A DNA stretch of 64,000 nucleotides from IMG/VR virus record IMGVR_UViG_3300032431_000004, positions 1 to 64,000 of that record; one strand, 5' to 3'. The notes under the pieces are model-generated. The model was not told the origin of the DNA, searched no databases, and saw only the letters and a list, made by a program, of their open reading frames with translations. Made by a program: the position numbers and the translations under genes. Below are positions 1 through 64,000 of this stretch, piece after piece (positions within the stretch are counted from its first letter, which is position 1; each line of letters opens with the position of its first letter). The DNA comes from a virus.

Positions 1-244
1 TGCGGTGAACGTCTTGCAGCTCTGCAATTGATTGGTGTTTCCCTTTCAGGTTGTCCCACACATTGCGAATCGTGGTTGAATCAACGCCGTGCTTCCCTTG
101 CAAATACTTTTCGGTTTGAGCCAGTGTCTTGCTACCTTCTAACACCAGTACATGCATCTCATGCTCAATTTTGGAATACAACGCGGCGGTTGCGTCTAAG
201 AATGGGGCGAGATGGTCAGGTAACTTGGTGCAGTATGTAGGCAT
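1..244 (-). CDS. tnpB: TnpB-like (IS200/IS605 OrfB) nuclease, N-terminal part, runs off the window
   Basis: The reverse strand is open from an ATG at 242-244 to the window edge (81 codons), so only the N-terminus is present. The protein begins MPTYCTKLPDHLAPFLDATA and has a helical segment with Phe-Leu-Asp-Ala and Tyr-Ser-Lys-Ile-Glu, a Tyr-Leu-Gln motif and an Asn-Leu-Lys-Gly-Lys motif. This layout resembles the N-terminal region of cyanobacterial OrfB/TnpB proteins, RNA-guided nucleases of IS605-type elements. The catalytic RuvC part lies outside the window, so activity cannot be judged. A small ribbon-helix-helix gene diverges from it. Call by resemblance, moderately sure. Confidence 0.6.
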   Translation of the reverse strand, partial: MPTYCTKLPDHLAPFLDATAALYSKIEHEMHVLVLEGSKTLAQTEKYLQGKHGVDSTTIRNVWDNLKGKHQSIAELQDVHR

Positions 245-264
245 ATATCTATGATAGCATATAT
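243..264. promoter_or_regulatory. palindromic operator candidate between tnpB and the RHH gene
   Basis: ATATAT-CTATGATAG-CATATAT is a nearly symmetric AT-rich palindrome that overlaps the tnpB start codon and lies just upstream of the divergent RHH gene. Ribbon-helix-helix proteins commonly bind such short palindromes next to their own genes. Binding is an inference. Confidence 0.35.
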
Positions 265-286
265 GTGTGGTCAATGTGTGGACAAA

Positions 287-436
287 ATGAAAGGGAAGCT
301 GAATTTAAGGATTGAAGTTTCTAGGCTTGAGAAGTTACATAGAGTAGCAGAAGATCGTAAGAAGACGATGACTCAGTTGATTCAAGATTGGATAGATCAG
401 CTACCTAGTCCTGAAAAAGTCCCTGAAATAGTTTGA
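287..436 (+). CDS. small ribbon-helix-helix (CopG-like) protein
   Basis: 49 residues from the ATG at 287; two earlier in-frame ATGs (251, 263) fall in the AT-rich palindrome and are less likely. The sequence starts MKGKLNLRIEVSRLEKLHRV, with a beta strand (LNLRIEV) followed by two helices and a Thr-Gln-Leu-Ile turn, the usual RHH plan. It faces the tnpB fragment and probably regulates that element. Only a weak GGA precedes the start. The DNA-binding role is from the family; the target is inferred. Confidence 0.5.
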   Translation: MKGKLNLRIEVSRLEKLHRVAEDRKKTMTQLIQDWIDQLPSPEKVPEIV

Positions 437-553
437 GATCTTACCCGCTTATTAGCGGTGCTGCACGTATCCGATCGCCCATAAGAACGAGATTCGTTTA
501 GCGGCTCCGCTAGTCAGCAATCAGGAACACCGCCAGCGCTGAGGTTGGATGGG
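437..553. other. short non-coding stretch with two small hairpins (possible insertion-element end)
   Basis: No convincing gene. It holds CCGCT-TATT-AGCGG at 445-458 and AGCGG-CT-CCGCT at about 500-511. IS200/IS605 elements carry small subterminal hairpins, so this may be the end of the tnpB element, but the boundary cannot be placed without an empty-site comparison. Confidence 0.25.
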
Positions 554-582
554 GCGATCTGCAAGCAGCGCTTCGCTATCGG
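554..582 (+). repeat. HIP1-type short interspersed repeat, copy 1
   Basis: A 29-bp unit GCGATCTGCAAGCAGCGCTT followed by CGCTATCGG. Near-identical copies are at 33350-33378 and 46572-46600, with shorter relatives at 34951-34972 and 23501-23520. It can fold on GCAGCGCT and has HIP1-like ends. Confidence 0.6.
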
Positions 583-585
583 CAT

Positions 586-834
586 TTAGCCACTAAATGG
601 TTTTGAGCCGATCGCCGCTGCAAGATGCGTTTTTATTTCAGAGGATATCAAGCCGTATAGCCTAACTGACTCTACGCCTCCAGGGAAGCTGCGATCAATA
701 GCCCCCGTTACCTGCTCAGTTGAATAGCCCTCTTTGATAGCTGCCTTGCAGATGGACTCTATGAGTGCGAGCATTGCCAGCTCAACGCTGACAGTTTCAA
801 CAATCTTTGTAGCGATATCGTTTGGGTCACTCAT
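586..834 (-). CDS. hypothetical protein coupled to the XRE repressor
   Basis: 82 residues. The ATG at 832-834 is chosen because GGAGG lies nine bases upstream and because it overlaps the stop of the upstream repressor gene by 8 nt (ATGAGTGA). The protein is mostly helical (Glu-Leu-Ala-Met-Leu-Ala-Leu-Ile then Ser-Ile-Cys-Lys-Ala-Ala) with no family I recognise. Translational coupling to the HTH gene suggests a partner or modulator of the repressor; that is inference. Confidence 0.6.
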   Translation of the reverse strand: MSDPNDIATKIVETVSVELAMLALIESICKAAIKEGYSTEQVTGAIDRSFPGGVESVRLYGLISSEIKTHLAAAIGSKPFSG

Positions 835-1045
835 GGCGATCGCCCTCCTGCAAATAAAACATTTCCCCAAGCTCAACTTTAAAGAACCGACAGACGGTTT
901 CAGCCGTTCCATTATCCAGGCGGCTGAACTTGTTGTGGTACAGTCTCCCGACAATCGTAGGGCTTAGTCCAGTCCTGCCAGCTACCTGCTGCTGCGTTAG
1001 TCGCTGCGCAGCCATTAGATCTTTAATTCTGCATTTCATTGCCAT
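827..1045 (-). CDS. XRE-family helix-turn-helix regulator (Cro/CI-like)
   Basis: 72 residues from the ATG at 1043-1045; a TTG at 1051 is an alternative. The helix-turn-helix is plain: RLTQQQVAGRTGLSPTIVGR at about residues 14-33, followed by a Leu-Asp-Asn-Gly turn and a helix ending in the Phe-Lys-Val-Glu-Leu-Gly-Glu-Met-Phe pattern typical of the XRE superfamily. It is leftward and faces a strong rightward promoter across an operator-like inverted repeat, the arrangement of a phage immunity switch. No protease or oligomerisation domain is present, so it is a short Cro-like regulator rather than a full CI protein. Confidence 0.8.
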   Translation of the reverse strand: MAMKCRIKDLMAAQRLTQQQVAGRTGLSPTIVGRLYHNKFSRLDNGTAETVCRFFKVELGEMFYLQEGDRHE

Positions 1046-1064
1046 ACCCAAGCTCTATAAGTAC

Positions 1065-1093
1065 ACGTTATTACTTTACTCAACATCTGTCAA
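1065..1093 (-). promoter_or_regulatory. candidate leftward promoter for the repressor operon
   Basis: On the minus strand TTGACA (1093-1088) is followed after 17 bases by TAACGT (1070-1065). The -35 is consensus and the -10 is weak. It points to the XRE gene and lies beside the operator repeat. Confidence 0.45.
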
Positions 1094-1097
1094 CACA

Positions 1098-1127
1098 TAG
1101 CTGTTAGCATTAATGTATTGACAGCTA
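1098..1127. promoter_or_regulatory. inverted-repeat operator in the divergent switch region
   Basis: TAGCTGT (1098-1104) and ACAGCTA (1121-1127) form a 7-bp inverted repeat spanning 16 bases. A second pair, CTGTCAA (1087-1093) and TTGACAG (1118-1124), interleaves with it. Both overlap the -35 regions of the two divergent promoters, where a repressor would block transcription. Confidence 0.5.
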
Positions 1128-1146
1128 GCTAGTAACAGGCTATAAC
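1118..1146 (+). promoter_or_regulatory. strong rightward sigma-70 type early promoter
   Basis: TTGACA (1118-1123), exactly 17 bases, then TATAAC (1141-1146). It is one of the best consensus promoters seen in the window. It reads into the long early operon and overlaps the operator repeat, so it is the likely early promoter under repressor control. Confidence 0.7.
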
Positions 1147-1178
1147 TATAAGAGACAGGCAAGCACCACTGAGATTTC

Positions 1179-1307
1179 ATGAGACACCTGACCGTTCTAC
1201 TAATCGTCCTTCTAGCAGCATTACCCGCGATCGCCAACAGCGGAACTTCCTACGAGCCACCTGTAGAAGGTGGGCCAGCCGCAAGCCAAGGGAGCGGCAC
1301 CCGATAG
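1179..1307 (+). CDS. small peptide with signal-peptide-like N-terminus
   Basis: 42 codons starting MRHLTVLLIVLLAALPAIAN. A short basic start, a hydrophobic core of about 12 residues and an Ala-x-Ala-like end look like an export signal, followed by a Gly/Pro/Ser-rich tail. It is the first frame after the early promoter. There is no clear ribosome binding site, so it may be a leader peptide or spurious. Confidence 0.4.
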   Translation: MRHLTVLLIVLLAALPAIANSGTSYEPPVEGGPAASQGSGTR

Positions 1308-1353
1308 ACTTCTCTACTCAGTTCGGTTCACCAATTACCTAAAAGCAAAAAGC

Positions 1354-1485
1354 ATGTCAGACGCAACCGTTAAGCCAATCATTCCAGTCGTAAAAAGTCA
1401 GTCAGTGGTGATCAATCACCGCCCTGAAGCCAGTCTTGCTAACCGCCCCGCACCTACACGGGTTGCTGGCTTCAGTATCGACTAG
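1354..1485 (+). CDS. small hypothetical protein
   Basis: 43 residues from the ATG at 1354 (MSDATVKPIIP...). No recognised motif; no clear ribosome binding site. An upstream extension to 1270 is possible. Kept because it sits in register within the early operon. Confidence 0.35.
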   Translation: MSDATVKPIIPVVKSQSVVINHRPEASLANRPAPTRVAGFSID

Positions 1486-1548
1486 GTTTCAAGTCACAGG
1501 GCGGCTTCATACGCTGCCCTAAAACGATCGCAAACACAGAAAAATAAA

Positions 1549-1803
1549 ATGCCAGTAACACAAGAAAACAGAAAAACAATTACCCTCTCAGGCAACTACT
1601 GGAGACAGCTAGTAGAAGCAGGAATGCCAGCGCAGGGAAATGAGTCTGAGGCGACGGCACAAGCGATCGCACGCTGGGACTCTGAACACGTCCCATTGAA
1701 CCCCCTACAGCAGGCATTGGTAGAGGCATGGCGATCGCAGGTCATCGCAGCTGGCCTATGGCGGACGGGACTAGGCGGATACAACAATACGGGAGCGACA
1801 TGA
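1549..1803 (+). CDS. hypothetical early protein
   Basis: 84 residues starting MPVTQENRKTITLSGNYWRQ. No family recognised. Its stop overlaps the next start by 4 nt (ATGA), so the two are probably translationally coupled. Confidence 0.5.
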   Translation: MPVTQENRKTITLSGNYWRQLVEAGMPAQGNESEATAQAIARWDSEHVPLNPLQQALVEAWRSQVIAAGLWRTGLGGYNNTGAT

Positions 1804-2075
1804 TCACACAAGAAAAGAACCACCTACTCAGCCCCGGCAGCCCGCAGGTGGTAAACGCTAAAGCAATGCAGTCTAGAAGGGCGATCGTTAAAGCTGGGGA
1901 AGGCGAACGAGCGATCGCCCTCTACCGAAAAGTAGTCAGCGGAGAACGGCTACTCGTTAATTACGTTGCCAGCCATCTGAGCTTTGAGGTGATGGACGTA
2001 AACATCCGTGATGGGCTTTGCTTATCTAATGACTGGGCGTTCATCTGTAGCTGGCAAGAAAATTGCCCCTTCTAA
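1800..2075 (+). CDS. hypothetical early protein
   Basis: 91 residues; the ATG at 1800 overlaps the upstream stop (ATGA), which decides the start over an earlier in-frame ATG at 1728. The sequence contains Val-Val-Ser-Gly-Glu-Arg and ends with Trp/Cys-rich residues (WAFICSWQENCPF). No domain recognised. Confidence 0.5.
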   Translation: MITQEKNHLLSPGSPQVVNAKAMQSRRAIVKAGEGERAIALYRKVVSGERLLVNYVASHLSFEVMDVNIRDGLCLSNDWAFICSWQENCPF

Positions 2076-2125
2076 TTCCACCCCGCTCTACCGGGCAAAA
2101 AGCGATCACACCCACAAAAGGAAAG

Positions 2126-2557
2126 ATGATGGAACCTACTTTAAGCAGCTTTGAGCAACGGATTAAAGACTCTGTAGACGCGCACAGCGCGGAGGCAGAA
2201 CGCAAGTCAATGATCCGTGAGGCTCAAGCGTTAGTCAAACGGCTGGATGCGTTAAAGGCAGATGACATTGACCTCAAAGACTTCGCTAGTCGCGCTGCTG
2301 AGAGCCTAGACAGGGTTGTAGAGCAGATGGAAGCGATCGCGCTCGCCACTAAGCCGCCCACAGAGTTTGAGTGGGACAAGAATTACTCCTTTGACGTTAT
2401 GAGCGGAGGCTGCGTGCTCACATCCGTAACGGTTAACCCGTTCTGTGACACGCGATTGTGCAAGGCTGAGTGGGCAGATGTCAGAAGAAAAGAGTATCTT
2501 TTGCAGGCGATCGCACGCAAGAAGTTTGTAGAGTCTATTTCAATTGAGCCTGCGTAA
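2126..2557 (+). CDS. hypothetical early protein with coiled-coil N-terminus
   Basis: 143 residues from ATG 2126 (MMEPTLSSFEQ); an AAAGGAAAG binding site precedes the start. Residues 10-75 are a charged heptad-like helix (Arg-Glu-Ala-Gln-Ala-Leu-Val-Lys-Arg-Leu); the C-terminal half carries two cysteines and a basic patch. No family recognised. It lies directly before the SSB-like gene. Confidence 0.6.
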   Translation: MMEPTLSSFEQRIKDSVDAHSAEAERKSMIREAQALVKRLDALKADDIDLKDFASRAAESLDRVVEQMEAIALATKPPTEFEWDKNYSFDVMSGGCVLTSVTVNPFCDTRLCKAEWADVRRKEYLLQAIARKKFVESISIEPA

Positions 2558-2661
2558 GGCACCGTTTCCTTGCCATTCCCTATGGTAAATTGATCGGGAG
2601 GGATGCGACTCACACAACGCATAAAGTCAAAATCAACCAAATTAAAACAGGACAAGCAGAC

Positions 2662-3681
2662 ATGCTAGCTTACGTCTACAATCTCGATGCTTTCCCCCAC
2701 ATCACAATGAAAGAGCTTCCATCAGGCAGAAGCTTGATCGGCAAAAAAATTCTTTCTGAGTCAGAATTTCAGCAGTTTGAGGCGCTTATCGCCTATCTCC
2801 CACCCACGGAGACGCTGAACACCCAGGAAGTTTTGCTAGTCATGGCAGACTCCAACGGAGTTCTAGAGCGCGTCTACGCGCCTGCTCTGTTTGCCACAGA
2901 AGAAGGTAGCATCATCCTGCGTGTTGGCTCTAATACTTGGCCTGTTACGCAGGAACCGGGCAAATTCAGCGTTGGCAGCCTGACTGGCTACCTGAATGTG
3001 GAAATGAAAGAAAACCTCAAAGAAGAGCAATACATGCTCGTTTCTGTCAACTTCTCCGATGATGCTGATACTGCCAGCTTCAGCATTGGGGTTCGACTTT
3101 CCCAAGAATCGGAGTTGACTCAGGTGCAGCTGCAAAAGCTATTCGCCAAAGGTGGATCGATTGTCCCTCACCTGATGGTTGCTGGCACCGGTGGCACCGG
3201 TGGCGATGTTGGGAAGATGCATGAGCTAGGCGTCGGGGAATACGCGCTCACAGATATTGAGCAAGTAGAAATCGCTGGCAAGCCTGCCAAAGATGGCAAG
3301 CCTGAAGAGCAGCCCCGGACTAGCTGGATTTTGGAACTGGAGACAGGCGATCGCGTCTGGGCAAAGGGTACTATCATCCGGCTGCTCAAGGACGACAGCA
3401 GCAGCAGCTGGATCAAAACCTGTGTGAGGCTGGCTAAAGCAACGGTTGAGGACACGAAGACTGGCTTCAAGCTCAGTCTTGCCACCCCACACACTTTGAA
3501 AATCTCAAACATTGTTGAGATGACCAGGGGCTTTTCAGTCACTTGTCAGATTGTTGAGCGTGCGCCACTCGGAGTTCCTGTACTGCCTAGTGTTGGCGTA
3601 GCCGCGATCGCGCCCGTAGTGCCTCAAAGGCAACTGGTAGGCAACACCCCTTCTGGCAGTTTTGAGGACATTCCCTTTTAA
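2662..3681 (+). CDS. SSB-like protein with acidic C-terminal tip (replication)
   Basis: 339 residues from the ATG at 2662 (AGGACA upstream); an upstream TTG extension is unlikely. The body is beta-rich with repeated hydrophobic strands and a Gly-Thr-Gly-Gly-Thr-Gly-Gly linker near residue 180. The last residues are SGSFEDIPF, the acidic-aromatic tip by which bacterial single-stranded-DNA-binding proteins recruit helicases and primases. I do not recognise a standard OB-fold family, and at 339 residues it is about twice the usual SSB length. Position immediately upstream of three helicase genes supports a role in coating single-stranded DNA. The tail is seen; the DNA-binding role is inferred. 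Confidence 0.6.
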   Translation: MLAYVYNLDAFPHITMKELPSGRSLIGKKILSESEFQQFEALIAYLPPTETLNTQEVLLVMADSNGVLERVYAPALFATEEGSIILRVGSNTWPVTQEPGKFSVGSLTGYLNVEMKENLKEEQYMLVSVNFSDDADTASFSIGVRLSQESELTQVQLQKLFAKGGSIVPHLMVAGTGGTGGDVGKMHELGVGEYALTDIEQVEIAGKPAKDGKPEEQPRTSWILELETGDRVWAKGTIIRLLKDDSSSSWIKTCVRLAKATVEDTKTGFKLSLATPHTLKISNIVEMTRGFSVTCQIVERAPLGVPVLPSVGVAAIAPVVPQRQLVGNTPSGSFEDIPF

Positions 3682-3695
3682 TTGAGTCAAAAAAA

Positions 3696-3725
3696 ATGGA
3701 GTAGAGATTGGCGTCTCTACTCCAT
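3696..3725. terminator. perfect 12-bp hairpin between SSB-like and helicase genes
   Basis: ATGGAGTAGAGA (3696-3707), loop TTGGCG, TCTCTACTCCAT (3714-3725). A run of A precedes it on the plus strand, so it is a full intrinsic terminator only for the minus strand. On the plus strand it lacks a U tract and may attenuate or protect the mRNA, lowering helicase output relative to the SSB-like protein. Confidence 0.55.
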
Positions 3726-3756
3726 AATCAACTGCAACCAAAAAGCGAGAACTAAT

Positions 3757-5118
3757 ATGCTTCAGACTGACGACCCTACCAGCGGGAATGTCCTGCGACC
3801 AAATTTCAGAAACTCTAATACAGAAATCTTACCAGGTTTTACGCCCAACACGCAGCAATCGGAAGCGATCGCACGCATTGGCGATTTTTTGGCAGGCAGC
3901 GATCGCCTGTACCTGCTTTTCGGTTACGCAGGTACAGGGAAAACCACAACGATTCAGGCAGCCGTTAGTGGACTGAGGGCTAAAGGAGACAGCAGGCGAA
4001 TCGTCTTCACTGCCTTCAGTAATAAGGCAACCAAGGTTTTACAGCGGATGGTTGACCGCTGGCAGCTAAACATTGAGTGCATTACAGTTTGCAAGTTGCT
4101 GGGATTGAAACCCCAGATCGACGAGTCCACCGGCAGGCAAATTTTCAAACCAGACTACGGTGTTGAAAATGCATTCAGCCAATTCGACCTAGTGGTAATT
4201 GATGAATGCTCCATGCTCAACGAAGAGATTTGGCAGCTCGTCACTGATGAACTGGGAACGCTATTCAGGGAGCGAGAAACACAAGTCGTCTGCATGGGTG
4301 ACCCAGCTCAGCTGCCGCCCGTCAATGAAGCGCAGTCCCCATGTTTCGGATCCGTGCTTGAGCAGTTTCAGCTTACAGAGGTTGTCCGGTACGGAGGCGC
4401 GATCGCCCTTTTGGCTGAGCAAGTGCGGCTGAATCTCGACACGCCTGGGCTGGTAGACATGGAGACTGACATGACAAGCGATCGCACAGAGGGCGTCTGC
4501 GTCGGGACTCCAGCCCAGTGGGAAAGTATGCTAGTTCAGGCATTCACCTCTGAGAAGGCGAAGCAAAACCCTGATTATGTTCGGGCGCTTTGCTATACGA
4601 ATCGTCGAGTGGATGCGGTTAACGCAGCGATCCGCTGTGCGCTCTATGGTAAGGACGCTTCTCGGTTCGTGACGGGCGAGCGGCTGGTAGCTGATTCTCC
4701 CTACATGGTAAAGAACTCAGTTTTGCTGGCAACATCGGCAGAGTGTGAAGTTCTAGAAGTCAGAGCAGGCCGGTCTGATGGCTGGAATATTTGGAGTTTG
4801 AGGGCAATCAGCGATAGTGAAGACCAAAAAATCGTTATTGTCGAGATATTGCATGAGTCAGAGTTTGAACGATTCGAAAAAACCTGCGGAGATCTGGCTA
4901 AATCGAAAAACTGGAAAGGCTTCTGGGATCTAAAGCAGCGATTTGGGCAGCTAAAATATTCCTACTGTTTGACAGTCCACAAAGCCCAAGGTTCCACCTT
5001 CGAAAACGTCTTCGCAGATGTCAATAACCTCCTGACTAACCGAACAGTCCGTGAACGTAATCAGCTGCTCTACGTGGCTGCTACACGAGCCTCCAAGCGT
5101 TTATTTCTAAGCTGCTAG
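3757..5118 (+). CDS. SF1B helicase (RecD/Dda-like)
   Basis: 453 residues from ATG 3757; the TTG 75 bases upstream lies before the hairpin and is not preferred. Helicase motifs in order: Walker A GYAGTGKTT at 56-64, Walker B VIDECS at 147-152, motif III GDPAQLPPV at 181-189, motif V TVHKAQGSTFENV at about 406-418, motif VI LLYVAATRAS at about 437-446. This is the superfamily 1B pattern of T4 Dda and RecD2, 5'-3' translocating DNA helicases. It lacks RecD partner domains and is close to Dda in size. A role at the phage replication fork with the upstream SSB-like protein is likely. Confidence 0.88.
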   Translation: MLQTDDPTSGNVLRPNFRNSNTEILPGFTPNTQQSEAIARIGDFLAGSDRLYLLFGYAGTGKTTTIQAAVSGLRAKGDSRRIVFTAFSNKATKVLQRMVDRWQLNIECITVCKLLGLKPQIDESTGRQIFKPDYGVENAFSQFDLVVIDECSMLNEEIWQLVTDELGTLFRERETQVVCMGDPAQLPPVNEAQSPCFGSVLEQFQLTEVVRYGGAIALLAEQVRLNLDTPGLVDMETDMTSDRTEGVCVGTPAQWESMLVQAFTSEKAKQNPDYVRALCYTNRRVDAVNAAIRCALYGKDASRFVTGERLVADSPYMVKNSVLLATSAECEVLEVRAGRSDGWNIWSLRAISDSEDQKIVIVEILHESEFERFEKTCGDLAKSKNWKGFWDLKQRFGQLKYSYCLTVHKAQGSTFENVFADVNNLLTNRTVRERNQLLYVAATRASKRLFLSC

Positions 5119-5154
5119 ACTTTCTTGCTTCCGAAAACCTTACTGAGTTTGCTC

Positions 5155-7872
5155 ATGACCTGGCTATCTTCTTCAAAAAATAATCCTTGCCCAGTTTGCG
5201 CCCGCACCAAAGACGCTGACTGCGGATGGACTACCGACCTACGGATGGTACTCTGCCACACCCGCGCCAACACTTCAAGCGCGATCGCACAGCCAGCCGA
5301 TCGAGTAGGTAGTTACACTTTCACAGGAAAGATCGAAAATAACGGATTTTGCGATCGCGCTATCTATTGTTTAAAAGATGACTGGGTAAAGCCAGCACGG
5401 CAGGTGAGTAGCAAGCCCACCTATTACAGCTATCCCAGCGCCGGGGCTTCACCGCTAGCCCGTGTAGCAAGGTTGGACACTGCCACAGGTAAGAAGATCT
5501 GGCAGGAATATTGGGACGGTACGGGCTGGCAAAAAGGCTTGCCTGACGAGATAAAGGCTCAAATTCATCTATACCGGATTGACAATCCAATCAATCAAAA
5601 AGCGATCGCCCGTGGGCTGCCACTGAGGATTGTTGAGGGTGAAAAGACTGCTGACGCCCTGCTAGAAATTGGGATGGCCGCCACTACCTCCATCGGTGGC
5701 GCTGGCAAGTGGCGTCACTATGGCGGGGCGCACGGCAACTACTCAGCAGACCTTGATGGCGCTGTACTTGTTTTGTGCCCCGATCGCGATCGCGCTGGGG
5801 TAGAACACTGTCAGGACATCGCTTCTGATTACTACTCCTGTAAATGGTTGTACGCCGCCCCTGATAGCCCTAGCTGGCGCTGTTATCAGATCGGCACTGG
5901 CTATGACCTTGCTGATTGGATTGACGACCTCAAGGCTAGCGGGCTGAGTGCTGATGAGGTTTATAACACCATTTCTGGAGCTACTGAATCATCTGCTAGA
6001 GATTTTGAAGTCAACTTCACTGAGGCTGAAGAGGGTAAAAAGTCATCTGTCAACGTGACTGGCAGCAACGCTGTTGACAGCCAAAGCTCAGGTGCGGTAA
6101 GCATCATAGATACTTTGGCAGCTGTCACTGACATTCTGGGAAGAGCGGCTGCTGACTGGCAGGAAACAAACTGGCTCGCTGAGCTAGAAGCTAAGTCGCA
6201 GATAAAAGGGAAGGCATTCTGGCAAATGGTCAGCCAGAAAAAAGCACAGATTGATGACGTGCTACCAGAAGATGTCAGCAGGCTGGAGAAGCTGATTGAC
6301 TGGAGCCAGTCGGAGCTTAACTGGTCGGATGTGCTGCCAGACTTAGCCCCATTCTTGATCCACGATGCGCAAACATTAGGCATTGACCCTGTGTCTATTT
6401 GGCAGTATCTATTGCCTGCGGTGCTGTCTCTAGCGGGTAAAAAGGCAGAGCTTGATTTGGGCACTCACAAGATTCCTAGCATCGCCTGGACATGCACTGT
6501 AGCTGAATCAGGCACAGGCAAAACCCGCGCTGAAAAGCTGGTTATTGAGCCGCTGAAGAAGTTGCAGGAGCAAGAACACAAACGCTTTAAGCTTGACACT
6601 GAAGCCTATGCGATCGCGCTTAAGGCTGGCGACGATGCTTCTAAGCCGGAGCCAGAAAAGAAATTGCTATTCCAAGTTGCTACCATCCAAGCTGTAATGT
6701 GCAGACTAGCTGAGCAGGGTGACAACGGCACCCTATGGTCTAGGGATGAAATCGCTGGATTGTTTAAATCCCTGAATCAGTTTTCAGGTGGTAAAGACTC
6801 AGAGGGGCTGGAATGTTTGTTAGACCTGTGGGATGGCTCATCCATCCAAACTGATCGGGTCAATGCTGAGGATTCGTACTTTATCCCATCTACTCGAATG
6901 TCTATTAGTGGAGGTATTCAGCCTGGTATCTACCGACGCATCTTTAAAGATCCTGACGATGCTCAAGGTATGGCAGCGAGATTTTTGTTTGCAATCCCCA
7001 AAGAAGGGACAGCCAAAAGATCTAGGGGGAAGCAACTTCTCCCTATGATTTTGCCGCCGCTGTATCAGTCGATCGCTGATGCTGACTTTGGTGAAATTCG
7101 CCCTACTGATGCCGCTGCCGACATGTACGATGACGCCTATGAATATTACGGCAACGAAGCTAGGAAGTGCCAACACGCAGGCATCCGCGCATGGTTGCGT
7201 AAACTCTCAGCTCAAGTTGGTCGGATTGCTCTGGGACTGCACATTATTGAATGTGCCTTCAACGAAACCAAGCGTGCCGATGTGCTGACTGTTGAAACGA
7301 TGGAACGGGCGATCGCATTTGCCAATTACTACCGGGCGTCGTTTGAGTGGCTACAGGAGAATGCTGCTGAGAGCGCTGACATCAGTAGTATTCTTACCCG
7401 TATTTGGGACAAGGGACTAACAGAGAACGGAATCACCCCTAGAGATGCCTATCGTGCCAACAGAGCGCTGTCAGAGAAGGCAAGGGAGATGAATCGCACG
7501 GCAGCCGCCTACACCATTGACTTGTTCACTCGACTGGTTGAACTAGGTCGGGGGCGAATTGAACGCAACGGTAGGCATATCCGCTTCTACTCAATCCCAG
7601 CTAGCAATACTAAGAATGCCGCGACGGTGTGCCACGAGGCTGAAATCATTGCTCAGAGCGAACCGCAGCTGTCGCCAGTGCTGCTGCCAGTCATGTTGAC
7701 AAACGCAAATAATGGTAATGGCAACGGCAAAGCTAAGGGATTTCAATCCTCAGTAAAAAGCTCAAAGCCAGATCCGCAGGCCGCGATCGCACAACTTCTA
7801 GCAGCTCGTAGAAACCCCGTCCCTGTAGCTGCTGCCGTCCCTGCCGAAACTTCAGAGAGGTACGGATTCTAA
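5155..7872 (+). CDS. primase-helicase: zinc finger, TOPRIM and DUF3987-like ATPase
   Basis: 905 residues from ATG 5155. A zinc-binding segment (CPVC at 12-15, later Cys and Leu-Cys-His near 32-35) resembles DnaG-type fingers. A TOPRIM domain follows, with IVEGEK near 159-164 and LCPDRDRAG near 207-215. A second half carries a Walker A (ESGTGKTR near 451-458) in a DUF3987-type ATPase context. The fusion is typical of phage and plasmid primase-helicases that open and prime the origin. The C-terminal 60 residues are low-complexity Asn/Gly/Pro. The next gene starts in the stop codon (TAATG). Confidence 0.82.
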   Translation: MTWLSSSKNNPCPVCARTKDADCGWTTDLRMVLCHTRANTSSAIAQPADRVGSYTFTGKIENNGFCDRAIYCLKDDWVKPARQVSSKPTYYSYPSAGASPLARVARLDTATGKKIWQEYWDGTGWQKGLPDEIKAQIHLYRIDNPINQKAIARGLPLRIVEGEKTADALLEIGMAATTSIGGAGKWRHYGGAHGNYSADLDGAVLVLCPDRDRAGVEHCQDIASDYYSCKWLYAAPDSPSWRCYQIGTGYDLADWIDDLKASGLSADEVYNTISGATESSARDFEVNFTEAEEGKKSSVNVTGSNAVDSQSSGAVSIIDTLAAVTDILGRAAADWQETNWLAELEAKSQIKGKAFWQMVSQKKAQIDDVLPEDVSRLEKLIDWSQSELNWSDVLPDLAPFLIHDAQTLGIDPVSIWQYLLPAVLSLAGKKAELDLGTHKIPSIAWTCTVAESGTGKTRAEKLVIEPLKKLQEQEHKRFKLDTEAYAIALKAGDDASKPEPEKKLLFQVATIQAVMCRLAEQGDNGTLWSRDEIAGLFKSLNQFSGGKDSEGLECLLDLWDGSSIQTDRVNAEDSYFIPSTRMSISGGIQPGIYRRIFKDPDDAQGMAARFLFAIPKEGTAKRSRGKQLLPMILPPLYQSIADADFGEIRPTDAAADMYDDAYEYYGNEARKCQHAGIRAWLRKLSAQVGRIALGLHIIECAFNETKRADVLTVETMERAIAFANYYRASFEWLQENAAESADISSILTRIWDKGLTENGITPRDAYRANRALSEKAREMNRTAAAYTIDLFTRLVELGRGRIERNGRHIRFYSIPASNTKNAATVCHEAEIIAQSEPQLSPVLLPVMLTNANNGNGNGKAKGFQSSVKSSKPDPQAAIAQLLAARRNPVPVAAAVPAETSERYGF

Positions 7873-9737
7873 TGGTGGTAGAAAAGAAAAGATACAACCG
7901 AAAAGCTGCGATCGCGGCTGAGCCTGAATGGTCACAATTCCAGCAAAACATTTACAAGCGGGTTGAGTCTGGCAGCGGCAATCTGCGTGTCGGTGCCGTC
8001 GCGGGTTCTGGCAAGACTACGGTACTTTGCGGGATCGCCAACAGACTACCGTCTACGGCAAAGGTTTCAGTACTGGCATTCAGTAAGGACGTCGTTGAGG
8101 CATTAAAGAAACGTCTACCCAGTCGGATCACCGTCGCCACTCCTTATGGCATGGGGCTATCAATCCTGACCCGGCACTTCTATCAGGAGGGTTCGATAAC
8201 GGTAGAGGAGCATAAATACAGGAAAATCTCTAGGAAACTAATTGATGGTTTAGACCTGTCCAGCTTGGCGATCGCTGACAAGGCTGCGACTAAGCAGATT
8301 AAAAAAGATCTGAGCAACTTCCTGAATCGGCTGATTGCAGGGTGTCAAGCCACGTTGTCTGAACCGACGATAGAGAGTCTAAAACATCTGATTGACTATT
8401 ACGTCATCGAATCACCCATCGGAGCCGCTCTAGCCATTCCATTAGTAGCTGAGGCTCTAAAAGCTGGTGAGCTGATGGCACATCAGCAGCGGATCGTAGA
8501 CTTTGGTGATCAGCTTTGGCTACCGCATATATGGGATTTGCGCCCAGCCCCTAGAGATTGGGTGCTGCTAGATGAAGTGCAGGACGCCAGCCCTGCTCAG
8601 CTAGCCCTCTACAAAGCTCTGTTAGGAGATACCGGAAGGGCGATCGCGGTTGGTGATGAATTTCAGGCTATCCAAGGGTTCGCATTTGCTTCTCCTGCCA
8701 TGTGGGGGAAGGTAGCAACTGAGCTAAACGCAGAAACGTTACCCCTGTCAGTTTGCTATCGTTGCCCATCGTCTCATCTGAATCTGGCGCGGGCAATTGT
8801 GTCAGGTATCCAAGCCAGACCGGGCGCTCCGGTAGGCGAACTTGAGGTTGTTGCACCATCTGAAATTAAAGGGATGGCCCAGGCGGGCGACATGATCCTT
8901 TCAAGGTTCACCGCTCCACTGATTGCACTATGTTTGCGGCTGATTGTTTCTGGCATTCAAGCACGGGTGAGAGGCCGTGACATTGGCGCTCAATTAGTGG
9001 CACTAGCTGAGCAATGCGGCAGCGGGCCGTACTCATGCTTTGCTGATGCTGCTAGCCGTTACTGCCTTCCCAAAATACAAGAGCTTAGGGATAACGACGA
9101 GAACCAGGCTGCTGATAGCCTAGAAGACCGCTACAGCGCGATCGCGGCCTGCCATCAGGAATTCGGCGACCAGTGCGCAACAATGCAGCAGTTCACTACC
9201 AAGATCGCTGCATTGTTCACTGACGATAAAGCCTCGGTGATCCTGTCAACAATCCACAGAGCAAAAGGGGATGAAGCCGACAGAGTGTTTTTATTGGGAG
9301 TCAACAGCCTCCCTTATCTAGAAAAGGTTGGGCAAGAATGGCAAGAACAGCAGGAATGGAATCTACTTTATGTCGCCCTGACCCGCGCTAAAAAGTCACT
9401 CTTCCTAGTGCCACTTCCCAGGAAGCAAGACAAAATATCCATAGATGAGCTACTGGCGCTCCCTTATGGCGGGTTGCCAATAACTCCAGTGGCATACACA
9501 ACGCAGCTGACAAGCGCGATCGCCCCCACTGAAGCTATCGAAACTGTATGGATGCCCGCTATAGGCGATCGCGTTCACAAGAGATTTCAGGAAGGCTGGA
9601 ACGGCAGTGCCGTACTACTGACAGCAGATGGGCGGGTTGAGGTTCTATGGGATTACGATCCCTTCCCCCTAACCTGCAAATCGGCTGATTTACGCCCATA
9701 CTCAGAAAAGTTTCAGAAGTCGTTTCAGGAAGCTTAA
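7872..9737 (+). CDS. SF1A helicase (UvrD/Rep-like)
   Basis: 621 residues, start overlapping the upstream stop by one base. Motifs: Walker A GAVAGSGKTT at 41-50, Walker B LLDEVQDASPAQ near 231-242, motif III AVGDEFQAIQGF near 259-270, motif IV-like CYRCPSSH near 295, motif V LSTIHRAKGDEADRVFLLG near 458, motif VI LLYVALTRAKKS near 497. These are the UvrD/Rep/PcrA hallmarks, 3'-5' DNA unwinding. The C-terminus (residues 560-621) looks like a small tudor-like beta region (WMPAIGDRVHKRF). It is the second helicase of the operon. Confidence 0.88.
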   Translation: MVVEKKRYNRKAAIAAEPEWSQFQQNIYKRVESGSGNLRVGAVAGSGKTTVLCGIANRLPSTAKVSVLAFSKDVVEALKKRLPSRITVATPYGMGLSILTRHFYQEGSITVEEHKYRKISRKLIDGLDLSSLAIADKAATKQIKKDLSNFLNRLIAGCQATLSEPTIESLKHLIDYYVIESPIGAALAIPLVAEALKAGELMAHQQRIVDFGDQLWLPHIWDLRPAPRDWVLLDEVQDASPAQLALYKALLGDTGRAIAVGDEFQAIQGFAFASPAMWGKVATELNAETLPLSVCYRCPSSHLNLARAIVSGIQARPGAPVGELEVVAPSEIKGMAQAGDMILSRFTAPLIALCLRLIVSGIQARVRGRDIGAQLVALAEQCGSGPYSCFADAASRYCLPKIQELRDNDENQAADSLEDRYSAIAACHQEFGDQCATMQQFTTKIAALFTDDKASVILSTIHRAKGDEADRVFLLGVNSLPYLEKVGQEWQEQQEWNLLYVALTRAKKSLFLVPLPRKQDKISIDELLALPYGGLPITPVAYTTQLTSAIAPTEAIETVWMPAIGDRVHKRFQEGWNGSAVLLTADGRVEVLWDYDPFPLTCKSADLRPYSEKFQKSFQEA

Positions 9738-9739
9738 AG

Positions 9740-9928
9740 ATGGAATTTGAACAACTCAGGGCAGCAAAGGTGAGGGAGTTGATCGGCTTAGTTAACAAGC
9801 TATCGCGGCTAACCCCCCTAGACGATTGCATTGCACTACTGGAAAGCGCGATCGCACAGCAGCAGGGTAAGGCACGGCAGCGGGCACGGCGAAAAGAGAA
9901 GCCAGAAATTAACGATTGGAGAATCTAA
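9740..9928 (+). CDS. small basic hypothetical protein
   Basis: 62 residues, helical N-terminus and a very basic C-terminus (Lys-Ala-Arg-Gln-Arg-Ala-Arg-Arg-Lys-Glu-Lys). Starts three bases after the helicase stop and ends in the start codon of the Dam-like gene (TAATG). Probably nucleic-acid binding by charge; family unknown. Confidence 0.55.
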   Translation: MEFEQLRAAKVRELIGLVNKLSRLTPLDDCIALLESAIAQQQGKARQRARRKEKPEINDWRI

Positions 9929-10824
9929 TGAAAAGCGCATTTTCGTATTATGGCGGCAAATCAAAAATGGCACGCCACATCGTTCCCCTACTGAACGAGA
10001 TTCCCCACACCGTATATTGTGAGCCGTTTTGCGGCGGCGCGTCGGTACTCTTTGCCAAAGAAAAGCGCTCGGTTAGCTGTAATCACGATTACCGAGAAGT
10101 CATCAACGATACGAATGATTGGGTAATTACGTTTTACCGTGTTGCCAAACTGCAAAAGGATGAGCTGCTGAGGTTGATTGACGCCACCCTCTACAGCCAA
10201 AGTGATCACGCCAAAGCTAAGACGATTTTGAAAACGTCAGCAGAGCATGATGACTTAACAGTCGCATGGGCATTTTATGTGCAGGCTCAAATGTCTTTTT
10301 CTAATCAGCTTTTTACAGGATGGGGCACTGGTGTCACAAGTCGAAACCAAGCGGCTACCTGGGACAATCAAAAGCGATCGCTAGAAGCTGCGCTAGACAG
10401 GCTCTCAGAGGTGCATATCTCAAGTGAGGATGCTATCAGGTGTCTTGAGCGCTGGTCGTCCCCACATTCCTTATTCTTTGTCGATCCGCCATATATCGGC
10501 ACCGACCAGGGGCACTATGGCGGCTACACTGCTGACGATTGGCAAAACCTGTGTGACGCCCTAGACAATTGCAACTCTTCCTATGTCCTCAGCTGCTACC
10601 CACAGGAGGTAGAACCTAAATCCGCACAGCAACGCATTGAAGCGCCTACCCTTTGCTCAGCAAGTGGCAAAGGAAAAGTAGGGGCAGATAGGGGCACCTT
10701 CAGGACAGCAGATGAGATGGGCGATCGCGAGCGTACTGAGGTGCTGTGGGTATGCGATCGATCTAGCGGTATCCGGCCTGATTTGATCAATATCGCAAGA
10801 CTAGAGCAGCTTTCGTTCCTGTGA
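9928..10824 (+). CDS. dam: Dam-type DNA adenine-N6 methyltransferase (D12 class)
   Basis: 298 residues. Start ATG 9928 overlaps the previous stop; a TTG at 9916 is not preferred. SAM-binding motif SYYGGKSKMARHI at 6-18 with CEPFCGGASVLF at 31-42, and the catalytic DPPYIG at 186-191, followed by Gly-Gly-Tyr and Asp-Asp-Trp. This is the alpha-class Dam/DpnM layout (motif I before DPPY). GATC is the family's usual target and is the core of HIP1 (GCGATCGC), so the enzyme would modify the very abundant octamers of this genome. Specificity is inferred. Confidence 0.85.
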   Translation: MKSAFSYYGGKSKMARHIVPLLNEIPHTVYCEPFCGGASVLFAKEKRSVSCNHDYREVINDTNDWVITFYRVAKLQKDELLRLIDATLYSQSDHAKAKTILKTSAEHDDLTVAWAFYVQAQMSFSNQLFTGWGTGVTSRNQAATWDNQKRSLEAALDRLSEVHISSEDAIRCLERWSSPHSLFFVDPPYIGTDQGHYGGYTADDWQNLCDALDNCNSSYVLSCYPQEVEPKSAQQRIEAPTLCSASGKGKVGADRGTFRTADEMGDRERTEVLWVCDRSSGIRPDLINIARLEQLSFL

Positions 10825-10842
10825 AGCTTCCGCATAGTTGCC

Positions 10843-10864
10843 AACGTTTCCAACGTTTAACGTT
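10843..10864. promoter_or_regulatory. three AACGTT repeats upstream of a small-gene operon
   Basis: AACGTT occurs at 10843, 10852 and 10859 between the Dam-like gene and the next operon. TATAAG at about 10880 could serve as a -10 but overlaps the AAGGAGA ribosome binding site. The repeats are operator-like or iteron-like; function unknown. Confidence 0.3.
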
Positions 10865-10893
10865 AGAATAACGACAGCTATAAGGAGAGAATT

Positions 10894-11091
10894 ATGGAAG
10901 ACACGGTAGATGGGGTAGTAATAAGCGCGGCTGAAATGGCCGCGATCGCGCTGGTCATGCATCTGCGATGGAAGCAATCGCAAGCTTTACGCCTTGGCAC
11001 TGTGGCAGATCGCCCGCCAATGGAGTCGTTTGAGGATTGGCTGAAAGCGATCGCGGGTTCGGCAGTAATAAAGGAAGAGACTAATGGATAG
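10894..11091 (+). CDS. small hypothetical protein
   Basis: 65 residues with a strong AAGGAGA site seven bases before the ATG, so it probably opens a translational unit. Contains SFEDWLKAIAG near the C-terminus, similar to SFDDWLNVIAF in the next protein and SLEDWSKRMK two genes on. Overlaps the next gene by 8 nt. Confidence 0.6.
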   Translation: MEDTVDGVVISAAEMAAIALVMHLRWKQSQALRLGTVADRPPMESFEDWLKAIAGSAVIKEETNG

Positions 11092-11578
11092 TTCCGAAAC
11101 CAGTGAAGTATTGCTCAAGCTGGTTGAGCAATGGAGATCTACCGGAGGTTTGACAAGCGACATTCCTGCTAGTTTATCGTTTGATGATTGGCTGAACGTG
11201 ATTGCATTCTGTCAGGAAGTGCTTGAGTTGGAATTCCCTGCGATCATCGTAGATGAAAAGCTTGAACCTTTTAGTGCCTGCCCATTTTGCGGGGGCAAAG
11301 ACCAAGTTTTTTTAGACAATGACAAACGTGATACCGGGACTTCATACGGTTACTACGTCAAATGCTCCTGCGGTGCGGAAGGTGCGGTTGGTGTAGACAA
11401 GTCAGAAGCGGCGGCATTGTGGAATAAGCGATCAGAAACGCCCGCGATCGCGATAGGAGATGACAGGCGGCTTAGCGACAGTCAAAACAAAGCGATCGCT
11501 TTTCTAGGAACTTGCTCTGCTCAGCAACAAGCTCAAATGATGGATGGCCACAAGTTTAGGATAGAAACCAATGAATAA
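11084..11578 (+). CDS. Lar-like restriction alleviation / zinc-ribbon protein
   Basis: 164 residues. The centre carries ACPFCGGKDQVFLDN, then CSCGAEG and an Ala-Leu-Trp-Asn-Lys-Arg end. This is the CPFCG...C.CGA.G...AWN.R signature of the Lar family, which in phages and prophages dampens type I restriction. An extra N-terminal helical region of about 60 residues includes SFDDWLNVIAF. Flanked by methylase genes, consistent with defence evasion; activity not provable from sequence. Confidence 0.7.
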   Translation: MDSSETSEVLLKLVEQWRSTGGLTSDIPASLSFDDWLNVIAFCQEVLELEFPAIIVDEKLEPFSACPFCGGKDQVFLDNDKRDTGTSYGYYVKCSCGAEGAVGVDKSEAAALWNKRSETPAIAIGDDRRLSDSQNKAIAFLGTCSAQQQAQMMDGHKFRIETNE

Positions 11579-11939
11579 TTCCGAAGCAACCAAACTCAAA
11601 GCACCCTCATCCAATAGAGATCCTTTACAAGAGCTGAGAGAAGCGGGGCTGCACATTTACCTATTTGGCGGGTTCTGCCCTGTGCAGTGTGAGGCTACGT
11701 TGCCATCTGGCAAGGCACTTTACTTCCGATCGCGTGGGGAATGTTGGGAGTTGACGATCGCGCCCACAAGATTAGGCGCTGTGAGTGGTGACAACGCATC
11801 CCTTAGCATCTCGTCAGAGTACGGGACTGAACAGTTTGAGGCTGGCTACATGCCACTAGAAACGGCAGCTGACATAATCCTCACCGCGATCGCACTTTAT
11901 CGATTGTCGTCTGGCAAAGGAGTAGCTAGCCATGAGTAA
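11571..11939 (+). CDS. hypothetical protein, first of a duplicated pair
   Basis: 122 residues. Shares its plan with the next gene: Pro-Leu-Gln-(Glu/Arg)-Leu near the N-terminus, Cys-(Glu/Asp)-Ala-Thr-Leu-Pro, Tyr-Phe, a Trp-Glu-Leu strand, and a C-terminal LETAADIILTAIALYRLSSGKG helix split here across Thr. Starts in an 8-nt overlap with the Lar-like gene. Function unknown. Confidence 0.65.
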   Translation: MNNSEATKLKAPSSNRDPLQELREAGLHIYLFGGFCPVQCEATLPSGKALYFRSRGECWELTIAPTRLGAVSGDNASLSISSEYGTEQFEAGYMPLETAADIILTAIALYRLSSGKGVASHE

Positions 11940-12267
11940 CCCTAAAGCCAGCGCGATCGCTAGAAGCCCTTTACAAAGGCTGCAAGACGCAGGGCTTGTA
12001 GTCGTTGGATTCGTTGGGTTTGACCCTATCATTTGTGACGCCACTCTACCGGATGGCAAAAACATTTATTTTACAGCGTGGGAATATAGCTGGGAGCTAA
12101 AGATCACAGAATGGAACATGGCTTCTCTGGATTCCCTTTTTAACCTTGAGGTTTCATACCCAGAATATTCCGTAGAAAAGTTGATGTCGTTAGAAACTGC
12201 GGCAGATTTAATCCTTGCCTCAATCGCCCTCTATCAACTGTCGTCCGGCAAAGGGGCGATCGCATGA
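11932..12267 (+). CDS. hypothetical protein, second of a duplicated pair
   Basis: 111 residues, paralogue of the gene just upstream (matching Cys-Asp-Ala-Thr-Leu-Pro, Trp-Glu-Leu and LETAADLILASIALYQLSSG). The 8-nt overlap with the upstream copy and 4-nt overlap downstream show that the duplication kept translational coupling. Function unknown. Confidence 0.65.
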   Translation: MSNPKASAIARSPLQRLQDAGLVVVGFVGFDPIICDATLPDGKNIYFTAWEYSWELKITEWNMASLDSLFNLEVSYPEYSVEKLMSLETAADLILASIALYQLSSGKGAIA

Positions 12268-12569
12268 GCTGGGCAACAAGATCAAGGAAAGTCCTGCTAG
12301 AGATTGCGGCCGCGAATCCTCAGCAGCAAGGGGAATCCCTAGAGGACTGGAGCAAGCGGATGAAGAGAGCGATCGTAGATGGCTACCCATTTATGCAGAG
12401 AGGCGGGTTTGCGTATCAGCATTGGTGCCGCGAGAGGTCGGTAGTCTTGCGCGAGCTGGGCATCGTAGCGGGATTGCCTAAAAAGGGAAGTAGGGCGATC
12501 GCAGAGCTGGCAGCCATGCCCCACACTGGACAGCTGAATCTATTGGATGTAGGAGATAGAAATGAGTAG
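12264..12569 (+). CDS. hypothetical protein
   Basis: 101 residues, start ATGA overlap, with the HIP1 octamer ending in the start codon (GCGATCGCATGA). Basic, helical, with SLEDWSKRMK and WCRERSVVLRELGI. No family recognised. Overlaps the C5 methylase start by 8 nt. Confidence 0.6.
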   Translation: MSWATRSRKVLLEIAAANPQQQGESLEDWSKRMKRAIVDGYPFMQRGGFAYQHWCRERSVVLRELGIVAGLPKKGSRAIAELAAMPHTGQLNLLDVGDRNE

Positions 12570-13824
12570 GGAACTAGAGTCATGGTTCAGCGGCGGCGGG
12601 CTAGCTGACATAGGGTATGCGGAGGCTGGCCTTACCCCGACCTTTGCCGTAGAGCTTGACGACGCGATCGCCAGTGTGTACCGGGCAAACCTTAACGATC
12701 ATTGCCTGACTGCTGACGTTCGCAATGTCGAATTGTACGGCACCACAAGGTTCTGGTTTCACGTTTCGCCGCCTTGCACTAATGCGTCGGTAGCGAAAAC
12801 GAATGGTGGTGAAACTGAGCTAGACATTCAGCTAGCGCGGGCGATAGTGCGGGGCATTGAACGGCGATCGCCCTGGTTCAGTCTGGAGAATGTATGGGGC
12901 TATCGAACGTTTGAAAGCTTCAGGCTGATCCTAGAAGCCTTGTCTAACAATGGATACAATCTGGCGTACTGGCATCTGAATAGTGCTAATTACGGAGTGC
13001 CACAGACTAGGAAGCGGCTAATCCTGTGCGCGAGCAGAGTAAAACGGGTTGTTCAGCCTCACCCTACCCATGCCAAAGCCCCTGACCTATTTGCACTGCC
13101 TTGGGTCGGTTGGTATGAAGCGATCGCGGATTTGGTGCCCACACTACCAGAGACTCAATTTGCAAAATGGCAGCTTGAACGGTTGCCAGAAGAGCTGAGA
13201 GCAATCACGGCACTGGATCAAAATCTAAAAACCTGTCTCGTTGAGACTAAGAATTCTAATCGGCAATGGGGCAAAGGATACCGTGTTGGCAATCTGCCAC
13301 GGGAGTTACTGATTGGTGATCAGCGCAGCAATGGGGGGCGATCGCTTTCAATCCGTAATGAGGATCAGCCGTGCTACACAGTTGAGGCTTCTAAAAGCGG
13401 CGTTCATGCTGGCAGGGCGTTACTAATTGAAGGGACTGAGCAGCGGCGCACAACGGTGTCGCATCGAGGGGAGCTAGAACCATCGTTCACTATCAAGGCA
13501 TCGATCCACAAGTCTTCTACTCGGGCATACATCCCTGAACCTTTCATGGTTGATGGGCTTGCCAACAATCGCGGGGCTTCGGTAACGATTGTGACAGGCG
13601 ATCGCCCTTCCTATACCGTTAAAGCCTCAGCCTATAAGCAGGCATCGCGGGCATACATCCCTAACGGTAGGGTCGTTACAATCACCCCTGAATGCCTCGC
13701 ACGGTTTCAGTCAGTGCCCAGTTGGTATCGGCTATCTGGTAAGGCTTCGCTGGATTGCAAGGTACTGGGTAACGGATTCCCTTGCTTACTGGCTCAGGCA
13801 TTAGTTGAGGCACAAAAGCTATGA
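12562..13824 (+). CDS. DNA cytosine-C5 methyltransferase
   Basis: 420 residues, AGGAGAT before the start. Motif I is SWFSGGGLADIGYAEAGL at 7-24, motif IV VSPPCTN at 68-74 with catalytic Cys72, motif VI LENV at 108-111, motif VIII NYGVPQTRKRLIL near 143-155 and motif X GNGFPCLLAQAL near 402-413. The target-recognition region contains about three tandem units built around Pro-(Cys/Ser)-(Tyr/Phe)-Thr-(Val/Ile)-(Glu/Lys)-Ala-Ser followed by Arg-Ala. A role in protecting phage DNA is likely; CGATCG within HIP1 is a plausible target but not shown. Confidence 0.9.
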   Translation: MSRELESWFSGGGLADIGYAEAGLTPTFAVELDDAIASVYRANLNDHCLTADVRNVELYGTTRFWFHVSPPCTNASVAKTNGGETELDIQLARAIVRGIERRSPWFSLENVWGYRTFESFRLILEALSNNGYNLAYWHLNSANYGVPQTRKRLILCASRVKRVVQPHPTHAKAPDLFALPWVGWYEAIADLVPTLPETQFAKWQLERLPEELRAITALDQNLKTCLVETKNSNRQWGKGYRVGNLPRELLIGDQRSNGGRSLSIRNEDQPCYTVEASKSGVHAGRALLIEGTEQRRTTVSHRGELEPSFTIKASIHKSSTRAYIPEPFMVDGLANNRGASVTIVTGDRPSYTVKASAYKQASRAYIPNGRVVTITPECLARFQSVPSWYRLSGKASLDCKVLGNGFPCLLAQALVEAQKL

Positions 13825-14324
13825 AGGAAATTAGCGTCCTGTTTGTAGATCCCGCGCTGGCATCCCTTGGATGGGCTGTCATCAGCGGGAATTCTCACAG
13901 CTTCAAGATGATTGACTTTGGAGTAGTCGTAACCCCAGCAGGGATGCCACTGGGCGATCGCCTTTCCATAGTTCGGCAAGATGTACTAGAGCTGCTAGAG
14001 CTGCACAAGCCTACTGTCGTTGGCTATGAAAAGCCATTCTTTTCTGGCAAGAATACTAATGCCGCGATTGTGCAAAATGCGATCGGGGTAATGCTCTCTG
14101 CGATGGCCGACGCTGGTTATCCAAGTCCCGTAGAACTGAAGCCATCGCAAATCAAATTGGCGATCGCGGGTAGCGGGAAGGCTGAAAAAGTTGAAGTTAG
14201 GGCGGCAGTCCTTGAGCTGTTTGGATTGACCCACCAAAAAGGGACGAAGGATGACGCCTACGATGCAGCAGCGGGTGCGGCGGCGGTGATGCAAAACTAT
14301 TTTTTATTTGAGGCAGCGACATGA
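13821..14324 (+). CDS. ruvC: RuvC-like Holliday junction resolvase
   Basis: 167 residues, close to RuvC length. Acidic catalytic positions are in place: FVDPALASLGWA with Asp10, VGYEKPF with Glu70, and GTKDDAYDAAA with Asp144/145 and Asp148. The fold cleaves four-way junctions; in phages it resolves recombination or packaging intermediates. Start overlaps the methylase stop by 4 nt with GAGG upstream. Confidence 0.85.
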   Translation: MKEISVLFVDPALASLGWAVISGNSHSFKMIDFGVVVTPAGMPLGDRLSIVRQDVLELLELHKPTVVGYEKPFFSGKNTNAAIVQNAIGVMLSAMADAGYPSPVELKPSQIKLAIAGSGKAEKVEVRAAVLELFGLTHQKGTKDDAYDAAAGAAAVMQNYFLFEAAT

Positions 14325-14560
14325 GTAAGTTTTTAGTTCAGTTTGCAGACGACGAAGGATTGGGAAGTGAGAACGAGGTTGAAGCCTCTGACCATCAAGG
14401 TGCCGCGATCGCATTTGTTGAAAAGAATTGTGATTCAGAAACCCATGAAGCACTGCTAGAAACTCCTGAGTACATACTCGTTTCTCGCGGCAGCGGCGAA
14501 CCTGTGAGATTTCAAGTGACTTCCGAAGTCAGCTATCAGTTCTATGCAAACGAGGCTTGA
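14321..14560 (+). CDS. hypothetical protein
   Basis: 79 residues, acidic, begins MSKFLVQFADDEGLGSENEV; ATGA overlap with the RuvC gene. Resembles small phage proteins with a beta-alpha start but no family is recognised. Confidence 0.55.
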   Translation: MSKFLVQFADDEGLGSENEVEASDHQGAAIAFVEKNCDSETHEALLETPEYILVSRGSGEPVRFQVTSEVSYQFYANEA

Positions 14561-14564
14561 AAAC

Positions 14565-14783
14565 ATGAATATTACTCTTGAGCAACTAGAAGCGGCGTTG
14601 GCAGTTCTAGCAAAAGACCATCGGTTCCAAGGTTCAGAAGTCAGGCTTCATAACACTAGGCTGTTGAGGATGCTGGGCAAACCACTAACGGCTGCTGAAG
14701 AACTGGCGATCGCTGAATCTCGCCGTCGCGCTGTAAACGCAATGGTGTCGCCATCCTTTGTAGTAGGGAGCGATCGCACATGA
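14565..14783 (+). CDS. hypothetical protein
   Basis: 72 residues from the ATG at 14565, four bases after the previous stop; an in-frame ATG at 14544 would overlap that gene and is less likely. Helical, with Leu-Glu-Ala-Ala-Leu and a basic middle. Ends in the 4-nt overlap of the next gene at a GCGATCGCACATGA junction. Confidence 0.55.
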   Translation: MNITLEQLEAALAVLAKDHRFQGSEVRLHNTRLLRMLGKPLTAAEELAIAESRRRAVNAMVSPSFVVGSDRT

Positions 14784-15109
14784 TCTACACCATTACAAAA
14801 TCAATTGCTGCTATCAAGGTAAGCCCAGCGGTGTCATCAGCAGTCCGACTAAAAATAGAGAATGGGTTTCGACTGGCAGAAGTTTACTTGGCAGATGTGG
14901 CTACCCATCATTTCATTGCTGGCTCCTACACTCCCGTTGAAACTTTCACCATGTTTCAAATGGTTGACGAAACTGCCACTGATGCTGACATAGAGATGGT
15001 TCGACAGATCTTGCAGAAGCATGAAGAAGAAGACGCAGCCAGTCAGCTTAGGATGGCACGGCACAGAGAGCAAATGAGTTTAGACATGGGCATGGGAGGT
15101 GACGTATGA
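14780..15109 (+). CDS. hypothetical protein
   Basis: 109 residues. Beta-rich N-terminus and a charged C-terminal helix ending in Met/Gly residues. The start follows GGGAGCGATCGCAC, i.e. the HIP1 octamer fills the space between the binding site and the ATG. No family recognised. Confidence 0.55.
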   Translation: MIYTITKSIAAIKVSPAVSSAVRLKIENGFRLAEVYLADVATHHFIAGSYTPVETFTMFQMVDETATDADIEMVRQILQKHEEEDAASQLRMARHREQMSLDMGMGGDV

Positions 15110-15408
15110 CGGCAGCACATGATGAATTGCGATCGCAGATAAACGCGATCGCACTGCGGACACAGAAGTTAGAGGATGCGATAGCGAAGCGCTGCTTGCA
15201 GATTGAGACTGACAAGTTTCTGCCAATTTCCGTTTGCTACAGGCGGTTAGGCTACCGAAATTCAACCCATTTCAGAAACGCTGTCTACGCAGATGAGCAG
15301 CGAATGTCAGAAGGGAAGACGCCCAATCATTTTCCGCAGGGCGCTATCCAGAAGCGGGGTGGTAGATGGTTCGTAGATGTCAAAGCAGTAATGGAGTCGA
15401 AAACATGA
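15106..15408 (+). CDS. small protein with CYRxLGY module, long copy
   Basis: 100 residues; GGGAGGTGACGT then ATGA. An N-terminal helix of about 35 residues precedes SVCYRRLGYRNSTHFRNAV and a C-terminal RWFVDVKAVMES. The second half matches the next gene. The pattern looks like a small winged or excisionase-like DNA-binding module, but this is a guess. Confidence 0.6.
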   Translation: MTAAHDELRSQINAIALRTQKLEDAIAKRCLQIETDKFLPISVCYRRLGYRNSTHFRNAVYADEQRMSEGKTPNHFPQGAIQKRGGRWFVDVKAVMESKT

Positions 15409-15575
15409 ACGAGCAGTTCAAATCAGTGGCAGCCTGCTACCGCACATTAGGATACGCAAGACAGGAAGATTTGAGGCAGGATATCCGCTCAAAGCGACTG
15501 CCAGAAGGGAGCTATGCGATTGTAAACGATCGCTATTTCGTAGACGTTCAAGCGGTACAAGAGGCACAAGCATGA
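15405..15575 (+). CDS. small protein with CYRxLGY module, short copy
   Basis: 56 residues from the ATGA overlap at 15405. Aligns with the C-terminal half of the upstream protein: SVAACYRTLGYARQEDLRQD and RYFVDVQAVQEA. A tandem duplicate that lost or never had the N-terminal helix. Function unknown. Confidence 0.6.
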   Translation: MNEQFKSVAACYRTLGYARQEDLRQDIRSKRLPEGSYAIVNDRYFVDVQAVQEAQA

Positions 15576-16213
15576 CACATTCAGCAACGACGGCAAAGAG
15601 CGATCGCCAGCCATTAGATCGCTATGATTCTCCTGAGTGGATGCCAGATGTATTGTTCTATGAACTCCCAGGATTTCCTAGTGACACGGTATTTTTTGAG
15701 TGCTGCAAGGAGGGTGGGTCAATCTCAAAAACAATTCTTGATCACGGATACCAGGTCATCACCGCAGACATTGACCCAAATACTGATCCTGACTTTGTTT
15801 TAGACATGACTAAGCCGGATTCCTGGGATGCGCTACCCCACTTTGATTACGTAATCACCAATCCACCTTTTTGTGATGCTGATGCCATCGTAGGCATGGC
15901 AATCCCTAGGGCTAAAGGAGTGATGATGTTACTGCGTAAGACTTGGGATGAGCCAACAGTCATCCGCTACGAACTGCTAGAAAAACACCCTTGGACAAAC
16001 AAGATTTGCTTGCCTCGCTATAAGTTCACGAGGTCTAAAGATCCGTCTACCGGGCTGAGAACTGGCAATTGGCAGACAGATTCAACGCCGATCGACTGGT
16101 TCATGTGGATGCCAAGCATGGGTATCCCCACCATGAGCGTCTACTCCGAAGACAAGATAAACAAATTTTCTCGATACACTGCTAACCCCGACAGGGAGGG
16201 CGATCGCAAATGA
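15572..16213 (+). CDS. DNA N6-adenine methyltransferase (NPPF type)
   Basis: 213 residues. FFECCKEGGSISKTILDHGY near 41-60 with Ile-Thr-Ala-Asp-Ile-Asp after it forms the SAM site, and FDYVITNPPFCDADA at 91-105 holds the catalytic NPPF. The rest (LLRKTWDEPT, WFMWMPSMG) matches the pattern of small phage adenine methylases where Phe-Met-Trp follows. Target unknown. Third of four methylases in the window. Confidence 0.75.
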   Translation: MTHSATTAKSDRQPLDRYDSPEWMPDVLFYELPGFPSDTVFFECCKEGGSISKTILDHGYQVITADIDPNTDPDFVLDMTKPDSWDALPHFDYVITNPPFCDADAIVGMAIPRAKGVMMLLRKTWDEPTVIRYELLEKHPWTNKICLPRYKFTRSKDPSTGLRTGNWQTDSTPIDWFMWMPSMGIPTMSVYSEDKINKFSRYTANPDREGDRK

Positions 16214-16632
16214 ACCCCGAAACCCAAGCAAAGACAACATTGAACGTAGCCAACCTCAAGACGACCAAGATTGGGATCAGGTGCGATCGCGCTTCCTTCC
16301 TAGGCAACCCATTCGATATGGAACGCGAGGCAGATAGAGCCAGTGTTTGTGACGGTTTCAGAAAGTATCTGTGGGCAGTCGTTGGGCATGGGCGATCGCC
16401 TGTAGACGCCGCCAACGCCATCGCAGCCAGTATGGGGTTACAGATGTCAGCAAAGTGGCGATCGCCCACTACAGGCCAATTCCTAGCGGCTCTAGAGCAA
16501 GTGGAGCTAGCACCGGACGGAACTAAGCTACTTTGCTGGTGTAGCCCCCTGCGGTGCCACTGCGATGAGTACGTGAACTATCGGGCATGGGTTGAGCAAA
16601 CTATTGAGGGCAACAGCGACCATGAATCCTAA
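16210..16632 (+). CDS. DUF4326-like protein
   Basis: 140 residues. Family pattern visible: IGIRCDRASFLGNPFDMERE, Arg-Ala-Ser-Val-Cys-Asp-Gly-Phe-Arg-Lys-Tyr-Leu, and a terminal LLCWCSPLRCHCDEY. DUF4326 proteins are common in phages and mobile elements; their biochemical role is not settled. The start follows GGGAGGGCGATCGCAA. Overlaps the HD gene by 11 nt. Confidence 0.75.
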   Translation: MNPETQAKTTLNVANLKTTKIGIRCDRASFLGNPFDMEREADRASVCDGFRKYLWAVVGHGRSPVDAANAIAASMGLQMSAKWRSPTTGQFLAALEQVELAPDGTKLLCWCSPLRCHCDEYVNYRAWVEQTIEGNSDHES

Positions 16633-17170
16633 TCTTGACAATTCTTGGATACAAACCTATACAGGGAAGGCTTTTTTCCCGCTAAGCCCTGAAACCGAAG
16701 ATATCGACATCATTGATATTGCTTGGGCGCTATCAATGCAGTGCAGGTATGCAGGGCATTGCAAACGGTTCTACAGCGTTGCCGAGCATTCAGTCCTAAT
16801 TTCCCGCGCTGTCCCACTGGAAGACAGGTTGATAGGCTTGCTGCATGACGCTTCTGAGGCTTATTTGGTTGACATCCCACGGCCTATCAAATGGGCAATG
16901 GGTGGGTACGCAGGATACGAAGCCACTCTGATGAATGCGATCGCTATCCGCTTTGGCTTGCGCGATGTCACAACCGAGGCTGTTAAGGATGCTGACGCTC
17001 GGATACTGCACAACGAACGAGCTGCACTAATGCCAGGGGGCGATCGGGACTGGACTATCCCTGGCGAGCCACTGCCCAATATCAAGGTGATAGGACGAAG
17101 CCCTCCCGGTGCTTTTGAATTGTTTATGGCAGAGTTTAGGCATCTTACTGAGGAGGGCGATCGCGCTTAA
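16622..17170 (+). CDS. HD-domain phosphohydrolase (YfbR-like nucleotidase)
   Basis: 182 residues from ATG 16622. HD motif set: SVAEHSVLIS with His56, LLHDASEAYLVDIPRPIK with His75-Asp76 and Asp84, and a later Asp in KDADARILHNE. This matches the 5'-deoxynucleotidase/YfbR group, which dephosphorylates dNMPs; in phages such enzymes adjust nucleotide pools. The metal ligands appear intact. Confidence 0.75.
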   Translation: MNPNLDNSWIQTYTGKAFFPLSPETEDIDIIDIAWALSMQCRYAGHCKRFYSVAEHSVLISRAVPLEDRLIGLLHDASEAYLVDIPRPIKWAMGGYAGYEATLMNAIAIRFGLRDVTTEAVKDADARILHNERAALMPGGDRDWTIPGEPLPNIKVIGRSPPGAFELFMAEFRHLTEEGDRA

Positions 17171-17190
17171 TCGTCTGACATTGCTTCCAC

Positions 17191-17239
17191 CGCGCACAGC
17201 CGGGATTGGCGACCCGGCACCCACTACACCCACTAAAAA
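17191..17239 (+). promoter_or_regulatory. structured leader element, copy L1
   Basis: GCGCACAGCCGGG-attggcga-CCCGGCA then an ACTAC-like stretch, ending directly at the next ATG. The same leader occurs three more times (17485, 17775, and on the minus strand at 61739-61793). CCGGG/CCCGG forms the stem. It is transcribed between the HD gene and the next CDS. Confidence 0.6.
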
Positions 17240-17452
17240 ATGAACTCAACAACTCCTTTAATTCCCCAGATGATAGAGATAATCACGAGACTTCACTCCA
17301 GAGTCTCAGATAGAGACCTGCTACGCCACCTGGCAGACGCCCTAGACGCCTTAGAATGCGCTGGCGATCGCCTCAACGAGATAGAAGCCGAAGAAGACGC
17401 CAGAGCGAGTGCTGACCCTCTAGACGATGGCGATCGCGCATACGACGCCTAG
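17240..17452 (+). CDS. small acidic hypothetical protein
   Basis: 70 residues, acidic (Glu-Ile-Glu-Ala-Glu-Glu-Asp-Ala). No ribosome binding site other than the hairpin leader L1 that abuts the ATG. Two following genes carry the same leader, so the three are likely controlled together. Confidence 0.5.
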   Translation: MNSTTPLIPQMIEIITRLHSRVSDRDLLRHLADALDALECAGDRLNEIEAEEDARASADPLDDGDRAYDA

Positions 17453-17484
17453 GTAGACAACCTGCTAACGGGCTGAGATTCAGA

Positions 17485-17531
17485 GCGCGCAGCCGGGAGT
17501 AGCGCCCGATACACACCTACTAAGGAACGCC
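17485..17531 (+). promoter_or_regulatory. structured leader element, copy L2
   Basis: GCGCGCAGCCGGG-agtag-CGCCCGATACAC with CGGG/CCCG pairing, then CTACTAAGGAACGCC and the ATG. AAGGA is the ribosome binding site, placed right after the hairpin. Confidence 0.6.
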
Positions 17532-17774
17532 ATGACAACTGTTATTGATTTCATCGAAGCAACATTGGCTTTATGTGGAGAGTGGGAGAAGGGCGATCGC
17601 CTTCCACCCGATGACGAAATAGTTTCTAGGCTGCTTGGGGAGATCGGCGTTTTTGAGCAAGAGATTAGAAGCCTAGACTTGAGCGATCTGGTCGGCGCGA
17701 GGCTGGCGGTTCCAGATGCCTTAATGCTGCTGGCGTCGCTCAAAAACAGGATACAAGCGATCGCACTAGGATGA
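17532..17774 (+). CDS. hypothetical protein of a duplicated pair
   Basis: 80 residues, MTTVIDFIEATLALCGEWEK. Paralogue of the next gene (shared Met-Thr-Thr-x-Ile-x-Phe-Ile-Glu, Leu-Cys, Leu-Leu-Gly-(Glu/Lys)-Ile and LASLKNRIQAIA at the C-terminus). Preceded by leader L2. Acidic and helical; function unknown. Confidence 0.6.
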   Translation: MTTVIDFIEATLALCGEWEKGDRLPPDDEIVSRLLGEIGVFEQEIRSLDLSDLVGARLAVPDALMLLASLKNRIQAIALG

Positions 17775-17823
17775 AGCGCGCAGCCGGGAGTAGCGTCCCG
17801 GCATTCCACTACCAAGGAACTCC
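17775..17823 (+). promoter_or_regulatory. structured leader element, copy L3
   Basis: GCGCGCAGCCGGGA-gtagcg-TCCCGGCA, the best stem of the set (CCGGGA/TCCCGG), followed by CACTACCAAGGAACTCC and the ATG. Confidence 0.65.
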
Positions 17824-18105
17824 ATGACAACCGCTATTGAGTTTATTGAAGAAGCATTAGTTTTGTGTGACGGGTGGGAGGATGGCAATCCGCCTAGCGA
17901 CAAAAGCATCTCTGAGCTACTTGGAAAGATTGACACCGTTCACAGAGGGCTGAAAAGGACAGATATGGAGAGCAGGAGCGCGATCGATCAGTATGTGACC
18001 CCAGGCGTCCTAAATCGGCTGGCATCGCTGAAAATCAGGGTACGCTGCATCGCACCGCTAGAAGAGAGCGGCTGGCAAGAAAACGAACGGCAGGGTGAAG
18101 CCTAG
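17824..18105 (+). CDS. hypothetical protein of a duplicated pair
   Basis: 93 residues, MTTAIEFIEEALVLCDGWED. Paralogue of the preceding gene with the same leader, so leader and gene were duplicated as one unit. The C-terminus (EESGWQENERQGEA) is unique. Confidence 0.6.
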   Translation: MTTAIEFIEEALVLCDGWEDGNPPSDKSISELLGKIDTVHRGLKRTDMESRSAIDQYVTPGVLNRLASLKIRVRCIAPLEESGWQENERQGEA

Positions 18106-18153
18106 ATCTGACGCACTCCCTATCCGTTCCCAAAAAAAACTTTGCCCAGCCCC

Positions 18154-18182
18154 TTGACAACGCCCGTATCTTTTGGCATACT
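18154..18182 (+). promoter_or_regulatory. strong rightward sigma-70 type promoter
   Basis: TTGACA (18154-18159), 17 bases, CATACT (18177-18182). The start of the next gene is 31 bases further with an AAGGAGAT site. An internal promoter of the early region. Confidence 0.65.
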
Positions 18183-18212
18183 AAAGAAGACAGCCGAAGA
18201 AAGGAGATCCCG

Positions 18213-18440
18213 ATGACCAACTCAGCCGCCCAGACCGCCGCCCAGACCGATCGCCAGCCTCGCGCCGACCTGATCGGGAGGTACCTCGGCCTCGCACCTC
18301 AGCCCCAAGCGCAGAACAGCGATCGCGCCGTAGCCCTAGCGATCCTGCTAGAGGAAATTCAGGACAGCGGAGACGCCGTTCTCCTGTTCCAGGTCGCCGA
18401 GATGGCGCTCGGGATGGGCAAGCGCCTCGCCGGCTGCTAG
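18213..18440 (+). CDS. small Ala/Gln-rich hypothetical protein
   Basis: 75 residues (MTNSAAQTAAQTDRQPRADL...). It has its own strong promoter and a consensus AAGGAGAT site, so it should be highly expressed. The DNA is visibly richer in G and C than its neighbours (GCC, CTC, CGC codons), a hint of separate origin. C-terminal helix ends Ala-Leu-Gly-Met-Gly-Lys-Arg-Leu. Function unknown; expression signals resemble those of small phage inhibitors of host functions. Confidence 0.6.
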   Translation: MTNSAAQTAAQTDRQPRADLIGRYLGLAPQPQAQNSDRAVALAILLEEIQDSGDAVLLFQVAEMALGMGKRLAGC

Positions 18441-18514
18441 AAGCCAGCCCCGGTGGTCATCGGACTGCTGGGGCGATCGCGCATCAGTCCAAACAGCTAG
18501 CGAAAAACAGAAAA

Positions 18515-18913
18515 ATGATCAACCCTAAAATTACAAAGCCCTGCGCAGACTGCCCATTCAGGAGATCCGTAGCCTTCCCTATCGGAGTAGAAAGGCGATC
18601 GCAAATTGCTGAATCCCTCGGGAACGATTGGCACACGTTCCCATGCCACAAAAGCACGTTCGATAAAGACGGCGAACCCCTACCAGACAGCGCACATCGC
18701 CATTGCACCGGGGCAATGATGGTGCTAGAGCAGTGCGATCGCCCTAACATTGCCATGAGGATTGCTCGGCTGGAGAAGCTGTATCATCCCGACAATCTAG
18801 AGGATTGGGGCGATATCTTTGAGAGCTTTGAAGACTTCATTGAAGCATCCCCGGATTTCGACTTTGAAGATCCTGACTTTGACGGTTTAGAGGTAGAAGA
18901 AGAAACATGGTAA
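18515..18913 (+). CDS. DUF6283-like cysteine-rich protein
   Basis: 132 residues. N-terminus KPCADCPFRRS, then FPCHKSTF and HRHCTGAM make a likely metal site (CxxCPFR...CHK...C.G), as in small phage and actinobacterial proteins annotated DUF6283. The C-terminal 45 residues are strongly acidic (Asp-Phe-Asp-Phe-Glu-Asp repeats). Role unknown. Confidence 0.65.
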   Translation: MINPKITKPCADCPFRRSVAFPIGVERRSQIAESLGNDWHTFPCHKSTFDKDGEPLPDSAHRHCTGAMMVLEQCDRPNIAMRIARLEKLYHPDNLEDWGDIFESFEDFIEASPDFDFEDPDFDGLEVEEETW

Positions 18914-18951
18914 TCAACTGCCCACACTGCAATCGAACAAGCAAAGGATAA
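18907..18951 (+). pseudogene. truncated zinc-ribbon start (14 codons)
   Basis: ATG GTA ATC then Asn-Cys-Pro-His-Cys and a stop. The 17-base run AACTGCCCACACTGCAA at 18916-18932 is repeated exactly at 19220-19236, where it begins the intact zinc-ribbon gene. It appears to be the stump of a duplicated or interrupted copy. Confidence 0.45.
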
Positions 18952-18956
18952 ATCTG

Positions 18957-19220
18957 ATGACTTTGGAAACTTCGACCAACTTAGAAGATGTTTTAGACAT
19001 TCGACCTGCCGGAGGCGTTTCAAGCCTTGAGGGTGGATTCAGGATTGGATGGTTTAAAGACAAAGAGCTGCCAGGAATTTGCTTGGCAATAAATAGACGA
19101 GGCGAGGTTTTTGCTAGGTTCATGAAAGACGAAACCGTTCATCATGCAAAAAACCTATCAAGAGCAGAGTCAGAAGCGATTTCTGGCATCAAACTATTGC
19201 ATCTTGGGTGGGAGCTTTGA
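18957..19220 (+). CDS. hypothetical protein between zinc-ribbon repeats
   Basis: 87 residues, begins MTLETSTNLEDVLDIRPAGG with beta strands (Phe-Arg-Ile-Gly-Trp-Phe). It lies between two exact 17-base copies of a zinc-ribbon coding start, as if inserted by duplication. Overlaps the following gene by 13 nt. Function unknown. Confidence 0.5.
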   Translation: MTLETSTNLEDVLDIRPAGGVSSLEGGFRIGWFKDKELPGICLAINRRGEVFARFMKDETVHHAKNLSRAESEAISGIKLLHLGWEL

Positions 19221-19441
19221 ACTGCCCACACTGCAAAAGCGATCGCATGACCAAGTACGGCTTCACCACATCAGGCCGTCAAATCTGGCGTTGCTCTGCC
19301 TGCGCCAAAGATACCAGCGGCAACCCCACAGGCAGGCCGTTAAAGTCGGTGGGGAAGTGTCCCAACTGTGGGAGCGATCGCACTCGCAAAACATGCGGCA
19401 GGGGACGCTGCAAAGCCTGTGGGAAGACTTGGAAGCTCTAG
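19208..19441 (+). CDS. double zinc-ribbon protein (InsA-like N-terminus)
   Basis: 77 residues from a GTG at 19208. Two zinc ribbons: CPHCKSDRMTKYGF...WRCSAC and CPNCGSDRTRKTCG...CKACGKTW. The first matches the N-terminal ribbon of IS1-type InsA transposase regulators. No transposase follows, so it is a domesticated or orphan DNA-binding protein. A related single-ribbon gene is at 28509-28709. Converges with the tail gene at a 4-nt overlap. Confidence 0.6.
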   Translation: MGALNCPHCKSDRMTKYGFTTSGRQIWRCSACAKDTSGNPTGRPLKSVGKCPNCGSDRTRKTCGRGRCKACGKTWKL

Positions 19442-20259
19442 GGAACGTACCCGATCGCCGTGTTAAACGTATCCATTCGGCTTCTGAAACTGGCATTCTG
19501 GGCTGTTGATTGGGCGGCACCAATATGAGCCATCGACAGTTGGTGATTACCTTGCCCGGTTAGTGCTCCGTTATTGCTACGGGCTAGGAGAAGAAACGTA
19601 ACACTTGATCTTCCTGCCGAGCTAACTGTACTTTCTAGCTCAGTGGCACCTCTCCTAGACGTTATCCCCGCACTACTAGCCCTGCTAATAGAGCAATAGC
19701 TGTTATCAGTTGGCACTACTGTAGAAGACACTTGACTATCGGTTCCATTAGAGTTCAATCTATTGAGAGTAGTAGTGTTGTTTGTTGCGACTCCTATAGA
19801 TGTATTTGTAACGTTTCCAGCATTTACACATCCCATCAAAAACCTAAGAGACGTAGTAGCGGTGCTTATCCTTCTCACTAAGCAACCCATAGAAGCATTG
19901 TCTTGAGTAAAATTTATTCCATCTAAAGGTGCCCAATTTGTATTTATAAGTCCTGTGGTAGTATTCCCCTGCCATCCCTGCCTTCTGACGAATGTCGGCG
20001 GCGTTGCACCCTCACTAGCGGCGTTTTGCCGACTCACAACGCACCGCAAAGAATCTGGTGCATTGTCCCCAAAATGAAGTAGATAGAGCCTGTCAAAAGA
20101 CAATATCCCATCAGCCGCAAAACCCCCTAGCAGCGCGTCAAGAGCCTGCCTCTCAGCCGTGCTATAGTTGCCCGTTGCAACATCTAGCCAAGCCTGGGTA
20201 TCAGCCCTGAAGCTGGCTATAGTGGGGTAATGGAAGATTGCGCGTACGGTTGGGAGCAT
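19438..20259 (-). CDS. tail-fibre-like protein, Ser/Thr/Asn-rich
   Basis: 273 residues. N-terminal half is helical (ATGNYSTAERQALDALLGGF, then SFDRLYLLHFGDN); the rest is beta-rich with many Asn, Thr and Ser (Thr-Asn-Asn-Thr-Thr-Thr). This suits a distal fibre or adhesin-type appendage protein. It is the last gene of a leftward tail operon. No catalytic motif seen. Confidence 0.55.
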   Translation of the reverse strand: MLPTVRAIFHYPTIASFRADTQAWLDVATGNYSTAERQALDALLGGFAADGILSFDRLYLLHFGDNAPDSLRCVVSRQNAASEGATPPTFVRRQGWQGNTTTGLINTNWAPLDGINFTQDNASMGCLVRRISTATTSLRFLMGCVNAGNVTNTSIGVATNNTTTLNRLNSNGTDSQVSSTVVPTDNSYCSISRASSAGITSRRGATELESTVSSAGRSSVTFLLLARSNNGALTGQGNHQLSMAHIGAAQSTAQNASFRSRMDTFNTAIGYVP

Positions 20260-20580
20260 TTAGAGTTTCACAATAGGCGCGATCGCCCCTGTCCAATCGT
20301 TCTGAGGATCTTTTGCAGTACTAGCGATCGCACCTATTGCCGCAACGAATGCGTGATACTTTGCCGCATTGAAGTGCAGGCCAGCAAGATCCTCGTTAGT
20401 GATAACGCGATCGCCATTCAGGAAATAGCCCTTTTTCAACCCCACCAAAAGATAGGCGTCAATCCTGCCCAGCAGCTCAGTAGCCGCCAGCCCGATCTCT
20501 GCTCCCTTCTGGCAATGCGATCGCTTGTCGTTTACGGTTGCCTGCGTGTTTTGGTCAAGTTGTTCTTGGTTCAGTGTCAT
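20260..20580 (-). CDS. hypothetical tail-operon protein
   Basis: 106 residues from the ATG at 20578-20580. Helical, with Gly-Arg-Ile-Asp-Ala-Tyr-Leu-Leu and GYFLNGDRVITNEDLAGLHF; stop abuts the next start (TAAATG). Earlier in-frame start at 20676 would run through the small gene upstream, so it is rejected. Confidence 0.55.
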   Translation of the reverse strand: MTLNQEQLDQNTQATVNDKRSHCQKGAEIGLAATELLGRIDAYLLVGLKKGYFLNGDRVITNEDLAGLHFNAAKYHAFVAAIGAIASTAKDPQNDWTGAIAPIVKL

Positions 20581-20582
20581 GG

Positions 20583-20747
20583 TTAGGCAAAAATAGTTGG
20601 GCGTGGTTTGCGGGAATTGGCTAGCTTGTCGAATCGCTTCAGAAACTCTTCGGCAGAGTCGGCCTTTGCAATGCACTCAGCTGGAATGCTGCCATCCGCG
20701 TCAAGAGGGCGATCGAATATATAGGCAACGAATTTGGGGTTTGACAT
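20583..20747 (-). CDS. small hypothetical tail-operon protein
   Basis: 54 residues, MSNPKFVAYIFDRPLDADGS..., with CTGGAGAAATAATG giving a good binding site. It fills the gap between its neighbours exactly (stop two bases before the next ATG). Not large enough for most automatic calls. Confidence 0.55.
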   Translation of the reverse strand: MSNPKFVAYIFDRPLDADGSIPAECIAKADSAEEFLKRFDKLANSRKPRPTIFA

Positions 20748-20760
20748 TATTTCTCCAGTT

Positions 20761-21225
20761 TTAAGCGGCGGTGTCGCCAGTGATTCGATACAGATTTGCG
20801 GCCATCCCAGGGAGTATCGAGATAGGGGAGTCCATTAACGCTGTCTTGAACTGGTTTCGGGCATTCCTAACCGTTGTACCAGCCCCTTGAACTATCGTGA
20901 CTTGCCCGGTGGATGATGGAACAATTATGCAATTAAATCCGGTAGGCAGCCCACTTGGGATTGTTACGCTGATTGCAGTTGAGGCACTAAACACCTTTTG
21001 CTTCCCCATGTCGGCGGCAACGAATGTGTAGGTAGTCCCGGCAACCTCTTCTGAAACGATCGCATAATTTTGGATCCCTTGAGCGTTGAACCCTTGAGCG
21101 GCGGTGATTGCGGTTAGGATTTGCTGAGCTGCTAGCTGCGATCGCGCTGCCGCTGCATCAGCGGATTCCGCCAAAGCCTTCCCTAGCGCGGTTATTGCCC
21201 AGTCTGAAATCTGTTTGAATCTCAT
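20761..21225 (-). CDS. tail-fibre segment protein
   Basis: 154 residues. A helical N-terminus (ALGKALAESADAAAARSQLA) leads to a beta domain (YTFVAADMGKQKVFSAS, VTIPSGLPTGFNCIIVPSS, VTIVQGAG). This beta domain is common near the ends of phage fibres, where it trimerises. Context and composition support the call. Confidence 0.6.
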   Translation of the reverse strand: MRFKQISDWAITALGKALAESADAAAARSQLAAQQILTAITAAQGFNAQGIQNYAIVSEEVAGTTYTFVAADMGKQKVFSASTAISVTIPSGLPTGFNCIIVPSSTGQVTIVQGAGTTVRNARNQFKTALMDSPISILPGMAANLYRITGDTAA

Positions 21226-21236
21226 AGGTTAACGGC

Positions 21237-21947
21237 TCAAGAGAAGTAGCGGGCGGTGACGCGATCAGCAACCTCTAATGGAAATCCAGCATTTGCAGCC
21301 GACCAGGTGATAGTGAGGCCAGAGAGGGAGAATGCAGCGGCAGCACCGCCAAAGGTGTCGAACTGTTGCCCATTAACGTAAAGCCTCAAATTGGCTATAT
21401 TCAGTGGGGTAAACCCAAGGTTGGCCACGGTGTTTAGCGCCGTAACTGTCAGCCGTTCGCCCCGTGGCGTTCCACTCCCACCCCCTGCTCCGGCAGGGTC
21501 GTTGGAGATATTGCGCGCACTGACAGCGATCGCGGCATCCGCTGGAAACCTTGCGAAGTCAAACCTGTAACTAAACTCAATATCGATCGCCGCTGCTGGC
21601 ATGGAGTGAGCCGTTTCGACACCAGCTATCAGAGAGAAGTAGGTCAGGGTGTAGACGCCGCCCGCCTCGGTGATTCGGCCAAATACCTCGTTCCCACTTG
21701 CATCAGTTAGTTTGAGCTTGCTTGTGCCGCCGTAAATCTCGGTGCGGTTGTTGGCTCCGGTTACAATCACTCCGATCGTATTGGAACCCCCTAGCGGCTG
21801 CACCGGAACCGACACCCCGCCTTCGCCAGCGGTAGACAGGGCAGTACCGATGGCAGTGGTGAGGACTCCGCTGGTGCCGCTGGCAGAAAATCCGTTCACT
21901 CGAACGGATGCACTCTGCGGCTTGATAATCTGTTTGGCTGGAATCAT
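21237..21947 (-). CDS. tail structural protein (fibre or baseplate)
   Basis: 236 residues, Gly/Ala/Thr-rich beta protein beginning MIPAKQIIKPQSASVRVNGF. Contains IFGRITEAGGVYTLTY-like strands and a Gly-rich hinge (AGAGGGSGTPRG). In order with other tail genes. No catalytic motif. Confidence 0.5.
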   Translation of the reverse strand: MIPAKQIIKPQSASVRVNGFSASGTSGVLTTAIGTALSTAGEGGVSVPVQPLGGSNTIGVIVTGANNRTEIYGGTSKLKLTDASGNEVFGRITEAGGVYTLTYFSLIAGVETAHSMPAAAIDIEFSYRFDFARFPADAAIAVSARNISNDPAGAGGGSGTPRGERLTVTALNTVANLGFTPLNIANLRLYVNGQQFDTFGGAAAAFSLSGLTITWSAANAGFPLEVADRVTARYFS

Positions 21948-21956
21948 AGCTAGCTC

Positions 21957-22871
21957 CTATTGGTAAAAAACTTCAAACTCGTCTGACGTTTCAAGCTGCA
22001 CTCGATTTTGCCAGTTAAGTATCGCCCCGTTGATGGTGTAATCGAGCGCGAACCTCGCCTTTACCCCATTCAAGAAAAGATAACTCAACTGCGGAGATGC
22101 GGGCACTGCCGCTAGCGTGAAAACTGTCTGCCCATTTGAAGGCGTAAAAACTGTTCGATTCAGTACAACTACATTGACAGCCAGACTGGCATTGTACTGG
22201 TAGAAAACTTCAAATTCGTCCGTTACCTGAAGCTGTACTCGATTTTGCCAATTAACGTTAGCGCCATTGACTGTGTAATCGAGCGCGAACCTCATCTTTA
22301 CCCCATTCAGGAAAAGATAGCTCAACTGTGGCGATACGGGCACCTCAGCTAAGGTGAAAACGGTTTGACCATTTGACAGCGTGAAAACTTCCCTAGTGGA
22401 ACTAATGCCACCGCCACCGCCTCCGGTGATCAGTCCAGGATGAGCCGCTAGATTGGCATTATGGGTAGCGATCGCACCATCAACAACACCAGACAACCAC
22501 GCAGGGATAGGGTCAGGCGGCGCACCGGGGATGACAGGCGGCACTACACCCCACTGGGTAATCGTCCCGACAACCGTCACCTGCCCACTAAAAAACTTAT
22601 CGCGATCGCCACCCGGCGACTCCAGCAGCACATCGTAGGCATGGCTACTGCTGGGCCTTATGTTGGTTAGCGATCGCCCTAGTTCAAGTCTGACATCTCC
22701 ATCTGGCTGAACCGTGGCTAATGGTTCAGCCAGCAAGACGCCAGCCGCATCTCTAATTTGGCAGCGGGCACCCCAGCTTGCGTCAGGCAATGGCAAAACA
22801 GGGGGCGTTAGGGTTTGCTCCCAATCCGTCCTTTGATGAATGATTAATTTTGCCGCTGTAGTTTTCGACAC
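21957..22871 (-). CDS. tail protein with two tandem 70-residue repeats
   Basis: 304 residues from a GTG at 22869-22871. The N-terminal 100 residues look like the strand-rich start of phage baseplate upper proteins (Thr-Asp-Trp-Glu-Gln-Thr-Leu). A Pro-rich region and a Gly5 hinge follow. The last 140 residues are two copies of NGQTVFTLAxVPxSPQLSYL then FLNGVK...FALDYT. The duplication is also visible in the DNA (about 21961-22150 and 22200-22390), so it is recent. Confidence 0.6.
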   Translation of the reverse strand: MSKTTAAKLIIHQRTDWEQTLTPPVLPLPDASWGARCQIRDAAGVLLAEPLATVQPDGDVRLELGRSLTNIRPSSSHAYDVLLESPGGDRDKFFSGQVTVVGTITQWGVVPPVIPGAPPDPIPAWLSGVVDGAIATHNANLAAHPGLITGGGGGGISSTREVFTLSNGQTVFTLAEVPVSPQLSYLFLNGVKMRFALDYTVNGANVNWQNRVQLQVTDEFEVFYQYNASLAVNVVVLNRTVFTPSNGQTVFTLAAVPASPQLSYLFLNGVKARFALDYTINGAILNWQNRVQLETSDEFEVFYQ

Positions 22872-23194
22872 TCGCTACAGATAGGTTAGGGGAGCGCGAT
22901 CGCCCCTAGCAAAGCCCCCAAAAGCGATCGCATGTAGAGAATAACCGAAATCGTAGAGAGCGGCGAAAAATGGGCGATAGGATGGCGATAGCGATCGCAT
23001 GTACGCGTTTGTAACCATTACTAGGCAACGGTTACAGCAGTCAAACAGCTTCCTGAGTACGCGTTACTAGAACCTGTTGCAAGGTCAAACACCTTGCAAG
23101 TAGAGAGCCTTTAGAATCGCTAGAATCCCTTGTAGCTCAACGCTTGCCCCTTGCAACCTAGAGAGAACAGGGCAGCCAGAAGGCAGGTAAAAAC
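22872..23194. other. intergenic region with hairpins and short direct repeats
   Basis: No gene found. Holds TGTAACC...GGTTACA (23010-23036), a perfect TTGCAAGGT-caaac-ACCTTGCAA hairpin (23077-23099) and GTACGCGTT twice (about 23001 and 23058). The region is upstream of a leftward tail operon and next to palindromic repeats; replication or regulation signals are possible. Confidence 0.3.
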
Positions 23195-23312
23195 AGGCAG
23201 TGTCATGTTGACTGTCATACTTTTGGCAACACATTCTAAGCCTTGCTGAGCATGAGTTAGAAGCCTGCCGTCGCAGCGTCACTGACATCTAGTAGTTTTA
23301 GGTTTGCTGCCA
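23195..23312 (+). repeat. palindromic element, partial copy A (left arm only)
   Basis: Starts AAACAGGCAGTGTCATGTTG and continues through the conserved GCCGTCGCA block to the TAGTTTTAGGTTTGCTGCCA point, then stops matching. The right arm is missing. Same family as copies B-G. Confidence 0.7.
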
Positions 23313-23355
23313 AAGACTTAAGATGGCAGCGATCGCCCATGTTAGGAAAAAAGGA

Positions 23356-23487
23356 ATGCTTGCAGGCTTCTGGTTTTGCTTCAATAGCTATCTAGACTGG
23401 CATCGGTTAATGGTTCAGGCGTACAACCAGTCGTTTAATCAGTTCAAATTTTTCAGATGCTTAGGGCAAACCGAATGGTTGACTTGA
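23356..23487 (+). CDS. small aromatic-rich peptide
   Basis: 43 residues, MLAGFWFCFNSYLDWHRLM..., very rich in Phe, Trp and Tyr. AGGA lies ten bases upstream and an intrinsic terminator follows at 23540. Possibly a real small gene isolated between repeat copies; composition is odd, so it may be chance. Confidence 0.35.
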   Translation: MLAGFWFCFNSYLDWHRLMVQAYNQSFNQFKFFRCLGQTEWLT

Positions 23488-23539
23488 GGCAGCAATCGGC
23501 AGGCAGCGCTGCGCGATCGCCCATAGCTTCATTTTCTTT

Positions 23540-23560
23540 AGCCGCCTGATTTGGGCGGCT
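23540..23560 (+). terminator. intrinsic terminator
   Basis: AGCCGCC-tgatttg-GGCGGCT followed by TTCCTTT. Points rightward and would end a transcript of the small gene at 23356. Confidence 0.6.
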
Positions 23561-23593
23561 TTCCTTTGGGCGATCGCGTTTTTCGCTAAAAGT

Positions 23594-23882
23594 AGGCAGT
23601 GTCATGTTGACTGTCATACTTTTGGCAACATACTCTAACCCATACTCAGTAAAGCTTAGACACCTGCCGTCGCACTGTCATTGGCATTAAGAGTTTTAGA
23701 TTCTGAGATTAGGATTATCTCTAAGAAGATTAGATATTTAATTCAGTGAATTAATAACTCTGAATCCTCTCCTATTTTGAAATCAGAAAAATCAATGACA
23801 GTGCGACGGCAGGCATCTAAGCCATATATACCAAGGCTTTAAGTGTGTTGCCAATTTGTTGACTGTCACGTAGACACTGCCT
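23594..23882 (+). repeat. palindromic element, complete copy B
   Basis: 289 bp from AGGCAGTGTC to GACACTGCCT. The first and last 90 bases are imperfect reverse complements, including TTGGCAACA/TGTTGCCAA and CCTGCCGTCGCACTGTCATT/AATGACAGTGCGACGGCAGG. The centre holds TTAATTC-agt-GAATTAA. No reading frame of note. Confidence 0.85.
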
Positions 23883-23890
23883 GTTTTTTT

Positions 23891-24078
23891 GGGGATTCTA
23901 GCAGCTGAGACTACCCCTAAAAAGACTCAGGTATTTAATCCAATAGATTGAATACCTGAGTCTTCCCTTATTTTGAAATCGTAAAAGTCAATGACGCTGC
24001 GACGGGAGGTGTCTAACCCATACTCAGCAATACTTTAACCCTGTTGCCAAAACAATGACAGTCACGTAGACACTGCCT
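23891..24078 (+). repeat. palindromic element, partial copy C (left end missing)
   Basis: Begins inside the element and ends with the normal GACACTGCCTGTTTT terminus. Its central hairpin GACTCAGGTATTTAATC-caata-GATTGAATACCTGAGTC (23924-23962) keeps pairing while differing in sequence from copy D. It directly follows copy B. Confidence 0.8.
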
Positions 24079-24104
24079 GTTTTCCCAGAATGCCACCGGC
24101 TAAA

Positions 24105-24626
24105 TCAGCTATTCAAATAATCTGCCAAAAGCTGATTCAGTTCATCCCTGACGCCTGGGTACAGATCCCCATTAGCATCAACAGGCAGGAATGGCCGCGC
24201 CGGAACACTTGCCCTCGGTGCCCCAAAGTTATGAATAGCTCCTAGATCGTAGCGACCGACTTTTTGAGCAGTGCCCACTTCAGCAGCATTATTAGTGGCA
24301 CGGGAGTACAGTGAATTGAAAAGCGCCCCAGACCATTGCAGCTTCAGTTTGCCGCCAGCTTTAGGCGCTCCCCTGGTGTTTGTACCTTTTCGCTTCTTAC
24401 GGCTGCTGTAGCCCTCCTTATAGCGTCTGTACCGATCGCTTAATTCTGCCCACGGTTTTCCAGCGGCACCGGGAGCGCGTTGATTTTTGAATGCCCTGAC
24501 AGCTTCAGCCTCAAGGTAATTCGCCCACGCTTTGTAAAGTGGCTGAGGTTTTCTGATTTTGGCGATCGTTTCCGATAGAATGCGATCGCCCGTGAGTTGG
24601 GATACATCAAATTCAAAGGTTGACAT
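24105..24626 (-). CDS. virion morphogenesis protein (Mu gpG-like)
   Basis: 173 residues from the ATG at 24624-24626 (GAGGTCAGC upstream). Matches the plan of the phage virion morphogenesis family: an N-terminal helix with KPQPLYKAWANYLEAEAVRAF, PGAAGKPWAELSDRY, a basic linker, KLQWSGALFNSLYS, AIHNFGAP and ARPFLPVD near the end. In Mu, gpG acts in tail completion or head-tail joining. Adjacent to gpF-like and portal genes as in Mu. Confidence 0.8.
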   Translation of the reverse strand: MSTFEFDVSQLTGDRILSETIAKIRKPQPLYKAWANYLEAEAVRAFKNQRAPGAAGKPWAELSDRYRRYKEGYSSRKKRKGTNTRGAPKAGGKLKLQWSGALFNSLYSRATNNAAEVGTAQKVGRYDLGAIHNFGAPRASVPARPFLPVDANGDLYPGVRDELNQLLADYLNS

Positions 24627-24633
24627 GCTGACC

Positions 24634-25320
24634 TCAGAGTAGTGGTTCTGATTTTCCTTCCCAATCCCCACAGGTGCTACCGTCTACCCCGGTAGGGTGC
24701 ATGGCACAGACAAGTTTGTTGCCGCCATAGGACTGCCCGTGGTAGTTGGTGCAGCCATCGCAGGCGATCGGCTTAGAAGGATTGAGGGACTGAACGGCTC
24801 GCGTCCACTCATCTCTACGTGCTTGGGGAAATCTTCTAGTACTAAACTCTTCTATTAAGTTCATCATTGATAGATCGTTTGATCTTAATTCGTCAATTGA
24901 TAAAACTGTCAGGGAACGCCCAGCACTACGAGAGTCAGCTTCCCCGATACCTAGAGAAGCGCCAACGATGCCAACCCCATAGACATCGCTGCCCAGTGAT
25001 TCCCCGGCTGCTAGTGCGATCGCCTGCTGCCTTGCGGCGTATTGACTAGACCTTCCAAAAAACCTATCTCTTGCCAGTTCAAACTCAGGGCGGTACTGCC
25101 TGTATATGCGAGGCACCAATCGGAACCCGTCTAGGAACCCGAACCACTCAACTGCCCCTGTGCAAAATAGATCAAAGAATTCGCGGTAGGAAGGCAGTTC
25201 AAGCCGATCGCACGAGATCTGTATGTGACTGTCCACTCTCCTGTTATCCCTGACACCCTTCGATGAAAGCAGCTCAGCTACTATTTCCACAATCGCCATT
25301 TTTTCAACATCTAAGGACAT
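24634..25320 (-). CDS. hypothetical protein with C-terminal CxxC...CAxHPxG metal module
   Basis: 228 residues. The body is not recognised. The last 40 residues hold CDGCTNYHG, VCAMHPTGVDG and CGDWE, a compact Cys-His cluster that recurs in the protein at 30863-31375 and, from memory, in other cyanobacterial proteins. Lies between the gpG-like and gpF-like genes, so a virion-assembly role is possible. Confidence 0.6.
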   Translation of the reverse strand: MSLDVEKMAIVEIVAELLSSKGVRDNRRVDSHIQISCDRLELPSYREFFDLFCTGAVEWFGFLDGFRLVPRIYRQYRPEFELARDRFFGRSSQYAARQQAIALAAGESLGSDVYGVGIVGASLGIGEADSRSAGRSLTVLSIDELRSNDLSMMNLIEEFSTRRFPQARRDEWTRAVQSLNPSKPIACDGCTNYHGQSYGGNKLVCAMHPTGVDGSTCGDWEGKSEPLL

Positions 25321-25366
25321 AGGATTTCCTATAGGGTAGACTTCCCCCTATCCTACCAGCGCGCCA

Positions 25367-26116
25367 TCAGCTTGCAGGCAGGCTGCCATTGGCAAAACCA
25401 GCATTAACCCGATCGCGCTCTTGAGCTATCTGAGCGGCGATAGTAGGCGGCGATCGCGCAATGACTGCCTCAATAATCTCAGCCCGTTTTGCTGCTGATG
25501 TCGTTCCCGGCGCATAATCAAACCCAGGATCAGGCTCGATCGACTGACCTGCTATCTGATCGCCCCGCTTCAGCACGCTCACTTCTAAGTTTTCAGATAA
25601 AAGCGATCGCACTGACAGGCTGATATATCGGCATGAGCAGCCGTAGCCATTTGGCAATGACATGGGCACGTCTTGAGCCGGGAACACCGTACCGTCTAAC
25701 GCTATGTGGGTAGGCCGTGGGTGCGTTGCGCCTCCGTGGATAAGCTGCCGATACGGTTGCAGCCGCACAACGTCAGGGTCAGTCTGCTGTTGCTCCCGGC
25801 CAGCCCCGTACGACATTTTTAGATTGGTGTTGTAAATGACATTGGCTCTCCATGATTTGTTCCCAACCCAGTCGCCAGCTATCTTCTCAAACTCTGCGCG
25901 GAATTCGTCAGGCCGTTGCCCTAAAGCGATCGCCCTATCCAATGCTGCCCTGATGCCAGACAATAAATCGCCCTTGGCACCGGCAACAACAAAAAAGGCG
26001 TCATGCTGATCGTCCGTAATGTCTCGCCAGGTATCGGTGCCAAGGTTAATTTTGTCAAGAAGATAGGCGATCGCTTCAGGGTATGGCTTGGTAGCGTAGG
26101 CCGAATTACTCAGCAT
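25367..26116 (-). CDS. head morphogenesis protein (Mu gpF-like minor capsid)
   Basis: 249 residues from the ATG at 26114-26116, overlapping the portal stop by 11 nt. Hallmarks of the gpF family: WRANVIYNTNLKMSYGAGR, RLIHGGATHPRPTHIALDG-type segment around His-Pro-Arg-Pro-Thr-His, and PNGYGCSCRYISL with the conserved cysteines. Minor head protein that works with the portal. Usual position just after the DUF935 portal. Confidence 0.85.
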   Translation of the reverse strand: MLSNSAYATKPYPEAIAYLLDKINLGTDTWRDITDDQHDAFFVVAGAKGDLLSGIRAALDRAIALGQRPDEFRAEFEKIAGDWVGNKSWRANVIYNTNLKMSYGAGREQQQTDPDVVRLQPYRQLIHGGATHPRPTHIALDGTVFPAQDVPMSLPNGYGCSCRYISLSVRSLLSENLEVSVLKRGDQIAGQSIEPDPGFDYAPGTTSAAKRAEIIEAVIARSPPTIAAQIAQERDRVNAGFANGSLPAS

Positions 26117-27767
26117 CTTCCTGTGCCTCAAAGATGCCGGCTAGCCGACTGCTAAACATTGCCTCAGCCATAATTTCGGTTAGCGCGTCGCCATCCAAGT
26201 CAGGGAACGCTTGGTCTAATGAGTCCCTGAATTCTCTCAGACTGCCCGCACTATCAAGGCGCGATCGCACTTCTTCTAGCATTCGCTCAAACTGTGGCTC
26301 CGCTTTTTGCCGTAGCCGTTCAGTAAACTTGTCGATGGTATTTGATGGTGCAGAAAATTGAGCTGTTGCCGGCGCGATTTCTGGGGCTGGCCTGTCAGGA
26401 GTAATGGCGATCGCGGTTTCTTCAGGCAACCCGAATACATTGATGAGTACCTGTATGGCATTATCCCTAGGCAACGTATTGTCAGTAAGGAAGTTCAGCA
26501 GCGATTGGGTTCCAATCTGGCCTAGCCCTTGGTAAAGCGGCGCTGGCTGGTCAACAATTGGGCTGCCATCAGCGGCGATCGCAGGGGCTTGGATATCGGT
26601 GAATCCGTCGCCATAAGTAGTTTTTACGTACTCTGCCTTCGGCCTGTATCCCCATGAAAGGATTTCAGTATCCCGTATGGCCTGCGCATTTAGGTCAGGA
26701 CGATCGGTGATTTTTCTCCATACTCTAGGCGGCGCTGCTGATGGATAATTTATCAGCGATAGATTCCTGATCCAACCACGGTTAGCGCTATGGCAAATTA
26801 AGTCAGAATCCGATTGGATAATATCGGTTCTCACTTGGTGCAGCATCTCGCCTTTATCCACCCCGCCTGCACCTTCGAGCGTCATCGTTTGCCCTAAAAT
26901 CAGCTTGGCGATCGCCCTATCCCAATAGCCTAAGAACGCCTGATAGTCGCCAGCGCCCGACCGTGTGGCTTCTAATAGTTCAATCATCATGCCTTCAGGA
27001 ATAACGATTGCGCTGTCGGTATGACATGCCCGTACAGCCTGCAAGAGCACTTGCTTTTCTGCGTCTGTGGCAGCTTTAGAGTGTTTCCCAATGGGCGTAG
27101 GCTGTCCAAACTTTTCAAGGTATACTGCCCAAAATTTGCCGCCGTTTTTCTTGAACCACACGCACCAGTAGATTACGGATGCCAGCCCCCTACCATAGGG
27201 ATCGTCATCGTTATCCCCACCGGTGCGGAAGTACCACCATTTGCCTGGGTAAAGGGTTTCTACATCTTCACCTTCCCAGCTTTCCCAAGTGATCAAACGA
27301 AGGCGGCCATCTTTATCAAACCGGAAGCGGCGTTGTTTCCTGACTTTGATCTTGTCAGGGTAAACGAGATCGCCATCCTTTTCCAATAGAAGTTCAGATA
27401 CCGCATAGCCATAGTGAACGGCATACTGAATTTTTTTATTAACGTCATCCCATGCAATATGGTTCAGGACTTCTTTGAGCCAGTCAGCGGCAACATCATC
27501 TATATCGCTACTTCCCCCAGCTTCTACTTCCCACGGGTGCGCTATTAACGCATTCTGCCGCTGCTCATAGCCAGCTAGAACCTGATGGTCCTCTAGAAGC
27601 TTTTCATAAATTTCTAGACGGTAGCCATTCTCTGCAAGGACGCGATCGTCAGGAAAATCCAGTTCCCCGGCATAGCGGCGCGTCAGATCCTTGCTGCGTG
27701 GCGCTACCTCTACACCTAATGCTGGCGCTGCTGAGATTGATCCATTCGTAGTGGAGGAGGTGAACAT
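26106..27767 (-). CDS. portal protein (DUF935, Mu gp29-like)
   Basis: 553 residues. Family features: LLEDHQVLAGYEQRQNALIA, a WEVEAGG strand, YGYAVSELL, WWYFRTGG..DDPYGRGL, WAVYLEKFGQPTPIGK and LILGQTMTLEGAGGVDKGE with Gln-Val-Arg-Thr-Asp-Ile. These match the gp29/DUF935 portal ring of Mu-like phages through which DNA enters. The C-terminal 120 residues are acidic and helical. Start ATG follows GCGATCGCCC with no clear Shine-Dalgarno. Confidence 0.88.
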   Translation of the reverse strand: MFTSSTTNGSISAAPALGVEVAPRSKDLTRRYAGELDFPDDRVLAENGYRLEIYEKLLEDHQVLAGYEQRQNALIAHPWEVEAGGSSDIDDVAADWLKEVLNHIAWDDVNKKIQYAVHYGYAVSELLLEKDGDLVYPDKIKVRKQRRFRFDKDGRLRLITWESWEGEDVETLYPGKWWYFRTGGDNDDDPYGRGLASVIYWCVWFKKNGGKFWAVYLEKFGQPTPIGKHSKAATDAEKQVLLQAVRACHTDSAIVIPEGMMIELLEATRSGAGDYQAFLGYWDRAIAKLILGQTMTLEGAGGVDKGEMLHQVRTDIIQSDSDLICHSANRGWIRNLSLINYPSAAPPRVWRKITDRPDLNAQAIRDTEILSWGYRPKAEYVKTTYGDGFTDIQAPAIAADGSPIVDQPAPLYQGLGQIGTQSLLNFLTDNTLPRDNAIQVLINVFGLPEETAIAITPDRPAPEIAPATAQFSAPSNTIDKFTERLRQKAEPQFERMLEEVRSRLDSAGSLREFRDSLDQAFPDLDGDALTEIMAEAMFSSRLAGIFEAQEDAE

Positions 27768-27810
27768 GGGCGATCGCGCTTAATTTGCCCCAAGAATAAC
27801 CCAGATACAA

Positions 27811-27848
27811 AAAACCACTCCTTGCTTGCATGCGGTAGGAGTGGTTTT
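27811..27848. terminator. bidirectional intrinsic terminator
   Basis: AAAACCACTCCT, 14-base loop, AGGAGTGGTTTT: a 12-bp stem with A and T tails on both sides, between the portal gene and the small genes upstream of it. Leftward transcripts from 28.9 kb may stop or be reduced here, so the portal may need its own promoter or antitermination. Confidence 0.7.
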
Positions 27849-27923
27849 GAAATGTCGCAAACACAAAAAGGAGACCCTTGAAATCCCTTGCCAATAGTCT
27901 AGCGCAAGGGGAGGGGATTGCCT

Positions 27924-28187
27924 TTAGCAGGGCAGCGTTGCCTTAGCGCGGTTAGAGGCTGCGATCGCTACTGCGGCTACGAACCTGTGAGCAAAATATC
28001 TCTCGGTAATCCCTGGCAAATAAGCTGCCATCAAAAAAATATAGCTAGCGTCATACGGATTATCGTCTAGCCAGACTCGCAGTCTAAAGAGTGGTTCACC
28101 TTCGCGCTCTTCATAAATTACTCTGCAATCATCACCCCAATCAGGTTTGGAAGTTTTAATGTTGTGCAGAATCTTGTCAGCAATCAA
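27924..28187 (-). CDS. hypothetical protein
   Basis: 87 residues from a TTG at 28185-28187 whose TTGA overlaps the upstream stop. Contains CRVIYEEREGEPLFRLRVWL and a hydrophobic middle. Not recognised. Confidence 0.5.
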   Translation of the reverse strand: MIADKILHNIKTSKPDWGDDCRVIYEEREGEPLFRLRVWLDDNPYDASYIFLMAAYLPGITERYFAHRFVAAVAIAASNRAKATLPC

Positions 28188-28519
28188 CTGGGCTTCAATC
28201 GTTTTGCCTCCTTTGGTTTTGCGATCGCGTCAAGCCAAACAAGCCGTAAGTACGGTGCGCTTAGCGATTCTGGAATCTGTTTGTCAATTGAGTTAAACCA
28301 TCTCTGGGCCAGTTCATCTGTAGAAACATATCGCCATTGGAGCGGCACGAAGTTCAAATGATTTGAATGGTTAAACTTCACCCACCCACGCATCCCGTGA
28401 ATGCTGAAATCAATGAGGTAACGCGCCAATTCAGTATTGACACCGTGTCCTTTGACCTCAACCAAAGCCCCTGCGACAGGCAGCCGATCGGCAGTATTAC
28501 GCCATTGCTCAACGTTCAT
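28184..28519 (-). CDS. hypothetical protein
   Basis: 111 residues from ATG 28517-28519; GGAGAG eight bases upstream decides against the GTG at 28537. Begins MNVEQWRNTADRLPVAGALV, has a beta-rich middle. Overlaps the upstream zinc-ribbon gene. The opening resembles DUF551-type phage proteins (W..t.D.LP..g..V), weakly. Confidence 0.5.
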   Translation of the reverse strand: MNVEQWRNTADRLPVAGALVEVKGHGVNTELARYLIDFSIHGMRGWVKFNHSNHLNFVPLQWRYVSTDELAQRWFNSIDKQIPESLSAPYLRLVWLDAIAKPKEAKRLKPS

Positions 28520-28709
28520 TCTTTTCTCTCCGCTCACGCCTACTTTTCCTTTTCCGTTCTGCTGGCGTCATGGGCTGATCACCCACCATTGGCCGTCCCC
28601 TAGGGGAAGGGTTCTCATTGATTACTCGATGGCAGGCAGGGCAGCGCCATCGCTGATACCCCGCCTTGTCTTTGCCCCAGCGATGACTGGGGCGATCGCA
28701 GTGTTCCAT
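28509..28709 (-). CDS. small zinc-ribbon protein (InsA-like)
   Basis: 66 residues. HCDRPSHRWGKDKAGYQRWR then CPAC is a degenerate IS1-type zinc ribbon with a basic tail (Arg-Lys-Arg-Lys-Ser-Arg-Arg). Related to the double ribbon at 19208-19441. Start has GGAG formed by the stop region of the gene upstream. Probably DNA-binding. Confidence 0.55.
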   Translation of the reverse strand: MEHCDRPSHRWGKDKAGYQRWRCPACHRVINENPSPRGRPMVGDQPMTPAERKRKSRRERREKNER

Positions 28710-28711
28710 TT

Positions 28712-28888
28712 TTACTCCGCTGACATAGCGATCGCGCTTTTGATATCAGCATCGCTAAACCCCCGCTTCCGCCCTTCTGCAAATATTCTGGCTTGATATG
28801 CCGCATCGGTCTGGTCACTGAGGTCAACACCAGAGTCTAGGATTTTAGAGATAATTTCGTTCAGGATTTCAGTGGGATTAAGTTTCAT
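28712..28888 (-). CDS. small hypothetical protein
   Basis: 58 residues from the ATG at 28886-28888: MKLNPTEILNEIISKILDSG... with a GFSDADIKSAIAMSAE end, like a short UBA-type or regulator helix bundle. A longer frame to 29017 would run into palindromic element D and is rejected. Confidence 0.5.
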   Translation of the reverse strand: MKLNPTEILNEIISKILDSGVDLSDQTDAAYQARIFAEGRKRGFSDADIKSAIAMSAE

Positions 28889-28993
28889 CGTTTTTGCCTT
28901 TTGCTGCTTACTTTTATAGTATGTCACAAAAAGAGTGGGAATAGTGGGAAGTTTCATATTGACTGCGTGAAGATGTGCGATCGCGCTTAAAAG

Positions 28994-29283
28994 AGGCAGT
29001 GTCAACATGACTGTCATACTTTTGGCAACACACTCTAAGACTTACTGAGTATGGGCTAGACACCTGCCGTCGCACTGTCATTGGCATTAAGAGTTTTAGG
29101 TTTACTGCCAGAGTTCCCACTAAAAAGATTCAGGCATTTAATCTCAGCAGATTAAATGCCTGAATCTTCTCCTATTCTGAAATCACAAAAGTATGTGACG
29201 CTGTGACAGCAGCCTTCTAAGGTATACGTATCAGGGCTTTAGGTATGTTGCCAAAACAATGACAGTCATGTTGACACAACGCT
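28994..29283 (+). repeat. palindromic element, complete copy D
   Basis: About 290 bp. Left end AGGCAGTGTCAACATGACTG; right end has drifted (GACACAACGCTTTT instead of GACACTGCCTGTTTT). The central hairpin is a perfect 18-bp stem (29127-29144 with 29149-29166) over a CAGC loop. It ends only seven bases from the stop of the next gene. Confidence 0.85.
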
Positions 29284-29289
29284 TTTATC

Positions 29290-30117
29290 CTACCGAGATC
29301 CGGTCAAGCTCCACTGGTGCCGTTGTGCGCCAGTTCCCCTGCGCTCTACCTTGCCTTCCCGTTGCAAAACTTTCAGAACCCTGTAGACATAGGTGTGTGA
29401 AAGTTTTACCTCACCTACGATTTTGTCAGACTGGGACTGTCCTGAGCTGAGAGCGTTCAGCACTTTTCGCTTTGCATCTTCTCCTACGTAGCCAGATTCT
29501 CCAATCGTTCTGGACTTCTTGACTGGCGAAGCGCTACTTGCCGATCGCATTCCCTGCGTTGGCTGAGCCACTGCCTGAGCCAGCATGAGCTTGGCCTTCT
29601 CAAGATCAATCTCTGCCAGTCTGACGTCCAGTTCCTTCAGTCTGACCTGATTGTCAACCAATGGCGGCTGAGGACTGGCTGTGGGCATCCACCCGGTCTT
29701 TGAATGAATAAGAGTTCGCAAACCAACCCCGCTGCTCAGTAAGAGCGATCGCTTTGCTTCCTTGGTTTGATCCTTTGGAGCGGCAAAGCAGGCGTAGTAG
29801 CTAATCATCGCTGAGCAGAAAACGTCAGGCAAGATTTCTGACCCATAAGGATCGGAGCTGTTTACTACTGGCAAAGCAATACCAGCAAAGCTTTTTAGGC
29901 ATTCTGGGAGGTCGTTGCTTATCGGGTCAGAAGATCGGATCTTTTGCACCCAGTAGCTAATCGAAGGCTGAGATTTACCTACAAAACGACCTAGGCCACG
30001 ATGGCTCATACCAGAACGACCGCTCAGCCGCTCGGTATAGTATTCAATCCCATCTTCCACAAACTTGATGAAATCGCCGCTCTCAGGTGCATTAAGCAAT
30101 TGGATTTGTGCAGACAT
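29290..30117 (-). CDS. regulator-like protein with N- and C-terminal helix-turn-helix regions
   Basis: 275 residues from ATG 30115-30117; earlier starts overlap the divergent gene and the operator. N-terminal third: SHRGLGRFVGKSQPSISYWV, a helix-turn-helix. Middle: FCSAMISYYACFA and a GLRTLIHSKTGWMP segment that is shared with the protein at 45350-46120. C-terminus: DKIVGEVKLSHTYVYRVLKV, a winged-helix pattern. Likely a phage transcription regulator of a cyanobacterial family. Divergent from an RHH gene across an inverted repeat. Confidence 0.65.
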   Translation of the reverse strand: MSAQIQLLNAPESGDFIKFVEDGIEYYTERLSGRSGMSHRGLGRFVGKSQPSISYWVQKIRSSDPISNDLPECLKSFAGIALPVVNSSDPYGSEILPDVFCSAMISYYACFAAPKDQTKEAKRSLLLSSGVGLRTLIHSKTGWMPTASPQPPLVDNQVRLKELDVRLAEIDLEKAKLMLAQAVAQPTQGMRSASSASPVKKSRTIGESGYVGEDAKRKVLNALSSGQSQSDKIVGEVKLSHTYVYRVLKVLQREGKVERRGTGAQRHQWSLTGSR

Positions 30118-30136
30118 AGCTAAAACTTGGTAAGTG

Positions 30137-30154
30137 ATGCTACTATCATAGCAT
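30137..30154. promoter_or_regulatory. operator candidate, perfect 6-bp inverted repeat
   Basis: ATGCTA-ctatca-TAGCAT between the divergent HTH and RHH genes. CTATCATAGCAT here resembles CTATGATAGCAT at 249-260 next to the other RHH gene. Confidence 0.45.
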
Positions 30155-30178
30155 GAAGTATTTACTTTGAGGTTACTC

Positions 30179-30319
30179 ATGACTACCAAAAAGCACGCGA
30201 TCGCAGCCTATCTAGACGAAAAGGAAGTTGAGTTCTTATGTGCGATCGCATTGGAGTGGGGATGCAGCATGTCTGCCGCCATCAAAAGGCTAATTAGAGA
30301 GAAGGCGAAGGAGGGTTGA
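30179..30319 (+). CDS. small ribbon-helix-helix protein
   Basis: 46 residues (MTTKKHAIAAYLDEKEVEFL...), with TGAGGT upstream. A strand (HAIAAYL) then two helices with MSAAIKRLIREKAKEG fits RHH DNA-binding proteins. It diverges from the HTH gene and shares its operator region. Ends just before partial repeat E. Confidence 0.6.
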   Translation: MTTKKHAIAAYLDEKEVEFLCAIALEWGCSMSAAIKRLIREKAKEG

Positions 30320-30340
30320 ATAGTCAGGCTGACTGACATC

Positions 30341-30449
30341 ATTTCAAAATCACAAAAGTCTGTGACGCTGTGACAACACAACTCTAGTGTATACATACCA
30401 ATACTTTAGGTGTGTTGCCAAACTAATGACAGTCATGTTGACACTGCCT
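30341..30449 (+). repeat. palindromic element, partial copy E (right arm only)
   Basis: Matches the right third of the family from ATTTCAAAATCAC to GACACTGCCTGTTTTT. Left arm and centre are absent. An intrinsic terminator follows 12 bases later. Confidence 0.75.
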
Positions 30450-30460
30450 GTTTTTCACCT

Positions 30461-30500
30461 AAAAACCCCCTCAGAGAAACTGTTCTCTGAGGGGGTTTTT
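30461..30500. terminator. very strong bidirectional intrinsic terminator
   Basis: AAAAACCCCCTCAGAGAA, loop ACTG, TTCTCTGAGGGGGTTTTT: 18 perfect base pairs with flanking A and T runs. It separates the rightward RHH gene from the leftward gene at 30517, stopping transcripts from both. Confidence 0.9.
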
Positions 30501-30516
30501 GCGATCGCCCTTGGCA

Positions 30517-30837
30517 TTAATCCAGTAATCGCGTTTCAGCAATTTCTACCCTTAGCCACTCTGATGGGTTCGGGTAGCTTGGGTGCTCAAGGTGCTTTGC
30601 TTTGCAGGCTCTCAGGTAGCTAGCGATCGCGCTTGTGGCACCTTCCTTCGTTTTGGCGATCGCTTGCCATGTTCCCCGATCAAGAGTGCTGCGCCCAAAC
30701 TGACACTCAGCTGACCATACTGATGTCTCTACCGGGCTAACCAAAGTCCAGTAGGCAAAGCTGTCAGACCAGCCTTCCTGAATCTCTACGGCTTCCTTGG
30801 AGAGCTTGCAGTCTTCCAATTTCGTGCTGACTTCCAT
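30517..30837 (-). CDS. hypothetical protein
   Basis: 106 residues. Trp/Ser-rich strands (FAYWTLVSPVETSVWSAECQ) and a helix with Ala-Lys-Thr-Lys-Glu-Gly-Ala-Thr. Leftward, ends at the strong terminator. Not recognised. Confidence 0.55.
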   Translation of the reverse strand: MEVSTKLEDCKLSKEAVEIQEGWSDSFAYWTLVSPVETSVWSAECQFGRSTLDRGTWQAIAKTKEGATSAIASYLRACKAKHLEHPSYPNPSEWLRVEIAETRLLD

Positions 30838-30862
30838 TTTTCAGTATCCTTTCTAAATTGTA

Positions 30863-31375
30863 TTAGGCATAGTCATTGCAAAATTCCCCATTCCCGCTGG
30901 GATGCACGGCACACACAGTCAGCACATTTCCAATTTTTGCCCCAAAGAAGTAGTGGCAGTCATGGCAGATGGCAGGAATAGCAATGGAAGGAGGAGAAGA
31001 GGTAAAGGCAGCGGAAGGATTATATTTGACCGCACTTCCTCGAATTTTCTTATACGATACATAGCCGCGTGCCTGAATCGTCGTGTCCATGTAGGTCAAG
31101 ATCCTTCTAGCAATTTCAGCGATCACATATTTTGGCGATCCTTGAAGGTTCTCAAAAATGTCAAGATCTACGCAGTATTTAAATCCCACGGAACCATCTT
31201 CAGGATCTAGTCCAGGCTGGCGTGCCACGGCACTTAAGACAGCCGTTCTGGGACTCATTGAGTTGTAGACTTCTGACGAGCAGAAAGACCGAACTCTTAT
31301 CTCCCACTCCGTCCGAAGTCTTTTCATTTCACTCTGCACTTCTGCCGCAAGCTGGCTGCTTGACATCAAAGCCAT
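30863..31375 (-). CDS. hypothetical protein with C-terminal CxxC...CAxHPxG metal module
   Basis: 170 residues from the ATG at 31373-31375, chosen for the AGGAGGGCAATTCAA site. The C-terminus CHDCHYFFG...VCAVHPSGNGEFCNDYA matches the module ending the protein at 24634-25320. The rest is helical then mixed and also loosely parallels that protein. Function unknown; two paralogues in one head operon suggests a structural or assembly role. Confidence 0.6.
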   Translation of the reverse strand: MALMSSSQLAAEVQSEMKRLRTEWEIRVRSFCSSEVYNSMSPRTAVLSAVARQPGLDPEDGSVGFKYCVDLDIFENLQGSPKYVIAEIARRILTYMDTTIQARGYVSYKKIRGSAVKYNPSAAFTSSPPSIAIPAICHDCHYFFGAKIGNVLTVCAVHPSGNGEFCNDYA

Positions 31376-31472
31376 TTGAATTGCCCTCCTAAATGTGTCT
31401 GCACTTCCTAGCATAGATGCTACCGCGATCGCACGTCCCAAGCATTCATCTGCGAGTCAAGTGGAGCAAGCC

Positions 31473-31547
31473 TTTTGATTTCTGCGTTTTCAAAACGCAG
31501 AAATCAAAACCTAAAAGGTGGGCTTGTGTTACCACCTTTTAGGTTTT
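31473..31547. terminator. two adjoining perfect hairpins
   Basis: First: an 18-bp palindromic arm (31473-31490) meeting its complement (31492-31509) over one base, containing TTTCTGCG/CGCAGAAA. Second: AAAACCTAAAAGGTGG, ten-base loop, CCACCTTTTAGGTTTT (31506-31547). They share four bases. The second overlaps the end of the small leftward gene and has a T tail on both strands. Likely terminators between terminase and the next gene. Confidence 0.7.
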
Positions 31548-31661
31548 GGCGCTGAAACATAATCCCTGCAAAGGTTTGATTGCGATACCACACTGCCTAA
31601 ACTGCGCTCTAGTCGGTAGCGATCGCCATCTATAGCCCGCAATGCTATACACTTTACGCAT
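31539..31661 (-). CDS. small hypothetical protein
   Basis: 40 residues, MRKVYSIAGYRWRSLPTRAQ..., basic, with a consensus AAGGAGG seven bases before the ATG. Its stop lies inside the second terminator hairpin. The binding site is convincing; the product is unknown. Confidence 0.45.
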   Translation of the reverse strand: MRKVYSIAGYRWRSLPTRAQFRQCGIAIKPLQGLCFSAKT

Positions 31662-31689
31662 ATAGCCCTCCTTGGGGCTTGGAAGGGGC

Positions 31690-31726
31690 AAAACTCACCT
31701 AGCGGTTCAAGCATCGGGTGAGTTTT
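31690..31726. terminator. intrinsic terminator after the terminase gene
   Basis: AAAACTCACC, 17-base loop, GGTGAGTTTT, with A or T flanks on both strands. Positioned 22 bases after the terminase stop on the minus strand. Confidence 0.7.
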
Positions 31727-31748
31727 GTTTTGGCAACACAAATTTGTT

Positions 31749-33272
31749 TCAATACCCCCTCATGCCACTATCACCACCATAGCCGCCAGCGCCCACCCGC
31801 TTACCTGCACTCAGGAACTCTATGGGCGCGCCTTCTTGCAGAGAGGCATACCAGGCGAGGCAACAAGCGATCGCACTATCTCCATGCCGCTGTCCGCCGT
31901 CATTGCCCTTACTCCTGCCATCCTTTACCCGAGGGATGCCGCCGATCATTTGAATGTCACGATGATCTTGTAGCCAGTCAGCAGACTGAGGGATTGTAAT
32001 CTTCCTATCCTCTAGGGCAGCTTTATATTTTGGGAACCATTCCCCATAGAACTTTGCTGACAGGTGCAATTGGGCGATACGGCCTGTGCCATATTTCAGC
32101 ATTGCTGCCTCTGCCAGAAATCCTCCGTTACCGCCTGCGTCAAACGCGCCAAACATGAACCGAGGCAACCGATCGCATAACCATACCAAAATCTGCTTCT
32201 GTTGCTCAAAGGGCACGTTGCGCAGCTCTAGGGCGAACGGGCAAACCCTCACCAGATTGTCAGCTAATTGCAGCGGCATGAGTACCGTGAGGTCACCCGA
32301 TCGCCCAAAGTCTTCGCCTAAATACGATCGCCATTCAGGCTCCAGTCGGTGCAGGTATGGTGCTACTGAATCTTGTAGCCAGTCGTCTACATGCGCGATG
32401 CGATCGGCTTCACTCCATAGCGCAAAATCTGAATCCAGTGAAAGTTTCAAAACTGGGATGGCTTCATTCATGCACTGTTCAATCACTGCTCTGGGGATGT
32501 AGGTGCCTCCACTTCTAGCAGGGATGCAATCCAGCTCTTGTGAGGCGCGATCGGCATAGTTAGCATAGATACGCTCAACAAAGCTAACCTCGCTCTCTGA
32601 TGACCATGCGGTGCCACTGGAGAGGCAGATCCGTTGGTACAGGCCATCTGCGATCGCTTCCCTGAATGTGGTGAAATGCCTTGAGTATGGCAGCCTACCA
32701 GCTAGCACTTCTAGTTCCAACCGATAATAGTCGTTGTCCACTCCGTTATAGGTAGTTATGAGTCTCAGATCGCCACCCCAGATCTGAAGGGCTAGTGACG
32801 CCTCAACGACTAACGGAAGGATCCCTTCATCTAAGAACGCTGCTTCATCCACAATGATTCTGCCTTTGCGCCCACGGAGTTTCCTGGGTGTGCCCGCGAT
32901 CGCTTCTATTTCATGCCCGCTGTCAAAGTAAATGCGAAAAACTAGGATCGACTTTTCTTCATCACCCCGCCTGAACACTTCGTCCTTGGTTAGGAAAACT
33001 TCAGACTCAGAAATTTGCGACACAACTAGGTCATAAGCCCGCGCCCACGCTGCACAGTCTTTAATGAACTGCCTGGTAATGTCTTTGTCGTAACAGATGT
33101 AGGTTACGTTCATTCCACCCGCTGACTTAGAGCAAGCAGCAGTGAGGGCGGCGTCGGCGGCTTCAGTCCAGCTGATTCCTATCCGGCGCGGCTTGGTAAA
33201 CATTTTCACCTCAGAGCGATCGCTTAGCCAGCGATGCTGAGCAGGTAGGAATAGTGGTGGGCGACTAGCCAT
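31749..33272 (-). CDS. terL: terminase large subunit (Mu gp28-like)
   Basis: 507 residues. ATPase: KPRRIGISWTEA at 27-38 is the atypical Walker A of the gp28 group, Walker B RIIVDEAAF at 138-146, coupling motif LITTYNG at 171-177. Nuclease: LGEDFGRSGDLTV with Asp321, GAFDAGGNGG with Asp378, and HGDSAIAC with Asp465, the RNase H-type metal triad. It packages phage DNA into proheads through the portal. Leftward, downstream of a likely small subunit. Confidence 0.88.
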   Translation of the reverse strand: MASRPPLFLPAQHRWLSDRSEVKMFTKPRRIGISWTEAADAALTAACSKSAGGMNVTYICYDKDITRQFIKDCAAWARAYDLVVSQISESEVFLTKDEVFRRGDEEKSILVFRIYFDSGHEIEAIAGTPRKLRGRKGRIIVDEAAFLDEGILPLVVEASLALQIWGGDLRLITTYNGVDNDYYRLELEVLAGRLPYSRHFTTFREAIADGLYQRICLSSGTAWSSESEVSFVERIYANYADRASQELDCIPARSGGTYIPRAVIEQCMNEAIPVLKLSLDSDFALWSEADRIAHVDDWLQDSVAPYLHRLEPEWRSYLGEDFGRSGDLTVLMPLQLADNLVRVCPFALELRNVPFEQQKQILVWLCDRLPRFMFGAFDAGGNGGFLAEAAMLKYGTGRIAQLHLSAKFYGEWFPKYKAALEDRKITIPQSADWLQDHRDIQMIGGIPRVKDGRSKGNDGGQRHGDSAIACCLAWYASLQEGAPIEFLSAGKRVGAGGYGGDSGMRGY

Positions 33273-33308
33273 ACTATAGAGATGTGTTGGAAGAGAGGGA
33301 CATTTTCA

Positions 33309-33587
33309 ATGAGCAAGGCAATGAGATACCTGAAACAGATTGACAAAAAGCGATCTGCAAGCAGCGCTACGCTATCGCACCTAGGAAGGATGTCACCACC
33401 GACAGAACCCGTCCATGTGGCACCTGTCCTAATATCTACAACTAGATGGGCGGATACTCGTACTGATCCAGCGCAAGATCTCAGGGACGTTTGGCAAACA
33501 ATGAGAGAATATAATGCCGTCGCGGATTATCACAAGGCTCAAAAGATTCTTGAGTATATCGAAAAAAGATCTGCTCGCTCTAAGTAA
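33309..33587 (+). CDS. hypothetical protein carrying a HIP1-type repeat in its coding sequence
   Basis: 92 residues from ATG 33309 (GAGAGGG upstream). Rightward inside a leftward operon, overlapping the convergent terS-like gene by 8 nt. The 29-bp repeat at 33350-33378 encodes residues of the segment KRSASSATLSHL. C-terminus is helical (LRDVWQTMREYNAVADYHKA). May be an anti-sense-located small gene; moderate support. Confidence 0.45.
   Translation: MSKAMRYLKQIDKKRSASSATLSHLGRMSPPTEPVHVAPVLISTTRWADTRTDPAQDLRDVWQTMREYNAVADYHKAQKILEYIEKRSARSK
33350..33378 (+). repeat. HIP1-type short interspersed repeat, copy 2 (inside a gene)
   Basis: GCGATCTGCAAGCAGCGCTA followed by CGCTATCGC, 27 of 29 bases as in copy 1. 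It lies in frame within the gene at 33309. Confidence 0.6.
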
Positions 33588-34407
33588 CAATCTCCCAAAC
33601 CCTCCTCATAGTTTCATCACGGCTCTCCTGCCCCAGCCCGCGTGAATCGTCGCCACCCTCAGCCGATCGCATTTCCGGCTTTTCATCTTTGTCTATCTGC
33701 TTTTGTTTGAGCGCGTACGCCTGAAGCGCTTGGAGTCTGCGAGATTCGGCACCGATCAGACTCATGCGCGTGCGGGTAACTTCTAGAATCTCACTCATCA
33801 GTTCAGATTCAGGGCACCCAAGCGCGATCGCTTTTAGTAGGTCATTCGTTTTCTTGGCTACAGTAGCCATGTCCTTTTCCCGATATGCCTCAGACATCTC
33901 CTTACTAATTTGCCTCAGCCGTCCCCAGTGTTTAGCGCTAGGTTCTCCATCGTTCATTCGTTTTAAGAGGCTGCGAGAAAACGTATTCATTAGGGCAATG
34001 TCTCTCCGCATCCCTAGCAGCTCACCATCTGCGATCGCGTCTTCATACCCTGGCTGCATGGCACCGGGCAGAGCGTCGGTATAGTGCCCTTCATGAATCA
34101 TTCCCGGTGGGCGGTGCAAATCTTGCGCGATCGCTTCTATCGCACCCATTGACAAACTTGGGATAGAATTTGCCAGCACTATAGGCGGAGGCGGCAGCGG
34201 TGGCGAAACATGTTTTACTGGTTTCGGCTCACGCGCTTTTAGTGTTTTAGATTGATCCTCTATCCATTTAGCTTTGCCAGCTACAACCCTAAGCCTAGAG
34301 TAGGATGGAGCGTTTTCGTCACCAGTTTCCTCACGGCTTAAATCTTTAAGCTCAACCTTATTATTGATGAAAAAACGGTACAAAGAAGCCCAGTCTATTT
34401 CAGCCAT
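33580..34407 (-). CDS. putative terminase small subunit
   Basis: 275 residues from ATG 34405-34407. N-terminal MAEIDWASLYRFFINNKVEL with SRLRVVAGKAKWIEDQSKTL could form a DNA-binding helical domain; a Pro-rich linker (PPLPPPP) and a long charged helix follow. The call rests on place (directly before the large subunit) and size rather than on clear motifs. Could instead be a scaffold or other packaging factor. Confidence 0.5.
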   Translation of the reverse strand: MAEIDWASLYRFFINNKVELKDLSREETGDENAPSYSRLRVVAGKAKWIEDQSKTLKAREPKPVKHVSPPLPPPPIVLANSIPSLSMGAIEAIAQDLHRPPGMIHEGHYTDALPGAMQPGYEDAIADGELLGMRRDIALMNTFSRSLLKRMNDGEPSAKHWGRLRQISKEMSEAYREKDMATVAKKTNDLLKAIALGCPESELMSEILEVTRTRMSLIGAESRRLQALQAYALKQKQIDKDEKPEMRSAEGGDDSRGLGQESRDETMRRVWEIVT

Positions 34408-34521
34408 GTTTCGCACTTAAAACACGAAACCAGAATAACCGAAACACGAAAAGATGCCTAAAACACGATCGCCGCCTTCAGTCCATAGGCGGCGATCGTC
34501 AATTTATTCTATGGGCGATCG

Positions 34522-34923
34522 CTAGTCTTCCTTTTCAAAAGGTTCAACCTCCAAAATATATAGCGGATACTCTAGCCACCCAAAAGATAAGGACGGCTGC
34601 AATGTCACTATAAGAATTTTCAGTGCGTCCCATAGGGTAGCTGGCCTTACCTTGAACTGTGGCTCCGCGCAGACAATGTTGCAAGATTTATCACTTTTCA
34701 CTTTTTCCAAAAGCTCTTCCATTTTTTCTTTTTCAAAGCTGGCGCGATCGCCTTCCCCGTTGCTATGTCTGCTGGCTAGGTATTCTAACTCGTGTTTTTC
34801 TTGGATGGCTCGTACATCCGCCTCGCTCCTCAGTAGTGATGCATAGCCTAGGAAAGTTTGCCTTATTGCTCTGTTAGCGTCCTTTGAGGTTACAAAACTG
34901 TCAGACCAATCAAAAGTACCCAT
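34522..34923 (-). CDS. hypothetical protein
   Basis: 133 residues, GCGGAGATTTCCT before the ATG. Charged central helix (SFEKEKMEELLEKVKSDKSC) and a hydrophobic C-terminal third. First gene of the leftward head operon, divergent from the protease gene. Not recognised. Confidence 0.55.
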   Translation of the reverse strand: MGTFDWSDSFVTSKDANRAIRQTFLGYASLLRSEADVRAIQEKHELEYLASRHSNGEGDRASFEKEKMEELLEKVKSDKSCNIVCAEPQFKVRPATLWDALKILIVTLQPSLSFGWLEYPLYILEVEPFEKED

Positions 34924-35038
34924 AGGAAATCTCCGCTTTTTTCAATTGTCGCATGCAGCGCTCCGCTATCGCCTATAGGGGAGTAGCACATTTTTTTAGA
35001 TTTGGGCTATTCTATGCGCAACTGTTTGATGAGAAACT

Positions 35039-36187
35039 GTGAAACCGATCCCCATCCTTGCCATTGGCACTCGATTTGCAAATAACGGCATCAGCTACAA
35101 ATTCTCTCAGGAGGATTTGGAAGCGATCGCCGCATCGTTCAACGCGTCAAAGCCAAAGGTTCCGTTTGTCGCTGGTCATGCTAGCGATGAGCCGGGGTTT
35201 GGGCAGCCTGACGAGTTGGCGGTGAAGGATGGGGTTTTACATGCCACTCAGTATCAGGTGAACCCGGTCTTTAGGGCGATCGTCAATACTGGCGAATTGT
35301 CTGGGGTATCGGTGAAGGTTCGCACCCCTAGCCACCCTGACAATAAAACGGGAACCTATGAGCTAAAACACATTGCCTTTTTAGGCCGGACTGAGGCGGC
35401 TGATCCTAGCTTGGTTGCTGCATTTTCCCGTGAAGCGATCGACCTAGCGCAGCCTGAAGAGATTGAGTTCTCATCGTTTTTAGATTTGAATGATCGACCG
35501 ATTTTAGAGGCACCTACAGAGGCAAGCATGACTACAGACATTAAGACTGAGTCGATCGCACCAGTAGCCACCCCGGCTGCCACTCCTACAGAGGCATCCC
35601 CTCAGATGAATGAATTATTGGAAAAGTTGCAGGCTTTAAGCGGGCGACTATCGGTAACTGAATTTGCACAGTTTATGGAAACTGTGAAACCTCCAGCTCC
35701 GGTTTCAGTTCCGGCCCCGATTCCAGAAACTCCTATCGTTGCCCCTGTCGATACGTCTGCCTTAGACGCGATGAGACTGGAATTAGACGCGGCAAATATC
35801 GCGTTATCAGATCTACGGACTAAGGATGCTGCCTTTAGCCGTGCGCAGGCAGTGAGGCCAACAATGGACAAGTTGGTAGAGCGGGGCTATGGCGGCGAGG
35901 TAGCTGGCCTTACTGCCATGTTCTCGGCGATGACAGACGATCAAGAGATTGCATTCTCTAGCCCCGCTGGCGAAGTGAAGGCGTCACAGACTGAGCTGCT
36001 AAAGGCTTTTCTTGAGCGATTGCCGTCGCGCATCACGCTTGGTGGTGAGGTGGCAGGTGGTGAGGTTGCTGAATTCTCCAAGATGAGTCCAGCAGATATC
36101 TCTAAGGCGATCGACAAATACCGTGAGAAGAATCCTACGGCCAGTCCAGGGGAAGCCCTTTCAGCTCTACGAAAAGGAGGCATGTAA
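35039..36187 (+). CDS. prohead protease with fused scaffold (Mu gpI-like)
   Basis: 382 residues from a GTG (GAGAA upstream). N-terminus IPILAIGTRFANNGISYKFS, PFVAGHASDEPGFGQ with the catalytic-type His, LSGVSVKVRTP with Ser, and HIAFLGRTEAADPSLV are typical of Mu I/phage capsid maturation proteases. The second half is Pro/Ala-rich then helical, as expected for a scaffold. An internal ATG at 35528 (residue 164), with AGAGG just before it, could yield a separate scaffold of about 219 residues, like Mu gene Z. Confidence 0.82.
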   Translation: MKPIPILAIGTRFANNGISYKFSQEDLEAIAASFNASKPKVPFVAGHASDEPGFGQPDELAVKDGVLHATQYQVNPVFRAIVNTGELSGVSVKVRTPSHPDNKTGTYELKHIAFLGRTEAADPSLVAAFSREAIDLAQPEEIEFSSFLDLNDRPILEAPTEASMTTDIKTESIAPVATPAATPTEASPQMNELLEKLQALSGRLSVTEFAQFMETVKPPAPVSVPAPIPETPIVAPVDTSALDAMRLELDAANIALSDLRTKDAAFSRAQAVRPTMDKLVERGYGGEVAGLTAMFSAMTDDQEIAFSSPAGEVKASQTELLKAFLERLPSRITLGGEVAGGEVAEFSKMSPADISKAIDKYREKNPTASPGEALSALRKGGM

Positions 36188-36553
36188 ATGTCAAAACGCA
36201 ATTACGAATTGGTAAAAGCCTACGCACCGGGCGCGGCTTTTGGCAGATATTTGATCATGAAATTTTCAGCACCAAATACTGTAGTCGTTGGGGCGGCTGC
36301 TACCGATATCCTGATCGGCGTCTCAACTGATATTGACACGGCAGCAACCGATGTTGTTGGCGATGTCGTTCGTGACGGCATTGCTCCCGTATTTTATGGC
36401 GGCACTGTTGCTGTGGGCGATCGCCTGACATCAAACGGAGTGGGAAGGGCGATCGCTACCGTTACAGCAGGTAATTTTTTCATTGGCATTGCTGAGGTGG
36501 CTGGTGTCACTGGCGATATTGGTTCTGTCAAGATCGCATCTGGCTACGTTTAA
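36188..36553 (+). CDS. capsid decoration-like protein
   Basis: 121 residues, beta and Gly/Ala/Val-rich: VVVGAAATDILIGVSTDIDT, GTVAVGDRLTSNGVGRAIA, FFIGIAEVAG. This is the pattern of DUF2190-type small head proteins that sit between protease and major capsid genes. Starts immediately after the protease stop. Confidence 0.65.
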   Translation: MSKRNYELVKAYAPGAAFGRYLIMKFSAPNTVVVGAAATDILIGVSTDIDTAATDVVGDVVRDGIAPVFYGGTVAVGDRLTSNGVGRAIATVTAGNFFIGIAEVAGVTGDIGSVKIASGYV

Positions 36554-36639
36554 GCACTGTTGGAACGCCCTAGGTTAGCCCCCAAGGTTTGTCCCAGACA
36601 GCTATTGCAGCTCATCTGTTCAAAACTAAGGGTTCCAAA

Positions 36640-37599
36640 ATGCCTCTCTCTGCCTATCCAATTGATCCGCAGCTCACTGGACTGTTGATCAGCCACATGA
36701 ATATGCCGACTGATTACATTGCAAATACGATCGCGCCTTACCGCCCGGTGGCAGCGCGATTGTTTGAATGGGATCAGTTCAACATTGATGAAATGTTTAC
36801 ACCCCAGGGCGGCGCTGTTGGGCGGCTGTCTAAAACTGATGACGTAACTTTTGGAGCAACTCGACTCACGTCATCAACGGCAAATTACGCGCTTAGCTCT
36901 CCTGTACCGTTTGAAGATATCAACAGTCAAGATGTTGGTGTCGGCTACGACGTTTTGAGCCGACACACTGAAGGACTGTCAGCATTGATCCAATTGGATC
37001 GAGAGGTTCGTGTAGCTGCAAGGGTTCAGAACCTCGCTACCTATCCAGCGTCACAGCGGGTCACTCTGTCGGGTACATCTCAGTGGAGTGACTACACTAA
37101 CAGCGATCCACTGACCAGTATGCTGACAGCGCTTGACATCCCTCTGCTTCGGCCTAACACGATGATAATGTCACAGTCTACGTGGACAATCCTACGCAGA
37201 CATCCAAGACTGGTACAAGCGTCTAAGCCAGCGTCGGTGTCGGGTCAGGGCACTATTTCTCTTGCTGAGCTAGCAGAGGTTCTTGAGATTGATCAAATAC
37301 TTCTTGGCAAGGCACGGAGAAACACTGCTAAGCCTGGACAGCCCGCAGTGATGGGGCGTCTATGGGGTAAAGGTGTAGCTGCTGTCTACATCAACCCAGC
37401 GGCACAGCTGCAAGGTGTAGCTACCGAACCGACATTCATGCTGACGCCTCGGTTTGGGACTCCAGTAACGAATCAAGAGCCTGTCGCTCCTGGGCAGATG
37501 GGCATGTACGGCGGCATTCGGGTAACGGCTGGCGAATCGGTTGCTGAGCTGGTTCAGTCCACTCAGGGCGCTTACTACTGGGAGGCAGCAGTCGCCTAA
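36640..37599 (+). CDS. major capsid protein
   Basis: 319 residues from ATG 36640 (AAGG upstream). Begins PLSAYPIDPQLTGLLISHMN; has FDEMFTPQGGAVGRL-like segments (NIDEMFTP), LIQLDREVRVAARVQNLATY, NTMIMSQSTWTILRRHP and a Gly-rich C-terminus. It fits the HK97-fold capsids of Mu-like phages in order, size and the preceding decoration-type gene. Ends in the next start (TAATG). Confidence 0.82.
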   Translation: MPLSAYPIDPQLTGLLISHMNMPTDYIANTIAPYRPVAARLFEWDQFNIDEMFTPQGGAVGRLSKTDDVTFGATRLTSSTANYALSSPVPFEDINSQDVGVGYDVLSRHTEGLSALIQLDREVRVAARVQNLATYPASQRVTLSGTSQWSDYTNSDPLTSMLTALDIPLLRPNTMIMSQSTWTILRRHPRLVQASKPASVSGQGTISLAELAEVLEIDQILLGKARRNTAKPGQPAVMGRLWGKGVAAVYINPAAQLQGVATEPTFMLTPRFGTPVTNQEPVAPGQMGMYGGIRVTAGESVAELVQSTQGAYYWEAAVA

Positions 37600-37814
37600 T
37601 GAAATTCATTCTCGCTGACAGTCTGGAGCGCGATCAAATCCTTTACTCCCCTGGCGAGTTCATTGAACTAGATGAGGAGAAGGATAAAAGCGCGATCGCA
37701 TCTTTCAAAGCGCTTGGGGTGATTAAAGACCTTCCGCAGGCACCGGAGATCAAAACCGCCAAAAATGCCACCAAGCCGACTCCCGAAGTTCTGCCCAAGC
37801 CAGCAGCTAAATAA
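37599..37814 (+). CDS. small head-joining-region protein
   Basis: 71 residues, acidic N-terminus and a Pro/Lys-rich tail (TKPTPEVLPKPAAK). Sits between capsid and DUF1320 genes with 1-nt overlaps on both sides, the usual place of Mu gp35-like proteins. Confidence 0.55.
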   Translation: MKFILADSLERDQILYSPGEFIELDEEKDKSAIASFKALGVIKDLPQAPEIKTAKNATKPTPEVLPKPAAK

Positions 37815-38239
37815 TGATTTACGCCACCGTAACCGACATGACAACAGCGTTTGGGTTCGACGAAATCCTCGAACTCAGCACCCTTGATGACGCGGCAGCT
37901 CAATCTATTGACGCTGCTGTAATCGAAGGTGCGATCGCTGATGCTAGCGGGCTAATCAATGGCTACCTACAAGGGAGGTATACGTTGCCGCTGCTGGTTA
38001 TTCCTGCCATGTTACGGCGCATCTGCTGTGATATTGCCCGGTACTATCTCCATCGGATTGCACCGTCTGAGGACGTTTTAGAACGGTATAAAAGCGCTCT
38101 AAAACTGCTGAGTGAAATCGGCACCGGGCGGGTTGATCTAGGGCTAGCGGTTGCGGACTCACCAGCTGCGGTGGGTGGTCTGCCCATCTTTGTCGCTGGC
38201 GATCGCATTTTTACTGCTGCTAATTTGCAGAGATATTGA
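37814..38239 (+). CDS. DUF1320 head-tail adaptor (Mu gp36-like)
   Basis: 141 residues. MIYATVTDMTTAFGFDEILE, IEGAIADASGLINGYLQGRY, then a CDIARYYLHRIAP helix and KALKLLSEI-like end: the DUF1320 pattern. In Mu this protein joins head completion. Start overlaps the previous stop by one base. Confidence 0.82.
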   Translation: MIYATVTDMTTAFGFDEILELSTLDDAAAQSIDAAVIEGAIADASGLINGYLQGRYTLPLLVIPAMLRRICCDIARYYLHRIAPSEDVLERYKSALKLLSEIGTGRVDLGLAVADSPAAVGGLPIFVAGDRIFTAANLQRY

Positions 38240-38679
38240 TGACTGAGTTTGATCCGGTAGAACAACTAATCATTGAACGGTTGCTCAGTGAAATGGGCAC
38301 CGATTTTAATGTGATGTCGTTCACCTATGATCTTTCAGCTGTGGCTAAACCAGTTGCTCGGGCAACCATTTTGATTGGGCATAAAGGCGATCGGCTAGCG
38401 GCACCGAATCGGCTTGACCCGTTACCACGGGCGATCGCGCAGCAACGGGTGGTGAGTTATGAAACCATCATTCGGTTTCAGGATTTACGCACTAATCTGC
38501 GCGTCAAGCCATTCGCCGATCGCATCCAAAATGCACTGACAGGCTTCTCGCCTTCCCCACCGCCTGCAACATTCATGTATCAGGTGCAGGGCGGGTTTGT
38601 ACCTGTTTCAGATGGGCTGCTACTCTATGCCCAGATCTTTGAATTCTCGTCTCCCTATCAACAATTGAAGGCTATCTAA
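38239..38679 (+). CDS. DUF1834-like tail completion protein (Mu gp37-like)
   Basis: 146 residues from the ATG in TGATG. A helical start (DPVEQLIIERLLSE), then strands (VSYETIIRFQDLRTNLRVKP) and a C-terminal ending in QIFEFSSPYQQLKAI. Size, position after DUF1320 and composition match gp37-type terminator proteins; the match is moderate. Confidence 0.65.
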   Translation: MTEFDPVEQLIIERLLSEMGTDFNVMSFTYDLSAVAKPVARATILIGHKGDRLAAPNRLDPLPRAIAQQRVVSYETIIRFQDLRTNLRVKPFADRIQNALTGFSPSPPPATFMYQVQGGFVPVSDGLLLYAQIFEFSSPYQQLKAI

Positions 38680-39419
38680 TGGCATTACTTTATGGGATTG
38701 GATCTTTCGACTTTCTCACTCTTGGCCTTACGCCAGAACGCTTGCTACCAGTTGAGCCGATGGAGTTTACGTTGGCGGGTGAAAGCACTAGCAAAACCTC
38801 CACTAAATTCAAAGATGGCATCTTGGTAACTGCGGGAACGGCTCAGGCTGGAGAGACTTTTACTCTGACGATTGGGATTGAGGCGGTGAACTGGCTATCG
38901 TTGCAATTTGCTTATGGTGAACTTGCAGGCACTACCGCTAGCATCGCACTGCCAACCCTCAAGTATGCTACGATTCCCGCCCTAACCCCGTTTGAGATTA
39001 TTGATACGGATCTGACGTCCTTGATTGTTTACGCAACGAACTTGGCAAGTGGAATCCCACTGACTCGTGTTGTTGGAGTACCTGCGGCGTCAGGAGAATT
39101 CCAAGTAGTGACGGGCACAACTAGATTAATCTTCCACTCTTCTGACGCTGGAAAAGCGATCGCGTATCGTACGTTCAAAGCGTATACGAATGTTTCAACC
39201 ATCGGGGTTGAGGCAGTTGCTACAACCCTGTCAAATTTCCAATTCAGCGGAGTTTGCTACAACGACGAAGAAAAATACGAGCTGGTCATCCCCAGAATGG
39301 GGAAAACGAACATCCCTTCGCTGGGCATTTCTGATGTTACGAAATTGGACGTTGAATTCCAGCTGGCGCTAACGGGTTCTAACCGTAAAGTATTCCAGCT
39401 GATCAAGCTACCTGCCTAA
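38679..39419 (+). CDS. major tail (tube) protein
   Basis: 246 residues, almost all beta: MEFTLAGESTSKTSTKFKDG, ILVTAGTAQAGETFTLTIGI, and YELVIPRMGKTNIPSLGIS. Typical of siphovirus tail tube subunits and placed between the tail terminator and the chaperone. No sheath gene accompanies it. Confidence 0.7.
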   Translation: MALLYGIGSFDFLTLGLTPERLLPVEPMEFTLAGESTSKTSTKFKDGILVTAGTAQAGETFTLTIGIEAVNWLSLQFAYGELAGTTASIALPTLKYATIPALTPFEIIDTDLTSLIVYATNLASGIPLTRVVGVPAASGEFQVVTGTTRLIFHSSDAGKAIAYRTFKAYTNVSTIGVEAVATTLSNFQFSGVCYNDEEKYELVIPRMGKTNIPSLGISDVTKLDVEFQLALTGSNRKVFQLIKLPA

Positions 39420-40060
39420 TGTATCTGGAATTCTCGCCACGAGCTGAGTTTGTAGATCGACTTGGCATTACCCGTCGCGTTGCCCTGTGTTCCCTCATAG
39501 GGCAACAAGAGTTCTTTGAGCGCATCACTGAAATAGCCAGCCTGTTAGGTGATGCTGATGCTGGCGAAAGCTGGCAGGAGCTATATGCGAAAAGCGATCG
39601 CTTTCAATTTCTGTCTAAACGATGCCTTGAGCTAAATGGCATCGATCCTGAATGGCTAACTCTAAACGACCTAGAACCCCTACTAATTGGTCAGGGGGAT
39701 GAGCCGGGGTGGCTAGTAACGCTCAACACCCCTAAGCCTGCCGAAGGCAAGGAGAGGGGGCAAAAGGATAGTGCATCACTAGCTGAGATTGTGGCCGCGA
39801 TTGGTTCAATGACTGGCTCAATTGAAGAGGGTTTGAGGCTGGTAGCGACATTGCCAGCCCCGGTGCTATTGGAGATTCTAGAGGCACGGGTAGACCAAAC
39901 GCGATCGCCAGAAGAGAAACAAAAGGCAGACTTTAAGAAACGCAAGCCCGACCTCCTGAAGGCGCTGAAGGAAGTTCAGGAGCGCCACAAAGCTGAATAT
40001 CTAGCAGGAATGAACGATGGTAGCCAACACGACAGCGGTGATCCGGCTCAGCCTCAATAG
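39419..40060 (+). CDS. tail assembly chaperone
   Basis: 213 residues, charged and helical with a terminal KKRKPDLLKALKEVQERHKA. It occupies the place between tube and tape measure where gpG/gpGT-type chaperones are found. It overlaps the tape measure start by 44 nt. No separate T-type second frame was seen. Confidence 0.6.
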   Translation: MYLEFSPRAEFVDRLGITRRVALCSLIGQQEFFERITEIASLLGDADAGESWQELYAKSDRFQFLSKRCLELNGIDPEWLTLNDLEPLLIGQGDEPGWLVTLNTPKPAEGKERGQKDSASLAEIVAAIGSMTGSIEEGLRLVATLPAPVLLEILEARVDQTRSPEEKQKADFKKRKPDLLKALKEVQERHKAEYLAGMNDGSQHDSGDPAQPQ

Positions 40061-43000
40061 CGATGCTGTCGATCGTGATGCAAAGGCATTAGCGGAGAGC
40101 CTGAAACGGACGCTTGGCAGTATCAAAATAAACAGTAAGCTAATCGATCTGGGCAATGCACCGGATGAGATTACGCGGCTAACTGCCAGCATTAAACAGC
40201 TTCAGTCAGCATCGGCAGATCCAAAGGCAGCTGCTCAGCTTCAAAAAGAAGCGCAGATCTTGCAAGAGCAGCTGCGCTATAAAAAAGAACTGGCTGCCAT
40301 TGAGGGGGCGGGTTTTGGGACTGAAGATGCTGCAAATGCGCGGGCACTGGCGGCTGAACTTAGTAAGTTAAACCTCCAAAAGATTGCCTCTGACTTTGAC
40401 AAGCTAGGGAACGCAGCGGCTACGGCGGCGGCAAAGGCGAAGGCGATTGAAAACAGTAGCCAGAATACATCTGCGCTGGCGACATCGCTAAACCGTAGCT
40501 TCACAGCAGCTCAGCAGTTTGCAGGCGGGTTAGGGCTGACAGCTCAGAAGGCCAATGAAGCGATCGCCAAACTGAGGGAATTGGATACGGTTGGCGCTAC
40601 CAATGCCCAAAAATTTGCGGTATTGAACAAAGAGCTTGGCATCACGCAACAGCAATTTGGATCACTCAATAGTGCAGCACTGCAAACCAGGGAAGGGTTG
40701 ACGGCAGTTGCAGGTGGTGCGGCTGCGATCGCGGCTGGCATTGCCGGGGTATTCGTTAAAGGCACTCAAGAATTTTTAGCATTTGACAATGCAATCCGTC
40801 AGTCTGGCGTCATTAGTGGGAGTCTAGGGACACCTCAGTTTGAAGCGCTAAGGGCAGAAGTTGAGCGGTTAGGGATCGCAACGACAAAGACCCCGGCTCA
40901 AATTGCTGAAATGAGTATCAGCCTTAGCCGCGCTGGCTTCACTGCTGAAGAAACGTCTGTGGCGCTTGCGGGGATTGTTCAAGCTTCAGAAGCTACCGGG
41001 GAGAACCTTGAGGTCGTTGGCGATATTATTTCAAGGACAGTACGGACGTTTAGCAAAGATATTGGGGAAACGCAAGATGTAGCCGACTTGCTAGTTCAAA
41101 CGGCTAACTCTACAAATACCTCTGTCCGGAGTCTAGGGGAATCCCTCTCCTATGTGGGAACTTCTGCGGCAACCAGCAACCAGCCGTTAGACGATACGTT
41201 AATTCTTTTGGGTCTGCTAGGGGATGTTGGACTAACCGGAAGTGCAGCCGGAACAACACTTGCAGAAACGATAGAAAGGCTTAAAATTGCTAGCGCCGGT
41301 GCGGAAACTGAGTTCAGCGGATTGGTGCGAGGAAGCGCAAAGGCGTCGCAGGCTTTTAACGTTATTGGAGCTTCAGCACGAAATACAGACGGCAGCATGA
41401 AGTCGGTGCTTGAAATCTTGCCTGAGATAAAAGCTAATTTAGCTGGCTTATCTCAGGTTGATCGGGATGTTGTCACAAAAGCGTTATTTGGGACTCAAGG
41501 GGCTAGAACTGTCAATGCGTTTCTTGCAGCCACTCCTGAACGCATCGCGGCTGTAACAGAAGAAGTCAAGAACTACAGCGGGGCATCCGCTAACGCCAGC
41601 GAAGAACTAAGACAGGGACTAGGAGGGGCAATCAATCTATTTACAGGCTCCCTCAGTGCAGCGGCTACAGAAGCGGGGCAATTTGTAGCAGTAGGTTTAG
41701 AGCCTGTAGTCAGGGCGGCAACTGGACTTCTAAATACGTTCCTTGGACTGCCAGCGCCCATCCAAGGATTTATCCTTGCCACTACCGCGCTGACAGGCGC
41801 GATCGCCGCTGCTGTTGCGGTTATTGCCACCTATCAGCTGCTAAATATCCAGCTATTAGCAGTGCAGGCCGCAGAAACCTTAGCGATGATTGCAACTACA
41901 ATTGCTACGAAAGGGGCGACGGCGGCGCAGCTGCTTTTTAATACTCAGATATCAATCACGCAGGCTAGGTTGATTGCTACTAGGGCAGCTTTGGCTGTAG
42001 GAGCGATCGCAAAATTAGCTTTTGCGGCAGCAACCGGTGGAGCTGCTGGGGCAATGGGAGCCTTTGCCGCTTCACTTGCTGCTGTAGCGCCTTTACTGAT
42101 CGTGATAGCGGCTGGCATTGCTGGCATTAAGTTTGCTCAGTATGCCAATGAATTAAGAGAAGCTAACGACGCGATCGCCCAATCGTCAACATCAGTAGAA
42201 TCTGCCAGCACAGAAGCATTCGCCGCAGCAAATCGCACTAAGGCAGCTACCGACAAATTAAATGAAGCAAGGTTGTCGGGGCAATCGGTTACCCAAAGCG
42301 AACTGGACGACGCAAAGAAGCTGACTGAAGCCAATGACGCCAGACTAAAGGGACTGCAGGAACAGCTTAAGCAGGTTGAAGCGATCTCCGTAGCCGGTGG
42401 GAGTGACGAGCAAAAAGCCAGTCAAGACGCGCTGACACAAACCATTAAAACTAGTATTGGGGCGCTTGAAGGGCAAAACAAAAAGCTAAAAGAATCGATC
42501 GGGTTAAGGGAAGGAGTTACTGATAGCATCGAAAGCCTGTCAGCAGGGTATGACGAACAACTTTCTGAACTTGAAAGGTTCAATCAGCAGAGAGAGCTTA
42601 GCGCTACCGAAGCCTTAGCCGCTGGCAATATCACAGAAGAGAAAGCCCGCGCTGACAACCTTATTGCTGAGCAGAATTATTTATCGCAGCGGATCGCGCT
42701 AAACGAATCAAAGCTTGCTGAGTTAGAAGCTGCTAGAGGCTCCGCAACTGACGCAGAATCACTCAAAAAAGCAGGTGAAGAAATTGTAAAAGTTGAAGCA
42801 ACTATCGCGGGCGATCGCCTGAAGGTTGCTCAAAACTCATTGGCGGAAAGGCGGCGGCTGCAAGAGGAAGAGGTGAAGGAATTGGCGATCGCTGAAACCG
42901 AAGCTCAAACAGCGATCGCAACCGCACGAGCGTCTGGCAGCATCACCGATGGAGAAGCTAACATTCGTAGGCTAGCGGCAACACGCGATCGCATTGCTGG

Positions 43001-44630
43001 TGAGCTAGCCCTTGAAATAAAAGGCTCGGCAGATAAACAAAAGATTGCTCAACTTGAATTGCAATTAGTTGAGAACGCAGCGGCACAACAAGAGGCTGTT
43101 GAGGCTGAATCCCTGAACCGCATTGCCAAAGCGACCCAGGAAGCTAACCGGCAGATTGAAGCATCGCAGAACGAACGGATTGCAGCCGTCAAGCAAGCTC
43201 AATTAGATGGCGTTGCTACTGAGGAGGAAGCTGCTAGGCAGATTGCTGACATCCAACGCAGCGGCACCGGGGAAAAGGTACAGGCAGTTGAGGATGAACT
43301 AGCAGCCCTAAGGGCGGCGCGGGCGGCGGGTACTGTTGATACTGAAACCGGAGCTGAAAAGGAAGCTGAGTTGATTCAGCAACTAGGCCAGCTCAGCCTA
43401 CAGCGATTAGATGACGAACTGGCTGCCAGAAAGGCTGTGCAGGAAGAGGCGATCGCAGCCATCCAACGGGAACTAGCCGCAAGCGATCGCGCTGCTGGAC
43501 GCAAGATAGCAGGGCTAGAGCGGCAGGTAGCGGCGCAACAGCAGGTAGAGGCATCGTTACAGCGTCAGTCTGATTTACTGTCGTCTCAGGCCAGCCTATC
43601 GCAAGCACTGAGCAATCTAGACCAGGTGCGATCGCAATCCTCAGTTGATAGATTCAGCCGTGCGCTTGAAATCCAGCAACGGCTCAATAGTGGAGAAGTA
43701 GAATCGGCACAGGTACAGCGGGCATTGCAGCAAGAACTATCGGGGCTAGGGGTTAGCCGTGGAGCAAGTGAGCTGAGCATTATTCGCCAGCGTCAAGCTG
43801 AAGAGGATCGGCTTGCTGCAATCCAACGGGTTGCCCTTTCTGCTAGACAGACTCAGGAACGGGCATCACTTGAGCTTGAAACTAGACGCAATCAGCTGGT
43901 ATCGCAACGTGCGGTTGTGGAGTCGCAGATCGCTGAAATTCAGGCACGGCAGAATCAAAATACTGCACAGGCATCGTTAAGGGAAGCACAGGTAACAGGC
44001 AATGCTGACCAGATAGCGGCGGCACAAGCTGATGTCGAATTAGCGCAGCAGTCTACCGACCTAGCAGGTCAATCACGGCTGATTGCTCAAGAGAATGCTA
44101 CAGCACAAGCCGCGATCGCTACCAATGCCAATGCTGCCTTACTCGCTCAACAAGCGGCTGAGTTGGTGCAAACTAGGGCAGCTGAGCAAGCAAGGCAATA
44201 TGCTCAAGCATTGGCAGCGGCAGAGGCAAGTAGCGCAGGTATCGCTAGGAATCTAAGCGGCGGCACACCACAGGCACGGCGCGATGGTGGTGGCGTGAAA
44301 GCTGGCGCTCCTTACTTGGTTGGGGAAGCTGGCCCTGAGCTGATTACCCCTAGGCGTAGCGGATGGGTGTGGACGGCGCAACAAACTGCTGAAATGCTAA
44401 AGGCAAGTGTACCCAAAAGTTTTACAGGCGGGGTAGCGATCGCGCCTGCGTCTAACCCAACATTGCCACTGCTCAAAGAAATTAGAGGGCTGCGAGCTGA
44501 CCTAAAAGCGTTAGATCGCCCACAACAAAACAATAACTTCACATTGGTAAACGAAGAAGACCCGTACGACAAAGTGGTCAAGACCGCCAGTGCATTGCTG
44601 AGGGGGCGGATTCAGAGCTTGGGGTTGTGA
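40017..44630 (+). CDS. tape measure protein
   Basis: 1537 residues. Long helical protein; residues about 220-520 resemble the PhageMin_Tail/TP901 core (LAFDNAIRQSGVISGSLG, VGDIISRTVRTFSKDIGET, QPLDDTLILLGLLGDVGLTG). Several hydrophobic stretches at about 560-710 (LVVIAAGIAGIK-like) may insert in membrane during injection. A long Gln/Ala/Glu-rich coiled coil follows. C-terminal RDGGGVKAGAPYLVGEAGPE near 1422 is the usual tape-measure ending. By the usual 1.5 angstrom per residue the tail would be roughly 230 nm. Confidence 0.9.
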   Translation: MVANTTAVIRLSLNSDAVDRDAKALAESLKRTLGSIKINSKLIDLGNAPDEITRLTASIKQLQSASADPKAAAQLQKEAQILQEQLRYKKELAAIEGAGFGTEDAANARALAAELSKLNLQKIASDFDKLGNAAATAAAKAKAIENSSQNTSALATSLNRSFTAAQQFAGGLGLTAQKANEAIAKLRELDTVGATNAQKFAVLNKELGITQQQFGSLNSAALQTREGLTAVAGGAAAIAAGIAGVFVKGTQEFLAFDNAIRQSGVISGSLGTPQFEALRAEVERLGIATTKTPAQIAEMSISLSRAGFTAEETSVALAGIVQASEATGENLEVVGDIISRTVRTFSKDIGETQDVADLLVQTANSTNTSVRSLGESLSYVGTSAATSNQPLDDTLILLGLLGDVGLTGSAAGTTLAETIERLKIASAGAETEFSGLVRGSAKASQAFNVIGASARNTDGSMKSVLEILPEIKANLAGLSQVDRDVVTKALFGTQGARTVNAFLAATPERIAAVTEEVKNYSGASANASEELRQGLGGAINLFTGSLSAAATEAGQFVAVGLEPVVRAATGLLNTFLGLPAPIQGFILATTALTGAIAAAVAVIATYQLLNIQLLAVQAAETLAMIATTIATKGATAAQLLFNTQISITQARLIATRAALAVGAIAKLAFAAATGGAAGAMGAFAASLAAVAPLLIVIAAGIAGIKFAQYANELREANDAIAQSSTSVESASTEAFAAANRTKAATDKLNEARLSGQSVTQSELDDAKKLTEANDARLKGLQEQLKQVEAISVAGGSDEQKASQDALTQTIKTSIGALEGQNKKLKESIGLREGVTDSIESLSAGYDEQLSELERFNQQRELSATEALAAGNITEEKARADNLIAEQNYLSQRIALNESKLAELEAARGSATDAESLKKAGEEIVKVEATIAGDRLKVAQNSLAERRRLQEEEVKELAIAETEAQTAIATARASGSITDGEANIRRLAATRDRIAGELALEIKGSADKQKIAQLELQLVENAAAQQEAVEAESLNRIAKATQEANRQIEASQNERIAAVKQAQLDGVATEEEAARQIADIQRSGTGEKVQAVEDELAALRAARAAGTVDTETGAEKEAELIQQLGQLSLQRLDDELAARKAVQEEAIAAIQRELAASDRAAGRKIAGLERQVAAQQQVEASLQRQSDLLSSQASLSQALSNLDQVRSQSSVDRFSRALEIQQRLNSGEVESAQVQRALQQELSGLGVSRGASELSIIRQRQAEEDRLAAIQRVALSARQTQERASLELETRRNQLVSQRAVVESQIAEIQARQNQNTAQASLREAQVTGNADQIAAAQADVELAQQSTDLAGQSRLIAQENATAQAAIATNANAALLAQQAAELVQTRAAEQARQYAQALAAAEASSAGIARNLSGGTPQARRDGGGVKAGAPYLVGEAGPELITPRRSGWVWTAQQTAEMLKASVPKSFTGGVAIAPASNPTLPLLKEIRGLRADLKALDRPQQNNNFTLVNEEDPYDKVVKTASALLRGRIQSLGL

Positions 44631-44688
44631 AGGCGACGAAACTTGCGATCGTCCCTTTGCTACTTACTCGTAAACTAGTAGAATAAAT

Positions 44689-44756
44689 AAACACGATGGG
44701 TATCGAACAACCTCGCCAACGCGAGGCTACGGCGTAAGCCTAGACCCATCGTGTTT
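44689..44756 (+). terminator. three-way-junction terminator after the tape measure
   Basis: Outer stem AAACACGATGGGT (44689-44701) with ACCCATCGTGTTT (44744-44756); inside are CCTCGC-caac-GCGAGG and AGGCT...AGCCT hairpins; then GTGTTTTT. The outer stem and U tract make a terminator; the two inner hairpins are unusual for one. Confidence 0.7.
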
Positions 44757-44921
44757 GTGTTTTTATAACTAATTGAACCAATCTTCAGTAAAAAACGGGT
44801 GTTCGATGGCCAGGGCTGAATCCTCATTGGTAAAGGGTTTTAGTGTTTTATTGGTCACGATTTTGGCTGTTCATTGGCCACGCACTTCCACCCATTTTGG
44901 TAGGCAAAGAAATGGCCTCTT

Positions 44922-45116
44922 TTGACTCAACTTGTGGCAGCGCGGCGATCGCAATTAATATCGGCTAAATTGAGGCAACCCCTAGCCCCAAAAGATATGA
45001 AACTTGCGATCGCACGTCAGCTAGCACCGGGCGGCGTTACACAGATTGAGTGGCCTGTCGATATTCAGCCGCAAACCGGGACGGCGATCGCGCTTGATTC
45101 GGTTGAGGTCTGGTAG
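44922..45116 (+). CDS. small hypothetical protein (start uncertain)
   Basis: 64 residues if the TTG at 44922 is used, 39 from the ATG at 44997. Ends IEWPVDIQPQTGTAIALDSV plus EVW, followed 16 bases on by a strong terminator, which argues for a transcribed gene. The 165 bases upstream, after the tape-measure terminator, contain nothing recognisable. Confidence 0.4.
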   Translation: MTQLVAARRSQLISAKLRQPLAPKDMKLAIARQLAPGGVTQIEWPVDIQPQTGTAIALDSVEVW

Positions 45117-45132
45117 GGCGATGTTTAAAGTA

Positions 45133-45164
45133 GAAACCCCCTAACTTCACTGCTAGGGGGTTTC
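45133..45164 (+). terminator. strong intrinsic terminator
   Basis: GAAACCCCCTA, ten-base loop, TAGGGGGTTTC then TTTGATGAG. Ends rightward transcription after the small gene at 44922. Confidence 0.85.
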
Positions 45165-45333
45165 TTTGATGAGTTGAGTTGAAGAGAGTGGAGAAGAGCT
45201 GAGTCGGGCTGAGGCGCGTCGTTCCCTTAATATAGCAAAACCCCCAGCCGTTAAGCCAGGGGTTCTTTGATGAGACGAAACGTGATGAGCCGAGAGGAGT
45301 CGAGGAGAGTCGAGCAGAGAGGAGCCGTTCCCC
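45165..45333. other. tandem terminator plus purine-rich tract units
   Basis: Two similar units: hairpin ending GGGGTTTCTTTGATGAG or GGGGTTCTTTGATGAG, then about 55 bases made largely of GAG, GAGT and GAGG, then CGTTCCC. No gene is seen. Function unknown. Confidence 0.4.
45239..45264. terminator. second intrinsic terminator
   Basis: AACCCC, 14-base loop, GGGGTT with flanking A and T residues. On the minus strand it would end transcripts of the P63C-like gene. Confidence 0.6.
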
Positions 45334-45349
45334 TATCCTACCTTAAACA

Positions 45350-46120
45350 TCAGGTCAGATCCATTTCCATCTGCCAGCCATCACCATAGAATTCATTGCA
45401 CAATGCCCTGAAATTATCCTTTGACCCTCTAGACAGCCCCATGAAGGTGTCTAGCCTGACCACGTGGGGAGCAAGCCTATCACGGATCTCTTCTGGTAGG
45501 AATTGGTGAATCTTGTGCCTGCGAATCCCATTCTGAGGAGGGTTTAGCTGGTTGATTTTTGCCTTTTCTTCAGCCGTCATCCAACTGTAGACAAACTTCC
45601 AATAGCCACTGCCGCCAAACCAGCCAAAAAACGGACGGCAAAATTTAGGATCAAAGAAGATCTCCCACGGCGCGGCTTCATCCAAGATGCGATCGATTGA
45701 CCGATGCGATTCTGGGGCTGATATGTACCGCTCTGGTAACCATCCCGTCTGAGTTTGGATGTAGGAGGTCAAGCCAATGTTGACAGTCGCAGGCAGAACG
45801 TCTTGAGCCTTTTCCCTTCCCTCAAACGCATAGTGTTGGATGACTGCCGCGCAAAAGTCTGACGGCCAAGCGCTGATTTTCCCACCATTCTTTGCGAACT
45901 TGGTACGCAGGTCTAAAGCTTTGCCTGTAAACGGTTCTAGAGATCTAGATACCTTTTTGGTACGCAGCGATTCTAGGAGTTTTCGGATGCTCCCTTCACT
46001 AACTCCACAGGCTCTAGCTATACCCCGCTGGCTCATGAAGGAAGCCCCGGTAGCTACAACCGTAAAATACTCAACACCATTGATTTCTGATTTCAAAAAC
46101 TCTAAGCTTGTTACAGCCAT
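45350..46120 (-). CDS. P63C-domain-like phage regulator
   Basis: 256 residues; TAGAGGTAGACCG before the ATG. N-terminus SQRGIARACGVSEGSIRKLL is a helix-turn-helix. The middle FCAAVIQHYAFEG and GLTSYIQTQTGWLPERY match the protein at 29290. The C-terminus (PWEIFFDPKFCRPFFGWFGG, then KIHQFLPEEIRDRLAPHVVR) resembles the P63C domain of phage proteins. Leftward gene embedded in the rightward tail region, bounded by terminators, so it is an independently controlled unit (a moron-like gene). Confidence 0.65.
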   Translation of the reverse strand: MAVTSLEFLKSEINGVEYFTVVATGASFMSQRGIARACGVSEGSIRKLLESLRTKKVSRSLEPFTGKALDLRTKFAKNGGKISAWPSDFCAAVIQHYAFEGREKAQDVLPATVNIGLTSYIQTQTGWLPERYISAPESHRSIDRILDEAAPWEIFFDPKFCRPFFGWFGGSGYWKFVYSWMTAEEKAKINQLNPPQNGIRRHKIHQFLPEEIRDRLAPHVVRLDTFMGLSRGSKDNFRALCNEFYGDGWQMEMDLT

Positions 46121-46191
46121 CGGTCTACCTCTACTAGATTGTGGTCAGCGATCGCACCAAGGTAACAACTCAGTGCGATCGCGCTTCTCTA

Positions 46192-46237
46192 ATTATATGC
46201 TGAAATCTCCCTCTGGCATTACCGCTAGGGGGATTTC
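46192..46237 (-). promoter_or_regulatory. candidate leftward promoter behind an insulating hairpin
   Basis: On the minus strand TATAAT is a perfect -10 at 46197-46192; the -35 is poor. Just upstream of it lies the hairpin GAAATCTCCCT...AGGGGGATTTC (46202-46237), which would stop transcription arriving from repeat F. Suits an autonomous promoter for the P63C-like gene. Confidence 0.5.
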
Positions 46238-46266
46238 TACTTTAAAGCCAATTACCCTCTAAAAAC

Positions 46267-46556
46267 AGGCAGTGTCTACATGACAGTCAACAAATTGGCA
46301 ACACACTTAAAGCCTTGGTATATATAGGTTAGATGCCTGCCGTCGCACCGTCACAGACTTTTCTGATTTCAAAATAGAACAGGATTTAGAGTTATTAATT
46401 CAGTAAAATAAATATCTAATCCTCTTAGAGGTAATCCTTGGCAGCAAACCTAAAACTACTAGATGCCAGTGACGCTGCGACGGGAGGCATCAAGCCTGTG
46501 CTGAGTATGGGTTTAACCCTGTTGCCAAATCCATGACAGTCAACATGACACTGCCC
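46267..46556 (-). repeat. palindromic element, complete copy F (inverted orientation)
   Basis: 290 bp, from AAAACAGGCAGTGTCTACAT to ATGACACTGCC. Its left arm equals the right arm of copy B read backwards (GTCAACAAATTGGCAACACA, CCTTGGTATATATA), so the element is inverted relative to B and D. It separates the divergent P63C-like and tail genes. Confidence 0.85.
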
Positions 46557-46571
46557 CCTTTTAGCCAAAAT

Positions 46572-46600
46572 GCGATCTGCAAACAGCGCTTCGCGATCGC
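46572..46600 (+). repeat. HIP1-type short interspersed repeat, copy 3
   Basis: GCGATCTGCAAACAGCGCTT then CGCGATCGC; immediately after palindromic element F and before a tail gene. Confidence 0.6.
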
Positions 46601-46652
46601 CCATAGCCTCCAACTGGAATATAGTGGAAAGCGATCGCGCTTTTGAGGCAAC

Positions 46653-47159
46653 ATGGCACGCTGGCAAGTCAGGATTAGGCAACCCGCATCGGCCACCCCG
46701 GTCATCCCTGAACTGGTGTTGGACACTTTTGGGGAAGATGGCTATAACCGATCGCAGATTCAGCAGGTGAACCTCAGAGACTTCACGGTTGGCGGATCAG
46801 CCATCATCAGCGGTGCCACGTATCCCTATCGCTACACATGGGCGATCGCGTGTCAGGTTTCAGAAGATGACGCGCTGCAATTGGAGGCGCTGGTAATTTG
46901 GCAAGACAAGCGATATGCCGCAGGGTTAGACGGGCGACTGAGGTTGATAGATGAGGTAGAGCTTTTGCCACCAGAAGCCGCGCCACATTCCAAAACGCTC
47001 ATTGCTCCTGAAACGAATTCCTATGGGTTTCTCCGTGGGTTTGGCAGCTTCAATGTGAAAATAAGCCTACCTGATAGCCACAAGACTCATGTGGGGAGAA
47101 GTGCTGAGGATGGCCTACCAGTGAAGCTGCTTCAGTTCAGTGCGGTAGAGTTGCCCTGA
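46653..47159 (+). CDS. tail protein (distal-tail region)
   Basis: 168 residues, GAGGCAAC before the ATG. Beta protein beginning MARWQVRIRQPASATPVIPE, with a basic N-terminus. Lies after the tape measure, where distal tail proteins are found; no clear family. Confidence 0.5.
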   Translation: MARWQVRIRQPASATPVIPELVLDTFGEDGYNRSQIQQVNLRDFTVGGSAIISGATYPYRYTWAIACQVSEDDALQLEALVIWQDKRYAAGLDGRLRLIDEVELLPPEAAPHSKTLIAPETNSYGFLRGFGSFNVKISLPDSHKTHVGRSAEDGLPVKLLQFSAVELP

Positions 47160-47199
47160 TGGGCTATTGTGAATAGGAATTTAATGAGGTTTTCTATAT

Positions 47200-47826
47200 A
47201 TGCTGAGTAGTCCTGAAAATATTCAAACGACTGAGGAATGGATCGCTCAACTCTCAGAGGCTACCGGGAAGAGCTTTGAGATAGTGGGAGATATTCTCTT
47301 AAGGACGATGCGGACGTTTTACAAAGAAATTGGAGAAACCTATTTACTAGCTGATCAGCTAGTTGCGGTGATCAGCTCAACCAATACCTCAATCTTAGGA
47401 TTGGGTGAGTCCTTAGCTTTCGTAGGGCCGATTGCTGCCCTTATGAACCAGCCACTAGATGACGTTCTAATCCTGCTAGGTCTGCTGGGAGATGCTGGCA
47501 TTGAGGGGAGTATGGCGGGCATAGGCTTGATGGCTGTCTTAAATCGACTTCAAGTTACGTCGGCAGCGGCAGAACCAGAATCCATTAAGAGAACTTTTGA
47601 TATCGTCAGCGCTTCTGCCAAGAATAGCGACGGATCAATGAGATCCGTTTTAGAAATACTTCCAGAGCTTCGGGGAAGCATTGGCAAGCTATGGCAAGCT
47701 GAGCAAGGCATTTTGATGGAGGCATTGTTTGGGGTAGAAGGCGCACCAGTTTTTCAGGCATTGTTCAATACAACTCCAGAACATGTCGCGATCGTTACCA
47801 GTCGAGTCAAGAGCGCTGGCAGGTAG
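47200..47826 (+). CDS. stand-alone tape-measure fragment protein 1
   Basis: 208 residues that align along their length with tape-measure residues of about 320-520: shared GDI(I/L)xRTxRTFxKxIGET, SSTNTS..GLGESL, QPLDD.LILLGLLGD and DGSM(K/R)SVLEILPE. Divergence is large (about half the residues), and the frame is intact with its own start and a GAGG site, so it is not a fresh pseudogene. It may be a retained domain duplicate with an assembly or superinfection role. Confidence 0.6.
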   Translation: MLSSPENIQTTEEWIAQLSEATGKSFEIVGDILLRTMRTFYKEIGETYLLADQLVAVISSTNTSILGLGESLAFVGPIAALMNQPLDDVLILLGLLGDAGIEGSMAGIGLMAVLNRLQVTSAAAEPESIKRTFDIVSASAKNSDGSMRSVLEILPELRGSIGKLWQAEQGILMEALFGVEGAPVFQALFNTTPEHVAIVTSRVKSAGR

Positions 47827-47893
47827 CCGCACCTGAACACCGAAGGAGAGTAGTGGGTTATTCTGAATGGAAATTTAACGAGGTTTCTTACGT

Positions 47894-48289
47894 ATGCTGA
47901 GCAGTTCTGGAGAGAATTTAGACGCCGCTGAAATGGTCGTTGCCAGTCAGATCAGGATAGTAGATGAGCTACAGCAAAAAGCGATCGCAGATCCGCTGAA
48001 TATTAATATTGCCACAGCTTTGAGCGCCCATTCTGCTACGCTCTCTTCGCTGTGGAGCATGATTTTTGTTAGGGGGGAGGAACTGGCGATGGAGCTGAGT
48101 AATGAGGGTTATCCCTTGGCAGAAGCCCCGAGACTAAATGGCGAGGTTCTACAATCACGGAGCGATGGCGGTTCAATACCTGCGGACTTCCCTCTCAGGC
48201 TAGGAGAGTCTGGCCCCGAGTTATTCTATCCTTGGGAGCGCTTATCTACTGGTGAAATTGGCATTGTCAAAAATATTTCATGGGGCTAA
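47894..48289 (+). CDS. stand-alone tape-measure fragment protein 2
   Basis: 131 residues. N-terminal helix; the C-terminal 50 residues (RSDGGSIPADFPLRLGESGP then ELFYPWERLSTGE) match the tape-measure ending near residue 1420-1445. It shares its start (MLSSxxEN) and about 45 bases of upstream leader with fragment protein 1, so both come from a common expression cassette. Confidence 0.6.
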   Translation: MLSSSGENLDAAEMVVASQIRIVDELQQKAIADPLNINIATALSAHSATLSSLWSMIFVRGEELAMELSNEGYPLAEAPRLNGEVLQSRSDGGSIPADFPLRLGESGPELFYPWERLSTGEIGIVKNISWG

Positions 48290-48293
48290 ACCG

Positions 48294-48533
48294 ATGGGTA
48301 TCGAAAACACAAGCAAGCCGACAGGTGAAAACGATCGCATTTGGAGAGGCCACATCGTTAGCCTAGGCAAGGAATATCAGCGCTGTGAGTCTTCAGGCGC
48401 AAGGGATATTTGGTATTGGCGGTTCGTTTTAGACGTTGCCACTTGGGCACTTGACCAATGCAATAAGCGATTGAGCGCACCGGTACTCAGAACATGGCAT
48501 TATCAAAAAGAATTGAAACGCGATCGCACATGA
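48294..48533 (+). CDS. small hypothetical protein
   Basis: 79 residues from ATG 48294: MGIENTSKPTGENDRIWRGH, later YQRCESSGARDIWYWRFVLD. The first bases CGATGGGTATCGAA match 44694-44707 in the terminator after the tape measure, suggesting that both places once held a copy of this gene start. Overlaps the exonuclease gene by 4 nt. Confidence 0.5.
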   Translation: MGIENTSKPTGENDRIWRGHIVSLGKEYQRCESSGARDIWYWRFVLDVATWALDQCNKRLSAPVLRTWHYQKELKRDRT

Positions 48534-49069
48534 AATATTTTCTTGACACCGAATTTATTGAAGACGGCACCACTATTGACTTGATCAGCATTGGTCTGGT
48601 GTGTGAGGACGGGCGGGAATTCTACGCCGAAAACTCTAGCGCCGACCTTTCAAAGGCTGGGGAATGGGTGGAAGCGAATGTGTTGCCGTTGCTTTGGTCT
48701 AGAAGCGCAGACAAGGAAAAAGCAAGCCTGTGGAGCCGTGATGGCGTGGCTGGCGGATTGCTGACCCACAAAGAGATAGGCTCGGCAATTCGGCTGTTCA
48801 TACCGGAAGATGACAAGCCTGAGTTTTGGGCTTATTACGCAGACTATGACTGGGTAGCCTTTTGCCAGCTATTCGGAACAATGATGGATTTGCCAGATGG
48901 ATTTCCTATGTACTGTCGCGATATCAAGCAATGGTGCGACCAGCTTGGCAGCCCTGATCTGCCTAAGCAGGATGGGACAGAACACAATGCTCTTGAGGAT
49001 GCCCAGTGGACATTAGAGGCTTGGGAATTCTTGAACGCAATTGACCTAACCCCTAATGTCACTCCTTAA
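48530..49069 (+). CDS. 3'-5' exoribonuclease-like protein (DEDD fold, Rv2179c group)
   Basis: 179 residues from the ATGA overlap. MKYFLDTEFIEDGTTIDLIS gives Asp6 and Glu8, WAYYADYDWVAFCQL a second acidic site, and EHNALEDAQWTLEAW the His-x-x-x-x-Asp end; together the DEDDh nuclease pattern of the Rv2179c-like family. It is embedded in the tail module, unusual for a nuclease. Substrate (RNA or DNA) cannot be told. Confidence 0.75.
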   Translation: MKYFLDTEFIEDGTTIDLISIGLVCEDGREFYAENSSADLSKAGEWVEANVLPLLWSRSADKEKASLWSRDGVAGGLLTHKEIGSAIRLFIPEDDKPEFWAYYADYDWVAFCQLFGTMMDLPDGFPMYCRDIKQWCDQLGSPDLPKQDGTEHNALEDAQWTLEAWEFLNAIDLTPNVTP

Positions 49070-51113
49070 CCAGCTTGCCCGTAACTGCACAGTATCGATC
49101 GCCTATGCCAACGGCACGGGTAGCCTCAGTGTGACTGCTCAGCTAATCGATCTGGTGGTTAGCAACTCCCACTTAGATGAGAGCGGGCTGATAAAGGTCA
49201 CGGGGAAGCTGACGCTAGCAGGCCGGAGGGTGGTCGGATTCAGTGAAGAGCTAGACCCACGCATAAACCGTAGTCGGTGGCTGCGCGGCAATCGAATCAC
49301 TGTGCAGATAGCTGATAGTACCGGGGCGCTCGTTCCACATCCTAGAGGGGCGCTGCGTATCCTCAAGACACCGCCGCCGCCATCGCTTGACGGTGGCAAC
49401 TTAGAAATCGAAGTAGGTTGCGATCTTACCTACTTTGATAGCCCTGGGTTGCCAGAGAGCAATATTGACGCATCGCCAACCTTCCCTGCTGTCTTGACAC
49501 GGGCGATCGCAATCAATTACCTAGCTGACAAGATTGGCGCGCCATTACTGATTGATAGCATCCCTGAATATCCGCTGGCTTATCTACCGTCTGACCTTGA
49601 CGGCAGCCGCATCGCTCAAATGGGCGGGCTAGCATTTGTAGCCGGTTATGTGCTGTGGATGGATGGCGATCGCGCCTTGAGGGCAACGCGGATAGATGTA
49701 GAGCGATCGCCTGACTATACCTACTCAGCAATATTAGACGCCAGCAGTTTTGAATTTCGGCCTGCCGACGAAACCACGGCAGAAAACGTAACGGTAGTTG
49801 CCCCGATGGCAACGCGAACAATATTTGAGGTAGATCCCCCTCGCACCGACACAACCGAAGAGGGCAACTATAAAGAAACTGTCACGACTTCGATCAATGG
49901 CGACGTCTATTTTGTGGAAAGCAGGAAACAGCTAAAAGATTTATTCCCTACTATTTACCCGAATAATCGGGCAATGGCGATCGCCTCTACCACAACCAGG
50001 TCAGAATCGTATTCAACTGAGATGAGGTTAGACAGTGAAGAGGAGATGACGCGATCGCCCCAGGGCGTAGTACTGCCAACATTATTTCCCGGCAGCACTA
50101 CGCTGATTGATTCTGAACGAACTGTTACAAATTACGAATATCAGAACGGGGCAACCTACAAAATCTCAGTGTTGAGCTATCGCCCTGCTGGGGTAGCATT
50201 CCCATTTGATCCGCTCTACCCGGTGCCGACTGCATTGGTGTTGGTAGAAACGGATGTAAAACGATGGGATGTTTTCCGAGATGGGTATCAGCTGACGCAA
50301 ACTAAATTAGATTTGACTACTCGCAAATCAGAAGCCACTACCGATTACAGCTCAACCGAATACACGCCGCCAGCGCCAAAGTACAAAAAGGCAGATTATG
50401 ACCAAGAAGAAACTCCTACTGCGGGCGGCGCTGAATTTGAGCAGGATGGCGGCACGGATAGCGGGCTAGGGCGATCGCGTGTCTACAGCGTGACAGGCTC
50501 CATCAGCAGCCCTCAGCAGGCCGTAGAGCTAGCCAAAACGTTAGGACAAATCCTCTATGCCAGAGGATACCCCGTGAGTTGGTCAACTGCCATCCCTGAC
50601 ACGATGCTCTCCAGCTATAGCCCTCTGAGGGTGTGGAAGTGGATAGATCCTAACTGCACATCGCGGTATATGGCAGATGGTGACGCATTTGCGATCGCGC
50701 CTGATGAGGCTACATTTGCCGCTGATGGCTTGTTCCTAGGCACTGAGAATACACCGGGGGTTGTTGATCCACCCTATCGGTTCAAGCTAAAAGGGACGCT
50801 GGCGATCGGCTCGTCTTCAGTATTTGACCTGTCAGTGGTAGAGGATGCGTTGCTACTGGGCACCGTGGCGATCGGCTCGTCTTCAGTATTTGATCTGTCG
50901 GTTGTAACAGCTGCCGGGATGTCTGGCGTATTGGCGATCGGCAGCTCTAGCACGTTTGACCTGTCGGTTACGGAACCATCTGTACTGATTGGGTCAATGG
51001 CTTCTGAGACGACAGCAACCTTTGATTTATCTGCTACGCAACCACCTCCGCTACTTGGAGTGATGGCTTCTGAAACGACAGCGACGTTTGACCTGTCTGC
51101 TACGCAACCTTAA
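49056..51113 (+). CDS. tail tip / baseplate hub protein with C-terminal tandem repeats
   Basis: 685 residues. Residues 1-330 look like a hub protein (SVTAQLIDLVVSNSHLDESG, GGLAFVAGYVLWMDGD, long strands). The C-terminal 115 residues are five repeats of about 22 residues with the core (L/V)AIGSSS(V/T)FDLSV or ASETTATFDLSA. The DNA repeats are nearly exact, so the array is recent and can change length. Overlaps the upstream gene by 14 nt. Confidence 0.65.
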   Translation: MSLLNQLARNCTVSIAYANGTGSLSVTAQLIDLVVSNSHLDESGLIKVTGKLTLAGRRVVGFSEELDPRINRSRWLRGNRITVQIADSTGALVPHPRGALRILKTPPPPSLDGGNLEIEVGCDLTYFDSPGLPESNIDASPTFPAVLTRAIAINYLADKIGAPLLIDSIPEYPLAYLPSDLDGSRIAQMGGLAFVAGYVLWMDGDRALRATRIDVERSPDYTYSAILDASSFEFRPADETTAENVTVVAPMATRTIFEVDPPRTDTTEEGNYKETVTTSINGDVYFVESRKQLKDLFPTIYPNNRAMAIASTTTRSESYSTEMRLDSEEEMTRSPQGVVLPTLFPGSTTLIDSERTVTNYEYQNGATYKISVLSYRPAGVAFPFDPLYPVPTALVLVETDVKRWDVFRDGYQLTQTKLDLTTRKSEATTDYSSTEYTPPAPKYKKADYDQEETPTAGGAEFEQDGGTDSGLGRSRVYSVTGSISSPQQAVELAKTLGQILYARGYPVSWSTAIPDTMLSSYSPLRVWKWIDPNCTSRYMADGDAFAIAPDEATFAADGLFLGTENTPGVVDPPYRFKLKGTLAIGSSSVFDLSVVEDALLLGTVAIGSSSVFDLSVVTAAGMSGVLAIGSSSTFDLSVTEPSVLIGSMASETTATFDLSATQPPPLLGVMASETTATFDLSATQP

Positions 51114-51130
51114 AGAGGAGTATTGACACA

Positions 51131-51985
51131 ATGCCTAGCTCGATTTCTGGATTTCTCGCAGGTGAATTATTACGTCTAGTTTTCAACAATTTTGGTGGGC
51201 ACGAACCTCTTCCAACTATTTATATTGAGCTTCTGACAGCAGCCCCCAACAACTATTTTTATGGTGGAGGTAGCATACAAGGTTCAAGCCTTAGCAGGCT
51301 AGCGATCGCCAACAATTCAACTAATTTCCCATCAGCCTCAACAATTGGATTGGTAACGCAAAAAGTTAATGGAACCACACTAAGTTTTGGCACGGCTGGC
51401 AGCGCCCTGTCTTTTGTAGGCTTTGGCTTTTATGATTCTGCTACAGGTGGCACATGGCTTGGAGGTGGAAGCTTCACGGTGCCATTAGATTTTGCGTCAG
51501 GAGTAGCTGTGACGATCGCCCCTGGAGGCGTTGCTATTGGCATCAACACCGCTAGCGCAGGGGGCTGCTCAGGCTATGTATGCCGTAGAATGCTAGACCT
51601 AGCTTTTGGAGCTGTAGCCTATACTAAACCGAGTAATTTTGGCGCATATTTCACAACCGCGCCAAACTACGCTACTGGTGCGGGTGGTGTTGAGGCGGCA
51701 GGCGGCGGATATTCCCGTGTCGAAACTACTGGGGCAGGCGGCATCAATGACGGTAATGAACAGATTTTTGCATCTTCATCACTTCCGATTGACTCTAATA
51801 TCATTTTTGCAAATCCCACAGCTGACCAAGGCACAGCAGTAGCGGGTGGAATATTCGATGCTGCTAGCGGAGGGAATCTGTTATGCGGTGGAGATCTTGC
51901 AGTGCCAAGAAACCTAGTTTCAGGATCTACTGGCGTTTTCTTTGAAGTGTATTCAATCCAAGTAAGAATCTTGTCTGTAGATTAA
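51131..51985 (+). CDS. tail-fibre protein, two gp80-like domains, copy 1
   Basis: 284 residues, AGAGGAG site. Two related halves: LPTIYIELLTAAP...SRLAIANNSTNFPSA...FVGFGFYDSATGGTWLGGG, and FGAYFTTAPN...GGYSRVETT...NPTADQGTAVAGGIFDAASG. The pattern (A..RV...NNxTNFPxA...AW.IFDA..GGN.L) is that of small phage fibre domains. Paralogue of the next gene. Confidence 0.65.
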   Translation: MPSSISGFLAGELLRLVFNNFGGHEPLPTIYIELLTAAPNNYFYGGGSIQGSSLSRLAIANNSTNFPSASTIGLVTQKVNGTTLSFGTAGSALSFVGFGFYDSATGGTWLGGGSFTVPLDFASGVAVTIAPGGVAIGINTASAGGCSGYVCRRMLDLAFGAVAYTKPSNFGAYFTTAPNYATGAGGVEAAGGGYSRVETTGAGGINDGNEQIFASSSLPIDSNIIFANPTADQGTAVAGGIFDAASGGNLLCGGDLAVPRNLVSGSTGVFFEVYSIQVRILSVD

Positions 51986-51994
51986 CCGGAGATA

Positions 51995-52849
51995 TTGACC
52001 ATGCCAAGCGCGATCGCACGTACACTGTCGGGATCTCTTCTAAATCATGTATTTGGGAATACTGCCTACACCCCGCTGGGCACCATTCATGTAGCGGTGC
52101 TGACAACCAGCGCATCCGACTGGACAGTGGGCACCGGGGCAGTGCAGGCAGCTGGCGTTGCTAGAGTTGCGCTCGTCAATAATTTGACCAACTTCCCGGC
52201 AGCGGTAACGGCTGGCACCCTGACCAGCAAAGGTAACGGAATAGCGATCGCATTCGGGAACGCCCCGGCGAACCTAAGCCTAGTTGGATTTGCCCTGTAC
52301 AGCGCGGCTAGTGCAGGGGTATGGCTAGGGGGTGGGACGCTAAATGCACCGCTAGCAGTATCTAGCGGCAGCCCGATTAGGTTTGATGCTGGCACCATGA
52401 CGATCCGAGGGAGTTCAAGTGCGGGCGAACCGAGCGGGTTCCTTTTCCGCAGGCTATTAGATCTTGCTTTTGGTTCTGCCGCTTATGCAGCGCCGGCTAA
52501 TATATTTGGAGCGTATTACACTACCGCACCAAGCAACGCTACAGGCACAGGTGGTATTGAGCCAGGTGTAGGAGCATATGCCAGAGTGAGCAGAGCAAAT
52601 AACACAACCAACTTCCCTAGCGCTACTGGCGGCACTGTGGCCACCAAAACTTGTGCTACTGACATTGCGTTCCCAAATCCAACGGCTCCACAGGGCACCG
52701 CAGTAGCAGGCGGACTGATTGATGCTGCTACTGCGGGGAATCTATTATGGTCAGGAGCTTTGGTTAGCAATCGGGTAGTTAGCACCACCACCACTGAGGT
52801 CAAATTTACTGCAAATACGATCGCACTTAATATCACCCCGGTATCGTAA
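51995..52849 (+). CDS. tail-fibre protein, two gp80-like domains, copy 2
   Basis: 284 residues, the same length and layout as the gene before (GTIHVAVLTTSASDWTVGTG, LTNFPAAVTAGTLTSKGNG, VGFALYSAASAGVWLGGG; then a second half with NNTTNFPSATGGTVATKTC). Likely alternative or additive receptor-binding proteins. Ends in the next start (TAATG). Confidence 0.65.
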   Translation: MTMPSAIARTLSGSLLNHVFGNTAYTPLGTIHVAVLTTSASDWTVGTGAVQAAGVARVALVNNLTNFPAAVTAGTLTSKGNGIAIAFGNAPANLSLVGFALYSAASAGVWLGGGTLNAPLAVSSGSPIRFDAGTMTIRGSSSAGEPSGFLFRRLLDLAFGSAAYAAPANIFGAYYTTAPSNATGTGGIEPGVGAYARVSRANNTTNFPSATGGTVATKTCATDIAFPNPTAPQGTAVAGGLIDAATAGNLLWSGALVSNRVVSTTTTEVKFTANTIALNITPVS

Positions 52850-53112
52850 TGACTGACTTAGCGCGACAACGATTAGAGCAAAGCCGCGCCAATTACTTGG
52901 CAGCTTTCCAGACCAGAGAAGAGCAGCGATTGACTCAACGACAAATCGCGATCGCCTATCAGGGGTTCGATAGGGGTAGTCATAAGGCCAAAACTTTCGA
53001 TGGCGGCACAGTGGAGATTGAACCACTGTTTAACGGCAGCGCTCAAGTCGGTGAACTACTGGCAGGGGTGCGATCGGGTAACAAAATATTAGCCATTGGG
53101 AAGAGTCAATGA
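52849..53112 (+). CDS. small tail-region protein sharing the MTDLAR start
   Basis: 87 residues, MTDLARQRLEQSRANYLAAF..., with GSAQVGELLAGVRSGNKILA near the end. The start and the GS...VG or NGEEV segment recur in the protein at 53347. Possibly an attachment module that joins to the same tail site. Confidence 0.55.
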   Translation: MTDLARQRLEQSRANYLAAFQTREEQRLTQRQIAIAYQGFDRGSHKAKTFDGGTVEIEPLFNGSAQVGELLAGVRSGNKILAIGKSQ

Positions 53113-53354
53113 ACGATTTCAGCGGATTAAAGCAAAAACTAATTGACGAGGGGAAGCTGGAAGAGTTTGCAGAAGCTTGCATCCGCTTTTGCTATGCAAC
53201 TCCAGATGGGGAGCCAGTTGCTCACTTGTCCCTTACAGCTATAGATCTAGACCCCCAAGGCAGCATCGAAGCTGCCGAACTGATAACAGCAATCGTATTC
53301 CTGACAAAAGAACAAGTTATTTTGATTGGGCTGAAGGTGCTAGCGCATGACTGA
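53109..53354 (+). CDS. hypothetical protein
   Basis: 81 residues, acidic helical (MNDFSGLKQKLIDEGKLEEF...). ATGA overlap upstream, ATGACTGA overlap downstream. Not recognised. Confidence 0.5.
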   Translation: MNDFSGLKQKLIDEGKLEEFAEACIRFCYATPDGEPVAHLSLTAIDLDPQGSIEAAELITAIVFLTKEQVILIGLKVLAHD

Positions 53355-54477
53355 TCTCGCACGGCGCAAACTTGACCAAGGGCGCGATCGCTATCTCCAG
53401 CGCCTAGCCAGACAGTCAGCATCTCCGCAGCCGCCATCCTACCTAGGCGCTGGCAATGAGGAGGGCAACCCCCTACTGGCAACACCGGGCGGCACTCCTA
53501 CTCAGTACGGGCGACAGCTATCATCGGGCAGCATTAGGAATGGGGAAGAGGTTGCGGTATTCAGGGGCGATCGCATTAGCCGGACTGTTGGGCGCAATCG
53601 CATTGTGAGGGATGAAGATGAAGACGCCGCGATCGTGCCTACTGAGCTGGCATGGGTGATGTTCTATGAGAATGGGATACCAAGCCCAGCAGGTGTCAGA
53701 TATATCTATGAATTTTATGTAGGAGGCATCTGCCCTACCTTACTAGCATTTGAGATTAACGAATTCCCTCCATTCAGTAGAGAGTTTACCCGTGAACGCT
53801 ACATGGAGTATGCCCTAGCGCTAGAAGATAGGGGGGCAGTTCTAGAGATCCGGCTTGGGCGTTTATACCCGTTTGGATTGCAGCCTGGGGCTAGCCCTCC
53901 TGATCCCGTCCCTAGCGATGCCCTGCCAGAACTTGGTGTTTTTTCAGCCCAAGTGCTTGATCCTAATTCTGATTACTATCGATACGTGAGTAGGAGAGCC
54001 TTTCTGATCACTCGCGATGGGATTGTTACTGAAATCCCTCCAGGCACTAGCGAAGCTATTGGGGCTTGGGAATATGAACGCCGTGAGTATCTTATTAATT
54101 GGCAACCATTAGATCCTACGCCTGTCGCGCTAACTGACTTTTGTGCCCAAAATCTTTTGCAGCCCGGTAGTGAAAACAACTATTACAAAGGGAAGCTGAC
54201 TGTACCAAGGTTTAACCCCCCTGCTCTTGGCGAACAAATAATCTTATCTAGAAGATTCACCAGTAATGCGGTAGAGACTGCGCTTATCACGAATCTCAAT
54301 CCACCGCCTGAGGTCACCATTTACTTATGCGCTGCGAATCTCGAAACCTCTCCAACAGAATGCCAAGCCACGGTTACTCAGGTAAAACCGTTCGTCATTA
54401 CTCGGCCTGACTTCATTCTGAGTTTCTTCGCCGGTGGTCAGTACAGGTTTCTAATATCAGGCAATTTAGCAAGCTGA
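53347..54477 (+). CDS. tail-associated protein, long MTDLAR copy
   Basis: 376 residues. N-terminus MTDLARRKLDQGRDRYLQRL matches the 87-residue protein two genes upstream; a Pro/Gly linker follows, then a beta domain of about 280 residues without recognised motif. Last rightward gene before the leftward methylase unit. Possibly a receptor-binding or adaptor protein. Confidence 0.55.
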   Translation: MTDLARRKLDQGRDRYLQRLARQSASPQPPSYLGAGNEEGNPLLATPGGTPTQYGRQLSSGSIRNGEEVAVFRGDRISRTVGRNRIVRDEDEDAAIVPTELAWVMFYENGIPSPAGVRYIYEFYVGGICPTLLAFEINEFPPFSREFTRERYMEYALALEDRGAVLEIRLGRLYPFGLQPGASPPDPVPSDALPELGVFSAQVLDPNSDYYRYVSRRAFLITRDGIVTEIPPGTSEAIGAWEYERREYLINWQPLDPTPVALTDFCAQNLLQPGSENNYYKGKLTVPRFNPPALGEQIILSRRFTSNAVETALITNLNPPPEVTIYLCAANLETSPTECQATVTQVKPFVITRPDFILSFFAGGQYRFLISGNLAS

Positions 54478-54486
54478 GAAATCGCC

Positions 54487-54831
54487 CTATCCGCTGGCTT
54501 GACATGCGATCGCACTTGGCATTCCGGCATCGCTAATACCCACTTTCAGCCGATACTCTTCAATTTGCGCTGGCGTGGCTTCACCCAATATGTCTAGTCG
54601 GTTCATGCCGGGGCTGGCAACAATTCCAAATGGGTTGCCGCCTTTGGTGAACTTTGGCGATCGTGCTAGCACGTATACAGAGCAATGGTAGACGGTGCCT
54701 CTCTTGAGCGGTTCAGGGCTTAATGTGATTGCCCGATAGTCATAGTTGTTCCGATCTACCACATATAGCCATTGCCGATAATTGGCAATCTTTAACTTTT
54801 GACCCGACCCGGCAACTGTCAGTAAGGGCAT
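54487..54831 (-). CDS. hypothetical protein
   Basis: 114 residues, beta-rich (LKIANYRQWLYVVDRNNYDY, TVYHCSVYVLARSPKF). Lies downstream of the ParB-methylase gene on the same strand, separated by 86 bases that hold no gene. Not recognised. Confidence 0.5.
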   Translation of the reverse strand: MPLLTVAGSGQKLKIANYRQWLYVVDRNNYDYRAITLSPEPLKRGTVYHCSVYVLARSPKFTKGGNPFGIVASPGMNRLDILGEATPAQIEEYRLKVGISDAGMPSAIACQASG

Positions 54832-54917
54832 ATTGCTTTTGATCGATAGCTACTCCGGCTCAAGAATAGCCTAGGTTGGGGCTGGTAGCGATATTGGGCG
54901 CTGATGGGCGATCGCTT

Positions 54918-56294
54918 TTAGACGTGCCCGACTAGCACTGCATTGACACCTGTAAGCGCTTCCCACCTTTCCAGGATCACGGTGCAATAGAGGTCGCTCA
55001 GCTCAAAGCCGTAGACGGTGCGATCGCCTTCCATCTGTTGAGCTGCGATTAAGCTCATGCCGCTGCCTAGGAATGGGTCAAAGATTAGATCGTCGGGCTT
55101 GCCATATTTCTCAAAGCACCATTCAGCAAGCGCGATCGGCTTTTGGGTTGGGTGAACTCTTTTTTGTCCATGCTCTGAAGCCTTTAAGCAGCCATTCCAC
55201 ATGTGACGAAAGATGCGTACAGACGTGGGCTGGTTTGTCCATGCTAATTCAGCATCGGCAAAGTCCCCAGAGTTTTCTTTGTCCCAAATTAGCCAGCAAC
55301 TAGAGTCTGGCAGTGCGCTTGAAAAGTGATTAGCTCCCCACCAAAACTGGTTAGGCATTGAGCGAAGGAGGTTGAAGGCGGCGATCGCGGTTTTGGTTGA
55401 ATCGTCACCAATGACAGCTGGACGAGGGATGCTTTGGATCGGCTTCTTCGAGAGAGAAGAAGCCGATCCAAAGGGCTTTGCTCTGTCCTTCATTGGGTCA
55501 AACTTCATTCCGTACGGAGGATCAGCCCACACCATCCCCACCGCCCGATCGCCCAGCAACTTCTTAACATTCCCCTCATCAGTCGAATCACCGCAGCAGA
55601 TCCGGTGCCGCCCCAATTGCCAGATCTCACCCAACTTTACGCGACTGGCGATCGCGCCTTCGTCTGCTGCATCTAGCAGGTCTGCGATCGCCTCCTCATC
55701 CTCTTCCTGTGGGATGCCTTCCCCCTCTGCCTCTAACTCTTCATACCTCAGCAGGGCATCTAAGTAATCGCCATCAAAACCAATCGGCAAAGAATCCTCA
55801 TCAGCCAGCCCTTCTAATTGCTTAGAGAAGCCAGAGTCAAACATCTTGGCGATATCGTGGGCGCTGAAATCGCTACCCGCCATGGTCAGAATGTTGTGAG
55901 AAAAGCCAAACGCTTCAGCTTGCTTCTCTGACAATGCATCAACTCCAAACTTCACAGGTACAACCCATTCGCCATCAGCCTTGAGTGTGCCGATCCCTTT
56001 GGGTGGATCTTCACCCTGCTGTCTCATCAACGCTAGTCGGAATAGGAGAGCCTTAGTTCGTCCGTTACCGTAGACAAACCCACCTTCACCGCCATTTAGG
56101 TTGCTATCCCACTTAGCACAATCGGCATACCCATAGGACGCGATTGCTTCATCCAACATCTGAAGGTCATGCAACTTTGCATTATCCTTCCAAAGCTGCA
56201 AGTCGAGATCGAACGCTGGCAAGGGCACGTAGCGGATGTGTAGAACATCGCCATCAACGGCTGAGTGGTTAACTGAAGATTCTAGTATCGACAT
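54918..56294 (-). CDS. ParB-like nuclease domain fused to a DNA methyltransferase
   Basis: 458 residues. Residues 15-155 follow the ParB/Sulfiredoxin plan (VYGNGRTKALLFRLALMRQQ in place of the usual G.H.R motif). Residues 215-458 are a beta-class amino-methylase: VWADPPYG at 256-262, later RVHPTQKPIALAEWC and FDPFLGSGMSLIAAQQM, with motif IV ahead of motif I. Common in phages as a self-protecting methylase. It is leftward and separate from the early methylases. The gene contains a perfect 17-bp hairpin (55433-55472). Confidence 0.82.
   Translation of the reverse strand: MSILESSVNHSAVDGDVLHIRYVPLPAFDLDLQLWKDNAKLHDLQMLDEAIASYGYADCAKWDSNLNGGEGGFVYGNGRTKALLFRLALMRQQGEDPPKGIGTLKADGEWVVPVKFGVDALSEKQAEAFGFSHNILTMAGSDFSAHDIAKMFDSGFSKQLEGLADEDSLPIGFDGDYLDALLRYEELEAEGEGIPQEEDEEAIADLLDAADEGAIASRVKLGEIWQLGRHRICCGDSTDEGNVKKLLGDRAVGMVWADPPYGMKFDPMKDRAKPFGSASSLSKKPIQSIPRPAVIGDDSTKTAIAAFNLLRSMPNQFWWGANHFSSALPDSSCWLIWDKENSGDFADAELAWTNQPTSVRIFRHMWNGCLKASEHGQKRVHPTQKPIALAEWCFEKYGKPDDLIFDPFLGSGMSLIAAQQMEGDRTVYGFELSDLYCTVILERWEALTGVNAVLVGHV
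55433..55472. repeat. perfect 17-bp inverted repeat inside the methylase gene
   Basis: TTTGGATCGGCTTCTTC, loop GAGAGA, GAAGAAGCCGATCCAAA. Encodes about residues 275-288 (SASSLSKKPIQS) between motif IV and the C-terminal motifs, a place where loops vary in the family. It looks like an inserted palindrome or a programmed structure. Confidence 0.8.
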
Positions 56295-56313
56295 CTTGGG
56301 GAAATATTTTAGC

Positions 56314-56355
56314 TAAAGTTTAGCGCGGTTGCCTATACGTTTGGGCTAAACTTTA
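56314..56355. promoter_or_regulatory. 11-bp inverted repeat between divergent methylase and lysis genes
   Basis: TAAAGTTTAGC (56314-56324) and GCTAAACTTTA (56345-56355) around 20 bases. It lies in the control region of two divergent genes, as expected for an operator of a dimeric regulator. Confidence 0.55.
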
Positions 56356-56373
56356 TGCAAACCCTACAACCAT

Positions 56374-56790
56374 ATGGAACCTACTGATATTGACTCAATC
56401 GCGCTTCGAGTTGATGCTCTAGAAAAATCGCAAGATGCGGCAGCCCAAATCGACACACAGCAGCAGGCACTAATTCAAAGTCTCTCTGAGGTGATTGGTC
56501 AGCTAGCTGCTGAAAAGCAGGCCGCAAAAGCGGAAGCTAGTCTTGGTCAGAAGCTAATGGGATCTTTGATTTTTACCATTATATTACTGGGATTTAGCAT
56601 AGATCCCAGTACCACACGCATCAAAAGTGAAGGGGCTGAAGTTGGGCTGCGAGAAGTCCCTTGGGGCGTTTCAGCAGGCTGCTTACTAGCGATCGCAGTA
56701 GTAGTTTTGAACCAAGAACAAACGGATAGAGGGATTGCGGTACTGGCAAGCATCAGAGGTCTAGCGGTCATCCACAAAGGCAACGGCTGA
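56374..56790 (+). CDS. holin-like membrane protein
   Basis: 138 residues. Residues 1-60 form a coiled coil (Leu-Glu-Lys-Ser-Gln, Ala-Ala-Glu-Lys-Gln). Hydrophobic segments follow at about 67-82 (GSLIFTIILLGFSI) and 105-118 (AGCLLAIAVVVLN). Two membrane spans directly before an endolysin are typical of holins. No signal peptide. Confidence 0.6.
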   Translation: MEPTDIDSIALRVDALEKSQDAAAQIDTQQQALIQSLSEVIGQLAAEKQAAKAEASLGQKLMGSLIFTIILLGFSIDPSTTRIKSEGAEVGLREVPWGVSAGCLLAIAVVVLNQEQTDRGIAVLASIRGLAVIHKGNG

Positions 56791-56806
56791 TTCAGGAAAA
56801 AGGCAA

Positions 56807-57553
56807 ATGGCAACACTCCACATCATAAAGTCAACCTGGTTAAAACAGGCCGCTGTTCAGTCATCAGGGCTGTCAGACGGCAATAAATACGCCGCTAGCG
56901 CAGGTCAGACCTTTGAGCTGGCCAGCTTTGAGTCAATTGAGGATCTGTCAAAAAATGATGGGGACAGCCATGTCAAAATTTTCTTAGCTGAGCCAGTTAA
57001 AGAAAAAAGGACATGGTATGTTTTCCAGCGTGACGTTGCCATCATGGATGGCGATCGCGTTTTGTTCCCGTCGCCTGAAGACGATGAACGTACCGCCAAC
57101 CGTAAGCTGGCGATCGCGCATGACTATTCAGGAATTGTCTTGTGGCTACCCGGTGGGCGAAAGGTTCACTCTGACGAGCCGATTATTAAGTCTGGCAATT
57201 TCTCATGGGGTGAAGCTAGCCACGGCGGCGAGCGCATCCCTAAAGACAAGCAGACGGTAGAACGTATAGTCAAGCTGGCGATCGCGCTTCAGGACGCTAG
57301 GGCGGCTATCGGTAGACCGTTCCGAATTACCTCATGGTATAGACCAGAGCCGTTCAACTCACGGGTGGGCGGGGCATCGCGATCGCAGCATCTAAATGGC
57401 GGTGCCGTAGACATTGTGGTTGAGGGCTACAGTGGCGCTCAACTGGCAAGGAAGATCAAACCATTCTGGCCTGGTGGCGTTGGGATCTATCCCGGTAACC
57501 GTAAACATATTCTGCACTTGGATATCGGAACTAAACGATCTTGGGGAGTCTAA
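56807..57553 (+). CDS. endolysin, M15_3-type D-Ala-D-Ala carboxypeptidase
   Basis: 248 residues. N-terminal 120 residues are a possible wall-binding domain; the C-terminal peptidase has FRITSWYRPEPFNSRVGGAS, SQHLNGGAVDI with His195 and Asp202, and HLDI with His237, the zinc ligands of the M15 family. It would cut peptidoglycan cross-bridges at lysis. Palindromic element G begins right after the stop. Confidence 0.85.
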   Translation: MATLHIIKSTWLKQAAVQSSGLSDGNKYAASAGQTFELASFESIEDLSKNDGDSHVKIFLAEPVKEKRTWYVFQRDVAIMDGDRVLFPSPEDDERTANRKLAIAHDYSGIVLWLPGGRKVHSDEPIIKSGNFSWGEASHGGERIPKDKQTVERIVKLAIALQDARAAIGRPFRITSWYRPEPFNSRVGGASRSQHLNGGAVDIVVEGYSGAQLARKIKPFWPGGVGIYPGNRKHILHLDIGTKRSWGV

Positions 57554-57557
57554 AAAC

Positions 57558-57847
57558 AGGCAGTGTCTACGTGACTGACATGCTTTTGGCAACACACTTA
57601 AAGCCTTGGTATATATGGACTAGACACCTGCCGTCGCACTGTCATTGGTTTTTCTGATTTCAAAATAGGAGAGGATTCAGACTTATTAATTCACTGAATT
57701 AAATATTCAGATCTCTTAAGGGTGATCCTAGGCAGCAAACCTAAAACTACTAGATGCCAATGACGGTGCGACGACAGGTGTCTAACGCATACTCAGTACA
57801 GGTTTGAGTATGTTGCCAAAAGTATGTCAGTCAACATGACACTGCAC
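57558..57847 (-). repeat. palindromic element, complete copy G (inverted orientation)
   Basis: About 290 bp, AAAACAGGCAGTGTCTACGT to ATGACACTGCAC. Orientation as copy F. It fills the whole gap between the endolysin stop and the next gene, so it lies in the transcript or acts at its end. Confidence 0.85.
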
Positions 57848-57866
57848 TAATTCAGGGGGTTTCTAA

Positions 57867-58202
57867 GTGGATCAACTACTTTGCCATTTTTGGGGCGACT
57901 TCATGACCCAGACATCTTGGATGGCGCTGACAAAATACGAGCGAGGGCTTAGGGGTTGGTTACCAGCGATCGCCCACGGCATTATTTACACCTGTTGGTT
58001 CCTACTTTTAACTCAGGACGTGCGATCGCTTTTAATCATCGGGGTGACTCATATCGTGATTGATCACTACCGGGTTGCTGGATGGTGGGCGCGGCTGATC
58101 AACTGGGAATGGGTCAGCCCTCAGCCCGTCATCCCCCTTTGGTGCATGGTCGTAATTGACCAAACGATGCATTTAACGATCAACTATCTGGCGCTGAGAT
58201 AA
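57867..58202 (+). CDS. DUF3307-like membrane protein
   Basis: 111 residues from a GTG (GGGGG upstream). HFWGDFMTQTSWMALTKYER, HGIIYTCWFLLLTQ, GVTHIVIDHYRVAGWWARLI and VVIDQTMHL follow the His-x-x-Gly-Asp-Phe ... His-x-x-Ile-Asp ... Asp-Gln-x-x-His plan of DUF3307, a phage and plasmid family of small membrane proteins. Three spans. Confidence 0.65.
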   Translation: MDQLLCHFWGDFMTQTSWMALTKYERGLRGWLPAIAHGIIYTCWFLLLTQDVRSLLIIGVTHIVIDHYRVAGWWARLINWEWVSPQPVIPLWCMVVIDQTMHLTINYLALR

Positions 58203-58745
58203 ATGTTCTCAAGAAAAAAGAAGGAGCAACCGAAAAGGGATGACTCAAATTACATTTATTTTGAATCAGATCTGGCGTTCCCTGCGGCGGCGGGTAAGTC
58301 GCGCCATGCATTGGCGGCATACCGAATCAGCGATCGCACCCGATATTTACTACCAACTAAATCAGAAAATCAGGGCATCATTGCGGCAGCACTGTCGGCT
58401 GAGCGTCGGGCTGAAAGGCGATCGCTTATAGAAGAGCTGTTTTACGGCACGCCAACCCACGGTGTCAGCTTCACCGCTGCCTTCAGCTTCCCAGTCAGAA
58501 GCACCACCATTTTTGCTTATGGGCTGAGGCTAGCAACTCCCGGCTATGATTCCAATGCGATCGCCCGTGGAGTTTGCAAGTTTTTGCAATGGCAGGCGGG
58601 CGAACTGAGGATAGATCGGTTGCTTTTCCAAGGTGAGTTGAGCATCCCTGAAGCGGATTTACTTCGAGCAAACCACGCAATAGTGAAGATATTTTGGCTA
58701 AGCGCGATCGCTTCAAAATATGCGTCAATCATTGGCAGCCGCTAG
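58203..58745 (+). CDS. hypothetical protein preceding the prepilin gene
   Basis: 180 residues, MFSRKKKEQPKRDDSNYIYF... No domain recognised. Overlaps the prepilin-like gene by 52 nt, so the two are read from one message in different frames. Confidence 0.5.
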   Translation: MFSRKKKEQPKRDDSNYIYFESDLAFPAAAGKSRHALAAYRISDRTRYLLPTKSENQGIIAAALSAERRAERRSLIEELFYGTPTHGVSFTAAFSFPVRSTTIFAYGLRLATPGYDSNAIARGVCKFLQWQAGELRIDRLLFQGELSIPEADLLRANHAIVKIFWLSAIASKYASIIGSR

Positions 58746-59200
58746 GGTTTACGCTAATAGAGCAACTGGCCGCGATCCTGATAGTTGCGGTGTTGAGCGC
58801 GATCGCATTGCCTTCCTACCTGAATCAGAAGGATAAGGCGGAAGTTGCCCACGCTACCTTAATTGCTCAGTCGTTCGTTGTCCCTTTGCTGGAATATCGC
58901 CTGATGCATGGCAATTTCCCTCCTGACGTTAATGCCAATGTTGCCCCTGTGGGGTTAGAGGATGTCTGGGTCAATGGGTCAGCAGCTCCATTGCGATCGC
59001 CGTTCGACTATGAACACCACGGACTAGGGAACGGCGGTGGGGATGGCATGGGGCAATGCCTCATAATGATTACCTGGTTTGGCAAAAACCAGATTAGAGA
59101 TCCCGCAACATCGGTTTACAGCGCGATCGCCAGTGGGGATGATGTGATTATCAGGGTGGCTACTTACGATTGCGACCAACCACGTAGGAGTATTCGCTAA
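58694..59200 (+). CDS. type IV prepilin-like protein
   Basis: 168 residues from a TTG (GAAG upstream). An 18-residue basic leader ends in Gly before FTLIEQLAAILIVAVLSAIA, with LPSYLNQ next: a textbook prepilin cleavage site (GFTLIE), Glu at mature position 5 and the hydrophobic N-terminal helix. The C-terminal domain has two cysteines (GQCLIMI, TYDCDQ), as in pilin D-loops. A host prepilin peptidase would process it. A pilin in a phage genome is unusual. Overlaps the upstream gene and abuts the EAL gene. Confidence 0.8.
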   Translation: MAKRDRFKICVNHWQPLGFTLIEQLAAILIVAVLSAIALPSYLNQKDKAEVAHATLIAQSFVVPLLEYRLMHGNFPPDVNANVAPVGLEDVWVNGSAAPLRSPFDYEHHGLGNGGGDGMGQCLIMITWFGKNQIRDPATSVYSAIASGDDVIIRVATYDCDQPRRSIR

Positions 59201-59926
59201 ATGCTGTTAGACGATATTGAGGCTGCCATCTCCACCGATAACGGTAGCTTATTGCTGCACTACCAGCCGCTCAAAAAGTTGCCAGATCTGGACAAGCCAC
59301 CGCTCTTTTTTGAAGCACTCGTTAGAATGAAGAACGGCAAAAAGATTGCCCCTGCCAGCAATTTCATTACTGCGGTGCTACACAATCCATCGCTGGCGAT
59401 GCGACTAGATGAATGGGTGCTGAGGTCTGTAGCGGCGCAAATGCGGACGGACGACTTTAGATATGCCGTGAACGTTACCCCGGCGTCCCTACACCAGCCT
59501 GGGTTTCTTCACCTGGTAAAGGACATATTTGAGGACATTCCGAAGCATAGGCTGGTGATTGAGGTGATTGAAACCAGCCAGCTACACGAGGAAGCGATCG
59601 CATGTGTCAAGGATCTGAATGAACGGTTTTGCACCTACCTTGACGACGTAGGTGAGGGGTGGTCAAATCTGAGGGCGATCGCTAATCTGTCTGTTTCCGG
59701 CTTAAAAATCCACGGGCGCTACATTTCTAATATGTCTGCCTACAAAAAACATCGGGCAATCGTAGGCGGCGTCTTTGACATCTGCCAGAGCCTTCAGCTG
59801 GAATGTGTGTGTGAATGGGTAGAGACTCCGTTAGAAGTTACATCCGTAGCGCTAAGGGCGGCAGACTACCCATTCCTGAAGCTGTACCTACAGGGCTATG
59901 AGATTGGGAGGCCAGAGGCTAAGTAG
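59201..59926 (+). CDS. EAL-domain protein (cyclic-di-GMP phosphodiesterase)
   Basis: 241 residues, stand-alone EAL domain. FEALVRM at 37-43 (the EAL signature), VNVTPASL at 90-97, VIEVIETSQL at 119-128, YLDDVGEGWSNL at 146-157, LKIHGRYI at 168-175, EWVET at 205-209, and LQGYEIGRP at 230-238. Metal ligands Glu38, Asn91, Glu121 and Asp148-149 and Lys169 are kept; LKID has become LKIH and DDFGTG is DDVGEG, so activity may be altered. Starts at the base after the prepilin stop. In bacteria such enzymes lower c-di-GMP and favour motility. Confidence 0.82.
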   Translation: MLLDDIEAAISTDNGSLLLHYQPLKKLPDLDKPPLFFEALVRMKNGKKIAPASNFITAVLHNPSLAMRLDEWVLRSVAAQMRTDDFRYAVNVTPASLHQPGFLHLVKDIFEDIPKHRLVIEVIETSQLHEEAIACVKDLNERFCTYLDDVGEGWSNLRAIANLSVSGLKIHGRYISNMSAYKKHRAIVGGVFDICQSLQLECVCEWVETPLEVTSVALRAADYPFLKLYLQGYEIGRPEAK

Positions 59927-59952
59927 TGGCGCATTCAGCCTAAGCAAAAAGA

Positions 59953-59977
59953 AGCCCCGCCAATACGATGCGGGGCT
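59953..59977. terminator. bidirectional intrinsic terminator
   Basis: AGCCCCGC, loop CAATACGAT, GCGGGGCT between the rightward EAL gene and the leftward 60-64 kb operon, which converge here. Confidence 0.7.
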
Positions 59978-60012
59978 GTCTGTGTGCGTGTCGCTAGTAT
60001 TCTAGCGTTGAT

Positions 60013-60339
60013 TTAGTCTGTCAGGACTCTGACAATTCCATCGAGAGAGTGCTTTTTAGCAAGTTTAATCAGGTCTTTAGTAAGGTCTGAACTCCTCTTC
60101 AGACCTTTTACTTTCATAGCAATTACTTCTTTACTTGCTATGACATCGGAGGGATGGTTCAGAACGCAAAAATCGGGATGGACTTCCTGGACTGACTGCG
60201 CGGTCATCAGCTTCACTGGATGAATTGATTGCAGCAACGCTTGGGCTAAGGCTGCGTTTTCATTTTCTGCGCGGTGAAACGATGGGTTAACCGTGACCCC
60301 GTTAACGCTGAAACCTAAGATTACAAGGTAGTCTTTCAT
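60013..60339 (-). CDS. hypothetical protein
   Basis: 108 residues. MKDYLVILGFSVNGVTVNPS is a ferredoxin-like beta start; a helix and a charged C-terminus follow. Last gene of the leftward operon; the start lies after GAAAGGCGATCGCAC (ATGA overlap). Not recognised. Confidence 0.5.
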   Translation of the reverse strand: MKDYLVILGFSVNGVTVNPSFHRAENENAALAQALLQSIHPVKLMTAQSVQEVHPDFCVLNHPSDVIASKEVIAMKVKGLKRSSDLTKDLIKLAKKHSLDGIVRVLTD

Positions 60340-60803
60340 GTGCGATCGCCTTTCAATTCTTTAATCAATTGCTCCGCTACGATTAACCGCGCTGAACAGT
60401 CTGCGAACTTGTAGCCACGGTTCCACCAAAGATGTTCATCAAACCAATGATAGTCGTCATCGTAAGGGCATTGTCTGTCATTTCCCTCCTTCGATGCTGC
60501 GTTGCAGCCTTCGTCAAACCACGTTTCAATTTTTGTGCTTTCACTGACAAGCGCGATTGGCTTAAACCCTTCAGCCATGACCCCCGACCAGTCAGACTGA
60601 CCCTGACCCCACCGCACAATTAGGCAGCTAATGTTGTCATGCCCAACTATATAGGCAGACTCTACCGTTACCACGAAGCTTGGCTCCCACCCTCTTGAAA
60701 TAAGGTGGGTTAGGGTTTGCGCGTCTATCGGACTGAGCTTCCCCTTGGTGCCGACAGGGTACTTTAGCTGCAACGCTTGTTCTTGGGTGAATTGATTAGT
60801 CAC
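60336..60803 (-). CDS. hypothetical protein
   Basis: 155 residues from a GTG (GAGAGGTGATCACAC upstream). Trp/Asp-rich C-terminal half (YDDDYHWFDEHLWWNRGYKF). Coupled by 4-nt overlaps on both sides. Not recognised. Confidence 0.5.
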   Translation of the reverse strand: MTNQFTQEQALQLKYPVGTKGKLSPIDAQTLTHLISRGWEPSFVVTVESAYIVGHDNISCLIVRWGQGQSDWSGVMAEGFKPIALVSESTKIETWFDEGCNAASKEGNDRQCPYDDDYHWFDEHLWWNRGYKFADCSARLIVAEQLIKELKGDRT

Positions 60804-61018
60804 GTGTGATCACCTCTCGTGATTCTTTCAAAAAGGCTCGAAATGTAAAGCAGGAATAGCGGCACGAATGGCATACAAAGGATTGTGACTGCCCACCAAG
60901 GAACCAGGACTCCAAACGCTAACAGCGCGGAGCTGGTAATTTTCCCGATAAAATACGCATTTGCGATCACAACGAACCCGGCTGCAACGACAATAGCTAA
61001 AAGCTTAGGTGTTCTCAT
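60800..61018 (-). CDS. small membrane protein
   Basis: 72 residues with two membrane spans (LLAIVVAAGFVVIANAYFIG and FGVLVPWWAVTILCMPFVPL). Start in ATGA overlap after GGAAGGCGATCACCC. Unknown function; small two-span phage proteins are often lysis- or exclusion-related. Confidence 0.55.
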   Translation of the reverse strand: MRTPKLLAIVVAAGFVVIANAYFIGKITSSALLAFGVLVPWWAVTILCMPFVPLFLLYISSLFERITRGDHT

Positions 61019-61395
61019 GGGTGATCGCCTTCCAAGTTTTCCACTAATTCAAATCTTCCACCAATACCGACTCTCAACCAATCGACCTCAGATGAGATTG
61101 CACATGACCTACCACGGCCATGAGGATTAGAATCGGCAACTAATCCCTGAGAAAAGATCTCATCCCTCAGCCCACCGTGTGACGGGCATTCCCAGCCCAT
61201 TACTTCTAAATGGTTCCACAGGTTTTGACACTCTGGACAGGTAGAAAACGCGCTCCATTCGCCTTCCCATAACCCCTTTGCCCGCCAGTAATGTTCACCG
61301 GGCGCGATCGCCTTTTGACATTCGCAGCACCGATGGTATTTTCTGGCCTTTACAGGCTTCGATTCGTATACGTCTGGCCCTTGCTGATCACACAT
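61015..61395 (-). CDS. small zinc-binding protein
   Basis: 126 residues from the ATG at 61393-61395, whose ATGTGTGA overlaps the upstream stop. HRCCECQKAIAPGEHYWRAK and FSTCPECQNLWN give a CxxC...CxxC zinc site; the pattern is common in phage proteins of unknown role. Start follows AGGAGGGCGATCGCA. Confidence 0.6.
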   Translation of the reverse strand: MCDQQGPDVYESKPVKARKYHRCCECQKAIAPGEHYWRAKGLWEGEWSAFSTCPECQNLWNHLEVMGWECPSHGGLRDEIFSQGLVADSNPHGRGRSCAISSEVDWLRVGIGGRFELVENLEGDHP

Positions 61396-61738
61396 TGCGA
61401 TCGCCCTCCTGCGTTGGTTGGGTAAACGAACTGACCTCCTCCCGATCCGCCATGCCAACCTGTCTTTTTACCTTCATGCCATGGCCTTCAAGCATCTGGG
61501 CAGTTGCTTCCGCCACCTCTGCTAGGGAATAATTTGAATCCACAACGACATCAAACACCTTTTGACTGGAGTACATGGAGAGAGACCTTACAAATGGGTG
61601 AACCTTTAACCCCTGCATATCTTTCAGGACGTCTTGATCTAGAACTCGGGCAAACGCAACTTTTACTAAGCCATTGTTTTGTGAGGTTGTGACAGTAGCA
61701 GAAGAGACGGGCTGAATCGAATCAAAATTGATAGTCAT
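61388..61738 (-). CDS. hypothetical protein with hairpin leader L4
   Basis: 116 residues, MTINFDSIQPVSSATVTTSQ..., with FDVVVDSNYSLAEVAEATAQ. Its ATG lies directly behind leader element L4, the minus-strand relative of the 17-kb leaders. Not recognised. Confidence 0.55.
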   Translation of the reverse strand: MTINFDSIQPVSSATVTTSQNNGLVKVAFARVLDQDVLKDMQGLKVHPFVRSLSMYSSQKVFDVVVDSNYSLAEVAEATAQMLEGHGMKVKRQVGMADREEVSSFTQPTQEGDRNV

Positions 61739-61793
61739 AGGGAAATCTCAGTAGGTAGAATGCCGGGGCGCTCCTCCCGGCTGTGCGCTGTGG
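61739..61793 (-). promoter_or_regulatory. structured leader element, copy L4
   Basis: On the minus strand CAGCGCACAGCCGGGA-ggagcgc-CCCGGCATTCTACCTACTGA, then GATTTCC and the ATG. Same order of conserved blocks as L1-L3 at 17 kb, 44 kb away and on the other strand. Confidence 0.65.
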
Positions 61794-61813
61794 AGCTGGC
61801 AATTATGGGAGTT

Positions 61814-62146
61814 CTACTTTGGGCGATCGCCCTCTACAGTTTCATCCCAATCTGGTTGCCCGCCATGCCATCGTTTCATCCAAGCCCGTTTCAGCGAGTT
61901 CAGATCTAAATGTGACTTTTCTACGGCACCTGCCTTGACAGCCTTAGCCCGCTTGGATGGAGTCAGATCGTAATGGGGCACAACTGAACGCTGGAAATAT
62001 TCGCGCTTCAGCCCGATTGACTTTGCAAATGCGTGTAGCTCGTCTAGGTTTTCGTCACATAAAAGGTGGCACCATTGATTGCCATGCCGCCGCGCTTGAT
62101 CGTTTCTTGGGGTAGCCGTAAACTGAACATCAACGTATATAGCCAT
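61814..62146 (-). CDS. DUF4031-like protein
   Basis: 110 residues. MAIYVDVQF, HGNQWCHLLCDENLDELHAF, IGLKREYFQ, PHYDLTPSKRAKAVKAGAVE match DUF4031 (Trp-Cys-His-Leu, Asp-Glu-Leu-His-Ala-Phe, His-Tyr-Asp). The family is frequent in phages; function unknown. Confidence 0.75.
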   Translation of the reverse strand: MAIYVDVQFTATPRNDQARRHGNQWCHLLCDENLDELHAFAKSIGLKREYFQRSVVPHYDLTPSKRAKAVKAGAVEKSHLDLNSLKRAWMKRWHGGQPDWDETVEGDRPK

Positions 62147-62182
62147 TTTCTCTGCCCTCTACCTGCTCAATTTCAGCCAACC

Positions 62183-62605
62183 TCACACGCGATCGCCTTC
62201 CAGTAACAGGTAAAGCCCAGCCAGCGTGATTGCATCTCCAACATCAAAATAAGCTTTGTCGTTTGACTTAGACATTTCCACAAGCCGATCGCCGTCTAGG
62301 TCATAAAGGAAAGCAACGAGGCGAACCCACAAGCCTTTGAACGGAGTCACTACTAGCTTGTACTTACTTGTCTTGGTTACGCTGTTGCAATACTCTTCCG
62401 CAAATACCATGAAATCATCAATCGAAACTTTTTCGACATAGCCAGAATGCACAACGGAAGGATTGATCTTTTTAGCAATTCCCATAGCTGACGCGATCGC
62501 CATTTTCTTGGTAGCCGAAGACTCAGAGGTGGCGATGCTTGAAAATACCTCTTTCGTTATGGAACTGGACAAGTCAATGTGCTGCAAAATTTCTTTAGTG
62601 TTCAT
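62183..62605 (-). CDS. hypothetical protein
   Basis: 140 residues, MNTKEILQHIDLSSSITKEV..., helical first half, strand-rich second half (GLWVRLVAFLYDLDGDRLVE). Coupled by ATGA overlap. Not recognised. Confidence 0.5.
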   Translation of the reverse strand: MNTKEILQHIDLSSSITKEVFSSIATSESSATKKMAIASAMGIAKKINPSVVHSGYVEKVSIDDFMVFAEEYCNSVTKTSKYKLVVTPFKGLWVRLVAFLYDLDGDRLVEMSKSNDKAYFDVGDAITLAGLYLLLEGDRV

Positions 62606-62835
62606 TCCAAATTTTCCTTCTGGTTGGTTAATTCAATCTCAGCCACAATTAATTCAGCGCGGCTGGCCATCCCCAGCAGGGCTAGCCAGATTACATCAGC
62701 TTGGGTGATGCCCCGTTGTAGCGCGATCGCCCTGCACAACCCCCTAGCCTGTGGAGTTACCACAGTTAGCCGCACTCCTGCGTTATGGAGGGAGTTAGGA
62801 TCGCGGCTATTGTATCCGCCCTTGTTAGCTGTCAA
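62602..62835 (-). CDS. hypothetical protein
   Basis: 77 residues from a TTG at 62833-62835 (AAGGAG six bases before; TTGA overlap). Contains RLTVVTPQARGLCRAIALQR then GITQADVIWLALLGM, a short RHH- or Arc-like helix pair. Possibly DNA-binding; weak. Confidence 0.5.
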   Translation of the reverse strand: MTANKGGYNSRDPNSLHNAGVRLTVVTPQARGLCRAIALQRGITQADVIWLALLGMASRAELIVAEIELTNQKENLE

Positions 62836-63077
62836 TTGGCTCCTTGCAGGCTTTCGTATGCCTTCGTCACTAACTGAGCTGAGATGGCGATCGCTGTTCC
62901 TTGGTGAGAGTGGTGACCGTCTTGCGGCTTCAGCGAGAGCTTGATGGATGCGGTAATCGCGTCCTCAATCGCTGCTTCCATAGAATGAGAAAACGCAGCC
63001 ATAGATGTAGTGACAGAGCCTACCTCTGTTGGGCTAAAGCGTTTTGTAGCTGTCACTGATACTGCGTAAAGTTGCAT
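62832..63077 (-). CDS. hypothetical protein
   Basis: 81 residues, MQLYAVSVTATKRFSPTEVG..., AGGAAAAG site and a good promoter upstream (63109-63138), so it opens this operon. Not recognised. Confidence 0.5.
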   Translation of the reverse strand: MQLYAVSVTATKRFSPTEVGSVTTSMAAFSHSMEAAIEDAITASIKLSLKPQDGHHSHQGTAIAISAQLVTKAYESLQGAN

Positions 63078-63108
63078 GTTTTCTTTTCCTGTGCGGGCTA
63101 TACAAACT

Positions 63109-63138
63109 AATGTACCGCAAAGGATGAACCGTTGTCAA
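63109..63138 (-). promoter_or_regulatory. leftward sigma-70 type promoter
   Basis: On the minus strand TTGACA (63138-63133), 18 bases, TACATT (63114-63109). It drives the 63-60 kb operon. Confidence 0.6.
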
Positions 63139-63149
63139 CAGTTTATTTC

Positions 63150-63515
63150 CTACAAGCTCAGCAGTCTATAGCCCATCGCCAAAATCTCTACAGTTTCACT
63201 CTTCTGATGGTTGCCCAGTACCGGGCTGTCAAGGTCTTTGACCCAATGCTGATTAGAGTGCAAGTCTCCGTGGCAATCTTGACAAACTGGGAATACGTCA
63301 AGCCCTGGCAATTCACGGCCTGCGATCGCGCCGTAGCTATCTTGATAGCGAATATGATGAACCTCCACCGATGGTCGGCAGAGGCAGTAACAGCAGGTTC
63401 CTTTTGTGGAACGATGGGCGATCGCGCATATCTGTTTCCAGTAGCGATCATCATAGCGATCATCGAAGGTAACTTTTTTTAGTTTGAGATTAAGCGATCG
63501 TTTTTTATACCCCAT
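63150..63515 (-). CDS. HNH endonuclease-like protein
   Basis: 121 residues. CCYCLCRPSVEVHHIRYQDS, then DVFPVCQDCHGDLHSN. This is the HNH plan: CxxC, His-His, CxxCHxxLH. Phage HNH proteins act in packaging or as homing nucleases; here it follows an unknown gene in a leftward operon. ATGGGGTATAA overlaps the upstream stop by 11 nt. Confidence 0.75.
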   Translation of the reverse strand: MGYKKRSLNLKLKKVTFDDRYDDRYWKQICAIAHRSTKGTCCYCLCRPSVEVHHIRYQDSYGAIAGRELPGLDVFPVCQDCHGDLHSNQHWVKDLDSPVLGNHQKSETVEILAMGYRLLSL

Positions 63516-64000
63516 TACTTTTCTTCTTATCGATCAATGCCCTCAGCAAATTAGCGGCTTCATCGGTGAGCGGCTGTTTGGTGTACTTCTGCCAAAACTT
63601 TTTTAGTTCTGATGTGGTGAGCTGACGCCCTGCCTTTTTTTCAGCATCAGCAATGCCAGCATAGAGATCGCCTTGCTTTAGGTCTACGTCTGGAGTAGTC
63701 AGGGAAGGTTTGGGGATGGCAGTAAAAGTAGGCTCGGGGATAGTTGGTTCTGGAGCTTCTGGCTCATCCATTCCATAGACAATCTCTTCATTGCTTTGGT
63801 TGAGTGTCCCACGATCAATTTCAGGTTGTGAATCGGGATACTGAGGAAGGAAGACTAGCCGCCAGCCGCTTGCTAAATTAGTCAAGGCAATTACCCGGTT
63901 AGGGTCAAACGTGTTGCCATTCAGGTAATCATTGAACTGAGTCGCCAGCCGATCTCTGGCCTGCACGTTATCAACGATGCTGCGTGCCCCTGACAGTGCT
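63505..64000 (-). CDS. hypothetical protein, N-terminus beyond the window
   Basis: Open in frame to the window edge; a GTG at 63966 would give 153 residues but the frame reads on upstream without a stop (LSGARSIVDNVQARDRLATQ). The middle is Pro/Glu-rich (DEPEAPEPTIPEPT); the C-terminus has a basic helix (ELKKFWQKYTKQ). The part upstream of 63966 could continue a longer protein. Not recognised. Confidence 0.5.
   Translation of the reverse strand, partial: ALSGARSIVDNVQARDRLATQFNDYLNGNTFDPNRVIALTNLASGWRLVFLPQYPDSQPEIDRGTLNQSNEEIVYGMDEPEAPEPTIPEPTFTAIPKPSLTTPDVDLKQGDLYAGIADAEKKAGRQLTTSELKKFWQKYTKQPLTDEAANLLRALIDKKKSNGV

Follow-up and report, generated by a model that had tools for sequence, protein, structure and literature searches.

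Two fragments, probably of a second and divergent tape measure protein, downstream of the tape measure gene of a phage

Two short ORFs located downstream of an intact tape measure protein (TMP) gene were identified in a 64,000-nucleotide stretch of viral DNA (positions 1 to 64,000 of IMG/VR record IMGVR_UViG_3300032431_000004, hereafter the window), which makes up most of a 74.8-kb viral record. An origin of both ORFs from a second, divergent TMP is well supported by sequence comparison. Fragment A (208 residues, 47200..47826, + strand) shows homology to the central part of the TP901-type TMP core, and fragment B (131 residues, 47894..48289, +) resembles the TMP in its C-terminal third only. 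The explanation favoured here, with confidence a little short of even, is that the fragments are the remnant of, or were taken from, a second divergent TMP gene and that their most likely activity would be as competitors for TMP partners. The presence in the record of 193 copies of GCGATCGC (approximately 1 expected) points to a cyanobacterial host for the phage.

Fragments A and B and the full-length tape measure protein

The full-length TMP (40017..44630, +) is an intact protein of 1537 residues with a PF10145 match at residues 280-492 and a match to PHROG 1533. Fragment A was found to share 51% identity over 200 residues with TMP residues 320-519 (blastp, E 2e-50), encoded at 40974..41573 (+). 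It was also matched by PF10145 (7.7e-23, 81.8 bits against a cut-off of 33.2) and TIGR01760 (1.4e-19, 70.3 bits against a cut-off of 28.8). These matches cover positions 37-201 of the 201 of PF10145, the first 36 being missing, and 77-260 of the 349 of TIGR01760, so fragment A holds less than the full core region. The extent and content of fragment A given by the first-pass annotation were thereby borne out.

The claim that both ORFs are highly diverged pieces of the TMP held for fragment A and for residues 87-131 of fragment B, and was not borne out for residues 1-86. Taken whole, fragment B matches the TMP only weakly (29%, E 1e-7 with no correction for composition). Residues 87-131 (48152..48286, +) carry the C-terminal motif DGG...GExGPEL and match TMP residues 1418-1460 (44268..44396, +) with a local alignment score of 77, which was reached by none of 300 shuffles. 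Comparison of residues 1-86 with four TMPs gave similarity not above chance (shuffle p 0.2-0.8), while their codon use is coding-like. No Pfam, PHROG or NCBIfam model matched fragment B. The TMP region of the C-terminal motif is also weakly matched by the TMPs of other phages. The motif itself is present in the TMP of this phage and absent from those of the related loci L004, L029, L030 and L036, which have C-termini of a different type.

With approximately 190 TMP-like residues in fragment A and 45 in fragment B, the two fall short of a near-full-length TMP of the satellite type, and they are without the long helical or coiled-coil ruler with hydrophobic segments. AlphaFold modelling of fragment A alone gave ten helices (pLDDT 86, pTM 0.84), and the TMP core was modelled as a helical array (pLDDT 78). 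In these models the N-terminus of fragment A falls on the opening residues of a helix of the TMP, capped by SPE, and its C-terminus on the end of the confident domain, the first helices of the domain being missing. TMP relatives were included in the alignment behind the model of fragment A, so that the model shows fragment A to be compatible with folding into a compact helical piece of that core, not that it does fold. A fold search of BFVD with fragment A returned 104 matches with E values of at most 0.001. The top-ranking named matches are TMPs or minor tail proteins, and the best 50 viral matches all have a length of 436 residues or more. A structure search of the PDB gave no significant match.

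At the 3' end of fragment A (47815..47853, +), the TAG stop codon resembles the outcome of a 1-nt deletion relative to the TMP of L003 (GGGTCAGCC to AGGT-AGCC), one missing base being what creates it. Weak similarity to the L003 TMP runs on beyond this stop (genomic-control p 0.0025 for the whole stretch and 0.04 for the post-stop part alone). This suggests that fragment A was truncated by a frameshift, after much of its divergence had taken place.

Start regions and coding signature

Both fragments were expected to have starts of their own, and the evidence for this proved stronger than had been stated, as their start regions (47159..47218 for fragment A and 47853..47913 for fragment B, both +) are near-copies of each other. 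These twin leaders of approximately 60 nt consist of the 41 nt 5' of each ATG and the first codons, and contain a GAGG ribosome-binding site followed at equal spacing by ATGCTGAG. The pair scored 68, against 33 for the runner-up among 1,830 pairs from 61 genes. The best alignment of the copies places a 1-nt indel after approximately codon 5, which shifts the homologous DNA out of the frame of fragment A, so that the part kept would be the initiation region and not a common N-terminal peptide. The pattern was not found elsewhere in the window, nor did an exact-match search of 2.9 million viral contigs find it, and the leader and first codons of fragment A showed no homology to TMP DNA.

An RNA or intron as the explanation for the leader was rejected, with folding no better than that of shuffled sequences and no Rfam match at gathering score (a single sub-threshold match at chance level lies near 45.2 kb on the opposite strand). 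Around the fragments, promoter-like sites did not rise above the chance level, and expression would therefore be late, with the tail genes.

That both frames are open was confirmed, and their codon scores (0.119 for A and 0.108 for B) are close to the coding median of 0.115-0.116, the off-frame 99% limit being at most 0.03. The disrupted frames and lost coding signature of a pseudogene were thus not observed, apart from the frameshift-like stop at the end of fragment A. In the noncoding part of the twin leaders, 10 of 41 sites differ (24%). Under neutral drift since the leaders split, both frames would have stayed open with p ~0.012, counting substitutions only and no indels; this estimate assumes a leader duplication not older than the truncation of the gene, and the argument fails otherwise.

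Genomic location and related phages

Upstream of the fragments lies a gene for a 168-residue protein (46653..47159, +), a probable homologue (31% aligned identity) of the 161-residue gene product encoded after the TMP in L004, and found at the same position in L004, L029 and L030. Between this gene and a tail gene, the stretch 47160..49055 (+) holds fragments A and B, a 93-residue ORF and an RNase H/exonuclease gene (PF16473, PHROG 2259). As the TMP, the 161-residue gene and the tail gene are contiguous in L004, L029 and L030, with nothing inserted between the same two genes, this stretch is read as an accessory insertion of this phage, or else as a stretch lost from its relatives. In record G008 the 161-residue gene adjoins the TMP. 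The TMP and 161-residue gene of L031 and L036 (record G008) are in reversed orientation, and the chaperone-position gene and the tail gene, their neighbours elsewhere, are approximately 15 kb or more away, possibly through inversion, translocation or an assembly artefact.

A proposed search for the same fragments beside the TMPs of relatives gave a negative outcome, with exactly one PF10145 match per record, and hence no second copy, in eight of eight related viral records checked. L003 is the closest relative; its record ends inside the TMP, which leaves the downstream region outside the comparison. Scans of viral contigs with fragment A and with fragment B singly gave no relative, and none was confirmed in two scans covering bacterial and archaeal genomes. 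Using tblastn, the TMP was matched in 542 records of a phage collection and fragment A in 150, at one place each; at that sensitivity no second TMP copy was seen among the phages listed, the same being true of plasmids, and fragment B had no match in the phage collection.

A 94-residue ORF located before the TMP in L003 (8860-9144) is 77% identical to TMP residues 20-94. Since it repeats the TMP N-terminus, partial TMP duplications do arise in this lineage.

Evolution of fragment A

In both amino-acid and codon trees, fragment A was placed outside the group formed by the TMPs of this phage, L003 and L004 (the last with 71% identity in the domain). This was the best codon topology by 3.7 log-likelihood units, with bootstrap values of 69-75. 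Measured from the same node, the branch of fragment A is 0.53 in length, against approximately 0.28-0.30 for the TMPs of this phage and L004, making it approximately 1.8 times faster. Changes at the 72 sites fixed in other TMPs numbered 22 in fragment A and 20 in L005, and of these 7 and 1, respectively, were radical.

A dN/dS comparison with TMP homologues had been suggested as a check; synonymous sites were saturated in pairwise comparison, and branch models were used for this reason. Purifying selection was detected on the whole branch of fragment A, with an omega of 0.08 for six sequences (omega=1 rejected, p=0.0013) and 0.10 for eight (omega=1 rejected, p=0.014), neither different from the TMP background of 0.05. 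These values average in the time that the ancestor spent inside a full TMP, and for this reason a low omega does not prove maintenance as a fragment. The earlier conclusion, drawn from divergence and open frames, that the two ORFs are therefore old and maintained goes beyond these data. Better arguments for maintenance than omega are offered by the diverged twin leaders with both frames open and by the fold-compatible ends predicted for fragment A.

Gene conversion between fragment A and a TMP was considered and gave no clear signal: at 70 nucleotide sites differing between this phage and L003, fragment A agrees with L003 at 27 and with this phage at 20. The TMP counterpart of fragment A lies inside the stretch of greatest difference between the TMP of this phage and that of L003, with codons 301-550 (40917-41666) holding 22 of the 43 amino-acid differences among 1,050 codons compared. 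An excess of this kind is the pattern expected of an interaction target and may serve as a lead.

Origin and possible activity of the fragments

According to the favoured explanation, a second TMP gene would have diverged shortly before the separation of the L004 TMP from that of this phage, and pieces of it would now lie in the accessory insertion within the late tail operon. The duplicated translation start would allow fragments A and B to be translated as separate small proteins, with A retaining the fold of a compact, helical part of the core. These proteins could then compete with the full-length TMP for the tail assembly chaperone, the tube and the tip, which late in infection would have a decoy or dominant-negative effect. 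The next most probable explanation, itself quite plausible, is that of a decaying relic, in which deletions and a frameshift have reduced a laterally acquired or duplicated TMP gene to two short, functionless frames that have not yet gained stops. The order of A and then B is colinear with the TMP, and the partial duplication in L003 provides a precedent. Decay is further favoured, and maintenance opposed, by the possible frameshift stop of fragment A with similarity continuing beyond it, the truncation of its Pfam domain with loss of the first helices, its accelerated branch and radical changes, and the occurrence of both fragments only in this phage among those checked, with no orthologue in any related record. 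The favoured explanation is also opposed by the differing frames in which homologous DNA is translated into the N-terminal peptides of A and B. Against a relic stand two open frames with fully normal codon use, each preceded by a near-identical ribosome-binding site and start, and the low drift probability given above, obtained before indels are considered. Sequence alone leaves the choice between a present function, as a decoy or competitor in tail assembly, and a relic about evenly balanced.

Roles in tail length, chaperoning or interference, as originally proposed, are conjecture. A tail-length regulator or TMP chaperone in the phage's own assembly is improbable: the homology of A to the TMP core, the position of both fragments on the same strand and in the same operon region as the tail genes, and the late expression expected would suit such a role, but L004, L029, L030 and G008 (TMPs of 1412-1466 residues) encode nothing of the kind at the equivalent position, and the usual chaperone slot upstream of the TMP (39419-40060) is already taken, judging by position. 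About as improbable, by analogy with known blockers, is that the fragments are free copies of the TMP regions that these target (around residues 314-387 as for Rta and ICP1, and the C-terminus as for Tab), absorbing a blocker from a host, prophage or satellite so that the phage's own TMP can assemble. A second, split TMP whose exons, A and B, are united by RNA splicing, on the pattern of the interrupted ICP1 phage TMP (PMC10448857), is highly improbable. Introns with homing endonucleases are known to interrupt TMP genes (PMC10448857) and the fragments are colinear, but no intron family was matched in the window, each piece has a separate start, the N-terminal 300 and approximately 800 central residues are absent, and an intact TMP is present.

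Comparison with known systems

Fragment A shares homology with the middle of the TP901-type TMP core (PF10145, TIGR01760) and its predicted helical fold, but differs from such TMPs in its length (208 residues against approximately 1,000-1,500) and in being without the N-terminus, the hydrophobic segments and the coiled-coil ruler. PLE and cf-PICI satellites offer another parallel, in that a second TMP-type protein could compete with the phage TMP, PLE satellites making a TMP of their own (PMC12987554). As given there, the PLE11 TMP differs from that of ICP1 by only 95 residues in length, is found in virions and is accompanied by a chaperone and a hub protein; the present case differs in consisting of fragments only, carried by the phage itself. 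A stand-alone TMP core of 369 residues with its own stop was observed in L013 (6328-7437), a record of 7.5 kb that also holds a TerS-like ORF and encodes a D5-type primase. It suggests that satellite-like elements, too, can carry free TMP cores, a pattern nearer to satellite TMPs than the fragments described here; the L013 record may itself be a fragment.

Tab (PMC10884400), Tai (PMC11364771) and Rta (PMC12987554) are likewise small proteins acting on tail assembly, but are not described as TMP pieces in the accessible text of these papers. Tab acts via the TMP C-terminus (PMC10884400), Tai blocks tail assembly (PMC11364771), and Rta acts via residues 314-387 of the ICP1 TMP and is without a recognised characterised homologue (PMC12987554). 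PADLOC models gave no match to fragments A and B; the library used dates from 2023 and predates the publication of Tab, Tai and Rta. Tail-assembly blockers and satellite-encoded TMPs have been discovered only recently. Loose TMP domains beside a phage's own TMP would be a simple means to poison rivals or absorb blockers; if the fragments are relics only, a phage can hold, and then lose, a second divergent TMP.

Repeats and BstA-like genes in the window

A family of diverged palindromic repeats, approximately 73-90% alike and present in both orientations, was identified at 23188-24083, 28974-29277, 30341-30500, 46258-46577 and 57549-57845, with no Rfam match. Two BstA/HTH-like proteins are encoded at 45350-46120 (-) and 29290-30189 (-), with matches to PADLOC model PDLC01151 (2e-33 and 2e-19) and to BstA (2.6e-14 and 3e-5), respectively. 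A homologue is located directly before the tail gene in L031. Each of the two genes adjoins a copy of a self-complementary repeat of approximately 300 bp, and gene and repeat together look like a repeated mobile unit.
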